Shown piece after piece: positions 1 to 64,000 of a stretch of DNA of 64,000 nt. The notes beneath the pieces are model-generated. The model saw nothing but the letters and a program-made list of their open reading frames with translations, was not told the origin of the DNA and made no database searches. The DNA is from Siphlonurus alternatus. Taxonomy: Eukaryota > Arthropoda > Insecta > Ephemeroptera > Siphlonuridae. Location of the stretch: positions 26,192,118 through 26,256,117 of the forward strand of contig OX463780.1 of the NCBI GenBank assembly GCA_949825025.1, given 5' to 3'. The translations under genes and the position numbers were made by a program. Within the stretch, counting starts at the first letter, position 1, and every line of letters begins with the position of its first letter.

Positions 1-223
1 AAAGTGTTCTCCTCTACATCCCCTATCAGTAGGTAAAATATCAGGTATACAAAAACGAGCTAGTTTTCGAGTTATTAATTTTTAAAGTTGACTAATTTAA
101 CATGGAGAAATAGAATTTCCATGTTAAATTGGTCAACTTTAAAAATTAATAACTCGAAAACTAGCTCGTTTTTGTATACCTGATATTTTACCTACTGATA
201 GGGGATGTAGAGGAGAACACTTT
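1..223. mobile_element. Foldback (MITE-like) element, 105-bp arms
   Basis: Bases 1-105 are the reverse complement of 119-223 with about one mismatch, leaving a 13-base loop. There is no coding capacity. The window cuts exactly at the arm end, so the true terminus may lie outside. Confidence 0.85.
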
Positions 224-534
224 AAATTTTTTTCATAATTTTTATGAATGGGATTTTTTTAGCATTGGGCCAGCTGATCCGTATTATCTCTACCTTAATC
301 GATTTAATCCTTTCTACATAAAGAAAATGTAAAAATTACAAAAAATACAAATTAACAAGAAAAATATGAAAATAAATATTACCACTATAACCACAGTGGA
401 ATATTTTGTAATGTAAATTTATTGAAATATATCCATTACTTCTATTAGTGAACTTTATAAATTATAATTTTGGTGCATGCATCATAATGTATAAACTGGA
501 CCTAAGGGATGCTTTCGTTTAAACAACAGAACCC

Positions 535-700
535 TAGGGTGCTCGTTTAAGGTAATGACAACTCTAAGCATGCCAAGCGTTTGTGTCGCTGGGGGGACAT
601 TTAAATGTCAGCAGATTGCTTGGCTGAAGGCTAATTGTCCTCACAGTATGTTAATATAACGTACTCTATATACTGCTTTGTTCAAGCCACGCACATACAT
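535..700. promoter_or_regulatory. Candidate cis-regulatory island
   Basis: A balanced-composition stretch in an AT-rich setting, containing aaggctaattgtcctcac and acatttaaatgt. There are no repeats or open frame. It could be a conserved non-coding element; only comparison with another species would tell. Confidence 0.25.
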
Positions 701-1744
701 AATAGTAGGCTTTGTGTACAACAGAACATAACAGTAGATTTATTTACATTTTTAAACACACTTTTATAAAATGTTTTGTGTTTTTTTCTTTTAAATTTTA
801 ACTTAAAAAAGAATGTAATGCTGTGTTTTTAAAGATATAATAATTCTGCATTTTAGTAGAAATTAAGGCATCCTAGCATTTTATTTTTTAAAAAAATTAT
901 ATCGGATTTCTTTGTTTTAATGGTGTTATATAAGTATTATCGATTTCCTATTTATGCACTGAATTGGATGCACCTTATATATGAGCATAAAAATTACATG
1001 TAAATAAATAATAAAGCAAACTTGTACAAGTTTTGAACTAACACAAATTGACAAATAAGGCTATAGTTACCATCATAATGATTTTTTTTTTTTTTTTTTT
1101 TTATGTTTGTGCATGGATCAAAATTTTTGTTACTATAATTAAATATATACTGTACGAGTGATTTCCAGGCTTTTCAATTATAACCGCAGTTAATGTCATT
1201 AAGTTAGCCTGGTGCTAAGCGTGGTTATGGATATATATATATATATTACACATTTCTTCGTGAATCTCGTTTATATATTATATTGTAGTTTAAATTACTT
1301 AAATAACTCTTTTATCGAAGTCATATAATAAATATAATATATCTGTCAAAGCTTTCAAATTTCAATTGCTATTAATATTCTTGTCTTAAATGACTATAAT
1401 GCTCATTGCCCACTGCTTGTCAACTTAAGTACATAAACGTGTGACATTGACTTAATAAACTATACCTTCTGTAATATTAATGAACATGATGACTAAAATA
1501 TAATTTCTTATGATACATTATATTGAATTTATAGTCATTATAATTTAGCACGTCACATATAAACCACTTATAGTACTTTATATTAACAATTTATTATATT
1601 GCATATTATATAAAGCCACCACGGACGTATTAACCATTATGAACAATTAGATATGGTTACATTGAATTGCGAACGATTTAAACTTCTCAAGCATTTGTAT
1701 TGTATATCCCACCCTTAATATATATTTTGCTGTTAACTTTACAT

Positions 1745-1885
1745 TACATATTAGAGTCGAGTCACTGCCAAGTGCACTTCAAACAAAAACACCCTCAATT
1801 TTCCCGCGCTAATTCACCCCTTAGTGTCGGCGTCAGCTGGCAACAATAACAACCCTCCCATCATTATTATAAGGGAGTGCTCAGT
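1745..1885. promoter_or_regulatory. Candidate cis-regulatory island
   Basis: Complex sequence with gcgctaattcacc, ttagtgtcggcgtcagctgg and aacaataacaaccctccc. It resembles the islands at 6.0 and 18.3 kb in the (T/C)TARTGTCGG motif. No coding frame. Confidence 0.28.
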
Positions 1886-2884
1886 GTTATACTACTGTAC
1901 TTGTATAAAAAATTTGACTCCGAAACGGATTTCCTTAATCTTTATTTTCTACATTGAATGTGTATGATGAGGGGAGTTTAAAAACACGTTAAAAAAAAGC
2001 TCATCAAATATGTAAAGTTAAAATTTTTATCAATAAATGTATTAAATAATTTATTTATAGGATTATATTTTTTGACATTAATAATTGATGTTATGTTTTA
2101 TTTATGAAGTTGAAAAAGATGAATGACTTTTAGATTCTATATAACGCTATAGGGCACAATCACTACGTTTACATGACGGTGTTTAATATTATTATATATT
2201 AATTGAAATATTATTCAGTATTATGTTGATTGCTAATATTTCTATTCTGTGTTAAAAATGATTTAGTAATTCTTTTTTTATGTTATTGATATCTGTTTCA
2301 TGTTTTTTTTTTAAATGTTGATAAAAGGATTAAAATTGTCTGAATATTTTTTCATTATGCATATATAACTTTTGTATATCTTAACAATCTTAACACAAAA
2401 ACACAAATTATAAATTATAATATGTAATTTTACAAAACAACTTCCATTATCCTATCAATGAAAATACTTGAAATTTGAACTTTAAAAAATAACCAAACCC
2501 AATCATTCATATTTATTATAAAATATAATAAAACCACTATTTTGTCCACGTAATGACTTTAAATGAATTTAAATTAAGTCTTTACACATTATACTGTATA
2601 TGTATTATATGCATTGATAACAATTATAATGTACAAATATTTAATACTATTATGATACGTGATATGCTGAATATTCCAGTATATCAATACTGGTAATATG
2701 ATATATTATAAAATCAGACCTTTGCAATTGAAATATAATATTTACAATAATGAATTGATATATTTAAAATAATATTAATGATATAGCTATGACATTGCGA
2801 CTAATATTACAATTAAAAATATCAGCAGCAATTGACTTTGATGTTAAATGTAACTGTTCTATAATATATTTATATTAAATTGTA

Positions 2885-3020
2885 AGTGAACCTCGATCAG
2901 CACCTGGTTAGTTCCAATAAGAAGTTACATGAGCTGTTCTCTCTCTCGCTGGTCAGTCAGCCATATCTGCCGTCTGAACTGGTACACATTCTCAGCTAGT
3001 TTACCTCGGTGATCGAATTT
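2885..3020. promoter_or_regulatory. Candidate cis-regulatory island
   Basis: Less AT-rich stretch with tcagcacctggtta (E-box CACCTG) and a TCTCTCTCTCGCTGG run about 700 bases upstream of the homeodomain exon. Regulatory status is a guess from composition and place. Confidence 0.2.
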
Positions 3021-3556
3021 CATATCTCAGCTCCATGAGAGAATAAACGTCTGAAGAAAATTTTATTTCTCATAATAATAACTAAAGAGGATCAATTTCA
3101 TTTATTAGTAATGTGAACTTTTGTTTATAACAAATATGATATAACTATTCCTAGCTTTTGTACACAAGTTCAAACATGACTGCTCATAATCGTTGGAAAA
3201 TCTTGACAAAATTTTAGAACAGGTGGTTTAATTATATGTTAATCTCTTATATTTATGATTAATGTAATAAAGGTGACATATTTATGTTTAATTATCCAGC
3301 TTAAAGGATTAAGCCGTATAACCTTGTCTATATAGTTTCTTATATAGCATTACATAGCATGAATTTAAACCAGGCACATGCAGCCTCACACAAATAATTT
3401 TTCTCTATTTTTTTCTCTTGAATAAACAAAATATTTGGTGATCTCTTTCCATAAATCCAGAAGTTTTTACCACGCGCGGTTTGAGTGTCACATATCAACA
3501 TGTTGATTATTCCCAGAACACGAGGACTCGATCCATAAAAAACTGTACCTGTATGC

Positions 3557-3702
3557 CAGGTATACCCACGTTCTCCACCTAACCCTGACGGACCCTTGTG
3601 TGCTCCAGGTCATGGGTTACCGTTCATTAAGGACTGACCCTATATGTCAGGTATCCACGTTCTCCACCCAACCCTGACGGTCCCTTGTGTGCTCCAGGTC
3701 AC
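3557..3702 (+). repeat. Tandem duplication of the splice-acceptor region of the homeodomain exon
   Basis: About 57 bases at 3557-3613 recur at 3648-3702 with a few differences. Shared blocks include ccacgttctccacc, accctgacgg and cccttgtgtgctccaggtca. Both copies hold a complete polypyrimidine-AG acceptor (AG at 3607-3608 and 3696-3697). Use of the upstream one would add 89 bases and bring an in-frame TGA at 3635-3637. Confidence 0.85.
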
Positions 3703-3908
3703 GAGGGCACGGTCCACTCCCGCAGCAGCAGCCAGCACCTGGGCAAGAAGCAACGCAAGGCGCGCACGGCGTTCACCGACCACCAGCTGCAGACCCTGGA
3801 AAAGAGCTTCGAGCGGCAGAAGTACCTGAGCGTGCAGGACCGCATGGAGCTGGCGGCCAAGCTGAGCCTCTCCGATACTCAGGTCAAGACCTGGTACCAG
3901 AACAGAAG
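3698..3908 (+). CDS. Barhl: Barhl exon with most of the homeodomain
   Basis: The exon opens with two bases of a split Gly codon. It encodes a short Ser-rich linker and then homeodomain residues 1-52 plus two bases of codon 53. Recognition helix: [14 protein letters not shown] content is far above the flanks and codons prefer G/C in the third position, as expected for a real exon here. The acceptor (gctccag) is the second copy of a tandem duplication, and the donor is gtgagt. A minus-strand open frame and two other + frames over this exon are shadows. Confidence 0.95.
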
Positions 3909-6900
3909 GTGAGTCACCTACACACACCAACCTTCTTCATTTAATTTACTTTAAATCCCTTAACATCATTATATATATTAATAATATTATAATATGTATA
4001 TGGCAAGAAAAAAACGTACTTTGCAGTTTATAATACAGACCCAACTACTGTAGGTTCTAACCATGGAAGAAACAACCTTCATGGTTCTAACCTTACAATT
4101 ATAGGTTATACAATGGTTGTATGGTTATACGTGCAGCGTTGAGGACTTGTTTTTTTAAACATAATTTGAAGTCTTGCACATTATTATCATCCCTTCAATT
4201 CGACTAATTTAGAACCAATGTTCTATTTATACTTTCTGATTAGAGATAATTCTAAATTCCGCAATTTTTATAATTTTATTAATTGAGTTGTATGCAAGTG
4301 GCAAAACGAACTGTGGCAAAAATTGTTTCATGATACTTTTTTTTTTTAAGCAAATCACAGAATATACTTTTTTCTTTATCCTGTGTAAGATAAGAAACAC
4401 CCCATTTCTTAAGGATAGAATTTTAAATTTAATGTTTTTTTTTCCTCCAACAGTATCTTAATATAAGACTAGTATTCTTTATTACTGTATATGATAAGAC
4501 TATAATATATAAAAATACATTTTGCCAGTCTGATATTATTTTTCCCTTACGCCCAAATATCGCATGCTATATAACAGAATACAGATCCACTCCTTAAGGT
4601 TTAACATTTTATTTTTATGGCTTAGTTTTCTCGGAAATTACCCCTAAACACGAACCGGAAGTGTGATCTGTACGAGGCGGCATTTTAATATTCAATGGTA
4701 TTTAAGTGCAAATATAGCACTTCCGACCTGCCGTATAATATCTTCTTATCTATACGTCGAGTTCCTGAGGAAAACACACTGCCAGAGAAATGGACAAATT
4801 TAGATCGATGTTTTAAATATTAAGAAATTATGTTCTTTAGAAACGATATCAAGAACTATTAGATACCATTTTATGTAGGCGTGGTAAAAACAGTCAGGAA
4901 GATACATTAATTATTTGTAATTTTTTTTAATGCGAAAACATGCAATCATATTAAATTCACATAATTACATGTAGGTATTATATTATACGTATATGATTCA
5001 TTATAAATTATAATACATATATGCAATATGCATAAAACTGTTACCATTTTCATTAAATTAATTTAATATTGCAAATTAACGTTTTTGATCACACTAATTT
5101 TATATTTACTCTGTATTCTTGATATTTTGACAATGGACAACCTAACATGAAAATTTTTTATTGCAGAAATGAATGGAGGGTATTATACCAAATTATGCTA
5201 CTCTGAATTTTTTAAATTTTTTTTTTGCAGAACTTTTTAAATAATGGACAACATACATGAAAAAAATTTACTGCAGAAATGAATAGAGGGTACCAAGTTA
5301 TGCTACTCTGATTTTTTTTCAGATTTTTTTAAAATCCAGAACTATTTTTAAATAATTATTGAAAGTGCGGCAACGCCCCCTGGAGTCAATAGGCGTCCAG
5401 TCTCTATCCTTTTTATTAAGAATTCAGGGGTGCCAACTGAAATCACAGGACTTTCAATAATTATTTAAAAATAGTTCCGGGTCTCAAAAAAATCTGAAAA
5501 AACTCAGAGTAGCATAATTTGGTACCCTCTATTCATTTCTGCATGCAATAAATTTTTTTCATGTATATATGCTGTCCATTATTGAAAGTGCGGCCACGCC
5601 TCCTGGAGGTGTCAATAGGCGTCTCGGTCCCATCCTTTTTATTAAGGATTCAGGGGTGCCAACTTAACTTACAGAACTTTCAATAATTATTTAAAAATAG
5701 TTTCAGGTCTCAAAAAAATCGGAAAAAATTCAAAGTAGCATAATTTGGTGCCCTCTATTCATTTCTGCAATAAAAAAAAATTCATGTAGGTTGTCATTAT
5801 TATTTTAAAATTATTTCTAACTCATAATATATTATATGTATTTGCATTATCGAATTAAACTTGCAAAACTACTTCAAAATAAATTGCTATAAATAATTTT
5901 TCGTTGCTGTATATTATACTATAACGAATATAGATTTGAAAAAGTCATAGATGAAAACGTGTTTTAAAAACTTTACAATTCAAATCGGTTTGTTTTGTTA
6001 TGAAGCATGATGTTATACAGTGGGTTAATGTTTCCTGGGGTGTAAATTAGCATCTCTGGCGGGCCGCGCTAATGTCGGCGTGGCACGGAGGAGCTCGAGG
6101 AGCAGCAGTTTGAATGTAAATCAGTCCGCCAATGTGCGTCGTTAGATATTCAACTTTTTAATGTTCGCAGATACAATCCAAATGGTTTTAAAATGATTTT
6201 AATGGATGGAATTAGAACGTATATAGATCAATATAGTATGTAAACTTTTATTTATTTACTTGATGTCTTCTAATTTGACTATTATTTAAATTATATTAAC
6301 AACGATTTCTAGGTAGATAAAATTATAATAAAAAAGACTTAAGAAAATGAGGATAATGTGCTGAATTAATGTATTTAGCTAACACTTCAATTTAAATTTT
6401 ATATACTTTGATAATGTTCCCCGTTTAGTTGCATAATTCGAAATTTATGTGGCAAAATTTGGCATTTAATTTTTTAAAAAAATGCTAGATACAATATAAC
6501 AACTTTTGCATACACGAAATTAAATAATTTCTCTAAATGCAGTGATATGTACAGTACATTGTATTATTTATAATATGGTATAAATTAATTAACATTGCTG
6601 ACCATTTAAAGTCTTGATGACTTTTCAATACAAAATTATACATTGTAATATTTGCTAATATCCTACGATTACTATGCATTATTTTTATGCAATATTCACC
6701 CCCTGTGTCCTCCAGGACCAAGTGGAAGCGGCAGACGGCAGTCGGTCTGGAGCTGCTGGCGGAGGCCGGAAACTACGCGGCCTTCCAGCGAATGTACGGA
6801 GCACCCCCGTACTGCGCCTGGCCCTACCCGCCCCCACCACCCCCGGGGGCCTCTTCGCACCAGCCCGGACCACCTCCCACCTCCAGGTACATTGAGCTAT

Positions 6901-7835
6901 ACAAACATGTCAATGGAATTCAACTTAAAATTATAATTATTGCACTGAAATTATCTCAAATTTTTTTTTGACATTTCTTTCGATTCTTGTAAGAGTTTTA
7001 CAGGTGATACAGTCTTATTTTAAACTATAACGATGCCGTTTATTTTCAAAGTGGCGGCGCGACTAGTGCAGGTTCAGCCATGTCGGTGGTGGACCTTTAC
7101 TACCGGCAGGCAGCGGCCGCGGCGGCTGTCACGCTGCAGAAACCTCTACCCTACCGCCTCTACCCGGCAGGCATCGGGGCAGGTACGCTACCATTACCCT
7201 CAACCCTCAACTTCTTGTTACCCTCCAATTAAACCAGGGTAAAGGGTTATTTAAAGTTCAATGGGGTAAAGTAACTGAATATCTATTTGTAAATTGTGGG
7301 TAATGTACGTATACAGCTCAACTTCATGATAAAACAGTGTAATCACAGAGAGCCTAAATATGAACATTAATTCTCTTTAACTCAAATAAATATAAAAAAT
7401 GTATGTTAAATTATTTATCATGGTAATAAATGTATAAAATTCAGATTATATAGTTGAAATGTATTTATTTGTTATTTGTGTGCACTGTGATTGTTGTGTT
7501 GTGCTTTGCTTTGTCTGTTTATTTGTTTGTTTTTTTTAGTTTGTTTTTATTTTTACTTGACATGATCTAAGTTCGTCTATGTACAACCAAAACGATTGAA
7601 TAAAAAATTTGAATTTGAATACCTTAACAAATGTAAGGATAAGGGTCTTACGGTCCTCCTCGTTGTTTCAGGTCAAGGTCAGGGTTCGTCCCCCGGTCAG
7701 CTGGTGTCCCCCCTGGCGCTGAGCTCCCTGGCCGCCTCCACGTCCCTCAGTTCGCTCTCCAGCTTCTACCAACACTCGGCGGCCAGGGAACACGCCCGGC
7801 CAGTCTCCAGGTCAGAGTCACCAGAACTCGCTTAG
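3698..7835 (+). CDS. Barhl: BarH-like homeobox transcription factor (3' exons; join 3698-3908, 6716-6886, 7052-7182, 7672-7835)
   Basis: Sequence-specific nuclear DNA-binding protein. The Barhl family acts in neural and sensory cell specification. Four exons join in consistent phase: 3698-3908 ends AG|gtgagt, 6716-6886 follows tccag and ends AG|gtacat, 7052-7182 follows caaag and ends G|gtacgc, and 7672 follows tttcag. The homeodomain (3751-3908 plus 6716-6737) has R5, F8, L16, W48, Q50, N51 and R53. It also has T47, which marks the Bar class. The segment [19 protein letters not shown] after it is typical of Barhl and excludes Barx. A Pro-rich stretch, a [22 protein letters not shown] block and a Ser/Leu-rich tail follow. 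An intron cuts codon R53 of the homeodomain. The N-terminal exons, where family members carry FIL/eh1 repressor motifs, are outside the window. The stop at 7833-7835 is uncertain (see the exon 4 and exon 5 entries). Confidence 0.93.
5134..5796. mobile_element. Foldback MITE interrupted by a second copy of itself
   Basis: Left part 5134-5244 and right part 5579-5796 are the halves of one element. They share tggacaac..catgaaaa ends, the gcagaaatgaat.gaggg block and the ..ctattcatttctgca block. They are split by the copy at 5245-5578. The central part contains gaaagtgcggccacgcc.cctgga. A further intact copy lies at 57705-58035, and a diverged one at about 9146-9437. Confidence 0.85.
5245..5578. 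mobile_element. Intact foldback MITE, inserted in another copy
   Basis: It starts TGGACAACATACATGAAAAA and ends in the imperfect reverse complement. The arms run through gaatagagggtacc and ctactctgatt to a central unpaired part around 5370-5440. Removing it rejoins the outer copy at aaataa|ttattgaaag, exactly the sequence seen uninterrupted at 5351-5366. Confidence 0.85.
6025..6165. promoter_or_regulatory. Candidate cis-regulatory island in a Barhl intron
   Basis: GC-richer stretch with ggtgtaaattagcatctc, ccgcgctaatgtcggcgtgg, gaggagctcgaggagcagc and atgtaaatcag. It has GCTAATGTCGG in common with the island at 18.3 kb. Placement inside a homeobox gene intron fits an enhancer. Confidence 0.33.
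6716..6886 (+). CDS. Barhl: Barhl exon: end of homeodomain and Pro-rich segment
   Basis: The first base completes Arg53 of the homeodomain. Residues TKWKRQT close it, and the family-specific [18 protein letters not shown] stretch follows. Then comes an aromatic and Pro-rich part ([18 protein letters not shown]). The pyrimidine-rich acceptor is ccctgtgtcctccag. The donor gtacat leaves two bases of a codon for the next exon, matching the phase of the acceptor at 7052. Confidence 0.93.
7052..7182 (+). CDS. Barhl: Barhl exon: YYRQ/poly-Ala segment
   Basis: Joined in phase (AG plus T gives Ser), the exon reads Gly/Ala/Ser-rich residues, then SVVDLYYRQ, six Ala, and [17 protein letters not shown]. 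The start is inferred from phase. The alternative AG at 7070-7071 would put the segment out of frame. The donor is gtacgc at 7183. The exon is GC-rich between AT-rich introns. Confidence 0.88.
7183..7671 (+). other. Barhl intron with a LINE 3' end
   Basis: Donor gtacgc, acceptor tttcag. The second half (about 7455-7615) is the 3' end of a non-LTR retrotransposon; the first half is unique sequence. Confidence 0.8.
7455..7615 (+). mobile_element. 5'-truncated non-LTR retrotransposon 3' end in Barhl intron
   Basis: T-rich sequence ending gtctatgtacaaccaaaacg, then gaataaaaaatttgaatttg. The large element at 24.5-30.5 kb ends the same way (gtcttgtacaaccaaaaaga, then AAATAAA repeats). Only the 3' UTR is present and its 5' limit is approximate. 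Confidence 0.6.
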
Positions 7836-7895
7836 AGACGTCAGCTCTGTGGACCAACATGGCGTCCGCTCGCAGCCATCTCAAAACTTAAATAG
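7672..7895 (+). CDS. Barhl: Barhl exon: Ser/Leu-rich C-terminus; splice donor after the stop
   Basis: The acceptor is cgttgtttcag. In phase, the exon reads Gln/Gly residues, then [24 protein letters not shown], ending ...SESPELA at TAG 7833-7835. A strong donor (AG|gtaaga) follows at 7896, 60 bases after that stop. The frame one base ahead is open from about 7716 to 7895 and, downstream of the stop, encodes Gln/Ser-rich protein-like sequence. Either this exon carries 60 bases of 3' UTR before an intron, or one base is wrong or shifted within about 7740-7830 and the protein continues into 8722-8767. Confidence 0.82.
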
Positions 7896-8721
7896 GTAAG
7901 ATATTCATAGAAGTTCAACGAGAAAAAACTTGAATTGGTTTCACGATCAACGTTACATCAATTTTACTCTTCTTCCATTGGACCATATTTTCCCACAATA
8001 TATTATATAGCATTATAGGTCTATATTCGTAATAATAATGCTCAGTGTACATTTTCTGCACCCGACCTACCTTATGTCCTAGAAAAATATGGGTAAAACG
8101 GTAAAACTTAATGCTCGAGACAATTTTGTTTTTGAGCTGCACCAATCTTTCTGTCCCACTAGCTCTTTACGTCTAGCTCTCTATAATATATAATAAGGAA
8201 ATCAAATGTAGAAAACGTGTATACACGCGAACAGATATATCTGTTTTTATTCTAGACAATTACTAGAGTTAATAAATTCATGAAAGAAAAATACTTATGA
8301 GATGTTATCAATTTGTACTATTTTATGCTAGTATGTAATTTTAAATGTTTATGAAAGCTCTCATTACATTAAAATATATACACTATATTTTATACTGAAC
8401 CTTAATTTTTTTTATTACGTTTAATTATATAATTTCGCATTTTTTGATTTATTGATTGTAAAAAAATGAAATAAAACCTTCAAATTATAAAAAAGTACTC
8501 TTCATATCCTATAATATATTCTTACGTGAATATGACTTCACAGTGTTTTACAGCTTATAATTGATTTTAAGAGGGTTAGAGGGTTAACTTGCTAATATAC
8601 ACAACTTCAGGTCCTCTATCTATCTATCTAAATATGCAATACTTTTTGTATGCAGGTTGTCACATATTTGATTGGTTTATTTTCTGTTCACGATTTGATA
8701 TTCTGTCTTGTAATGTTACAG
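7896..8721 (+). other. Probable last intron of Barhl
   Basis: Bounded by gtaaga at 7896 and ttacag at 8716-8721. AT-rich, no repeat or coding segment recognised. Confidence 0.5.
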
Positions 8722-8835
8722 TGCTGCTGCGCTGGAACCCTCCGATCTCTCGCAACTCACGCAGTGACACACGAAGAAAAATTACTAAAGACTATGGGGA
8801 CACAAAGTTGTAAATAAAGTTCCAAATGTGCTATT
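8722..8835 (+). other. Barhl: Probable terminal exon of Barhl (C-terminal end or 3' UTR)
   Basis: The acceptor taatgttacag lies at 8711-8721. Spliced to the donor at 7896, the shifted frame of exon 4 continues as SAAALEPSDLSQLTQ and stops at TGA 8765-8767. AATAAA follows at 8813-8818. A good acceptor, a matching phase and a nearby poly(A) signal together make a real terminal exon likely. Whether it is translated depends on the frame question in exon 4. Confidence 0.5.
8813..8818 (+). terminator. Poly(A) signal AATAAA, probable 3' end of Barhl
   Basis: A canonical AATAAA about 46 bases after the TGA at 8765 and within the likely last exon. AATAAA is frequent by chance in such AT-rich DNA, so the support is its position. 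Confidence 0.4.
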
Positions 8836-9145
8836 CCAATATTTAAGACAATGTCTGAATCTAGCGAGTAAAATTTGTGATGAACATTTAACAAGTGAAA
8901 TATGTGAATAAATTAATAAGAAGCTCAAAGCTTTTATCGATATTCTGTATTAAAAATAGAATAAAATAATGTGTTAAAAAAGAAAACAAATTTTCAATTA
9001 TATTGCAAAATGTATAATTATATAAATAAATTATGTGTATAAATTATATTGATTTAATATAAAATTTACGTATACCAAAGTAAAAACGTTGTTTGTGTCA
9101 TTTATTTCCCTTGTCTCAAACGCATCAATAATAGAATAAACGACC

Positions 9146-9437
9146 TCATTGCAGAAATGGATGGAGAGTGCAAAGTTATATTACTCTGATTCTGTTTTTT
9201 TCAGATTTTTTAGAGTTCAGGAATTATTTTTAACAAATTATTGAAAGTACAGAGAGAGCGCCTCTTGACGCCTCTCTTAATAAAAGGATAAGACCTAAAA
9301 TAAGGTGCGTGGGTTCAAAGTGTTCAAACCTGACTTCGCCAAAACTTTTTAGCAACACTTCCCGAGCTCTAAAAATTCTGAAAAAATATCACAGTGGCAT
9401 AACTTTGCACCCTCCATCCATTTTTGCAATAACAATT
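9146..9437. mobile_element. Diverged copy of the foldback MITE family
   Basis: Left tgcagaaatggatggagagtg and right caccctccatccatttttgc are inverted and related to the arms of the family at 5245-5578 and 57705-58035. The central part (cgcctcttgacgcctctc) has diverged more. Confidence 0.65.
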
Positions 9438-10770
9438 TTTAGTGGCCGATACTCTATATTAGTTAACTCTATACAACTATAATATATATTTATATATAAT
9501 ACATGCTTCATAGGGAGTTTTAATTAATTAAGTTACTATAAGGTGTGAATAGTAAAAATAGTATTTTTCAAAGTCTTTTTTTTTTGCCTTAATTTTTTCG
9601 TTCTTTAATTTGAATTAGAACACACTAGCTTAATTGAACGTATATTATAATATATATGTAACAAGGTTCTGAGTTCTGAACGTATATAATATACCTACGC
9701 ATATAATGCATGCAATTTTTTATGCGTTTTTAATTATGTCCATGATTCTCAAAATTATTTTAAAATTTACGTGGAACTGTTGTAAGCTATAAGTTCATAT
9801 AAAAAAGTAAATTTGTATTTACAGATATTGAGATATTATTCAGTAAAAATATAAGCTAAAATACCGTATTATTGAATGAGCAGCATTTTACCAGGTCATG
9901 GGGAAAAATATATAAATATATATTTGGAAGGACAGGATATAAGCACATAGAAAAAATAGTAGTTTTTTTATGAAATATGAGGGAAAATAATAAAAAATCT
10001 CCTAAACAATTTTAAAATATATTTGCCAATATGCCACCATGCAGTAATGATTACTTTTTCTATGAATATAAATATTCATCCTATAATATTGTAACCACCC
10101 AATCAGTTTTATTAAAAAGGCAGGCATTATATAATATTTATTCTGAATATAAGGTTGGAAGCATTGCTGATATAATTTAAAATTCGACAATATTATGAAT
10201 TAATTAATGCTATATTGCATGATTAAGATTACTGCTAAGCTGACGTTCTGCTTAGCAAATAAAATTTAATTCAAAACGTAATCTCTAAAGAGCCCATTGC
10301 CATCCAGAAAGTGCACTCCATGATATGGATCGAAACGTTGTGAAACATGAGCATTTTTTTAATAAAGACATTACAAAAATTGATGGCTCTAATATACTCA
10401 TGATGCAATGCTCTTCTTACATATATTTGCTTCCTTCAATTTTGTCATTTCACATCTGTTATTTTTTTTGTATGATATCTATATAGAGAAAAATTCAAAA
10501 AATGACTTTTATCTCAGAGAGGTGACAAAAATTAATATCCTGGCCAAATCAATAATCGTTCAGCAGTGCAGCCATCGTTTTATCAACAATAAAAAACATT
10601 GTTGTTTCTTTCAATGATTTTTTTACTGCAATGTCTTTATATCATATTCATAATAAAGAGTTAGTTTTAATTATTCACTTAAATAGAAAAGCCTGACAAC
10701 ATTTTCTCTAACAACGTAGTATAATAATTTTAAACTTAAAATTTGTATAAAAACAATCAGATTTGAGAAA
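9438..10770. other. AT-rich intergenic DNA
   Basis: No gene recognised. A segment near 10300-10385 (gatcgaaacgttgtgaaac, then aataaagaca) looks like the end of a short retroelement but is too short to assign. Confidence 0.5.
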
Positions 10771-10995
10771 ATCTTGGCTCACAAAACGAAGGAGGCAGTA
10801 AATTTTGGCGAACAACAATCGCAGAGGAGAATGGCTTTATTTCCGGTGGGCAATCCCGATTATTTATTGCCCTCTTATCCCCAACCTTAACGTCGACGAC
10901 GCACTTTGCAGCTTATTTAACTTTTCGCTCCAGTCGAAAGCGCTGCATCAGCCAAACCAGAGTCACATTTATCCAACAAAATTCACCCACTTGGA
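10771..10995. promoter_or_regulatory. Candidate cis-regulatory island downstream of Barhl
   Basis: A 220-base stretch of balanced composition (gaacaacaatcgcagagg, gcccgattatttattgcc-like and acgtcgacgacgcac segments, and cattcacccacttggatt-like sequence). An open frame of about 64 codons crosses it but shows no family features. Inference only. Confidence 0.28.
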
Positions 10996-11493
10996 TTAAA
11001 CTAGCTTGAAATGTACAGAACGTCATCAATTACTCTTATATATATTATGATAAACACTACTTTATATATTTTTTTTTAACTTTCAACAATAGTAAAGAAA
11101 GGGGACTCCATCTAACACGTAATAAATCCAATATATTCAAGAGAGGGGACGCCGTAATGACTGCAACCCCTCTTCATATCAAAATATACATAATAACATT
11201 TTGAAACGTGCTATGACAGGAGCTATACTCTCATATTATATGCAACGGATACAAGCCATTATAAGTTTTTGTGTAAATTTATCATTTTATCAATGATGTT
11301 TTTTTTTTTTTCATTTTAATGTAAACGGAATTGTGCATAATATATATTCCAGATATGAAGAAATCACACCTATACTGAAAGAATATAAAATAAAATTATT
11401 TATATGAAAATTTCTTGAATTTTGAAAAAAAAAATATATATATTTTTTGGTCATGTGAGGTACGCTAAATTAAAAAATCTAGATAGAAAGAGA

Positions 11494-11583
<90 letters not shown>

Positions 11584-13025
11584 AGAAGGAATACAAATAT
11601 TTACTTGCAGTTGTATTGTGAATTACGACTATAGAGAGTGAATGATATAAAAAGTGAGGAACAGCATGCACGTTTGCTTCTTCTAAATTCTAACATTAAT
11701 ATATATAGGTATGTTTTGATAAGGGTGCCATGATAAAACATTGTATTTCTTGTTGCGATTTGCCCCTCGCTTTAACCTAAAATATCATATACTTATTATG
11801 TATCATAAAAAAATGCTGTTGCATGTGCAATATTTTAATTTAGGGTTGTGAGAGGTTTAAGTGTAATTTTTATTTATGGGTTTTGACCATTCGTCAATGT
11901 AGAAAAAAATAATATAGGCTGTGTCTTAGCTGTATGTTATGTACTGTTATATAATTATTATAGAGCATAATTTTAAAAAAAAATAGTAAGATTATATTTA
12001 CATTTTCAGTTGTTAAAACTCCCAACACTTTGTATATAATACGCACGTATAACATCAATAAAAAATAATGCAAATGTTTGGAGCAATAAACAAGAAAAAA
12101 ATACATTTTATATTCTACTTTTGGATTTTTTTTAACATCCATTCTTTATTATCTTATAATGGAACTTCCGTAAAATATTTTTATTGTAACATTTCTATTT
12201 TGATTACAAAGCTAAAACTTGCTATATACACACACTATATTATTCCTTTATATAACTTCTGTCTGTTTCACTTTTTATTGTCACAGGAAAAGAATCTCAC
12301 TTTTTTTCTTCTTCTTTTCAGTGCAAACTTCCAAGTGATATTAAAAGCTTTTATATATATATATATATTTTTTTTTTCCTTCTTTCTGCAACACAACAGC
12401 TAAGTGTTTATTCTTTTAAGCGACGACATTTGAGATAAAAGAGAGTTTCTTCTTCTTGTGAGGAAATGTCCGCCATATTCTGCAAGGCGGACGAAGCGCT
12501 CTCATGTATTCTTTTGTCGGGAAACGGCTCCTCCAAACATCGTCTTCCGAGCTCTGACAACTTTGTGGGGACACGACAAAAAAAAATCGAGTGAAAAATC
12601 GCAAAGTACTTTCGTATGTTTACTAAGCAACGGAATACAGTTTATAAATAAAAACCACTACATGCATATATACAGTATAATATACATATATATATAAGTA
12701 ATTTAAAAAAACAAACATGACTCTTAATGTAAACCTAATAACGAGCACATCTTCACCCCCCCCCCAAATAGAATTTATATAATTGTAGATCCTCTTGCTA
12801 TTTGCACAAAATTTTAAATGCACATTTTTTAATGTTAGTTTCATTAATAATCTAAGAGTCGCATGGAGAAATTGGAAAATACATTCCTCATTTTAATATA
12901 TCTTTGCATGTATTACGTTAATCTGAATTGCAAGTACTCGAATGGTCTTAATTGCTTCAATTGTCTGTACTTAGATCGAACGTAATTGTGAAAGGTGTTA
13001 AAATATCACCACTTTATATTAATTA
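10996..13025. other. AT-rich intergenic DNA with a long GA microsatellite
   Basis: Contains (GA)n at 11496-11579, an AT-rich stretch with chance open frames, a balanced piece at about 12450-12570, and C10 near 12756. No gene supported. Confidence 0.5.
11496..11579. repeat. (GA)n microsatellite
   Basis: About 40 uninterrupted GA units. The Arg-Glu and Ser-Leu open frames across it are repeat translations. Confidence 0.97.
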
Positions 13026-13029
13026 AAGG

Positions 13030-13145
13030 TGTTACTTAGCTGCGACAATGCTGCGGCAAATCAGCTGGGAGGGTGACAACAATTAGTCCAGATGCGAGGC
13101 TCCCATCGGGCCATGATTGATCGAAAGCTCTGTCGACAATAACAA
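13030..13145. promoter_or_regulatory. Candidate cis-regulatory island
   Basis: Balanced stretch with ggtgacaacaattagtccag, atcgggccatgattgatcg and ctgtcgacaataac. It holds an ATTAG homeodomain-type core and a TGATTGAT Pbx/Meis-like site. Visible only as composition and motif content. Confidence 0.3.
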
Positions 13146-13869
13146 ACTTTTTTTAATTAAGAAATGGTGATAAAGACTTCTGTTATACAAGAATGGTTTG
13201 CTTTTCATGTAAATTTCTTTGTTGTTAAAATGTGGTTTTTAAGGTAAATGTATTGAGTCAACTTTTACGTCGTTCCAATATATAAGCATGCTGATGTCAT
13301 TAATTCACAAGACTTCTCTTTTCTGTCTTCATTTGTTATATATTATATATTTTATTAAAGCAGTATAATATAATGTATTTTTGTAATTGTTTTAAAAAAA
13401 TACAAATTTTTATCCAGAGAGTTTTTACTAAGTATTAATTATATTCATTCATATTCACTGCAATGTACTGTATATTTTGTTCCTTTTAATTTATAAAATA
13501 ATATCTATATTGCATGGCATTACACGGGTTACTTATATACACTCCTCCAAAAACCAGCGATGGAGAACCCGCATGAAAATTTTCATACTGCATATTTGGA
13601 TTATAGAGAAATTCGACTTGTATCGTCATATTTTTTATTTTACATTTATAACACCCTATTTACCCAGTATACATTCTACCTTTCATAATATCTTTGAGTA
13701 TTAAAAACTTACAGGCCAATAAAATGTTAGAGCGAAGATTAAAAAAAATTAAAAAAAGTGAAGATACATAAAACTTGAAGTCTTATATCCAAATATGAAA
13801 TAAGAAAATTTCATGAATTTTTTCTCACACATTATTATATATACCCGATCTCGATAAATTCATTCAAAA

Positions 13870-14095
13870 ATGAAACGAAGGACATTTCTACCCCTTTGGC
13901 CAAGTCCTGACATTATATGGCACGGTGGGCACCGCGCGACATCGACGCAGTTCATGTTGGCGGGATGGGGGGGAGGGGTGATTGGGGCGATCACATCTGC
14001 AGATTTTCTCATGCAGTAAAAAGTGTGTGACCACCACATAGTGGCGAGCAATTTGTCTTCACTGCCTCCCGCATTGTTAACCCGCCTCCTTTTTC
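13870..14095. promoter_or_regulatory. Candidate cis-regulatory island
   Basis: GC-richer stretch: tatggcacggtgggcaccgc, ggggggaggggtgattgggg and gtgaccaccacatagtggc, the last a short dyad. No coding frame with family features. Confidence 0.25.
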
Positions 14096-15409
14096 AAATA
14101 CAAAATTTATTAATTTTTCTTTTACGTTATATCACTTTTGACAGTTTTATATTAATCAAATGTAATAATGCTGTTAATTTTTAATGAAACTTTACTGAAA
14201 GTTTTCAATTATTAAATTTATGATATGAAAATGATAAATATTTTAATTAACAAAAAATATTGAGTGAATGTTTAATGATAAATATAATATAATAGAAGCA
14301 ATTTTCATATACCAGCAGATAAAAATACAATTAATACACAAAAGATATGAAACATTGTAATTATTATTTTTATTTCTCATTGATATTAATTATTTATTAT
14401 TAAAACTGTTTATATTTTCAAATTTATCGTTTAATTATATACCAATGATGTATTTTATCGATTGATATAAATTAAAAATAAGTTCTTTAACAATAAAAAA
14501 TGTATAATATGTATAAGATCAAAATGCTGATTGTTAAATTTTTATGTTTTGAAATGAAGAATAAAAATTTGAATGTGAAAACAAAGCAAATAATATTCTC
14601 CACTTTAGTAAATAAAATTGAAATTGTAACCACAAAATTAATGGTCTTAATTGATCCTTTTTCTAATTTATCTTTTCCTCATTCTTACTTTAGCAATATT
14701 AATTTTAAAATAGGAGAAAAGATTATCATCGATTGCTCACACTTATACTGAACACGTATTAAGTGTCGGCGGCCATGATAGCTGCAGATAATAGAGAGAG
14801 AATTAAGCTGAGGCTCAGTAAGCGGACGCGGACGTGCAGATGGCCAATTTACCCCACAATTGTGTGAACAATAAAAGAAATTTTACATTTAGATTTTCAG
14901 ATAAAAACATAAGCTTGTTTTATACAAAAAAGTATTTTTTTTTTTTACTGAATACATCAACTTTTTATTATAAGGTGTAATTTAATATGACTTAGCGTTT
15001 ATTTCTTGTGCATGGTGTGTGAACTAACCTCATCTCATTATTTCTTATCAGTTCTCTTATCTGTGTCACTGATAACGATGATTAGGATATTTGTGCTTGT
15101 TAAAAATAAAAACCCTCCTCTTTTTTTTTTGGTTTTAATACAAAATATCATAGTTAATTTACTTGTTTAATTTTTATATATATTATAAAATAAATTGTTT
15201 TCTCTGGTAAATTATAGTTGTTCTTAATTATGTAAATAACAATAATATTAATAATATATCATTATAATAAAGTACCATGCCGAAATGTTGATGGTGGAAT
15301 AATATGAAACTTTTAAAATTTCCAGATTAAAATTCTGAACGAAATGTTATTAATTTCAATGTTTTATTTTTTACACAGACTATATATTTCTTATTATTTG
15401 TACCTGTAA
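14096..15409. other. AT-rich intergenic DNA
   Basis: No gene recognised. A short balanced piece at about 14757-14870 (gtgtcggcggccatgatagc, ggacgcggacgtgcagatgg) may be another regulatory island. Confidence 0.5.
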
Positions 15410-15534
15410 ACATTAGGCCTGTTCGTAAACCCTTTCTACACCCAATCGACCTTATATCCTATGTACTGTATGTACATAAAGTCGATTGGGTGCAGAAAGT
15501 GTACACCTAGCAGGGTTTACGAACAGGCCTAATG
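15410..15534. mobile_element. Short hairpin element, ends ACATTAGGCCTGTTCG
   Basis: ACATTAGGCCTGTTCGTAAA at 15410 pairs with the reverse complement ending at 15534. The inner pairing is ttctacacccaatcgac with gtcgattgggtgcagaa. About 50-bp imperfect arms, noncoding, MITE-like. Confidence 0.7.
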
Positions 15535-16233
15535 TATCAGATAAAGACATACAACATTCATTGTATAATTAGTTAGTCAACGAATGTATATAATTAAGAG
15601 TTCTACACTTTTTTTGGGAAATAGAATACACTGAATTTAAATAATCATTAATTACATTAATTGTATATATTTTGTATCCATGCGTTGTGGCTATGTAACC
15701 GGCTCTACATTTATTTATGGACTCTTCATGTATAATTTTGCTTTATGTATGGCATGTATATAAGGATGGTCCGCGGTCGTTTGTGACAGGCTGGTTGCAT
15801 ATCCCCCGTAGAAGAGACTACTGCATGCAGTAGGATTAATTTAATAAAAATTCAAGTTTGATTTGACTGCATATAATATAGATATTTTTTTTATATCTAA
15901 CTCGATTTTACGTGGATCTATTGTACTTATGTCTATTAATACGTTAAAACCCTTTTTTTAAATTGAAACTAATTTACTAACAAACATAATTTTCACATAT
16001 AACCTCCGACTCGAGAGAGCCTGAATGTCACCTATGTACCATGTCTCCCATGGACTGCATGATATACCTCATTACGAATTATAATTATGTACTTAATTAT
16101 TATCATTATATAGTGGTTGTATTATTATTTACAATACAATTTGATTTTCATTGATCATGCATATTTTATTTCTTGCTTTTTAAACCCCCTTTTGGAAATC
16201 AGTAAAACAGTAATTTTTTATGGAAATAAAAAC

Positions 16234-16266
<33 letters not shown>

Positions 16267-16368
16267 CTTATCATTGATTTATAATTTTTAAATTTGAAAC
16301 ACAACTCGGTATTCATTTAAAATATTTTCTATTATATTTTACATCAGATAGGGAGTTTTCTTCAACAG

Positions 16369-16370
<2 letters not shown>
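15535..16370. other. AT-rich intergenic DNA with poly-T
   Basis: Contains a T29 run at 16238-16266, which may be the tail of a minus-strand retroelement. Nothing else recognised. Confidence 0.5.

Positions 16371-16419
<49 letters not shown>
16371..16419. repeat. (AAT)n microsatellite, left flank of an RLE-type retrotransposon fragment
   Basis: About 16 AAT units directly before the 5' break of the element at 16420. A second (AAT)n follows its poly-A at 17247-17279. Confidence 0.95.
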
Positions 16420-17213
16420 CGTCGTGTTTGGTCGTGTTTGGGCGTCACTTGGATGCCAAGTGTCGGGCGTGTTTCCGATTCCCCGAGACCACCATGCATC
16501 TGCTCTCTGCCTGTTCATTCTACGCCAGGACTCTGTACATTGAGCGGCATAATTCTGCATTGAGAGTGCTTTATTTCCACCTAAGGCACCATTTTGGTAT
16601 TGACGAAACGCCTGTCATATACCATTCGCTCCGGGGGACGTAGAGGCAGTGGTAGAGAACGACCAGGTGAAGATCTTCTGGAATTACTCGTTCCCTACCA
16701 CTCGCCAGCTCCATGCTACCAAGCCAGACATTGTTCTGCTTGAGAAGCGCAAGAAGGTCATGACAGTGATTGAATTTTCTGCTCCTGCGGAGCACAACAT
16801 CACTGACAAGTACACAGAAAAGCGCGACAAGTATCAAGACCTTGTCATGGACTTGCGACAAAGCTACCGGGGACATTCGGTGTCACTTGTTGTCCTGTTG
16901 GTTGGCGTGATGGGTGGGGTGCCTGACACACTACTCTCTGGGCTTCGGCAAGTACCAGGTTGCCGTGGATCCGCTGAGCGGCTGGCGGATGCCATGCAGA
17001 AGGCAGTGTTGCTGGGCTCTCTTCGTCTCCTTCGTGCGCATGGGGAGGTTGGGTGAGGTGCACCCATAAAAATAGAAAAGGCAGCCCTGGAGTTTACTGC
17101 ACGAGAGTGCGGAGCGCCGGGGTCGAGTTTCTCTAGCTGTTGAAGTTGTTAGATGAGGAATACTCTGTTTTACATGGAGCCTGTACTTTCAACTTTGGCA
17201 TGCTGAGGGAAAG

Positions 17214-17246
<33 letters not shown>
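16420..17246 (+). pseudogene. 5'-truncated, frameshifted retrotransposon fragment with restriction-like endonuclease domain
   Basis: The 3' end of an R2/R4/NeSL-type ORF. A CCHC finger CRACFRFPETTMHLLSAC (CX2CX8HX4C; about 16465-16518) is followed by YIERHNSALRVLY. About one base is lost or gained near 16625-16640. The next frame continues WNYSFPT, then KPDIVLLEKRKKVMTVIEFS, the PD...E core of the restriction-like endonuclease that nicks target DNA, and KYTEKRDKYQDL. It stops at 17054-17056. A 3' UTR and A-rich tail (17213-17246) follow. The reverse transcriptase domain is missing. It is a dead copy, and its TAA-repeat flanks recall the target of Dong. Confidence 0.85.

Positions 17247-17279
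<33 letters not shown>
17213..17279. repeat. Poly-A run followed by (AAT)n
   Basis: Over 30 A, then about 11 AAT units. The A run is the tail of the + strand element. The AAT units also read as the (TAT)n tail of the minus-strand LINE that follows. Confidence 0.95.
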
Positions 17280-17282
<3 letters not shown>

Positions 17283-17890
17283 TATTTGATTAATGGCTGT
17301 ACAATACAACATAAATCACGTCATCCCTAAAACAATACAACATTAGCAATGCAAACAAAAAGTTCTTTAAAATAAATGATATACAAAATTACAATATTTT
17401 AAGAGTCACATATTACAATATATATCCATATATTATGTCATCACTATACTGAAACATCATAATATCAAGTTTACAATTATTTACTCTACAAGACAATTTT
17501 CAGGTAGCTTATTAGCAAAAAACATTTTCACTGAATAAAATTCCCTTTTTATCAGGATAGATTTCAGTTTTGCTTTAAACAATTTATGACTATCAATGTT
17601 TCTAACACATGCTGGTAAAAAGTCATAAATTTTAGCTGACTGATATAAAGGACTTTTCTCCAATAAAGCTGATTTGTGATTAGCTACTACAGTTTTTGTT
17701 CTGTTTCTTGTTTCATATGAATGGTGGTTATGATCGTATAATTCAGGATGCTGTTTTCTAAATAGTGCACTGTTTAAAATATACAATGAAGGCAACGTTA
17801 GCATATTGTGTTTTTTAAAATGCGATACACATGAATCTCTCTTCCTAAATCTCAGCATCGTTCTTAATGCTCGTTTCTGTGCAATAAAAT
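17280..17890 (-). pseudogene. 5'-truncated Jockey/CR1-type LINE: C-terminus of ORF2 and 3' UTR
   Basis: The minus-strand frame ending at 17481 encodes QKRALRTMLRF, then SCVSHFKKHNMLTLPSLYIL, YETRNRTKT, YQSAKIYDFLPACV and LKSILIKREFYS. This matches the last about 130 residues of the ORF2 at 27139-30042 position by position at about half identity, so it is a related but distinct subfamily. Homology begins near 17890; the rest of the open frame upstream is AT-rich flank. The 3' UTR reads tgtacagccattaatcaaat on the minus strand before the tail. Confidence 0.88.
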
Positions 17891-18039
17891 ATAATATAAT
17901 TAATATAATATAATTATAATATAAAATGTTATACATGTATGATATACAGTATAAATTCATATAGCAATCTTTCCACAAAAAAGCAATTTTAAAATCAAAG
18001 ACATTTTATTACATTTTTGATATGGTGAAAACTGTAGAT

Positions 18040-18365
18040 TTATATTCATAAACGCGTCGTCTTCTTCTCCTCGTATTTTGTGTTATGTAAATGCTGGCAG
18101 CTCGTCTGGATTTCCATATTTCCACTCTGGCTGTGCAGCCTCCCACAGGGGGGCGTCAACTTTTCTCTGTCGCTCCTCGCGGCTCCTCGCGCTTCTTGCC
18201 AGCAGCCTCGATCATGAATTATTCACACTGAGAGGTTCGCCCTCGCCCTAGTGTGGATAACGACCCTCCCTCTCTCTCCATGCACTCGCGCCTCTGCTAA
18301 TGTCGGAGTAAATGAGGATAACGGAGCTAATGTCACTTGGTACATGCCAGCGCAATGTGAACCAA
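18040..18365. promoter_or_regulatory. Longest candidate cis-regulatory island
   Basis: About 320 bases of GC-richer, non-repeated sequence: cgctcctcgcggctcctcgc, gatcatgaattattcacac, tgtggataacgaccctccc, tctgctaatgtcggagtaaa, gaggataacggagctaatgt. The GGATAACG and GCTAATGTC motifs each occur twice, and GCTAATGTCGG also occurs in the intronic island at 6.07 kb. No open frame. The best enhancer candidate in the window, from motif reuse alone. Confidence 0.38.
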
Positions 18366-20269
18366 ATTACAGATTTATTGCATGCAGGGATTGTTGGAAC
18401 TGTTATTGACTATATTATTGACTATATAGGCTTCAATTATGTATTCAAATATATATAAGTAGTGTAAAGGAGAACATCATAGCAGAACACGGTATAGTTA
18501 TTTTGTGTATAATATATCATATATAATATATAATAATATTTTTAGTTATTGCAGACTATTCTGTATGATATTTTATTTGCAACTTTAGGGGCAAAACTAT
18601 TGGAGTAAAAATATTTGAATGAACCACATGTAGCCCAATTTCTACACACATGCAGCTATTATACAGCCTGCACAGCCAATGATCGAAATAAAAATTTGAA
18701 TCTACATACATCAAACATTGCTATCATATAATTAGTATGATATACATATACATAAACATATATTTTTTTTTTTTTGCATCTTGTTGTAGCAGTTAAAGTG
18801 CAATTGTTAACTTTCAAATATAACTTACAAATTGACACTAATTGTGCGCAGTTCTTGTACATTATGTAAGTAGTGCACATTAGCAGTATATCACTGTCAA
18901 AAAGGTGTGCAGTTGAACAACATGCGGTTAAAGCTCAAAACGTGAACTTTTCTGCCTCCGATAGTAGCTGGTGCCATGGATGGAGAAAATGTTCCTTGCC
19001 TTGAAAGATTGGCATTGCTACTAATCTCTGCTGCCAGGTATATTTAAAACATAAAAATTAATTTAAAATATTTTGGCTTATAATATGCATAAGCAAACAA
19101 AAAATGTAAATTTTCTAAAGACTATGTATATATTTCGTTCCATAGAATTTAAGGGTAAGATTTGCAATAAACTTATTTAATAATAATACTCACACCTGCA
19201 TGCACAAAGGAACACTACAGTGAGCAATCTACAGAATTATTTTCAAATCAATGAAAAATTATTAAAAGTAGCAAACATATATATTGATTAAATCTTAATT
19301 GTTTATTGCTTAACAATAATAAATATGAAATTTATAATTAAATCTATTATAAATATACATGACATTTTCCAATAAACGGAGGGTTTTCCATAGCATGATT
19401 CATGCTCTCACTTAATGTTTACTAATTAATTATCGATGAATAAAGAATAATAAGTCTTCATGTATTATTTGATCACCTTGCATTGGAACATTACACTGCA
19501 GTTCGCGGTTTATTAGATCTATGATTATTTTTGCAACAAAGTTTGTATGTATCAAAACTGCACCCCTCCTCCCCCGAGACCCCTCTCTCTTTTCACATAA
19601 AAGGGGTTGTTTCTTGTTTGATAAAACTGGGGGTTGAGAGAGGCTTGAATTTAATGAAATTTGATTATAGCTTTATTATTATACTTTATACTTTTAGATT
19701 TAAAGTTTTTATGGTAAAAATTAGCATTAAATTGTTTATAAATGGATTATGCATAATTATATAAGATACAAATAAATTTATATATATGAACAGAAAAAAT
19801 ATCATAACAACATGATAAAAAATTATGTAATACTTTAACGATGCATATAAAAATCAGAGTATATATTAATATGAAAGTAAAATATTTAACTACAATTAAA
19901 ATATAATTATGTGTTATATATAATTAACTACAGTATGAAAAAGTACTTCATAAATTTCAAAAATTATTTCCGTTTCTAAATTGAAAATGCGTGCAGCCTT
20001 CTTTTTTCATTTGATACAGAGTTTTGTTTCTATTTATGTTTCAATTATAATTCATAATATAACAAACTTACTGAAAATATTGTAATAATTATTTATCATA
20101 AACATTTTATTATTTTTTCCATTTTATCATCATGATGATAAATTTAATTTCGTGAGTCATTGAAGAAGTTGCGATAAAATAATTTGCATGTCAAAATATT
20201 AGTCAGATTTTGTTCTCAATTGCAAGTGCTCCATTGACAAATTGTCTTAATTAAGAATTCATTTCACTG

Positions 20270-20430
20270 GATTTTAACGTATTAAATTTGCATCACAAAG
20301 AGGACAATTGGTGTGAACAAAGGCTGGGCTAATGAGCGGAGTTTTCGACATCGCCGGCAGGGTGTGGATTACACCGAGGAGCGTGCATGCCTGGGGAGCA
20401 AAGGATACGAGCAGAACCTTGGAGGTGCGA
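20270..20430. promoter_or_regulatory. Candidate cis-regulatory island
   Basis: Balanced stretch with aatttgcatcacaaagagg (octamer-like ATTTGCAT), gtgaacaaaggctgggctaa (ACAAAGG, Sox/TCF-like) and cgccggcagggtgtggatta. Inferred from composition and motif content. Confidence 0.3.
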
Positions 20431-21339
20431 GTTGAGCATAACTTCTCATAACACGAGAGCTCCTTATCAAAATAATTTTTATAGTTTAGTCTGTTTTTCC
20501 ATCCCCAGTAAGGTTTGTTATCTAGGATTTTTACCGCCAAAAATTAACTTTATTGAAATGGTCAAAAGTGGCTTTTGAAACTACCCATTTATAGTCTTAC
20601 CATAAATACTTTAAGTCAGTATATATCCTTTGACAAAATATTAAGGTTACAAGAACGATCAGCCTTATATACTGCGTATATACACCTGAATGTCTGCTAA
20701 TTTAAATTATTTGTTTTTGTTTTTATTTTCATTTCCAAAGTCTATAATGCAAATCATCAGAATATTGTTTATATTTTGTGTAAAATTGAAAAAAAAATAC
20801 ATGGATGTAGTTATGATATTATATAAATAATATAAATATAATATGAGTTCATCTATGGTTAATCGAAACATAGTGCGTGGGTGGGTTATAGTTTTGTAAA
20901 TATTATAATATTAAAAAATAAAGTAACATGCAGAAATACTATAATACACATTAATACGTATTTTGGACGTGTCTTACGATTTCAAGCAGAGTATACCTCA
21001 TTATGATTGTGTTTTATGATAAATGTTTATACATGAAAGTGACCAATAAAGAGTAGAATTGAATATAATATAAAGTATTAAAATTGTTGATGTCCCTTTA
21101 TTAATTATTACCTTTTTTTATGTATACTTTTTCTTTTGCAATATAATAGCAATTAATTGCCGATTTATAATTATTAATATATACTTGTGAAAGTTGAAAT
21201 ACTTCACATTTTATAATCCTCATGCATGACAACTGCAACAATGCAACACATGCATTATTGATGATGTCATTACCACGTATCGGCATCAAACCTGTTGTTA
21301 TGTTTTAATTATCTATTACAATAAATTGATTGTCGTTTA

Positions 21340-21500
21340 ACGTTGTTTGATGCTAATTCAGACCGCACTGGTCACGTGCGCTCGAGGGAGGGGGGGGGGT
21401 GTTTATAGCCACGTGGTCTGAAGGGATGAGGGGAGGCCTGGCGGGGTGCTGCAGTGTACATAACATTTATACATTGATCGGTGTAACGCATGAATGTCAA
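21340..21500. promoter_or_regulatory. Candidate cis-regulatory island
   Basis: GC-richer stretch with tgctaattcagaccgcac, two CACGTG-type E-boxes (gtcacgtgcg, gccacgtggt), a G10 run and tgaatgtcaatgtgg. It holds no gene. Confidence 0.25.
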
Positions 21501-21770
21501 TGTGGAATATTTGGAGTTTATAATAGTAACATCAAATAATTGTTATCACTTAATTATGGTGAGTGATTGCAAGAATCTTGATATATGGTTATAACGTTAA
21601 TTATATATCAGTATTAAAGTCGTAACTAAATGAAAAGATACAATAATAAAGATATTAATAACAACAATAATAATTATAAATACATTAAGTCGTTTAATTT
21701 TTTTTTGTTTACTTTGGGAAAAAAATATAAAAATCTACTTTCAGAATTTAGTTATAATTTGATTATATTA

Positions 21771-22320
21771 ATGGGGAATTCTCCTACATTTATTTTATTT
21801 TTTTTTCAGATGCTCTATGCCTTGAAATTAAATGTCCCAAAACAAAAAAGTTTCAATTTTCAAAATTGGAGACAAGGGAATTTTTTAAAAATCTTCCTTC
21901 TTTTGAATTTAGCGCCAAAACGTGACGTAGAAACTGCCTAGCAGGCGAAATTTTCCTGCAATAAATTTATATTTTCGATTATCACTCTTAAAGTAAACTG
22001 ATATTAGAGACAAAACTATTGATACTAGGGTAGAAAAACCCGCTAATTTCGATCGTGTTACTAAAATTTATATAGCCAATCACTCCTTGACGCTCAAACT
22101 ATGATATCAGGCAGTTGTTGTGTGTTAACTAGGGAGTTTCTACGTCACAATTTTCAGTTTTGCGCGCGGGTTGCATACTTTGCCCCTATTCTAATAATCC
22201 CTTCAGAGTCCCCAAATTTGAGTTAAAAAAGTTGAAACTTAAGTCAAACTTATTGTTAATATGTACCGTATCATAATATAGTAGTTAAATTAAAATGTGA
22301 GTTGTAAGAGAATTCCCCAT
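21771..22320. mobile_element. TA-flanked MITE, copy 1
   Basis: Begins ATGGGGAATTCTC and ends GAGAATTCCCCAT, with TA on both sides (21769-21770, 21321-type TA at 22321-22322). Inside, acgtgacgtagaaactgcc pairs with the later gggagtttctacgtcac, so it is partly self-complementary. Copy 2 at 34205-34759 is nearly identical. Noncoding; an open frame shared by both copies is incidental. Confidence 0.88.
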
Positions 22321-23821
22321 TATATAACTATATTGTTAATATCACCATATTATATAGTATAGAGATAGTATAAGATAGTATATATGTTTTTTTTTTAAAT
22401 AATAAATTTATTTATTTCACATGGTATTGATGTATATTATATATATTTTAAACTTTAAACTTCTGTATAATACAACTTATTTAAAAGAAATTTCAATTAT
22501 AAAATAAAATAGCTTTTAAATTTATTATTACATCTCATAAGATTATAAATTATTATAATAATTCATAGTTACATCAGTCTGTAGGCTACACCTGAGTTTA
22601 AGCCGTTGTGATTTCCGTATAGGTCAAAAATATGTCACATCAGTTGGATTCATTTGTCTAATAATAATCCATATAATTATTATACTATACACATTATAGT
22701 ATACAGTATATTATACACCCTATACTGTATATTATATAATATATGTGCAATGTACTGCATGCTCACTCCCCCTTCTAATTGTGGGCGCAATGATGCGAAC
22801 AGCATGCAGGGACTACATCACCACTTTAATGACAATCTGCAGTGTCTCCAACATAATGTCACACTGTCGCCGCTCATGTCTGTAATATAATCCCATGCTG
22901 CCAAAATATTAAATTTATTCTTCTTATATGTTGTATAGATAAAAGCACTTTAAATATATTAGGTTTTAAACATATCTGATTTCAACTAGATACATGAATT
23001 ACTTATGTATGAATTACAAGTGCATGTGTTACATCATGATTACATATACAGCTATATAAGTATATATATTATACACTTTTTTTAAATATTTGTATTTGAT
23101 TTACTTGTATGCAGTTTACCATGTAATTTAAAGTTATATGAATTGCTAACAAGTTATAAAATAACGTATATATAATGACAATGTAAGTAATATATTATTT
23201 GTCTCAATAAATAGATAATTTTCAAAATTATCGCCATCATTTTCCCCACATATTGTATATTGATGAAAGTGTCACTGCATGTATTATGCACCTTTCTCAC
23301 TGCACTCAATTGTGATTATGCAGTTCATGATATTGACATAAATATTGTATTTTTTTCTTATCTGATTCTTAGCTCTGAATGGACTGCAATAACTAGTCAC
23401 TCTCTCGCCGTATCAACCATCTTAATCCGACATTGCAGATCGTTTGATCGCTGTGACAGTTTGGCGCCTGACAATTAACGTTATAGATGTTATCACTTGC
23501 TGGATTACAGTCCGCAATCTCTCCCTGGCCGGATTAACACACTTTGTGACGAGATCTATATAATATATAACATGCAGCTGCCGGTTTTTCTTGCACAGAT
23601 GTACAGCGATAATTTATATCGTTGGATCAATAAATTAGGTAATCATATTGAGGAGAAAACAATTAAAGATATTATAATGTAAAAAAGTATCATATTTATA
23701 AATATGTTTGTTTTACATTATACGTTTCTGCATCGTGTGGTAAAGAGACAAAATAATATACTTTTTTAAAATTTTCTTGCGTGAAAACTGGATTTATTTA
23801 AGCTTATTGGATACCAAATAC
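22321..23821. other. AT-rich intergenic DNA with two balanced islands
   Basis: No gene recognised. Islands at about 22755-22890 (aattgtgggcgcaatgatgc, actttaatgacaatctgcag) and 23265-23560 (actcaattgtgattatgcag, gatcgtttgatcgctgtgac) are non-repeated and could be regulatory. Confidence 0.45.
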
Positions 23822-24002
23822 GGTAATTACCAGGAGTGTATCCAGGGGGGTGGCTGGGGGGAGGGGGGGGGCTGCAGCCTCCTCCAAAATTTTGGATTTA
23901 ACACGGGCAGTATAGACATTTCCCCTATTCTAATTTGTTTTTTTAACATTGGCCTTATGGAGACAGCCCCTCCCGAAATTTGGTAATTTCCTGGTAATTA
24001 CC
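23822..24002. mobile_element. Small inverted-repeat element, ends GGTAATTACCAGG
   Basis: GGTAATTACCAGG at 23822 matches the reverse complement ending at 24002. Inside are a G-rich run and a pair of related segments, ctcctccaaaattttgg and ctcccgaaatttggtaat. MITE-like, noncoding. Confidence 0.6.
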
Positions 24003-24236
24003 ATCTTATATTGAAAATTATGCTTAAATTAAGGACTCTTATCGCTACTCTTAGACTAATTTTGATGTATTACAGTCATAATATAGTATTATACATGCAG
24101 CTCTCTAAAACAAAACTCACAATTTCTGGACGATGTATACCGTCGAGCTCTCTGCAATGTGGAGACGTGCATGGTGATTTTCAATTCGTCTCTCACCTCT
24201 CGAAAAATTCAAATCATGAACCTCTATACCCTACCC

Positions 24237-24266
24237 ATAGCCCTCTGGTGGATCAGAGGGCTATGC
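24237..24266. repeat. Perfect 12-bp hairpin
   Basis: CATAGCCCTCTG, loop GTGGAT, CAGAGGGCTATG. An isolated stem in non-repeated sequence about 250 bases upstream of the large retrotransposon. Function unknown. Confidence 0.7.
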
Positions 24267-24704
24267 CCTACCGTACATTGTACAAATTATTTAGATTTTA
24301 CTGGATTTACAGCTTTCATAAATCATGGGTAAGGAAAATCTTTGTTTTGAGGTGTACCTACATTTTGTCGTGATGCGACAACTATAAATAGCAGTTAATT
24401 GCTAATAAAGTTGTTGTTCATAGTATACTCACAGTCTTTAATTTCAGCTATCCTTATATATCGCCTATATATATATATATATATATAGGCGGTAGGTGGC
24501 AGCACCTGAGAGCTTAACTACAATATTTTCACTGCTCCGTAATTTTTAAAGATTAACCTTTTTGTCTATCATTTAATTAAAAAGAAAGTCTGTTCATCGG
24601 AAAGTTGAAGTTTTTTTCTATTAAGTGATACATTACTACTAAGTGTCCTGTGCATTGAACTTTAAATATAAAGGTGTGATAAATATTCTCTTGAGAACAA
24701 CATC

Positions 24705-27041
24705 ATGACGGACCTACGCTCCATGCGTGCTACACCTCAGTTCTGCTCTCCGCTCGTACCACACTGGCCGCCACCTGCTAGAACTACACCGGAGGTTTTT
24801 AACTCACAATTTATTAATTATGATAAAAATAATTCTGATATACATATGTCCAATGAAAGCCTATCAAATGATCTGACTGTACATCCAATGTACAAATTAA
24901 TTCAACATAATATTAAGGACTTATTTACTGACTTTAGAGAAGAAATTAAATGCACTATTAAATTAATGTTAAATGAAAGAAATGGAATTTCTTCTGCAAA
25001 TAACTTTAATAATGAGGGAAATTCAAATCATCAATGTCATATACAAACAGCTGATTATGACAGGTCACCAGTTCAATTCTCGCGACCTTGGAGGACGGCT
25101 GGTTACACAAAACAACGCCCACCTCAGCCGACGTCGTTCACTAGAGTGCCACAGCAGCAGCAGCAATCACGCCAGCAGCAGCAGCAACAATCTGAGCAAT
25201 CACGCCAGCAGCAGACACGCCGGCAGCACGTTGTAAGTCAGTATCAACCTCGTCGCCCGCTCCAACACCAACCAAGTGCTCAGCGACCGCACCCTACCCA
25301 GCTGCCGCGCCAAAGCCAGGGTGCCCAATTGCGCCCCCCAAGACCTCCTTATAATCCGTGGGGTGCGACAGTACCAACATCAAACTCATTTTCAGTACTA
25401 CAACATATTAATAATGAGTCTTTTCCGACTTTACATCAGAAAAATACCAACAACAATAATATAAAAAGAAAACATCAAAATTTCCGTTTCATTGAAAAGA
25501 AAGGAAATTTGTTTGACGCACCACCAGGCACATCCTACGCCCACTGCGTTGATAAAACATTTAAACAAGGACGTGGAGTTGCAACTCAATTTAAAAAAAA
25601 ACATGGACAAACCCCTTTTTTAAAGAGTCAACTCAAAAATACTGGTGAAGTAGCTGTTTTACCTTCAGATGACAGTTTTATTTTCTACTTAGTTACTAAA
25701 TCTGTCCATAACAGCTATCCTGACCACTCAAATATACTACTTGCATTAAAAAATTTAAGAAATATCTGTGAGATTTTAAGTATAAAAAAACTCGCAATTC
25801 CTCGTTTAGCATGTGGCAGAGACGGTTTCAACTGGTCTACTATAAAACAAGACATTATTTCAGTGTTCAAAGATCTTGACATTGAAATTGTTGCTTATTA
25901 TGGATGGAAGACATTAGCAAAGAAAGTTGCAAGTAATGATGATGAAACAGCTGTTAAAGAACTCTTTGAGGAATCAGCCCAATCTACTCTAGCAAACGTC
26001 ATTACCGCTAGGGCCCCTCCTTCTAATAACCTGGCGGTCCTTGTAAGTTCCGGGCAATGCCAGACCTCTACCTTGCGAGAGAGTACCCGCCCCTCAATTG
26101 TCACGCCTGACATAGTGAGGGTGGAGGGACTGCCAGTGCCAGCCACGAAGGAGCAGATGTCTAATACCCGGGGCGAGAAGTCAGGCCTCGCTCAGGTGAA
26201 CGACGGTACCACCCCGGGCGAGGAGTCAGGCCTCGCTTCGGTGAACGACGGTACCACCCCGGGCGAGGAGTCAGGCCTCGCTTCGGTGAACGACGGTACC
26301 ACCCCGGGCGAGGAGTCAGGCCTCGCTTCGGTGAACGACGGTACCACCCCGGGCGAGGAGTCAGGCCTCGCTTCGGTGAACGACGGTACCACCCCGGGCG
26401 AGGAGTCAGGCCTTGCTCCGGTGAACGACGGTACCACCCCGGGCGAGGAGTCAGGCCTCGCTTCGGTGAACGACGGTACCACCCCGGGCGAGGAGTCAGG
26501 CCTCGTTTCGGTGAACGACGGTACCACCCCGGGCGAGGAGTCAGGCCTCGCTCCGGCGAACGACGGTATTGCCCCAAGTGAGGAGTCAAGTCTTGTTTTG
26601 GTAAACAATAGTTTGCCTGAATCAGGACCACCCTTACCAGATCCTGTATGTTCTCTTGAGTTGAATCAAGATATTATAGATATGAACTCATTACATCCAA
26701 GACTCAAAGCTTTTTTACTAACGATTTTAGATAATAAATTCCAATTCACAAATGATCTATTAAAAAATGATGAAACTGCTGCTAAGAAAAGTGCAATTAA
26801 TTCAGAAAAATCAATTAATGAAATTTCATCTGTTGTCTCACCATCCATTATTAGTAAAAATGATACTATTAATGATAATGTTTTGAGTTCAAATGTTGAT
26901 AATTTTAATCTGGCATCTCAATTGAAATCCCCCATTAAAAATTCTCAGGAAGATACACAATCTTCCCCTGTGAGATCACGGCTCCGTGCCAGTACACTAA
27001 ACAGTATCTCCACCAAATTGCCCAACAAAAAAAAAACTTAA
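24705..27041 (+). CDS. Retrotransposon ORF1 protein with TARG1/OARD1-like macro domain and 15-residue repeats
   Basis: 778 residues. In LINEs, ORF1 binds the element RNA and forms the RNP; here no zinc knuckle is seen. Residues 1-120: low-similarity, with a helical part near 58-92. 130-225: Gln/Pro/Arg-rich, probably disordered and RNA-binding. About 262-404: macro domain of the TARG1 (OARD1, terminal ADP-ribose glycohydrolase) type, with KGNLFDAPPGTSYAHCV, GRGVATQFKKKHG, GEVAVLP, FYLVTK and LAIPRLACGRDGFNW. Human TARG1 needs K84 and D125; the matching K332 and D373 are present. 487-636: ten 15-residue repeats (core TTPGEESGLASVNDG). 637-778: polar tail with a short helix (LHPRLKAFLLTILDNK). 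The first ATG has A at -3. Predicted cytoplasmic/RNP; removal of ADP-ribose is an inference from the residues. Confidence 0.88.
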   Translation: MTDLRSMRATPQFCSPLVPHWPPPARTTPEVFNSQFINYDKNNSDIHMSNESLSNDLTVHPMYKLIQHNIKDLFTDFREEIKCTIKLMLNERNGISSANNFNNEGNSNHQCHIQTADYDRSPVQFSRPWRTAGYTKQRPPQPTSFTRVPQQQQQSRQQQQQQSEQSRQQQTRRQHVVSQYQPRRPLQHQPSAQRPHPTQLPRQSQGAQLRPPRPPYNPWGATVPTSNSFSVLQHINNESFPTLHQKNTNNNNIKRKHQNFRFIEKKGNLFDAPPGTSYAHCVDKTFKQGRGVATQFKKKHGQTPFLKSQLKNTGEVAVLPSDDSFIFYLVTKSVHNSYPDHSNILLALKNLRNICEILSIKKLAIPRLACGRDGFNWSTIKQDIISVFKDLDIEIVAYYGWKTLAKKVASNDDETAVKELFEESAQSTLANVITARAPPSNNLAVLVSSGQCQTSTLRESTRPSIVTPDIVRVEGLPVPATKEQMSNTRGEKSGLAQVNDGTTPGEESGLASVNDGTTPGEESGLASVNDGTTPGEESGLASVNDGTTPGEESGLASVNDGTTPGEESGLAPVNDGTTPGEESGLASVNDGTTPGEESGLVSVNDGTTPGEESGLAPANDGIAPSEESSLVLVNNSLPESGPPLPDPVCSLELNQDIIDMNSLHPRLKAFLLTILDNKFQFTNDLLKNDETAAKKSAINSEKSINEISSVVSPSIISKNDTINDNVLSSNVDNFNLASQLKSPIKNSQEDTQSSPVRSRLRASTLNSISTKLPNKKKT
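25488..25916 (+). other. Macro domain within ORF1
   Basis: Corresponds to ORF1 residues 262-404. The match to the TARG1 class runs the whole length of that small protein: ADP-ribose loop GNLFDAPPGTSYAHC, second loop GRGVATQFKKK, central GEVAVL strand, Lys (codon 25698-25700) after YLVT, and Asp (codon 25821-25823) in ACGRDGFNW. Lengths between motifs agree with TARG1 with no large insert. No stops or frameshifts. Confidence 0.9.
26163..26612 (+). repeat. 45-bp minisatellite, ten units, in frame in ORF1
   Basis: Ten 45-bp units. Units 2-9 are nearly identical; the first and last have diverged. Much more GC-rich than the rest of the element. Each unit holds gcgagg-agtcagg-cctcgc, which can form a 6-bp hairpin, plus GGTACC and CCCGGG. 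Long minus-strand open frames here arise only because the unit lacks stops in several frames. Confidence 0.97.
27027..27036 (+). promoter_or_regulatory. A10 run at the ORF1/ORF2 frame change
   Basis: Ten A lie immediately before the ORF1 stop (TAA 27039-27041). ORF2 lies in the +1 frame relative to ORF1 and is open across the run, so slippage here would fuse the two proteins. The only ATG touching the stop (27041) is in the third frame and ends after about 20 codons. It could equally be an indel in the run. Confidence 0.5.
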
Positions 27042-27138
27042 TGTTCAGGTTCACTCAGCCCCATGTAATATTAAAATTCTTCAGCTTAACTTACCAGGCC
27101 TAAAAAATAAATTACCAAAATTTGAGTATTTTCTTGAA

Positions 27139-30042
27139 ATGGTTGATTGTGATATAATTATATTATGTGAACATGGGCTGAATGAATCTGAAATTATAAC
27201 AATAAATTTTAAAAATTTTATGATAGTTTCATATTACTGTAGAGATATTCAAAAATGTGGGGGAGTAGTAATTCTATCTCGTAAAGGTTCAAATATAAAT
27301 GATATTAAAATAAAATCCATTGAATCAGTTTTTGAATGCTGCATAGCGAAATTAGTAATTAACAAGACAACAAACATTTATTTTGCTTCTATATATCGCC
27401 CACCTAATATATCTAGAGTGATGAAAAAAATTCAGAATTTTGACAACACAGAAAATAATATAAAACCATTCTTCAGAGAGTTTGAAATGTTATGCAAAAA
27501 ATTAATTAAATACTGTAAAAATAATGATGATTTTTTTATTATTGCGGGTGACGTAAATCTTAATTTATTTATTGATGATGCAAATGTAATTTTATATAAA
27601 GATATACTGGACTCATACAAGTTGGAAATTGTTAATAGTTCCGCTACTAGAGAAACAATGAAAACGGCTACTTTAATTGATCATATTATTAAAAGTACAT
27701 CTGCTATTAATACTAATTATAAAACTGAAAAAACAACTTTGTCGGACCATAACTATACTATAGTCACAATAACATTAAATAACTCAAAAAACATTGATAA
27801 AATACAAGAAAAACAATTTTATTATAAACGAATATTTGACAAATGCAATTTAGATAATTTTCTGCTCCTATTAATTCGTGAAGAATGGAATGATTTATTA
27901 AATCCTGATCTCAATTCAAATGAGAGATGGTCAAAATTTCTTGAAATTTTTATTTATCATTTCAACGAGGCTTTTCCTGTTGTTAAAAGAAAAATTTCAA
28001 GTAACAAAAATAAACCTTCCTGGATACTCAATAACCCCCATCTTTACGAACAAGGGATTTCTTTAAAACGCTTACACTATGATGTAAAATTTACTGACCC
28101 AAATTTAGAGTCTACTTATAAAAAAGAAATGAAATCTTATAAACAAAATATGGCCACCGCTAAATTTAAAGAGAATGACCATGAAATAAAAGGAGCTAAT
28201 AATAAAATTAAAGCTACGTGGAATATAATTAATAAAGAATGCAAAACAAAGAAAACAAATGTTAATAATAAGAATAATTATGAATTATGTATAAATAGTG
28301 TAACGATTACAGACCCCAAACTAATTTGCAATTTATTTAATAATTTTTTTGTCAAGACAATTGAAAATATAATAACAGAAAAATTTCCTTTTAATTATTC
28401 TAATACTTTAATTATTGTCGATTCTGATAAAAGTAAAACGAAATTAAATTTTAGTTCGATAGACCCGATTTATATTTTAAATCGAATGAAATCCCTTCCT
28501 AATAAGTATGCAGCTGGCCCAGACGAAATACCATATACTGTTGTAAAATATTGTGCTTCTGTTTTGTCTGTCCCTTTATCTAATTTAATTAACCATTCAA
28601 TATCAGATGGTATATTTCCTGATTGTTTAAAGGATTCTAAGATTTATGCAACTCATAAAAAAGGCCCAACTTTCATTATTGGTAATTACAGACCAATATC
28701 AAATACATCTGTTTTTGGCAAATTATTTGAGAATACATTAGACGATCAAATTACGGATTATCAAACAGAAAATCATTTAATTGCTCCCTGTCAACATGGA
28801 TTCTTGAAAGACCGTTCTACTGATACAGCACTATTTGATCTTTTAAGCCACGTTTATATGGCAATAGATAATAAACTATTTTGCGTTGCAATATTTTTTG
28901 ATTTATCTAAAGCGTTTGATAGTCTAAATAAAGATGTATTATTGAATAAATTTGATAACATGGGAATAGGAGTTTCGAGTCGTAATCTATTAGATTCATA
29001 TCTAACAAACAGACAACAATATGTTGAATTAAATTCAAATTCTAACGGCCAAAATATTACATATAAATCAGACAAATTACCGATTACACTTGGAATTCCT
29101 CAAGGAGGAAAAATGTCAGCCACATTGTTTAATACAGGAACAAATGACTTATCAGATCATGTCAAGAATGCGGTATTAGTAAAGTATGCTGATGATATTA
29201 CAGCTATAATCACAGCAGAAGCCGAAGATGAATTAATTCGTAAGATTAAACTTACTATTGAAGAGGTACATACATGGTGTACAAATAATAAGCTAATATT
29301 AAATTCAACTAAAACCGAATACATCCAATTTCATTCCCCTAGACAAATCCCTTTGAATAGTTATTTGTTGCAATTAGCCGGAAAAACAATTAAAAGAGCA
29401 GAGTCTGTTAAGTTTCTTGGTCTACACATTAATGAAAGTTTGGATTGGTCTTTACATGTAAATGCGATTTGTAAGAAGATAATTTCGGCCAATTTTATGT
29501 TATATACAATCAGGAATCATGTATCTCATGAAACCTTGCTAACCTTATATTATGCGTATGTTTATCCACATTTGGCATATGGCATAATAAATTGGGGATG
29601 TAAATCGGAACTATTGAATCGATGTTTTGTTTTGCAAAAGAGAGCACTTAGAACGATTTTAAGAATACCAAAAGGACAGTCGTGTGTTTCACATTTTAAG
29701 GCTAATAAAATGTTAACTGTCCCTTGCATTTATATTTTAAATTGTGCCTCATTCAAAAAAAATCATCCAAATTTTTATGTTCAGAATGATGGCTATCATG
29801 ACTATAATACTAGGAATAAATCGAATGTAGTTACTGAAAGACATAACACACAATTTTTCAAAAACTGTGCAATGTATCAAACAGCAAAATTTTATGAATT
29901 TTTACCAGCATGTTTGAAAGAAATAAAAACCAGTAAACTTTTTCGCACAAAATTAAAGAATGTATTGATCAATAAAGAGTTTTACTCTATTAAAGCTTTT
30001 GAGAGTAATAAAATGTCTGAAAAAGTATTATCAGGATTATAA
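27139..30042 (+). CDS. Retrotransposon ORF2: AP endonuclease and reverse transcriptase
   Basis: 967 residues from the first ATG, but the frame is open from before 27001, and its residues encoded by 27073-27138 (ILQLNLPGLKNK..) are the expected first strand of the endonuclease with its catalytic Asn. The true product therefore starts upstream. Endonuclease: E11, YRPP 86-89, GDVN 137-140, LIDHI 179-183, SDH 202-204. Reverse transcriptase: GPDEIP 460-465, [16 protein letters not shown] 516-531, [10 protein letters not shown] 587-596, [13 protein letters not shown] 652-664, YADD 683-686. The C-terminal part has [15 protein letters not shown] and YNTRNKS, typical of Jockey/CR1-like elements. No RNase H seen. 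It makes the nick and copies element RNA into the site. Confidence 0.95.
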
Positions 30043-30083
30043 AATAAACAAAATTATAAATTTACATATACATTGTATTGACT

Positions 30084-30217
30084 GATATATATATATATGT
30101 ATATATATATGTATGTGTGTATGTATGTGTATATGTATGTATGTATATATATATGTATATGTATATGTGTGTATATATATATATGTATATGTATGTATGT
30201 GTGTATATGTATGTATG

Positions 30218-30300
<83 letters not shown>
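30084..30300. repeat. TATG/TGTA/TA compound microsatellite in the LINE 3' UTR
   Basis: Runs of tatatg, tgtatg and tgtgtg over about 215 bases, 40 bases after the ORF2 stop. Several Tyr/Ile/Val- or Thr/His-rich open frames on both strands are repeat translations. Confidence 0.97.
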
Positions 30301-30521
30301 GTTCCACATAAACTAAAATTTATCAGTATTAATGGTGACTTTGGCTTGTATTTTGTTTTTATTATTATTGTCAGTGATTGTGTTTGATAGTGTTAAATAA
30401 CTTATGTAAATGTGTTTAAGTTTGATGTTTTTATGTTGTATTTTGTCCAATTTTGACTTGAACATATGTTTGTCTTGTACAACCAAAAAGAAGTTCCAAA
30501 ATAAAAATAAATAAATAAATA

Positions 30522-30530
<9 letters not shown>

Positions 30531-30569
<39 letters not shown>
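30531..30569. repeat. (TA)n, right flank of the retrotransposon
   Basis: About 19 TA units directly after the A-rich tail; a matching (TA)n at 24466-24487 precedes the element. Confidence 0.95.
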
Positions 30570-30573
<4 letters not shown>

Positions 30574-31059
30574 CTGTGGATTTTAAGAGCCAAACAAATT
30601 GCTCTTTGCCATATTATAATGATATATAAAAAATTTATAAATAGCATGCAAATTCAGGACAGATTCATCTCTCTATAATATTTTATTCATTAATTTTTAT
30701 TGGCTTGGCTAAAATTTTATTATGTTCGGCATGCTTTACGATTCATTTTTATTTAATTTTTTTTTTTTTTTCATTAATTTATTCACTGAATTTTTGCTGA
30801 TTTTATAATCGTTAACTATACTGATATGCAATTTACAATAATTAACTTGAGAAGTAGAGGCTCTCAAAATGTAATGTTTGAAGGCATGGCTATATATTGT
30901 TCAATTTTATTGTTGTTATATTATTATTATTATTATTATTAGAATGCAACTCGGCTCAAGTGACGTGTTATTACAGTGTATTATGTCAGTACATGGTTAC
31001 AGTGTAAATAAACTAGAAAATTCATGGAACTTTTTACATACGGCCTGTATGGCGATCAT

Positions 31060-31250
31060 TTAATGCAAAGTGGGTTCGTTACAACGGAGCGAGATGTATG
31101 CAGGATAAAAACTGGCTGCTGCTGAATTATCTCACTGTTATGTAAGTCGCGAGATCCCGCGAGTTGACCACGCCCCCTGGCCAATCGGCGCATCGTTCGC
31201 TCCCCTCGCTCGCCGCTCGTTGTGACGTCAGGCAAAGAAACTATCATATC
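31060..31250. promoter_or_regulatory. Candidate regulatory island with CCAAT and TGACGTCA
   Basis: GC-richer stretch with gagatcccgcgagttgac, ggccaatcggcgcatcg and tcgttgtgacgtcaggc. The CCAAT and CRE-like sites close together could form a promoter or enhancer, but no gene start is seen on either side. Confidence 0.3.
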
Positions 31251-31725
31251 GGTGTTACTTGTGACTCAGATTTTGTGTGCAATTTGTGTATAATGACAAA
31301 TTTAATATCCAGTAAAAAATTATTGTACCAAAATTATTCAGTAATTTTTATCTTTCCTTTCACGTGTTTTAAATTTAAGGGTTCTACTGGATTGTCTTTA
31401 TTAAATATATAATCTTTCACTGTATCGTTAATTTATATGTTTAATGAAAATATAACACTGAATTAATGAAATTACATAAATCAATCAAGTTTTTTACTTT
31501 TAAATGAAGCAAATAATATAAGATAGTATTTTTTAAATTAATTGTTACGACTGATGCCCGTCAATGACATTTCAGGTTAATACATTCGTGACCTCTATCT
31601 AACCTGCATCATCATGCCATGATGCAAAGATCAAATTATTAATATTACTGTATTTTTTAACCTTTTTAACCTAATAAACAATTCCTAATAAACAATTATT
31701 GTTAATAAAATAGAAGCACAAGATG

Positions 31726-31773
<48 letters not shown>

Positions 31774-32159
31774 ATCGTTGATTTCCCTGTTTAATTAATT
31801 TGCATGTGACAAAAATAGACATTTACCATCATGCAGGCATTCTATATAATTATTAATTATATTTCATACTAGCTAGCTATATATTATACCGAACGGTTTA
31901 TGCCAATTTTATATCTAAAATTCTTTAAAATATATTCAAAATTTATATTTAATTATAATAATATAATTATATATTATCAACTTGAAAAAATGTAATATGT
32001 CACATTTTCTTGTAAGAAATGTATACTTTTAACTTTTCAGTGAGCCCAACCATCACCTCTACTGTTACTCAATATATCGATGGATTCGATGGTGAATACA
32101 TCGTGCACATCAGGGACTTAAAGTCACTGATGTGTAAATGTGGACGGAAGTGTTATCAT

Positions 32160-32460
32160 GATGCAGCGTTGTGAATATCAAGTTCAAAAACCTTATTTCT
32201 ACAAACACCTTTAATTGCACTGATCGCTATCGATATCTGACGTTTATGATCCCGACATTGCACCGTCTTGACATCAGCACTTGATGGCGTTATGCGGGCG
32301 AGACTTTGCTGCTGCAGATAGTCGATGAGTCACGTCGGAAGCTGAGGGTCTGAGGACCCCTGGGGGAGGGACAATGCGACCATGTCTAATAACATTAGGC
32401 CGCGTGTTCCGCCGTGCCAAATCAGCCTATTTATAAGTAATAGTCATCCACAAAGAAGCC
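32160..32460. promoter_or_regulatory. Candidate cis-regulatory island
   Basis: Balanced stretch with atcgctatcgatatctgacg, agtcgatgagtcacgtcgg (AP-1-like TGAGTCA), gagggtctgaggacccctgg (imperfect dyad) and gtgccaaatcagcctattta. No frame with family features. Confidence 0.3.
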
Positions 32461-32616
32461 ACTCGCCTTTTCATGTAATGTATCTGCAGTGCTCACAAAA
32501 TATGCAGTATAATAATGTTATAATAATGTCTGTATAAAGCAGAGCTGCTACGAGTATAATATAGCTGCAATTATCTATATTTATTTACGAATGTAATTCG
32601 GTTATGTTTTTTTATT

Positions 32617-33816
32617 ATGTTTTTACATGGAAAACCGAGAGAGCATGAGCACGGCACGCGTCAAAACTTGTTAGAACCTTTATTTACACCTAGAAGTATA
32701 AATAGATTTTGTGAAAGAACTTTGGAATTTAATTTACCTAGATTATGGAATGAACTACCGAATAATCTGAAGATATTGGACACAAAAAATAAAGTCAAAT
32801 TTGAAATAAAAAAATGGTTGCTGTCAACAATTCGGTAAAAATTATATTAAATATATTTCATTAATTTTGTATAATTACAACTATTACACTTCATGATTAT
32901 AATTGTAAATTTTAGATTATTATGGGTATGTTTCACTTATAATTATATTATGTATTCTTTGTTTCAGTTTCAGATCTACGAGTTAGCAATTAATATACAA
33001 ATTTTTCAGTCTGTTTTTTTATTTTTTTGTCAAATTAAAATCATATTTTCATAATTTGATTCAAATTACAAATTACTATTATTTCACTTCATTATTATTT
33101 AAAAAAAAATTTAACTTTGATTGGGGATAAAAGTTTTGTATAAGAATTATTTGAATATATTATGAGAGTAAAAAGTATTCCATAAAACCATGAAAAAATA
33201 ATATAATAAATAAAAGCATATATTAAAATTCATAACATAATATTTGAATAAATATAAAAATATATAACTTTTCAATTAAAGGCATCAGATATTATTTTGG
33301 GGGTAGTGCTATGTTTTATTTTGTTTTACAAAAATACTAAAGTCATTTTGTTTCAGGTAATGGACATCAAAGAAGATGTGTATTGTTTCATTTTGTTCTG
33401 TTTTTATATATATTATGCTTGTTTTGGACTTATTAAGTATTGTCTTTCTAGTAAATATGATAAATATGACAATGTATTAGAGCTTTAGGACAATCTTTTC
33501 AAAATATGTAATTTTCAGTTTTGTTATTTCTTAAGAAAAAAAAAAAAAAAAAAAACATATATGATTAAATATATTATTATTGTACTCTGACATAGAAAAA
33601 AAATGTCGTTCAATTCAATTTTCAATTAATTCATATTTTTTTTTTTAAATCTATTTTGTAAGGGGAACAATGTGTTTAAATTCAACAATAACTATATTAA
33701 GGGTCTTGAAGAAAAATTATTTATGTATTTTGTATCGGCCAATAAGGTTATATTTAATAACCTTGGCTGATCTTGTAAATTGAAATATGACCAATAAAAA
33801 AAAAAAAAAAAAAATT
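32617..33816 (+). pseudogene. 5'-truncated LINE: last ORF2 residues, 3' UTR and poly-A
   Basis: The frame ending at 32838 encodes GTRQNLLEPLFTPRSINRF, then RTLEFNLPRLWNELPNNLK and a Lys-rich end. This is the usual C-terminus of CR1/Jockey-like ORF2 (the LPRLWNELP block) and differs from the subfamily at 27-30 kb. A long AT-rich 3' UTR ends in a stem (aaggttat/ataacctt within 33739-33770), then gaccaataaa and A18 at 33799-33816. Homology starts near 32630. Confidence 0.82.
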
Positions 33817-34204
33817 ACCCTTTTTTTAAGTGTTTATTTTGACTGTATAGGCTGCATAGGAAAGTACGTATCAAATGTCGTAAAAATATACTTAGAAAGT
33901 GTATTCTTATGAATTAAAAAAATTAAGAATCTTATTTTCATGAAAATGTAATACTTCATCTGGTCCATCATATTTATATTTTCATTGGAATAATGCAACT
34001 TTTGTATATTGCATGTTATTAAAGATAGTGCAGAATGTCATATGTTTATTATATTATAAATTTTTCAGAGATGTTAGATAATTTTATTTAATAAAACATT
34101 TAAAATAAAATGATGAGAAATGAGAATATTATATTCTATTGATGTTATATAATATGGTGAATGTGTATATATTTTGTGGAAGATGAATGAAATGAATGAA
34201 TATA

Positions 34205-34759
34205 ATGGGGAATTCTCCTACATTTATTTTAATTTTTTTTCAGATGCTCTATGCCTTGAAACTAAATGTCCCAAAACAAAAAAGTTTCAATTTTCAAAAT
34301 TGGAGACATGGGATTTTTTTAAAAATCTTCCTTCTTTTGAATTTAGCGCCAAAACGTGACGTAGAAACTGCGAAACTGCCTAGCAGTGGAAATTTTCTTG
34401 CAATAAATTTATATTTTCTATTATCACTCTTAAAGTAAACTGATATTAGGGACAAAACTATTGATACTAGGGTAGAAAAACCCGCTGATTTCTATCGTAT
34501 TACTAAAATTTATAGCCAATCATTCCTTGATGCTCAAACTATGATATCAGGCAGTTGCTGTGTGTTAACTAGGGAGTTTCTACGTCACAGTTTTCAGGTT
34601 TGCGCGCGGGTTGCATACTTTGCCCCTATTCTAATAATCCCTTCAGAGTCCCCAAATTTGAGTTAAAAAAGTTGAAACTTAAGTCATACTTATTGTTAAT
34701 ATGTACCCTATATAATATAGTAGTTAAATTAAAATTTGAGTTGTAAGAGAATTCCCCAT
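34205..34759. mobile_element. TA-flanked MITE, copy 2
   Basis: 555 bp, the same element as 21771-22320: ATGGGGAATTCTC..GAGAATTCCCCAT with TA on both sides. Differences are few and scattered (for example a short cgaaactg duplication near 34370). Confidence 0.9.
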
Positions 34760-34764
34760 TATAT

Positions 34765-37700
34765 ATATATATAGTATTTCATATTGCACATTTTATATTT
34801 CAGATCTTTAATTTATTTTTTACGAAATATAACATCTTACATTATAATGGACATTATAATATATATAATACAGAAATATGGGATTTTATATTGCAATGAA
34901 GAAAAATGTTGACTTGAAAATTCAATGACGTATATAAAATAAGACGAATTAAAACTTATATTAAATAATCCATTTAAGTGGTTTTCAAAAAAAGGGGGCA
35001 ATCTATTTGTCGTCAATAGAAAATCCATTTGCAGTACAAAACTTTGACTGAGAAACGAAGTAAAAGCTTTCAACAATTTTCAACAGAATGAACGGGAAAT
35101 GTCCGAATGATTTTATTTGCCTGCTCTCTACACACAAAGGAGTTTGCTCTGAAATCCTCTCCTCCAAATAGTCGCCGCATTTGCAATGCAAAAATTATTC
35201 TCAGGACTATTTCCGACCTAAAACTTTTCCATTCCTTGTGAAAAGAAAGAAAGAATTTAAAAACGGGGAAAAAATTTTGACTCTTAAAAATCTGAAAGCT
35301 AAATATATATAATAAAACCCTAACCATTCCCCATGCAAAAGTTTAAAAAAAGGGTGTGTGTTAACATTTATATTACTACGTTTATCAATTAAGTCACACA
35401 ATGCAACTTATAATGTTTTATAAATCGTTTGAAATTACGATTTTTAAATATAAAAAGTTCTTTGAAAATGATGCCATTTTTATTAATGTTTATTTGTGGA
35501 ACAAATAAATGTAAAAAATATTAAATTAAACATGTAAACTTGATTTAATATTATATAAGAAATTTATTGGGAGTTTTAAAGGAGCTTATATTATATCATT
35601 TAATTTTAATGCACAGTAATTGGTCTTACCATGCATAGCAGATCAAAAGGCAGAAACTTAGCAATGAAGGTCACTTTCAATGTCTATATAAATATTATTA
35701 TATAGATAAGAAAAATATAAGCTCTTATCAGAAAGTAAATTACTGCCTGGTTTTGCATCTGCAATGCATATGTAGTGGTAACAATTAATTAATATATAAT
35801 TATGTGGAAATATCATCAAATATTTTTGCCTTTATATTATATGTAATAATAATAATAATAATAATAATATATACTCATGCATGCATAGAACTTAAAAAGC
35901 TCTCGGTATAGATTTTCGGTAGATTTTTGTTTTACATATATAAACCGCATGGCTGGTTTGTGAGCCTGCAAAATTGAAATGTAGGCAACTCTTCGTGCAA
36001 ATAGGTCAGGGTGTTGCAGTATACGTAGAAGCAAGTGAGGTAATTCTTGGCCAAATTTTTTATGAACTCTGTATAAACCATAATTGTTTTCATAATATAT
36101 TTAAAAGTTCTAGATATAATCAATAATATAACAAACCATTATTTTTTCTGAAGTAAATTTATAAACATAATAATGTTATTGTAATATATAGTGTAGATTG
36201 CATGGCATTCTATTTGGTAAAATAACAAAGATTTTATAGATAGGAAAAATTATTAAATTATAGTATGCCGTTATATGAAATACAAAAAAATGCAATTAAT
36301 TCTAAACTTAATAATGGTCGATGATAAAACTCATTTTAAAATTTCTAAACACGAGTAATTTACCGTGTTTTGTTGAAGCTAATATTTTGATATTCTCTAG
36401 CGACGCACAACATATAATTTTCTATATCTCTGTCATTTAAGTCTTCCATTATATATAATTTTTATCTTAAACATGATTTTATAGTTCTTACAATCAACAA
36501 AAATTGCTGGGAAATGTATATAGACAATTGAGGGCTATTATTTCTATCAAGCACGCATTTAATGCCGCAACAATAGTCGTTGTCTTATATAGTATATTCT
36601 ACGAGAGAGTTAACAATGATAATAATAATAACAAAGCTTGAGGTCCGCCGCGCCAGCTAGCAGAGAGGGACATCGAGCAGAAATGATTGTTGTGGTATCC
36701 GCCCATCACCTCTCTATATACACGGCATTGTTGTATATAGCCTCCTATTTATTAAAGTTTTGGAGTCGCTTATTTATTTATTATTGTGGTTGAATTGCAT
36801 GGCATCACGGCGCAGTCGTGGGCCCTATGTGTGTCATTACAGCAAGTTGCTGGCCGTGGCAATATCATGCCAAACGGTCTGTGGCTGCGACTATGTAATT
36901 TAACTTATTGTCTTTGCTGGAGGAGAAAATAAAATGAAATGTTTAATGATAAAATGACTTTTGATTGCTGTGATTGTGTGTTTATATTTCTATATACGTG
37001 CACAATAGTATAAATATACGTGTAGGACTTTAAATAAAAAAATTAAATGACGATTTTATTTGTCTGCTCTCATGTAAAAGTCCACATTTAATTTTACTTT
37101 CTACTGCACATTGTAAAATATAATTCCTTTTAAATATATACTTATACTGTAGTTAAATTTATGCATTTAATTCTATTCTAATATATTATTTATATTTTTT
37201 CACACTTCACATAATATTCTGCAATGTATTAATTGGTGAACATCGTCCGATATATAGTTCAGGCTATAAAAGTATATTAAAATTTGTACATTATAATTTT
37301 CATTTATTTGATTTGTAATTTTGTGGTGAAACATAATATATTGGTAAATTTATATATATTTTTATATATATTTTATATATATGTATATTTTAATAACAAT
37401 GCATTAAAATTTATAACACAATATATTTTATGCACAGGTTTGCATTAAAAAAAAAACGTGAAGGTTGCAGCTATTTAATTATATATTATGATATGACATA
37501 CAAGTTTTCATATTTTTCATGAAGCATTTACGATCGATCATCAATACAATAATTCATGAAAGGTCAAACGTTGGGATTTTTATTGCAATAAAGAATGTAT
37601 GGGGTTCTAGGGTTGAGTAAAGTTTAAATAAACGACTAAAAAACTCAGCAAAGCTTTGAGGGTAAAATTCCCTCTGAATGGCTCCACTCTCCCTCTTAAA

Positions 37701-39468
37701 TTTTTTATTTGCTCGCTTTCAAACTCAGCACTAATGGCTTCCTTCCGATTCCAAATTCGATTCGATTTGTCGTGCGTTCACATCAAATCAACTTACTGTT
37801 ACATCCGCCCTCTCTTTATATATGGCCTACCCTTTCTCTCTCTCTCTCTATTCCAGTCACATTAAATGTATACGTACGGACAATTTCACATATATATAAA
37901 AGTACTCCCACAGTATTGCTTCCATTTATTTTCATTTCATGCAAGGCTTATAAAAAAAGATACTGTAATTTGCAAAACAAATAGTGTCTTTATTTTAATT
38001 CGATATATAAACCATGCAGATTTAAAATTTGATATCATGGCAGTGTGATATGTTCATGTGTAATTTAATATTTAAATTAAGATACTTTTTATGTAGGTGA
38101 TTATTAATTTTTCAACTTAAGTCTTTGTTTTTCTATTAATGATTTATAATTCAATATTATAATATATATGTAATGAAAATATAATGACACTATAGAATTC
38201 AATATTATTTTGTAGTGAATGATAATAGTAATAGTGATAAAAGTGGTTAATATTAACTGTATATAAGAAATAATGTATATATTTTATAATGTACGTAACA
38301 TCCTTCATCAAACTTTTATTTTCTTTGTTTTGCTTACAAATTCCAGAATTATTACAATAATTATATTCTGGGGATCGATCGAGAGGAAACGAGTCATTCA
38401 CTGAATTGAAAATGAAAATTGCAGTGTCTCTGATATTACATATTACTGATGTGTGTGAAATTATGTAATAAAATTGTAAAAATTAAGCAGAATTTATAAT
38501 TCTTATATAGATGATACTGTTTGTTCCAATAAAAATGATATGAGGGAATGGAAAAGTGTACAGCAATATTTGAAAATATAATATATTTTGTTGGCAATTT
38601 TAAAGATTTATCTGCTTTATCTCTTTATTTTATACGAAGCACTTAAAAGATTTAAGTCCGTTGTTTAAACAGTAAAAACCTCTTTGCAATAAAATTTTTC
38701 TTTTTAATCGCATTATTTTTTATAGCTTAGCTTAGTATTAAAGTTTCAACAGTTTGGATTTATTATCATCATAAGACGACGATGCACAAAAGAGGACAAT
38801 TTCCGACCCATTAAATTCGAATCTTCCGACAATTTCCATGAAAGCCTTTTGGCTCGCTTCTATATAATACCACAGAATAAATATATAAATTGCGCCTTGT
38901 AAAAATTATGTTCAGAAATAAAATCTTCCTCTGATTTTTTTTTCTCTCTGTCTAAAGTTTATTTCAAATGAAAAATAAAAATCTAATTTTAAAAGTTTTT
39001 ATATTTTTTATCTAATTGAATAATGCATTCGATGCTTTTCAGCAAGTAAGTAAAATAAAAATGTAAAAATGGTTAAGAGCTTTTTATTATTGAATGTAAC
39101 AATTGTGGCATTAAAACAAAATAAAAGAATGATAAAAAAAAGATGAAAGAATAAAATTACCAGTTTGAACTTACCATTTGCATACTAAATACATTTTATG
39201 TAAAAATTCTATTGTAAAATTAAAAAAATAAATTTATACAATATATTTTTCAATAAATGAACATGTAAATTTTCTCCCACTTTATTTATTTATATAGTCA
39301 CCACAGTATACAGTCTTAGTTAAAAAATTAACTTAAAATAATTAAATTTGTCCATAACAAAATATATTAAAATATTTGTATTGCATATGAGCGAGCAATC
39401 CACATTACATTGCAGGAAAATAGACCTGTAGGTTTTTCACAGCACATTTCAAAATAAAGTATCAATGC
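34765..39468. other. AT-rich intergenic DNA
   Basis: No gene recognised. One clear balanced island at about 36590-36910 is listed separately. AAT repeats near 35845-35870 and (TC)n near 37836. Confidence 0.5.
36590..36910. promoter_or_regulatory. Candidate cis-regulatory island
   Basis: About 320 bases: cttgaggtccgccgcgcc, agaaatgattgttgtggtat, gcatggcatcacggcgcag, gtgtgtcattacagcaag, ggctgcgactatgtaattta. It holds ATGATTG and TCATTA homeodomain-type cores and has balanced composition. No coding frame. Confidence 0.32.
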
Positions 39469-39646
39469 TGGGTGCGATTCACGAAGCAGTTAGCCATGAT
39501 TCTAACCACGTTTAGCTTAACCACGTTTAACTAGGTGGTTTAACACGTAAAACCAGGGTATGTATACATACCCTGACGTAAAACAGGTATAGTTAAACGT
39601 GGTTAAGCTAAACGTGGTTGGTTAACTGCTTCGTGAATCGCGCCCA
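39469..39646. mobile_element. Hairpin MITE, ends TGGGTGCGATTCACGAAG
   Basis: TGGGTGCGATTCACGAAGCA at 39469 pairs with the reverse complement ending at 39646. The inner pair includes aaccacgtttagcttaacca with its complement, and the centre is the dyad agggtatgtatacataccct. The arms are nearly perfect apart from short bulges. Confidence 0.8.
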
Positions 39647-42600
39647 ATAACACCTTATATATAATATGATTTGATAATATCATGCACTATATAACCGCGG
39701 TTAGTACGTGAGAAACCTGGATATCTTTCTGGATAAACTCTTTCATCAATCGAGCAAATTACTTTCTTTATATCTAAGGTTTAAATTCATGCAAGTCGAT
39801 TTATATTGCACCTTTGCCTATTATAGAAGTATAATCATATAATCACCTGGTCTGAAATTATTTAATTACATGTCTGTATATACAATGTCAAATACATAAT
39901 GGACAATATGTCCTGTTGGAGGTTATGAAACTTGTGTCACTGTGATTGTATGTCAAGGTAATAATATTAACACCTTCATTTGTTTGCGTGTAAAAGAATC
40001 TTCATAGAGTTTACAATGGTATAATGTATTGTAATTCTGTGCTTATTTTTAATTGAAAATTTTCATAGCTATTTTCGATATTTCTATAAAGGAGAAAAAT
40101 GTCTATATGGTGAGAACATATATTATGAAAGTAGAGATTAAATCTATAATATGATTAAAATATCTATGAAATCAGTATTTTTATGTTGCAAAATTTTTAC
40201 AGATTTTATATCATATTATCATCAGATTTCTCGCCCTATTAATTGTTTCGAAACTTAATTATTTCATTTCGTTAAGATAAGACAGTGAAAATCAGACTTA
40301 TTTTATAGTATATTATAATTTTTCATAATTGACTATAGATTTCTAGCAGCAGTTTAATTATTATATTAATACACGCAAGCCATACATGTATAGATGGGAA
40401 GGTTTTAGGTTTGAATCCAAGCTAGAGTCAAAGTTTTTCCAGGGTTCAGACGAGTGCCCTATATTCAGGAGGTACGGTAAACCTCAGGGTTAAATCACCT
40501 GACTTCTATGCTAGATATGCCATGGTGTCCTCTTATATATTATAGATATTATAGCTAACATGTCAAATGATGAAAAGTTAGAGTTATATTCCATTGCCGT
40601 TCGTATTCGTACGAGGTTGTTATTGTAATACATGACTTTGCTAAGTTTGAATATTTATGTTAAAAAATATACAATATATTTACAATCGTAATTCCAGTTA
40701 AAATTTCAAGTGCTGTTCATGAAAATGAACCTTATTATTATTGAGGTGATCATGACTCACTCGATCTATTTTTATCGATCCTGCATTGTGATAGTGATGA
40801 TCGTGATCGCTGGTAACGATCACCACTGTAACATCGTTATTATCAAGTATCAATACTTCTCGCCAAGTTGGGGCGATCGCTGCACGCCGCGACAACAACG
40901 CTTATTACAACAATGCCTGAAACGGCAAGTCATGCTCGAGACGTCTTCATTACACTCCGGGCAATATAGACGCAACCCTCAGCACACCACAGTGGAATCT
41001 GGTGGCAGTGCTAAAAATTGTTTGGTTAACTTGAATCGTAAGTTCTTTTATATATTTAAATTAAACAAAAAATACAACAACTCAAATAACATTTGCTTTT
41101 GTTTTTAAACTAAATAGCGTGAAATTGAGACATCCATGCAGTGGATAAATGCTGGACTTTTTGACTATTATATTACCCAAGAATATAAATAAATATTACT
41201 TGCATGCTACTGTTTGTGCATGTACAGTGTACTGTATAGTTGGACAGCATTATTATCCACCATATTATATATTAAATTTAAATGGACTGTATATTTTTCC
41301 CTTTTTCTCAATGCCTAAGGCTGGTAAATTATCCATTTAGTGACGAAATCTATAGCTTTAAAAAAATTGTATTTGCTAAAAAAAAATCGTTAAATTAAAC
41401 GTAAAACAAATTTTCAATTTTTTTTAATTCTACTGTATATATGCAAGATAGGAAGTGATAAATAATTTAGGTATTTAACTTTATATAATTATTTTAATTA
41501 CAAAGTCGCATTGAGCCAATTGATTAATATATAAGGAGCTGTGTTACGGTTATATATTTATGTATAATTATATTTTATATAGTAATTCGATATACAAGAT
41601 ATAAAATATACAAAATTCAACAGAAATGTTGGATTTTACACAAACTAAATTTTATTTTTGATAATAAACTTGATGCTGTAAACATCATATAACAGTTGTG
41701 AATTTACTGCAAAGTATCTAACGATTGTTGAGTCCTGCACAACAAAAGAAAATAAATAAAAATACATCGTTTCGAATCACGATTAATCATTGAGTGCGCT
41801 TTACTGAACTCAAAGAGACAGGGAAAACATTTTTCATGCATACAGAATTACGTACAATGAGCAAAGCATTTATTCATCACCCCAATGAATAAAAAATACA
41901 ATATTAACAGAGTATGTTATATTATTTTTTATGAACCTTTCATGACTGTGCAAGTTTGTTTTTGTATCATATCAAAAAAATGAATATTTAATTGTGAATA
42001 CTTATTTATATTAACTGATTTTATTTGGAATTGCATTGTATTAAAAATTTGCATTATATACAAAGTATTATAATTTTTTCATACGTGTCATGGCTATATG
42101 CAAGTTTATTTGTTATTTTACATCCATAAGGCTTCACTGCATATTTGATTCAATGGAAAATGCCTAACAACGAGGTTTAGATATATGTATTATGTATAAT
42201 ATACTGAATTAATTTTAATATAACATATATAACGATCATTTTCATACAGTATGCTTTAAAAGAGTTACCATCAGAAGAACTTAGCAGTAATCGTTTTCTT
42301 CAAGTAAAAAAGTTGCACCTGTCGTGTTATAACAAAATAAGAAAATTTACACAGCAGGTCCTAAGGAGAAGAGAATCTTAAATCCATTTATAGAATTTAT
42401 GCTGTATAAAGCCCCATAATCCATGCACTAAATCTCTAATATTAAGACCATAAAGCTTGGTGGAGAACCTACATAATGACAAGAATTGGAACTACGTACT
42501 CAAACAAGGATGTTTGTATCTGATTAAAGTTGCAAAATCATATAAATGCTCTGACAGCATCCACTGCAACTTAATTTTTACATCAAATTCAGTTGTCACA

Positions 42601-43854
42601 TATTTGAAGAAAGTGTTAAGAAATAAATCAACTTCATTCGTAAGTGATGCTTTTTATATAAATTCTGTTGTTTTTGTGATTCTCCAAATGCTATAGTTTG
42701 AGTAAAACAATCAAATTTTTGATAACAATTAAGTATTAATTTTTATGTCCTCAATTACTATGTATAAAATTTTATTATAAAATTCCTTTTCTCTATTAAT
42801 ATAATACAGACGTAATTCCGGTGATTTACTATGGAAGGTATCTCACTAACCACGGTTGTTAGTGTCAGTCTAATTTCTAATCAATGACGCAATTATAAGC
42901 CTGGTTATCTTTCTGGTTATAATTAACTTATTCGTTAATCGATCCCGTTAGTTGATCTTTTATATACTAAATTTGTGACAAGTCTTGTTTCATCTGAGGG
43001 TGAATAAATTTTTTGATATTTGAAAATTATAATTTTGAAGATAATGAATCAATATTAACTTTGAGTCTTGTGAAAACAATTTCAAATTCAAATGTTTTAT
43101 TTTCAAACGAATCTCAAACATGTACCGGGCACATGTCATATTATATTGTGACTTAAAAAAAAAAAAAAAAAATCAACATACATGCGTCATATATACAATA
43201 TCATAAATCAACATTATTATAAAACGTTTATCATTAAAATTAACACTATATGACACTTTTCATACAATAATAAAGAGATAAAGTTAAACGTACTAAAAGT
43301 AAACATTCTATTTAAAAAGAGAGTGATGATGGAAAACAAGGTGGTATTTTGACAACTCGTACTTTGCTATTCTGCGTACATTTTGGTACACAATAGCTTG
43401 TGCTGCTCTGAGATTTGATAAAGTCGTCTCAGAAGCTATTTTCTAACGACAAAGAGGATATGAAGAGACCTCGTTACGTACCGTGACTTGCAGCAAAGAA
43501 CTTTGTCTGGGCAAACGTGAGAACACTTTGTAATTTATAATACCAACTTTGTAATAAATATTATAATAATATATCAGCTGTTATATTCTTTATTAGCATT
43601 TTTTTTTTTGATAAAATTTTTGTATACTCTGAAAAATCATCATGTTATATAACAACATTATGTGTATATTGAAAATTGTGCAATATTTTTTAAAATATAA
43701 ATATTGTGATTTCACATACATTTATATTATATAAAGCAGAGCTACTTAAAGGGGCTGTTCAAAAGAATTTAACATATAATATTGTTCAAATAAATAATTA
43801 TTAGTTATAAATAAATTTTTCGTGCAAAGGATATTCATATTGAATTTTATTTCA
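39647..43854. other. AT-rich intergenic DNA
   Basis: No gene recognised. The motif cctgg(a/t)tatctttctgg(a/t)ta occurs at about 39716 and again at 42901 beside a cggttagt-like segment, suggesting remnants of one repeat family. A balanced piece at about 40735-41030 (gatcgtgatcgctggtaacg, tggggcgatcgctgcacgcc) could be regulatory. Confidence 0.45.
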
Positions 43855-44044
43855 CTTTTCGGACTTTTACCTTTGCCGGTGTCTCAGATCACCTGAGGAA
43901 GAGAGCGGTTGACTCTCGAAACGTAGTGATATGTGTAGTACTGTACATGTAAGTGTTAGTGACGTGCACGAACACTAAGTGACCATCGCAACATACTACA
44001 CACAGAAGAATTACATCGAACACCGGCAAAGGTAAAAGTCCGAA

Positions 44045-44046
<2 letters not shown>
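43855..44046. mobile_element. Inverted-repeat element beside a LINE tail
   Basis: Arms of about 27 bp, (t)cggacttttacctttgcc and ggcaaaggtaaaagtccg, enclose about 137 bases that include gaggaagagagcggttgac and tcgaaacgtagtg. The right arm ends exactly where a poly-T run starts. Confidence 0.65.
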
Positions 44047-44075
<29 letters not shown>

Positions 44076-44160
44076 GTTATTGTTATATTTAATACAGAAT
44101 TTTGTACCAGCCAAGGTTACATATTTAACCCTGTCGGCCGCTACAGATCACATACTATTC
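44047..44160 (-). mobile_element. 3' end of a minus-strand LINE with poly-A tail
   Basis: Poly-T at 44047-44075, then the complement of a LINE 3' end. On the minus strand it reads gcggccgacagggttaaata, tgtaaccttggctggtac, close to the 3' end at 33735-33816. The 5' limit is unknown. Confidence 0.65.
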
Positions 44161-45690
44161 TTCAAAATAATAATTAATATTTTAAAAACAAGATAAACAA
44201 AAATAAACAAAAGTTTTAACCTGTAATTTAAGACAAATAAAATGCAGTAGATAAGCAAACTAATTCAACATAAGTCAATTACAACATTTGAACCTGAAAT
44301 TCTCAGATAAATTTAACATATCATTTTTGAATTATAATGTATTTTCACTTATATGTACAAAATAGAGCAAATTTTAAGAAAATGGAAATTTATATAAACA
44401 TGAAGAATGAGTTTTTTTATTTTATTATTATTTTAATATTAAATTTTTACTTATTTTTATAAATTTTTTTTCTATTATTATTATTTTTGCTTTTGTGAAA
44501 ATTGTGAAAAGTGAAATAAAATTCAATATAAATAATTATGTAAGATAAAAATTTGATTTACACTGAAGTTTATACTATTGTGGTATAGAATATTAAATTT
44601 TTATTTATTTTTGAATGTTAAAACTTAAAACTGTACAAAAAATTTAATTTAATTTTTAAATAAATTCTTGTAAAACACAAATAATCATGATCGAGTGATT
44701 ATTTTTTCATTAATTAATATTAGCATGCATTATTTCTCACGTCATTAAGCATAATTTAACATTTCAAATAAAGCTTGAACCTTATATACATTATTGTTTT
44801 GTGCCACGTTTGAAGATCATTTGTAGCGATATGGCGCCACATTATAAAACGCCATAAGCAATCCATCATTCACGGTCCCCCGTCTTTTCATTGTGAGCCC
44901 AAACTTACGATCAGTCCGGCGAAAACTAAAATTTAAACGACAAAAACAAGTGAGGAAAAGTTACAGTAAAGCGTCAAAAGCTGCTTGGATTACGAGAGCT
45001 TACATTGAAAAACGACTCATTAAGACTCCTTTAAAATTGTTTTTGTGGCATAAAATTGTTTTTAACAAGAAAAAAAAAACATAATTAAATGACTTGCTTT
45101 TAACTATAGAAAATAATAATGAAACCTTTTCTTTTTTTTAGCTGTTACGTACTTTTTGTTAACTTTTAAATTAAGTTTGAAAAATATTTTATATTTTTTT
45201 ACAACAAATATATCGGAAAGTAATTAAATTTTGACTGCAACTAAAATTTTAAAAGCATACTTTATGAAAAATTATGTGGCGATTTTAAAATAAACAATAT
45301 CAAAATAATTTTAAAAAAATACTATTATACAATAATATAAACATGCATCGTTAAAAAGCACATTTGAAGAAATAAATTATAAAATTACGCAATGTTGTGT
45401 AAATTATAATAAAGTTTTAAGTTACTTATCATATTTTTTTCTTCTTATGATTCGAAATTTCATGTAATTTTTGCACCAAAATCAATGGTTAATATATAAA
45501 TTAACATCATAATATTTATATATTATATTAAACAACTGTAGATATTCTCTGAATATTCTTTGATATATACGCGTAAACAAAAATAACACAAGACTCACAA
45601 GAACTAATATAATCATAAATTGATTCATTAAATTGATCAACCACTATCTGTATGCATGTTCTTTCTTTTTTACATAAAATCCTAACACAG

Positions 45691-45724
<34 letters not shown>

Positions 45725-47700
45725 GCTCCATAAATAATAATAATAATAATATAGATCTTGAGAACTTCAATAAAAAGAAACGATCTATAATCGTTGAATA
45801 AAAAATATAATAGCTTAGAAAGATGGTTAGATCAAATGATATTAAAAAGTCAATTGGTTTTCGTTTCAATGAGGGGGGGGGGGGGGGGCTACATTGAATG
45901 TTTATTTTGCTACTTATCTCGCTCCTATTCATTCAGATCGAGCGTTGCCGGCGTGTGAAATCTATTTGGCCGCCAGTTTCTGACGTGCTTTCACCAGCTT
46001 GCTTTGACGTGCGCCCCACAATAATCTCGGCAGTCTAATCCTTCACACCTGCCAATCAGTCACCGGGTCAGTTCGAGCCAAAGTGCGTCCACTCTCACTT
46101 TTATTAGACGTGCAACTTGATGACAATCGAAGTCAAAAGGTAGAAGGGTATACGCAGTATTGTTGTTAGTGAGTTTTAGCTCAGGGTTGACGTTGAACCA
46201 ACGAAAAAAAAAAGTTTTTTCCTTGGATTTAAATGAGTTATTAGAAATATTGTGCAAAAGTACTGGCACATGGAAAATCGTAACCTTATTTGTTTATATT
46301 TATTTTAGAGCACCAATTAAAATTAAAGACAATGTCGAAGAAATTCACCGGCTTTTCTGTATAATCTGGCGGTTTTTAAAATTTTAATTTTCTTGATTTC
46401 TTTTATATTACTTTATATATATAAATTTTTAAGTATTTGTGGATTAAAAAGATCGGCGAGTTTGCCAGACTTTTATCTTTTGAAAAATTTGTCTTAATTT
46501 CAATTTTTGCTCTAAAATTAATATTACATATTAATAACATTGTATAACAAAATTTTCTATCATGTGCTGATATTTTTCTTGCATGAGGTAAAACTATTTT
46601 CAAAACTGCATGGACTGGCCAACTTTTTTATTCCGACGGTATCGCATTTCAGATTTCACAATAATAATCATTTACATCCAATAATTCAAATTAATTTTGC
46701 TTTTATTTTATAGCTCCCTGGCATACAAAACTATTACGCTTTTTTCATTTTTGTTTCCCATTAAAATAATTATGATTTATGCAATTAATAATAAAACAAA
46801 ATAATCCTAATAAAAAATGTGCAAAAATATTCGAAACTGTAAGAATATGAGTAGCGCAGTTGTTGTGTTTATAAAATGTATTTTCATTATATAATTACAA
46901 TATTATATTCAACGTCATTAGACTTAATGAGTATTTCAATTCCATTAAAATTAAATTTATATTCCGTTATAATAATACTCTTATTGTACCAGTTTAATTT
47001 AATTTTATAATAGAAAAAAAAACGTAAAAAAGTTACAAAAGTTGACTTATGTTCCTGACTTGAAAAAAAAAATCTTTATTGGTTATTTCACTTGGCAGCA
47101 TGCAAGTTAACAATAACAGTATTAAGAAAATGTCACAACGTAGCCCTCTAATGGTGTTTGCAGGCATGTGACGAGAATACTAGACGAGTTTTGTCATTGG
47201 ATATACGTCCTCATTGTATGCTGGAAGTGAGAAGTTTATAAGCCATATACACAAAGAATCGTATAAATATGACTGAGAATAAAATATATCAAGCCTTTTG
47301 TATTGAGAGTGACAAGTTCTACCTCTATGGAAGTTGATTTAATTCAACAATTTAACACTCGAGTGACGTGCTATTCAAATATATAAATGTTTATTATTAT
47401 AATACTGTATGATTTCAATTGTATAATTTCACTCTTTAAAAAAGGTATTTTAATAATAAGTTCTTAAAAATATGGATCATAGCTTACAAAATTTTTGACA
47501 TGTATTGTGTATAAAATTATTTTTAGATTTTATATAATTATAAAATTAATTGCATTTTACCTGCACTATAATATAATAGTATAACAGCAATAATACAGCA
47601 TGTATGTAGTTGTTCCATCCTCAAAATCTACTTTTTTGACAGCTTTCTTTTACCTAAAAATACTTCTACAATTTCTACCTTGATTTAAATAAGGATGAAA
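44161..47700. other. AT-rich intergenic DNA
   Basis: No gene recognised. (TC)n at 45692-45724, a G16 run at 45873-45888, and a balanced island at about 45940-46140 (cgttgccggcgtgtgaaatc, gcttgctttgacgtgcgcc, cctgccaatcagtcaccgg with CCAAT) that could be regulatory. Confidence 0.45.
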
Positions 47701-47701
47701 T

Positions 47702-47868
47702 GGAGATGTGTTTTTTTTTTTTTTTTTTTTTTTAGAAATAATCAAAAAACACAGTTACAAAAAAACATACCAAGAATATTTGCGGCCAATAAATGGCCGC
47801 GCTGGGGGCATACATGACCAAAATGTGTCAATTGCCCCAAAATACCAAAACCAACCAACCGGAGATGT
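47702..47868 (-). mobile_element. Short retroelement insertion flanked by 8-bp GGAGATGT duplication
   Basis: GGAGATGT at 47702-47709 and 47861-47868 bracket a T23 run and about 125 bases. On the minus strand the insert reads ..gcggccatttattggccgc, a perfect stem, and ends in poly-A. A SINE or strongly 5'-truncated LINE with its target-site duplication still intact. Confidence 0.75.
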
Positions 47869-49222
47869 ATTTTTAACATTCATCCTAACGAAGACTTAAT
47901 CTCGTATTTTTTATTCTTAAAGAGAAAAAGAAGGAAGTTAAAAGATAAAAATTTATAGTTAAATTTTTTAGTTAATTACAGTAATTTTAAGTTATAGTAG
48001 CTGAATATTAATTTATATTTTATAGTCGTTGCTGCAGTACAAATTTTATTACACTCATTGTAATATAGCAGGAATAAAATAGATTCAATCAGTATAATAG
48101 AGCTATTGGTAAAATTCCAGATTTGACTATAATAGAATAGTTTTAAATAAAATACATTAAAACAGTAAAATTATAACATTTGAGGATGTCAAAGATTATT
48201 ACTGAAAAACAAATTTAATATATAATTTAATATTTTTATCAATTAAATATAAATAAGCGTGGAAAATTGTATTCTTAAATCATAAAGTTTTTTATCGTAT
48301 CTCTATCATCTAATTTTATAACTCTCTTGAACAAAGAAACAAAAGCTTTCGAACAATAAAGAATCACATAGCAAACATCATCTTATATTGAACTACAATT
48401 TTATACGATATAACTTTTGTATTCCCTATCTAATATTTCTCATACGATAAACTTTTATAGGAATAGAGTGGAGAAAAATAGAAGACACATTGCTTGGATA
48501 AAAAGCTAAAAGATTTTTTTTTCTCTATTGTTGTGAAGTTTTACCATTGTTATTACAATAATAAAACTTTTCTGAGGGCAAAGTTGTGTTCGCTTCAATA
48601 ACTCTATTATTGCTTTGGTCAACTTTAGTATTGTTGTACAGTTTATACGCGAACTATTGTTGACTTTTATATTGTTATAAAAAAAATACAATTATTATCA
48701 TAAACTTCAATTTAGAACAACACTATATACAATCAATAAATCAATCATAAAATTAATTATCACCGTTTCTGTAACTATTTTTTTTTTCCTCCGAGATTTT
48801 TATTTATTTTGATGTATTATAAGAAAATTGGGGTAGTTAAAAAGGGGAGTTAGAAAACAGTTAGATTAAGCGAGTTGTGTCGGACTTAATGGGTTTTAAT
48901 TGAGCACTCAGCTGGCTTGCTGGCCGGAGGCAGTAAGGGTGGCCCATTACCAGGCTCGGCTGTAGCTAATCGACCTCCCTAGACCCCAAGACCAATGTAT
49001 TGCAATTCACCCACACTGTATAACATGTCTAGTAGATTAGAGCCTGCTGAACGTCGTTTTGAATTTTATTGAAGTGAGAAGGAGATTTATTATTAGTTCT
49101 AACAATCAGTGGTGGTGGCGGGGGCTCTTCCAAACCCATTTTGTGGTAGAAACTAACATCAACCTTTTTGTTTGTACACGGAGAAAATTGTATCCTTGTA
49201 TTTTATGGTAAAGTGTTTTATC
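47869..49222. other. AT-rich intergenic DNA
   Basis: No gene recognised. Balanced island at about 48840-49040 (gcgagttgtgtcggactta, actcagctggcttgctggcc, ggctgtagctaatcgacc). Confidence 0.45.
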
Positions 49223-49226
49223 TTAA

Positions 49227-49356
49227 GCCGGTATTACACGATACAATTTTTCTAACTATTGTATACAATTTTTCCTTGCAAGAAAAGTTAATCTCTATTT
49301 GTTAGTATGGAGAGGAAATTTTCTTGCAAGGAAAAATTGTATCGTGTAATATAGGC
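49227..49356. mobile_element. TTAA-flanked hairpin MITE (piggyBac-like)
   Basis: TTAA at 49223-49226 and 49357-49360 flank GCCGGTATTACACGATACAA..attgtatcgtgtaatataggc. The arms continue through ttttccttgcaagaaa. A TTAA duplication is the hallmark of piggyBac-type transposases. Confidence 0.82.
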
Positions 49357-49360
49357 TTAA

Positions 49361-50007
49361 AGTAAAGTGCGCGCTAGAAAAAAAAGTTGAGTTAGTATTT
49401 TCTAATAATAGTTCAAGTAGTCCTCCATATCAAACCAAAATTCAAAAAATTCTATCTCAAATAGGTTTGCCAGAAAAAAATTCCAAAGTCAGAGTGAACG
49501 CGTCGCTTAACATGGGGCCTTACCTGACAAAAACCCTCGAATATCTCGAAAAAATACACCGTTAGGTGGTATGAAAAAAATATAGTGATGTTCTATGACC
49601 CAAGCTTTAACCAAACACCGATTAAAAAAAAATTCTCTCGAATCCATTTTTCCGTAAAAAATTCAAAAAAATCTACCATGTTAATTCCCATAAGATTTTT
49701 AATTATTTTTTTACGGAAAAATGGATTCGAGCGAAAATTTTTTTAATTGGTTTTTGGTTAAAGCTTGGGTCATAGAACATCACTATATTTTTTTCATACC
49801 ACCTAACGGTGTATTTTTTCGAGATATTCGAGGGTCTTTGTCAGGTAAGGCCCCATGTTAAGCGACGCGTTCACTCTGACTTTGGAATTTTTTTCTGGCA
49901 AACCTATTTGAGATAGAATTTTTTGAATTTTGGTTTGATATGGAGGACTACTTGAACTATTTTTAGAAAATACTAACTCAACTTTTTTTTCTAGCGCGCA
50001 CTTTACT
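49361..50007. mobile_element. TTAA-flanked 647-bp foldback element abutting the previous one
   Basis: TTAA at 49357-49360 (shared with the neighbour) and 50008-50011 flank AGTAAAGTGCGCGCTAG..CTAGCGCGCACTTTACT. The arms are about 300 bp each and nearly perfect through gaacgcgtcgcttaacatgg and the ggtggtatgaaaaaaatata block, with a short AT-rich loop near 49670-49705. Noncoding. Confidence 0.88.
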
Positions 50008-50011
50008 TTAA

Positions 50012-53000
50012 GTGGGAACTTTTATGAGACAAGTATATGAAAGAAGAAAATTAGCCTTCGTTATACAAGTATAATATATATATATATATATATATATACC
50101 ATGCATGAACTTATCAACCTATCATATAGGATATATACCATATGATATATAATTATATTATATACTTTATTTTTATTTTCAATTGTTACTTTTACAACTT
50201 GTCATGAAGCTATAAATATGGAAGTGCTAATTAATATACAAATTTCATAGGTAATTTGTCTTTTATACATTTAAATATTTGGAGGAAAAATTTATAAAAT
50301 TAATCAAATCATAAATTAGATACATTTTTATACTGTAAAATAATAAAGATCTATATTATACAATATGATGGCATAAATAATTAAATTTCTAATTACATTA
50401 TATACAATTAACTTTAAAATCAACCACCGAACTAACTCATTCTGCATGCAGCATACTTGACGATCGATACATATTATATTACAGAGTCATGAAAAAACAT
50501 TATATTAGCCCCTCAAGTTATATAAAAGTAAAATTAGCGTAACTCCATCAAAGTAATATCTGTGTCTTTCATCTCTATAAATAAATCGGAACCTTTCCTC
50601 CCCTCAACAATTCAATCCCATAGATAAATTTAGTGAGCGAAATTCTGTCGACAAAAGAAGGGGGGTTACCCAAACAGCCCAACAAAGAGTCTGTTATTGA
50701 ATTTGTGTCTGTTTCAATTTGTTCCAATCTCCCTTTTCAATAAAACCTTATAAGAGAAATTCAAAACGTATAATATAAAATTTTATCAAACCATTTGCAT
50801 TAAGTGCTTTGTTTATTTAATATATTTGTATTCCAGACTATATATGATAAGCTTCTCATGTATCATTCGGTGAGTAATATTATAGATTGTTAGATTTTAT
50901 AAATTGGTGGTCTTTGATATATGTTAAAAAAAGCAATATATTTATGGTGTATATAGATGACTCTTAGAGAAATAATGTATTATTTTATTGATGTGACGGT
51001 TTCAATTCGGTTTCGTTTTTTTTCCAAGACAGGTTAAGTGAAAAAAGAAGCACAATTTAAGTTTAAATAAAACTTAATTATAAGAATCTCCAACTATACA
51101 TGATTGTTGCTACGTAATTAAGCTAATTTTGGGGTGTTATTTCTGATAGTAGAAGTAGCAGAAGTACTATATAATTTTTTGCACTTTATAAACATAAAAG
51201 GGAGGGTGGGATGTTTTAAACTTAATTCATATTTAGCCTGTAGATAATTTTAGTACCCATTTATTACTGAAATTTTGTACTAAATAAAAATTATTGGGCA
51301 AAAATCTAATATTATCCTATTAAATTAATTTTTTGTAAAAACTTCCTATTAGGGAGCATTTACAAAGATGACACGTAAGACAAAATTGTAATGGTATTAT
51401 CGTATTATAGACTTGATTTTACACATATTTTTCAGTCTTGAAAAAAAATGGCCCTATAAGCCCTAACTGTAGTTTTAATTATCTATGAATGCCCCCTACT
51501 AAGAATATTCAAATGCACAAAACGTTCTATATAACATCAATTAAATCAATATTACATAATTATATACATATAAATTCAAAATAGAAAATGTTACAAATTT
51601 AAAGGATTTTCACCTGTATTATTTTTGCTGTACGTAACATATGGCATAATATTATAAAGGGGGGATAAAAGAAAAGTAAAGACTACATTTAAGACCATAT
51701 TTTTTAAGTCTTAATTTTAGTGATTAATTTAGGGATCTATTTTTCAAAAGTTTAAAAAAATATATAGTGCAATGTGATCTGTGAATGCTTCCTATTTATG
51801 TTCCAATTAATTTTCTTTCCCTATAAAAGTCTTTGCTTATCACGGTGACGAGCAGGTAACTATACAGGTGATTTGTGTTCCGTATTCTCACGCGTGTTAC
51901 CACTTGTATATCTGGCAGCAAAGCGATGTAAAGAGAAGGTGCAAGGACCCCCGCGTGGCGTCTCCAAACAATAAAAGGTAGGAGGCCCACGAGCGACGGC
52001 AGGCAAATGAACACGGCCAAATCAAGCCACATAACAATACTATAATATAAGGTACAACAATGGTACTGACAGAACCACACAGAGTGAGATTCTCTGACCA
52101 ACAATGTTCCATCTACTACCTTACTAGATTGCTTTATATTGTTATAACATGTATATGTTTTATATTTAAGATTAAAAGTTCTCTTCGATTCTCGATACGT
52201 TGTTGCTATCAACATTTAACTTTTGCTATATAAGAGATGTGGACAACAAAATGCTTTTACGATATGTCAGAAAATGTCAGACTGAATGAAAAGGAAAGGG
52301 AATACTGGACTGCTCTGATAGCAATTTTGTGAAAGTTAAAGAGAGTTTTTCCCAAAATTGAATGTTATAATATTTTGTAAACAGATTAATCTACAAACTG
52401 ACGGGCTTGAGTAAGATTTTATAATTGAAGAAAATATCAATTATGTTAAGATATTTTATTGATAAATCAATAATCACTTGTATTTCTTATGTATTTTTTT
52501 CATATTTTAAGAATGTTAATGACACTTAGAGAAACTATAATATAATATTATCTCTGCAAGTGCCACTAAATTAAAAGAATTGCTGCACGTGGATATAATT
52601 TTAAATCAACAATTTTCCCCCATAGAGATTGGATTGTTAAACGCTCCATGTTTTTATGGGATTTTCACACGTTTTTAATTAAGTCTCCTCAATTGCATCA
52701 GCAAATTCCCAGTTTGTTGTTATATATATATATATATATATATATATGTCATATATATCATGCATGGCCTAAAAAACGCATAATTAAGTTTGGTCACCAA
52801 TAATTAACATGCAATACTGCAATATTCCATGCACATATTACACATCCATTTACTATATCTTATATAGTTATATAAATATATAAAATATAACATTTAACAG
52901 TTGCAAATATTTAATTCGAGTTAATTTTGCTGTAGAAAGTACTTTTAAATAAACCCCCAAGTATCTCACAGTGGTTACTATATCTCTATAAAATAATTTG

Positions 53001-56000
53001 AGTCTGTGAGTTTGCGACAAAATTGTTGAAAGCCAAGAAGAGAGCTTTTGCGGCGTAACATCGTAGCTAATTGTAAGCTCCTTCAGAGAAAGATGAGTTA
53101 GCCTATAAAGTTAGTCCGACATTAGCAAGGCATATCACGACAAATCTCGTTACTACAATCCTCCTCATTATTATACTGATGTGGTGACGACCTCTTAATA
53201 ATTATATACTCTCCTCGTTATACATGCAAAACTCGTAAAGCTAACATGCACTGTTGTATTATTGTCATCACTTTCCGCTCTCGCTTTTGGTTAAAGCTTT
53301 TATACCAGGGCTTAACTCTCAAAGCAGCTGCGAATTTCATCCTGCTGCAGCAGCTTTGTTTCATGTTCCTATGTTAAGTAATAAGATTAGTCACAAATTT
53401 GGTTCCTCCTTCTCTTCCTCTTCTCTCTCTATGTTATACTTCGCATGTTCTGCTCTGCTAATTTGTAAACTTGCTGCAAAACTAAATATAATAAACATTT
53501 TGTATAAAATAATGAGTTTATTTTAAAAACAATACAATCAAAGGCAAGATAAAAGTTATATATAAATTTTAAGTACTGGGTTCACTTTTTTTCTGTAATA
53601 TATTTAATTTTTACATAAAAAAAAATAGAAAGGTGATTTTTTTTCATATATTATGTTTAAAGCGTAAATGCTTTATAATTTGTTTTAAAATGTGTCAACA
53701 AAAATCAGGTAAATATATTTCAATTATTATATTGACTGTATCCTTCACCAATTTATTCTGCGTATAACTTATGTATCCAAAGTCAAATTCTAAAACATCC
53801 CAAATTTTAAATTGCTCCTTTTTTTTGTCAAAATTTTTTCAGAAAATGATCAGAAAAAAAGTGGAAAAAATTAATGCAAGGGAATTATTGTTTTTCTACA
53901 TGTTTAATAACCTGCAACAACAATAAAAATGACAGCAGTTAAGATAATTATAATTTATATAATATGTATATATTATGTATTTTTATATAACATGTATATT
54001 TAAATTATAATATATATAATTATATTAAAACGTGCCCATATAGCTGTCCCAAAAATTTTGTTTTTTTTCATGTGTTTATATTTTTCATTGTTATGTCTAC
54101 AATCAAGTAGAAGAATAAGAATGCCACCTCTCTCATATTATAATATAATAATTTTTAAAATTCTTTATTCATTTACAACATAAAGGAAATGAGTTTATGC
54201 ATCCGTATATACGCCGCGCTGAGTTTTAAATGAAAAGAATAAAGAGAAGGGTTTCACATTTCTCTTGGAGTAATAAAAGTTATGTAAAATTCTTTCTGTT
54301 ATTATACTAAAGAAGTACAACAATAAGTGCTAATTAGCTCAGGAAAGATGTAATTTTATAACCTCCGTCGTTTTATAATTTGGTCTAAAATGGAATTAGG
54401 CACAAAGCCGCTGGGTAACAACCCGCTTCTTCCTTCCTTGCCTGCCTGCACCGAGATTTTGGTCGTACGTGCATGGCTCTCATCCGCCCCCGACTGCCTT
54501 GAGTTATGGCACAACACGCACTTATTTAATTATGAAATTTACACACAGAAAAATGTAACGTCTATACTAACCTTAGAAACCTCAGATGCATATAGAATTT
54601 TTTTTTATTTTTTTTTTTACTATTTAACGTTTTTTTACTGTAGATATTTATGTTTTAAACAATGAACCAGGGAATACTACCATAGGTCTGTCTTTTCCTT
54701 TAATGAACTATCTGGTTTCAAATTGTATATTAACGAAATTTGCCTACTACTTAGGTAAAGTGCATAATTATGTCAGCATGCATGTTCTGTTAACGATATA
54801 TATTATTATTTAAACTATGGATTTTTTATTAAATATTATTAACAACTTGATTGAATAATTTCATGAATTTTTGCTAATTTATTATTTTAATTAAACGATT
54901 CAAATTTTCATCTATAATAGGACATCAAAACGATTCTTTTAATCCCCTATTATATTATATAACATAACGATGAAACCATGCACGAAAAAATTTATATTTA
55001 CTTTTTAATTATTACTAAAACTTTAATTTAAATTGTAATGAATTGTAAAATCTTCACACTTCTAAATAATCCCTTATTGAAAACCCATGAAGCAAATTAA
55101 ACTTCGGCATCATTAGAACAGTGTTGTGCCTATTAATTTCATGTTCCTTTGCATTCTTATCATATAATACAGTGATGTACACCAAATATGCGTAGAAAAA
55201 AAAAAGCAAAAACATTAATTATTTAAAAATTCTCTATGATTTATTAAAAAGGAACATAAAGAATTTTAATACGCTAAAATATTTGATAAACATTCCATTC
55301 AGCGTTAATCTAATAAAGGTCACATGACCCCCATGGTTACAATGTTGCTGCCGCCATGCACTTTTGTTCCCGGATGAGCCTAGTCAGTCGGGCGGGATGA
55401 AAGCCAACGTATTAGCGGCTCAGCTACCGGGCGAAATGTACTCAACCTTCATATTTGTAATTAATCACTGGTGTTAATGTAATTAAGGCGGTGGTAGCGG
55501 CGGCAGTAAGCGATATAATGGAAGCCAAAGCGTCCCATATAATGCAGCAGGCCTATAATATATACCTCTAATGTATACAGCTAACATTTCTTAGCACTTC
55601 GCTTTAACAATGAAAAAGATGATGATTTTTTTTTGTTATATTTATTATTATTATTATTATTATATATATAAGCTTTTGAGTTAAGCTATTGTTGAGAATA
55701 TTTTTTATGTTGTTATTATTTTCTTGACTCAATGTATTGTTATGATGGAGTTTTTGAAACGAACAAATTTAAATCATTTTTCTAGTAGTTTTGAAAACTT
55801 TTATATACCTTTTTTTTATTTATATTCTTTACACTCTTAATCTAATAACCCATGACAAATTTAACAGACACACAATGGCCGTGACCAAAATGTTATTATA
55901 TTGCTTCTATGGAAGCATTCATACCATAAAGAATGAAAAGGTTATTTATTATTAAACTTATTTTTAATGTTCATAATGTTAATTACTAAAAATTATAATT

Positions 56001-57704
56001 TTTATATATAATCATGTATCAGCAATGATTAAAACATTGAACATTTTTATAATATTTTATTTCAAAGCATATATTATACTAATTAATTAAGAGCATATGG
56101 ATGGTGTTCATTTAAAAATTAGTATATAACTCTTTATCATTGATTGCTCAAAATTGACTAATTAATTTTTTTTTATCTTAGAACTGAGATTGTCAGTAAT
56201 ATATGTGAATTTTTAAGTTTAAAACGAGCATTTAGTTCGCTTTCTAATAAAAGGAGTTAGTCGTTTTTGACTGAATATCATCTAAATTATTACATAAATT
56301 AATTACATAAGAGCCACGTTTTAAAAAATACCTGGAAGGTAGATTTTATGACAAGTATCATACAGTATTATTTGATTTTTTTTAAGACTACAATTTCATC
56401 TTACTTTAGTTTTGAATCCAATTTCACAATATCTCAATTTTTTTTACATGTATATGAATAAATGTGTATACATTTTATATTAATATTTCGCATCATGCAA
56501 ACTATACTAATCATACTAAAATAATATTATAATATTGATCGTTTATTTTTTTCAAGATACAAATGTTTTATTAAAATTGAATATCATTAAAGATAATATA
56601 AAATGGTAATAGTGCAAGGAAAATTGCAAAGAATAAAATTTAACTGCGTGGAATAATGTTTCATCCAATTTTTTTATTGATTCTTGTTATACAGTGTAAG
56701 TTTAAGCTGCATGATATCAACATACATTTTTTGTTTCTATTTGTAATATTAAATAATATAAAATGTATTAGAGGTTATAAGTTGTAATGGGTGTAATAAA
56801 TCAATTTTAAATTCATATTGTTGCTTAACTATGTAAAAAATATTGTTGTTACAGCAAAGATTATTGCTAGACATCGTGAATGTTCAGTAGACCTTCGCTT
56901 CTTGCTCCACCAATAAGAGGAGTTCTTTAAAACTGTCCACCAATTACCGAGGACGTTACAAACACGATAAACACCATCTTAAATGTGACGAGCAAAGTAG
57001 CAGTTATGTCTAAAGAAGTCACTTAAAAAGCAGGTACATATTTTCCCACGGTTCTTAGCTGCCATATTTGATTGCACTGAACGATCAGGTATTTAGGGTT
57101 AGTCATAAGTCAGGTAATATTGCACTCTGACTTATTTTACAGGATTTCGTATTTATATGTATATAATACAGTTAAATTAATTTTTAATTCTGAAAGTGAA
57201 AAACAAGTATATTTTATTTTGTATTTAAAACTTAAAAACTCAATAGAAAGGTATATATATAATGCAAAGTATAAATGCATTATAAAACTTATATTGAGGC
57301 CTCCGTGCAGCCTACTTATGAAAGAAATTTAAAAATAAATATAATAGCATTTCAGTAATTATTTTTACTTTAAGAAGTTATAGATGAATTTGATGCAATT
57401 TTATAAAAAAAAAATCAGTGAGTAATTAGTTAATTAATTACTTGATTAATTGAGACTGCCATCAGATTTCAAAACAATACGATTGCATGCATGGCAATTG
57501 GTTTCTATTATTAGAATTGTTCTATTTTTTTCTTGATAAACAATTCGTATCAGAATTGTAAATATGTCATGCATGGTGGTTGAGGTTTATTTTGCTTAAA
57601 AAAAAAAATAATAAAATTGCGATGTATTTCATCTAAATATTTTTAGTATTAAAGCATATTGTTGTCAAAGTATCATTTTCAATTGAGATTTCAAACTTTA
57701 ATAA
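50012..57704. other. AT-rich intergenic DNA, largest gene-free stretch
   Basis: No gene recognised. (TA)n at 50066-50097 and 52721-52747. Balanced islands at about 51840-52110, 53030-53210, 54375-54520, 55310-55570 and 56870-57110. A 139-codon minus-strand frame at 51796-52215 has no recognisable family. Confidence 0.45.
55310..55570. promoter_or_regulatory. Candidate cis-regulatory island
   Basis: GC-richer stretch: gttgctgccgccatgcac, agtcgggcgggatgaaagcc, cgtattagcggctcagctac, gtgttaatgtaattaaggcg (TAATTA homeodomain core). No repeat or coding frame. Confidence 0.32.
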
Positions 57705-58035
57705 TGGACAACATACATGAAAAAAATTTATTGCAGAAATGAATAGAGGGTACCAAATTATGCTACTCTGAATTCTTTCAGATTTTTTTGAGACCCAGAA
57801 CTTTTTTTAAATAATTATTGAAAGTGCGGCCACGCCCCCTGGAGGCGTCAATTATAGGCGTCCAGTCTCTATCCTTTTTATTAAGGCTGCAGGGGTGCCA
57901 ACTGAAATCACAGGACTTTCAATAATTATTTAAAAATAGTTCCGGGTCTCAAAAAAATCTGAAAAAATTCAGAGTAGCATAATTTTGTACCCTCTATTCA
58001 TTTCTGCAATAAATTTTTTTCATGTATGTTGTCCA
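57705..58035. mobile_element. Intact foldback MITE, same family as in the Barhl intron
   Basis: TGGACAACATACATGAAAAA..TTTTTCATGTATGTTGTCCA, with arms carrying gcagaaatgaatagagggta and a centre gaaagtgcggccacgccccc. Very similar to 5245-5578. Confidence 0.88.
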
Positions 58036-58780
58036 TTGCAGTTTATAATTTTATCGAAATTAACATAATTTCAATTCTCTGATCTAAATGGTTTATAAGA
58101 TTTTCATTACCTTTATTTCAGCCAATGATATTTGCACATATACCTCATTTCTCGATGTGGATTTCAAACAGGAATCAATAAATCATGACTGTGATGTATT
58201 TTTACGTTATGGAAATAATGTTTTACTAACATTGATCTGTTGACCAATGTTTTTTATATATTAAGAAATCGTTACCGAGTATTATACAAACATTTTATTT
58301 TCCTTCTGGCAAAGCACGCAAGCAAAAAAAAAAAAAATAATAATAATCTTCTCAATTTATTCAAGCGATTGAAAATTGTTCAAGCATATAGCTTGCTTAT
58401 GCATTATACATTACCAATAAAAATACTAGAAAAAAATGACATGTATTAGCAATATATAATATATATATATATATATATATTTTTTTTTTTCTTCAGCAAA
58501 GAAATTTGGCAGTCAATATGCAGCCTTACAAGTTGAGTATTATAGATTTTATTGCTTTATCATTAATAAAATAATGATTCGTAATCACTATATGATATAA
58601 AGTTAAATTCGAAAAATTTATATTTGAAGCTGATTGTGAGAGGTGTGAAATGAATTCTCAGTATTTTTTAAGATTTAACAAGGCTATTGTTTTAGTAATT
58701 TAATTAAGTTAGAGTTAATAATTTTCAGTTCAATTCCAGAAATTTCAACACACATGCATCACATAATGCATAAGACCGTA

Positions 58781-61701
58781 TAGTCCAGGATAGACTTGAA
58801 ATTAGGTCGGCAAAATTAGTTGCTAACTTAAACTTCGCCCATATGTTCTTATGACCTATATGAACCCACAGTAAAAAGTCCCGTCAAGTCCCCCCTGGCC
58901 TTCATGGTCAAACCCGGGTTTGTCCCGGATTTCAAAAAACATTTTTTATCTCAACAACTACTTATCGCAGACCAATGCAAAAGGTATCAAAGCAAAGCTT
59001 ATTAACTACACAACAAGGAAAAAAATACCTCAACATTACTAATTGATTTTATTATGCAAATAATTAGCAATTAGTGAGTTTATATCCACCATTCATGATT
59101 TTGAAAGTAAACTACGCCGAAAATATGCAAGATATCAATTTTGAGTTTATTACAAATAATTAGGTTTATTTAATAATGAACTCAGAGCTTTTTATTTTAT
59201 AGCTCTAGCACTCATAGATCGTGAGATAGTAGGGAGAGAAGTGTGAAAAACAGGGGCGGGCGGGCATCATTACTATGGGTATAGCAGGTATACCGCCGCC
59301 TCTCTCCATACAAAATACATTGCAGCGGCGCCGCTCGCTCGAGTCTCACTCATCCCCTGCACTCTCTTTTTCGACAATACTATCTTAAATTTATCAAAAT
59401 CATAACAATTATATAGATATGGGGTGTGAGATGACATTGCTTTGATATTTTTTGCAATATAATATGTTATATATACAATATATATATATAGTGTAAGTAA
59501 GCAAATACTTAGCAATGTAATTTATATAATAGCACACACTCAGAAATGTATTTATGATAGTCGAGTTCTAAGGTTAATAATAATATTTTTATTTACATAG
59601 AAGTAATGCAAGAAACAATTTGGGAAATTAACATACTTATTTGAAAATGATCATAATATTGAAATAATCCAAAAGGTGGTATAATGAAAAGATCCATAAA
59701 TATATAAGAAGTAAAGATACTGACTGCTGTTATAGTTGACTATTATTTTTAACTGCTCTCGTGTCATTACATCTGGCTAATATACCGGGTACTAAAATAT
59801 TACAACTATAATATATAAAATATAATTTACAATACTTTTTCCAGTATATATTTGTTCCATGAATATTAAAAGTGATAAAAGGATTATTGTCACTAGTCTT
59901 GGGAGATGGTGAATCACTTTGAAAATTATAGTACCTTAAATATATTTCCTTATATTATGACATAAATTTTCAGCAAAAAGAAATGAAGCCAAAATCTGTC
60001 TAGTTTTTAAGATATACAGGATACAAGGATACAAATATTAATAGTGAGAATATCATTGGAAATATGGCAGCCATTAGTCAAATCAGCATCTTTTTTAACT
60101 AAAAAAAAATTAATATCTCAAAAACTGGACTGAATAATTACTTTTTTTTTACTTCAGAAAGTGAACAGTCATTTTGTGTTCCATGTTCTGATCTAAATTT
60201 TATATTTTTTACCATAAAAAAAATAATTACACTATAGTGACAATAATCCTTAATATCATGCAACTGACTGCTAGGATACTGTCATATTGGTATTTTCTAA
60301 TCATGTTTGTTAGAAGAACTTGTTAAACTTATTTCTGCACATGCACTTATTGATTTTTCTTTAGTCTTTTATAAGATAATTATAAAAATGTGATTGCTGC
60401 ATATAATATGACGACTGATTGACACTTAATTATTTCTAGTTGGACTATAGTTTTAATGTTTGGGCAAGAGGCAAGAATATATAAAATTCAATGCTAATTC
60501 AAAGAACTAAATACTGCTCTTATATACATGCATCATTCATTGTGTGCATGGATATACCAAATTACCACTTTATAATTTTGTGAACGACACAATTAATACA
60601 TAGAATAATTATACTTCGATCTCGATGTATTCAATAAAATGTTGTTGACAGTATTTCAGGTATTTCCTTCAAAAAGCAAGTGTTATATGTAATACCAGCA
60701 AGTTTATTGTACCATGCATTCACATAATGAATTAATATAGCCTGGAACAAATACATAATTACTGAATTATCATAAAAGAGTTAGTATAAGAGAAGACGCG
60801 ATTCGATCACTGCAAAGGATATATCATGAATAAGTAAAATAGTTAAAGTTTATGTTTATTGCGTTAAATAATATATGTATATAAATAAATATAAACAAAA
60901 AAACTACAAAGAAACTACTATCATGGTATTAAGTAAAATAGGAAATCTATCCTGAATACAAAATTAGATAAAAGAGTGATACAAGCTGCCTACTTGATCA
61001 TAATGATCAATATGGCATATACAATTTTACTTACCCCCCTCCCCCAATCCCATATCTATATAATTGTTATGATTTTGATAAATTTAAGATAGTATTGTCG
61101 AAAAAGAGAGTGCAGGGGATGAGTGAGACTCGAGCGAGCGGCGCCGCTGCAATGTATTTTGTATGGAGAGAGGCGGCGGTATACCTGCTATACCCATAGT
61201 AATGATGCCCGCCCGCCCCTGTTTTTCGCACTTCTCTCCCTACTATCTCACGATCTATGAGTGCTAGAGCTATAAAATAAAAAGCTCTGAGTTCGTTATT
61301 AAATAAACCTAATTATTTGTAATAAACTCAAAATTGATATCTTGCATATTTTCGGCGTAGTTTACTTTCAAAATCATGAATGGTGGATATAAACTCACTA
61401 ATTGCTAATTATTTGCATAATAAAATCAATTAGTAATGTTGAGGTATTTTTTCCTTGTTGTGTAGTTAATAAGCTTTGCTTTGATACCTTTTGCATTGGT
61501 CTGCGATAAGTAGTTGTTGAGATAAAAAATGTTTTTTGAAATCCGGGACAAACCCGGGTTTGACCATGAAGGCCAGGGGGGACTTGACGGGACTTTTTAC
61601 TGTGGGTTTATATAGGTCATAAGAACATATGGGCGAAGTTTAAGTTAGCAACTAATTTTGCCGACCCTCCCCATATACTTTTTCAAGTCTATCCTGGACT
61701 A
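58781..61701. mobile_element. 2.9-kb DNA element with about 650-bp terminal inverted repeats
   Basis: 58781-59423 is the near-perfect reverse complement of 61049-61701, with only single-base changes and a roughly 10-base length difference near the outer end. Ends: TAGTCCAGGATAGACTTGAA. GTA flanks both sides (58778-58780 and 61702-61704), a likely 3-bp target duplication. The arms carry GC-rich blocks (ggcggcgccgctcgctc-like, caaacccgggtttgtcccgg). The inner 1.6 kb is AT-rich with no frame above about 60 codons, so it is non-autonomous. A smaller inverted pair lies inside at about 59877-60252. Confidence 0.9.
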
Positions 61702-61961
61702 GTAAGAGTCTTTATCTTTATGGAGTATATAGCTTGTAATTTAAAATCAATAGTAAACAAAATTGATAAGCACAACAACACTAAATTAAAAATTTTAATA
61801 TTCATGTAGTAAATAAAATAATGAAAATTTTGAATTTAATTTTTAATAATCCTGAAACTAGAAAAATACTGTCAAAATCCATATTTTTAAAAAAATTATC
61901 TCTTAAACCAAACTTTATTTTTATTTAATACAACAATTAATGCATGGCACAATCAATCTAT

Positions 61962-63750
61962 CAGGGTGTATACCAATATTCACTAATGAAATTCCATGAG
62001 TTTTCCAGGTTTTTCCAGAGATTTTTAAAAATCTCCAGGTATTTTTTTTTAGCATTCAAGGATGGGGGGGGGGGGGGCAAACACTAAAATCTTGAACCGT
62101 GCAATTTTTAAGGTATTGTCCAATGTTTAAATTTCATAAGGAAAAAAAAAAAAATAACATCTTGGTATTTTACGTTTTTTTTTTCTGTTTCTCTAAATAA
62201 TATTAATATTTCAATTTAAAGAGTACAGATCATGAAAAAAAAAAAAATGAAAAAAATGCAACCCAGTATATTATACTGTATATAAAAAATAGTACATGAT
62301 GGTGTAAAAATTGCGAGCGTAGCGAGCAATTTTTTTTTATTTTTAGAAAAATTTTATGCTCAATTTTTTATAAGATGGAACCAATGAAATTAATACAATA
62401 CATTTTTTTTAATTATATATGAGTATATATTTTATTATAAATATACTAAACTTATATGATATAATAGGGAACAATCGAAAATCGTACAAAGCAATACGAA
62501 AATTGAGGTACGTATATCTAAATTAACTTTTCTGGTGACAATATAATATAAAATAATTATATCATATATACTGTATTATTATAGTACATGCATGCATGAA
62601 TATAATGTATATTAAATCTTGATATTACGAAAGAGCAAATTTGCAAATCCTTTTTTTATACAGGGAAATAGATTGGAAATTTTCTGAAATTATTGAAAAC
62701 TCTATTTCACGAATTTACTAAAAAGTGTCCTCTAATTTATGGGTCCTAAATTTTTGGATTAGCAAGGAAATTGTCGGGGGAAAAAAAAAAGCAGCAATGA
62801 ATTAATGGTGACTCCAAAGGATCAAAAGGGGTTATATCCAAGCCAAACTGGGATTGAATTTTTTCAGCAGCATCAACAATATTTTTTTTTTCTGATCACT
62901 TTTGAACCTGAATTTGGAAAGACAAATTCTTTCCAAACTTAATAGGTGCAAAAGTGGCCTGAAAAAATTATTTTTCATGTAACCAAGGCTCAAAAATTCA
63001 ATCACAATTGGGCTTGGATATAACCCTTTTTCACCTGCGGCAACTCAATTTTAGAGATAAAGTGAATTCACATCAAATTATATTATATAATATAAACGGG
63101 GCGTTTACAGTATCATAATTTGTACATACTAGAATTTTTTGCAGTTCTTTTGATGAAATATGTTTAATTATAATGTAGATTTTTGCTATCCTCATCAAAC
63201 AAACAACTTTTTAAATTAGTATAATTCGCGTAAATTGCCGATCTTTACACCACTGCATGCATGCATTTTTTTTTTTTTTTAAGTTCATTAAGTTTTAAAT
63301 TGTTTCACTTGAAAAAGGAGTATTTTTTTTTTTTATAAATTACTATTTGAAACATTCAAACATCTTTCAGTAAATATTTAACTATTCATCTGAAATGATA
63401 GTGACGTCACTATAACACGTACGCGATCTCTCGTAAATCGCGATCTTTTTACGCCGCGTTTGCACACTTTTTTCTCCCCTAATTTTCATCTCCAATACTT
63501 GAATAAATTTTATAATTGATTTGAATATTAGAACTTATAAAAAAATTAAAAACCAAAACTGTATGTTATCAAGATTTTTATCATCGAAATTGCATGCATA
63601 ATTAAAAAATCGAATACTGAAAAATGTGAGAATTCCAGGTTATTTGCAAGTTTTTTCGAAATTCCATGATTTTTCCCGGTTTTTCCAGAGGGTTTGAAAT
63701 TCCATGATATTTCCCGGTTTTCCAGGTTTTTCCAGTTGGTATACACCCTG
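61962..63750. mobile_element. 1.8-kb CAGGG-ended DNA element, non-autonomous
   Basis: CAGGGTGTATACCAA at 61962 and TTGGTATACACCCTG ending 63750, flanked by ATCTAT on both sides (61956-61961, 63751-63756). Subterminal segments repeat attccatg..tttcc.ggtttttccaga in both orientations. No coding frame. CAGGG ends suggest hAT, though a 6-bp rather than 8-bp duplication is seen. Confidence 0.78.
62823..63036. mobile_element. Hairpin element nested in the CAGGG-ended element
   Basis: aaaaggggttatatccaagc pairs with gcttggatataacccttttt. Further in, cacttttgaacct and the ctttcc/ggaaag segments also pair. About 212 bp, noncoding. Confidence 0.65.
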
Positions 63751-63756
63751 ATCTAT

Positions 63757-64000
63757 CAATCAGAAGAATCATCTGTTAGGAGGTCATGTATAAGAAAAAC
63801 AAATTTTTGATTATAATATCGTTTGATTGTGTGTTTGCGAAGAGACCTCAAATTATATATATTTATTTTTAGAATGATCGCCAGAAAAATTGAGCATGTT
63901 TCAGGAAAGGTTAATCGTTTTAAAATCATTTCATGATGTTGCATACTCTGCTTTTTACAGTACAAGAAAAGATGACAGTATGTACAGTACATTACGATAT
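63757..64000. other. AT-rich flank, nothing recognised
   Basis: Unique-looking AT-rich sequence to the end of the window. The minus-strand open frame of 78 codons has no family features. Confidence 0.5.

Follow-up and report, generated by a model that had tools for sequence, protein, structure and literature searches.

What is an ADP-ribosylhydrolase fold doing in the ORF1 protein of a retrotransposon, and does the element make use of it? The question is raised by ORF1 of a non-LTR retrotransposon in the window, by which we mean the whole 64,000-nt stretch of Siphlonurus alternatus DNA analysed here, in which an earlier note had reported a TARG1-type macro domain with both catalytic residues.

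A LINE ORF1 protein built around a TARG1-class macro domain

Alignment of 141 residues to human TARG1 (4j5r) placed K332 on position 84 and D373 on position 125, so that the domain matches both TARG1 catalytic positions (Lys84 and acidic 125) at 35–37% identity to the human enzyme. TARG1 was also the closest class by fold comparison (27.0, against 20.9 for DarG, 17.1 for Poa1p and about 16 for alphavirus), and the two results together confirm the reported class and residues. The profile check proposed for PF01661 bore this out in part: Macro was matched in ORF1, but slightly below its gathering score. The same scan (E≤1) otherwise returned a chance NifZ match, with no CCHC, RRM, PHD or esterase domain at a sensitivity that a remote RRM could escape.

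Of 42 macro sequences (the window, P0001, the 20 loci L031–L050, 13 further sequences from L055–L066, 4 standalone frames, P0002, P0003 and human), 41 retain both catalytic residues. The two sites are among the 12 columns that are invariant in 25 aligned sequences. The exception, L057a, is the first domain of a tandem macro pair in one 568-codon frame (L057, G000:C3:10610729-10611598); it has R/N at the catalytic positions, and the second domain has K/D. As L057a cautions, conserved catalytic residues by themselves would be no proof of hydrolysis.

Table 1. Features of the macro-bearing element in the window.
Feature	Position	Strand	Evidence or remark
5′ UTR	24491..24704	+	element 5′ end at about 24491-24493 (GGTAGGTGGCAGCACC)
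ORF1, 778 aa	24705..27041	+	whole-length relative P0001; 29 other genomic copies
ORF1 N-terminal helix, residues 61-92	24885..24980	+	AlphaFold, full ORF1, block pLDDT 72-82
TARG1-class macro domain, residues 257-404	25473..25916	+	alignments, fold comparison
Catalytic Lys K332 (human TARG1 K84)	25698..25700	+	Lys in 41/42 macro sequences
Catalytic Asp D373 (human TARG1 residue 125)	25821..25823	+	Asp in 41/42 macro sequences
Minisatellite, 45-bp unit, 9 copies, in-frame, coding GEESGLASVNDGTTP	26166..26568	+	within ORF1
ORF1 C-terminal helices, residues 665-708	26697..26828	+	AlphaFold, block pLDDT 73-78 over most
ORF1/ORF2 overlap	27001..27041	+	ORF2 in +1 frame; run of 10 A at 27027-27036
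ORF2 open frame, 1013 codons	27001..30042	+	1013-codon frame in 46/46 scored copies
EEP (APE-type) endonuclease, limits approximate	27070..27780	+	N, E, D, N, D, S, D, H invariant in 21/21 ORF2s
Reverse transcriptase domain with YADD	28654..29430	+	RVT_1 E 5.3e-31
3′ UTR, AT-rich microsatellites and A-rich tail	30043..30570	+	3′ boundary inferred

The full ORF1 model (AlphaFold; 12-row alignment, mean pLDDT 46.6) has good confidence only in the N-terminal helix, the macro domain and the C-terminal helices, and the macro domain is the sole globular domain predicted to fold. The helix at residues 61–92 is a putative coiled coil. The minisatellite sits in a part predicted to be disordered and numbers 8 or 9 units per locus in the 14 plus-strand loci counted; these counts hold for plus-strand loci, and the zero counts of minus-strand loci were discarded because only one strand had been scanned.

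The remaining architecture is that of an APE-type LINE, with an EEP endonuclease and a reverse transcriptase in ORF2, many dispersed copies and variable 5′ truncation. The conserved N, E, D, N, D, S, D and H correspond to the EEP motif residues; the endonuclease gave no direct Pfam match, and PF03372 is present in full-length ORF2 relatives. The A-D-D of the reverse transcriptase occurs in all 21 ORF2s, preceded by Y or F. Of 7995 candidates scored in an ORF2 protein search, 68 matched, none of them above 32% identity or with an informative name; a PDB search with ORF2 found only R2 retrotransposon proteins (best E 9e-8), and Rfam gave 0 matches.

Homology among the ORF1 copies starts at 24486-24493 in 16 of the 29 others, and the flanking DNA is unrelated in the 8 copies inspected; an AT microsatellite flanks the window copy on both sides. 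The ORF1 region of these copies is 97.0–100% identical to the window at the nucleotide level over 1645–2625 bp. One copy on another contig (L002) is identical over 2610 bp, and in five (L006, L010, L020, L021 and L025) homology starts 440–965 bp downstream of the common 5′ end. What the window holds is a young APE-type LINE copy with a TARG1-class macro domain at the centre of its ORF1 protein.

ORF2 lies in the +1 frame relative to ORF1 in the window and in L031–L046 and in the −1 frame in L048–L050 (ORF1 of L047 is cut). By eye, no ATG precedes the start of the EEP domain in the window or in 18 of 20 loci; L047 and L048 differ in this respect. ORF2 would be expressed by programmed frameshifting or from a non-AUG start.

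Several further repeats lie in the window. Another LINE ORF2 is represented by its 3′ end at 17490-17879 (−), which shares 52% identity with residues 867–998 of the window ORF2; it belongs to a related family and is probably 5′-truncated. An ORF at 16649-17056 (+) appears to resemble the restriction-like endonuclease found at the C-terminus of R2-type elements (KPDIVLLEKRKKVMTVIEFSAPAE). Inverted repeats of ~620 nt, 100% complementary, surround 1.6 kb at 58805-61666. No ORF in the interior reaches 110 aa; the stretch looks like a young DNA transposon. A direct duplicate of ~570 nt, 94–98% identical in pieces, occupies 21769-22336 and 34203-34775.

Macro-bearing ORF1s across LINE families

A search of the 455.7-Mb assembly with the macro domain gave 313 candidates, of which 150 were scored, so that the following counts are lower bounds. 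All 150 match. At the top of the list are 67 rows of 98–100% identity, followed by rows at 77, 72, 71, 70–68, 62, 60–57, 48–47, 46, 44 and 43–41%, with a few partial copies; the 71% group comprises 30 rows of one type, mostly of 772 or 782 codons. A stop falls inside the match in 3 of the 150, which also include at least one standalone frame (C5:3515641) and one copy split over two rows. Queries with P0002 and L061 returned at least 150 rows each and added further macro types.

ORF2 follows the macro domain at all 20 fetched loci (L031–L050), in segments of 44–70% identity; the macro frame is unbroken in 19 of them (L047 is cut) and the ORF2 frame spans at least 1000 codons in 16. Among 12 further loci (L055–L066), covered by their macro letters, coordinates assign an ORF2 in only two cases, L059 itself and relatives of L061 at 67% identity. 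Many LINE families, and not just the window element, have a macro-bearing ORF1. The earlier note's picture of one element with a captured domain thus stands as to the macro-bearing LINE and is too narrow as to its extent.

Could the domain be a one-off insertion, a chimera or an assembly artefact beside an ordinary LINE? We found no evidence in support of this, and the 150 of 150 scored candidates, the 20 of 20 loci and the relative P0001, which was not found in the genome, stand against it; the search for other copies that the earlier note had called for leads us to reject a one-off insertion, and we regard the probability of any such origin as negligible. P0001 (710 aa) is related along the whole of ORF1 (47% identity overall, 77% in the macro domain), and another genome is its most likely source, given best matches of only 54–58% in the window genome among the 63 of 448 candidates that were scored.

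Viewed from ORF2 (46 copies scored among 8222 candidates), a macro domain lies 1483–1551 bp upstream in 32 of the 46 complete ORF2s of the window family and 1217–1572 bp upstream in 30 of 48 matches to a second ORF2 query, several of them partial. This pairing left out the standalone C5:3515641 and C1:39862962 (half of the split copy) and included eight rows from a further macro query. No listed macro domain lay within reach upstream of the other 14 window-family ORF2s and 18 second-query matches, which are likely to be 5′-truncated copies and could possibly represent a macro-free ORF1 variant. That one family with 1029-codon ORF2s might be macro-free was considered and rejected, because macro domains lie upstream of its ORF2s at C8:12108937, C4:35264314 and C3:45957881.

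Selection on the domain and its origin

Mean pairwise identity among 13 ORF1s is 0.26 before the macro domain, 0.60 within it and 0.19 after it. The dN/dS analysis that had been proposed (NG86, 10 hand-picked pairs) revealed purifying selection on the macro domain, with values of 0.05–0.21 (dS saturated in 2 of the 10 pairs) against 0.45–0.65 for the rest of ORF1 (10 pairs). The EEP domain gave 0.08–0.35 and the reverse transcriptase part 0.08–0.28 (2 pairs saturated in each). Of the 8 pairs with finite values, 7 have a lower ratio in the macro domain than any finite EEP or reverse transcriptase ratio of the same pair; the exception is L033/L035 (0.21, against 0.12 for EEP and 0.08 for the reverse transcriptase). 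By this comparison, the macro domain is held about as tightly as the ORF2 enzymes. Within the window family, the macro domain has 8 distinct codon changes across 29 copies, of which 3 are nonsynonymous; the corresponding count for ORF1 residues 1–256 was discarded because 5′-truncated copies had spoiled it. Given purifying selection across many families, these LINEs very likely make use of their macro domain, and that selection together with identical dispersed copies argues that they need it.

Relatives of the domain also occur outside LINEs. TARG1-like macro domains were found on 85 viral-contig stretches (IMG/VR, contigs up to 394 kb), of which 80 were kept (L067–L146; 26–37% identity) and ten served as the tree outgroup; a viral-contig search with a single macro domain as query found no relative, and a search of genome contigs yielded no conserved stretch. 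The same insect genome contains four standalone TARG1-like frames of 161–201 codons (L051–L054), which suggests either that the host TARG1 family has expanded or that pieces of LINEs have been domesticated.

In the outgroup-rooted macro tree, built without the near-copies L034, L036, L037, L038, L040 and L046 and without P0003 and L057a, human TARG1, P0002, the standalone frames and the LINE and LINE-like macro domains fall on one side (100/100) against the ten viral-contig domains. A single clade of the 28 LINE and LINE-like macro domains, with a presumed LINE context for most L055–L066 rows, is not rejected (p-AU 0.185). The window's macro group of 15 rows has support of 99/97, and the host-like frame L051 pairs with P0002 (95/80); the standalone L052–L054 have no settled place among the LINE macro domains. 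In the first macro tree, starred branches force at least 2 changes for macro-only loci, and L058 pairs with human TARG1 (96/80), a pairing that is absent from the outgroup tree and that would, if it held, mean a second capture. The macro domain may derive from an animal TARG1, perhaps once: host capture, as the earlier note had proposed, is consistent with the trees, and the L058 pairing in the first tree opposes a single event.

The macro and ORF2 trees conflict. L043 combines an L041/L042-type macro domain with a window-type ORF2, L048 and L049 have a macro domain in common and different ORF2s, and L031 has an L033-type macro domain and an ORF2 near L048. Groups for the AU tests were chosen after the trees had been seen. 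Of six swapped groupings, five are rejected (p 1e-11 to 0.002) and one (L049+L050, macro data) is not (p 0.176); the meeting of the long branches L049 and L050 in the ORF2 tree calls for caution. Two pairs, L033/L035 and L048/L049, have low ORF1 dS and high ORF2 dS, and from this pattern and the tree conflict we infer that ORF1s with a macro domain were later exchanged between ORF2 lineages. Such exchange has been reported for Jockey-superfamily LINEs (PMC4120745).

Proposed role and known counterparts

The explanation that we judge probable is that these ORF1 proteins are organized around a TARG1-class ADP-ribosylhydrolase that removes host ADP-ribose and thereby allows insertion and escape from restriction. 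The ORF1 protein would join the element RNP through its N-terminal helix and basic or disordered regions, and host ADP-ribosyltransferases would mark the RNP, RNA ends or the nicked target site. The macro domain is predicted from its residues to hydrolyse ADP-ribose, with Asp/Glu-linked or nucleic-acid-phosphate-linked esters as the predicted substrates. Removal of the marks would let target-primed reverse transcription proceed and let the element escape ADP-ribosylation-dependent restriction; a LINE both nicks its target and carries an RNP, and a tethered eraser would be useful for both kinds of mark. TARG1 is described as removing Asp/Glu-linked and phosphate-end ADP-ribose, and DNA-repair PARPs as modifying phosphates at nicks in vitro (PMC7050489). 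TARG1 also reverses thymidine-linked DNA ADP-ribosylation, and in E. coli BL21 DE3 it rescues cells from DarT toxicity, whereas K84A fails to do so (PMC8501950). SIRT6 has been reported to silence L1 through KAP1 ADP-ribosylation (PMC4695847), a parallel that, with that of the viral macrodomains, stems from vertebrates and viruses. We lean slightly towards removal of marks from protein or the RNP, that is, defence evasion, over the cleaning of nicked DNA or RNA ends. The broader proposition is one we put forward tentatively, at slightly less than even odds: in one LINE lineage, a TARG1-type eraser would be a required ORF1p core and the retrotransposon counterpart of viral macrodomains, erasing ADP-ribosylation from the RNP and from nicked DNA or RNA ends, with ADP-ribosylation acting in these animals as a defence layer or a barrier to target-primed reverse transcription.

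The domain might instead be a reader, binding ADP-ribose or poly-ADP-ribose and steering the RNP to PARP-active chromatin or breaks, with hydrolysis incidental. A DNA nick is itself a PARP site, and a preprint is reported, by its title, to find that binding and not hydrolysis is what matters for chikungunya virus in mosquitoes (PMC12632316). The ALC1-like class is described as including both readers and erasers (PMC7050489). Pure binding needs no catalytic Lys and Asp, yet 41 of 42 sequences retain the two while most other positions vary, and we consider a reader unlikely. That same conservation makes it more improbable still that the macro domain is a structural or nucleic-acid-binding core that replaces RRM/CCHC in RNP assembly, with ADP-ribose chemistry irrelevant, as the lack of CCHC, RRM, PHD and esterase matches around a single predicted globular domain might suggest; the basic, Q/R-rich linker could presumably bind RNA by itself. 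Erasure by a TARG1-class hydrolase, if true, would add an enzyme class to LINE ORF1 proteins and bring ADP-ribosylation and retrotransposition into direct contact. The conserved, assayable active site and the 150-residue domain make the idea testable with purified protein, and it suggests a search for ADP-ribosylation-based transposon control outside vertebrates.

Known LINE ORF1s have been sorted into Types I–V: RRM/CCHC, L1-type coiled coil-RRM-CTD, PHD, esterase and unclassified (PMC4120745). The Pfam scan showed in the window ORF1 none of the CCHC/RRM, Tnp22, PHD or esterase domains of Types I–IV, and we rate the macro-bearing ORF1 as a new ORF1 type. In line with the earlier note, which knew of no LINE with this layout, a search of open-licence full texts (with subscription journals and Repbase reports outside its scope) found no LINE with a macro domain among the hits listed, and the word 'macro' has 0 occurrences in the main texts of PMC4120745 and PMC5563155. 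The nearest precedents are LINEs with other acquired domains. CR1/L2 elements likewise combine an accessory ORF1 domain with ORF1 exchange between ORF2 lineages, but that domain is described as an esterase or PHD, not a macro domain (PMC4120745). Insect Jockey LINEs of Hemiptera and Orthoptera likewise have an acquired enzyme domain in ORF1, a reported SF1 helicase that, unlike the TARG1-class macro domain, is of viral origin (PMC5563155).

Among macro domains, the likeness to human TARG1 (OARD1, C6orf130; ALC1-like class; 4j5r/4j5s) extends over the whole-domain fold, Lys 84, Asp 125 and the HC, YLxTK and CGxD motifs; the human protein is a standalone enzyme, whereas the window domain, known here from sequence, is embedded in a LINE ORF1. 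The DarG antitoxin macrodomain is bacterial, unlike the LINE domain, and is described in a review as sharing with TARG1 only the Lys of the catalytic dyad (PMC7050489). The macrodomains of viruses (alphavirus nsP3, coronavirus) likewise place an ADP-ribosylhydrolase fold in a genetic parasite, and they and the LINE domain may have in common a counter to host PARPs.
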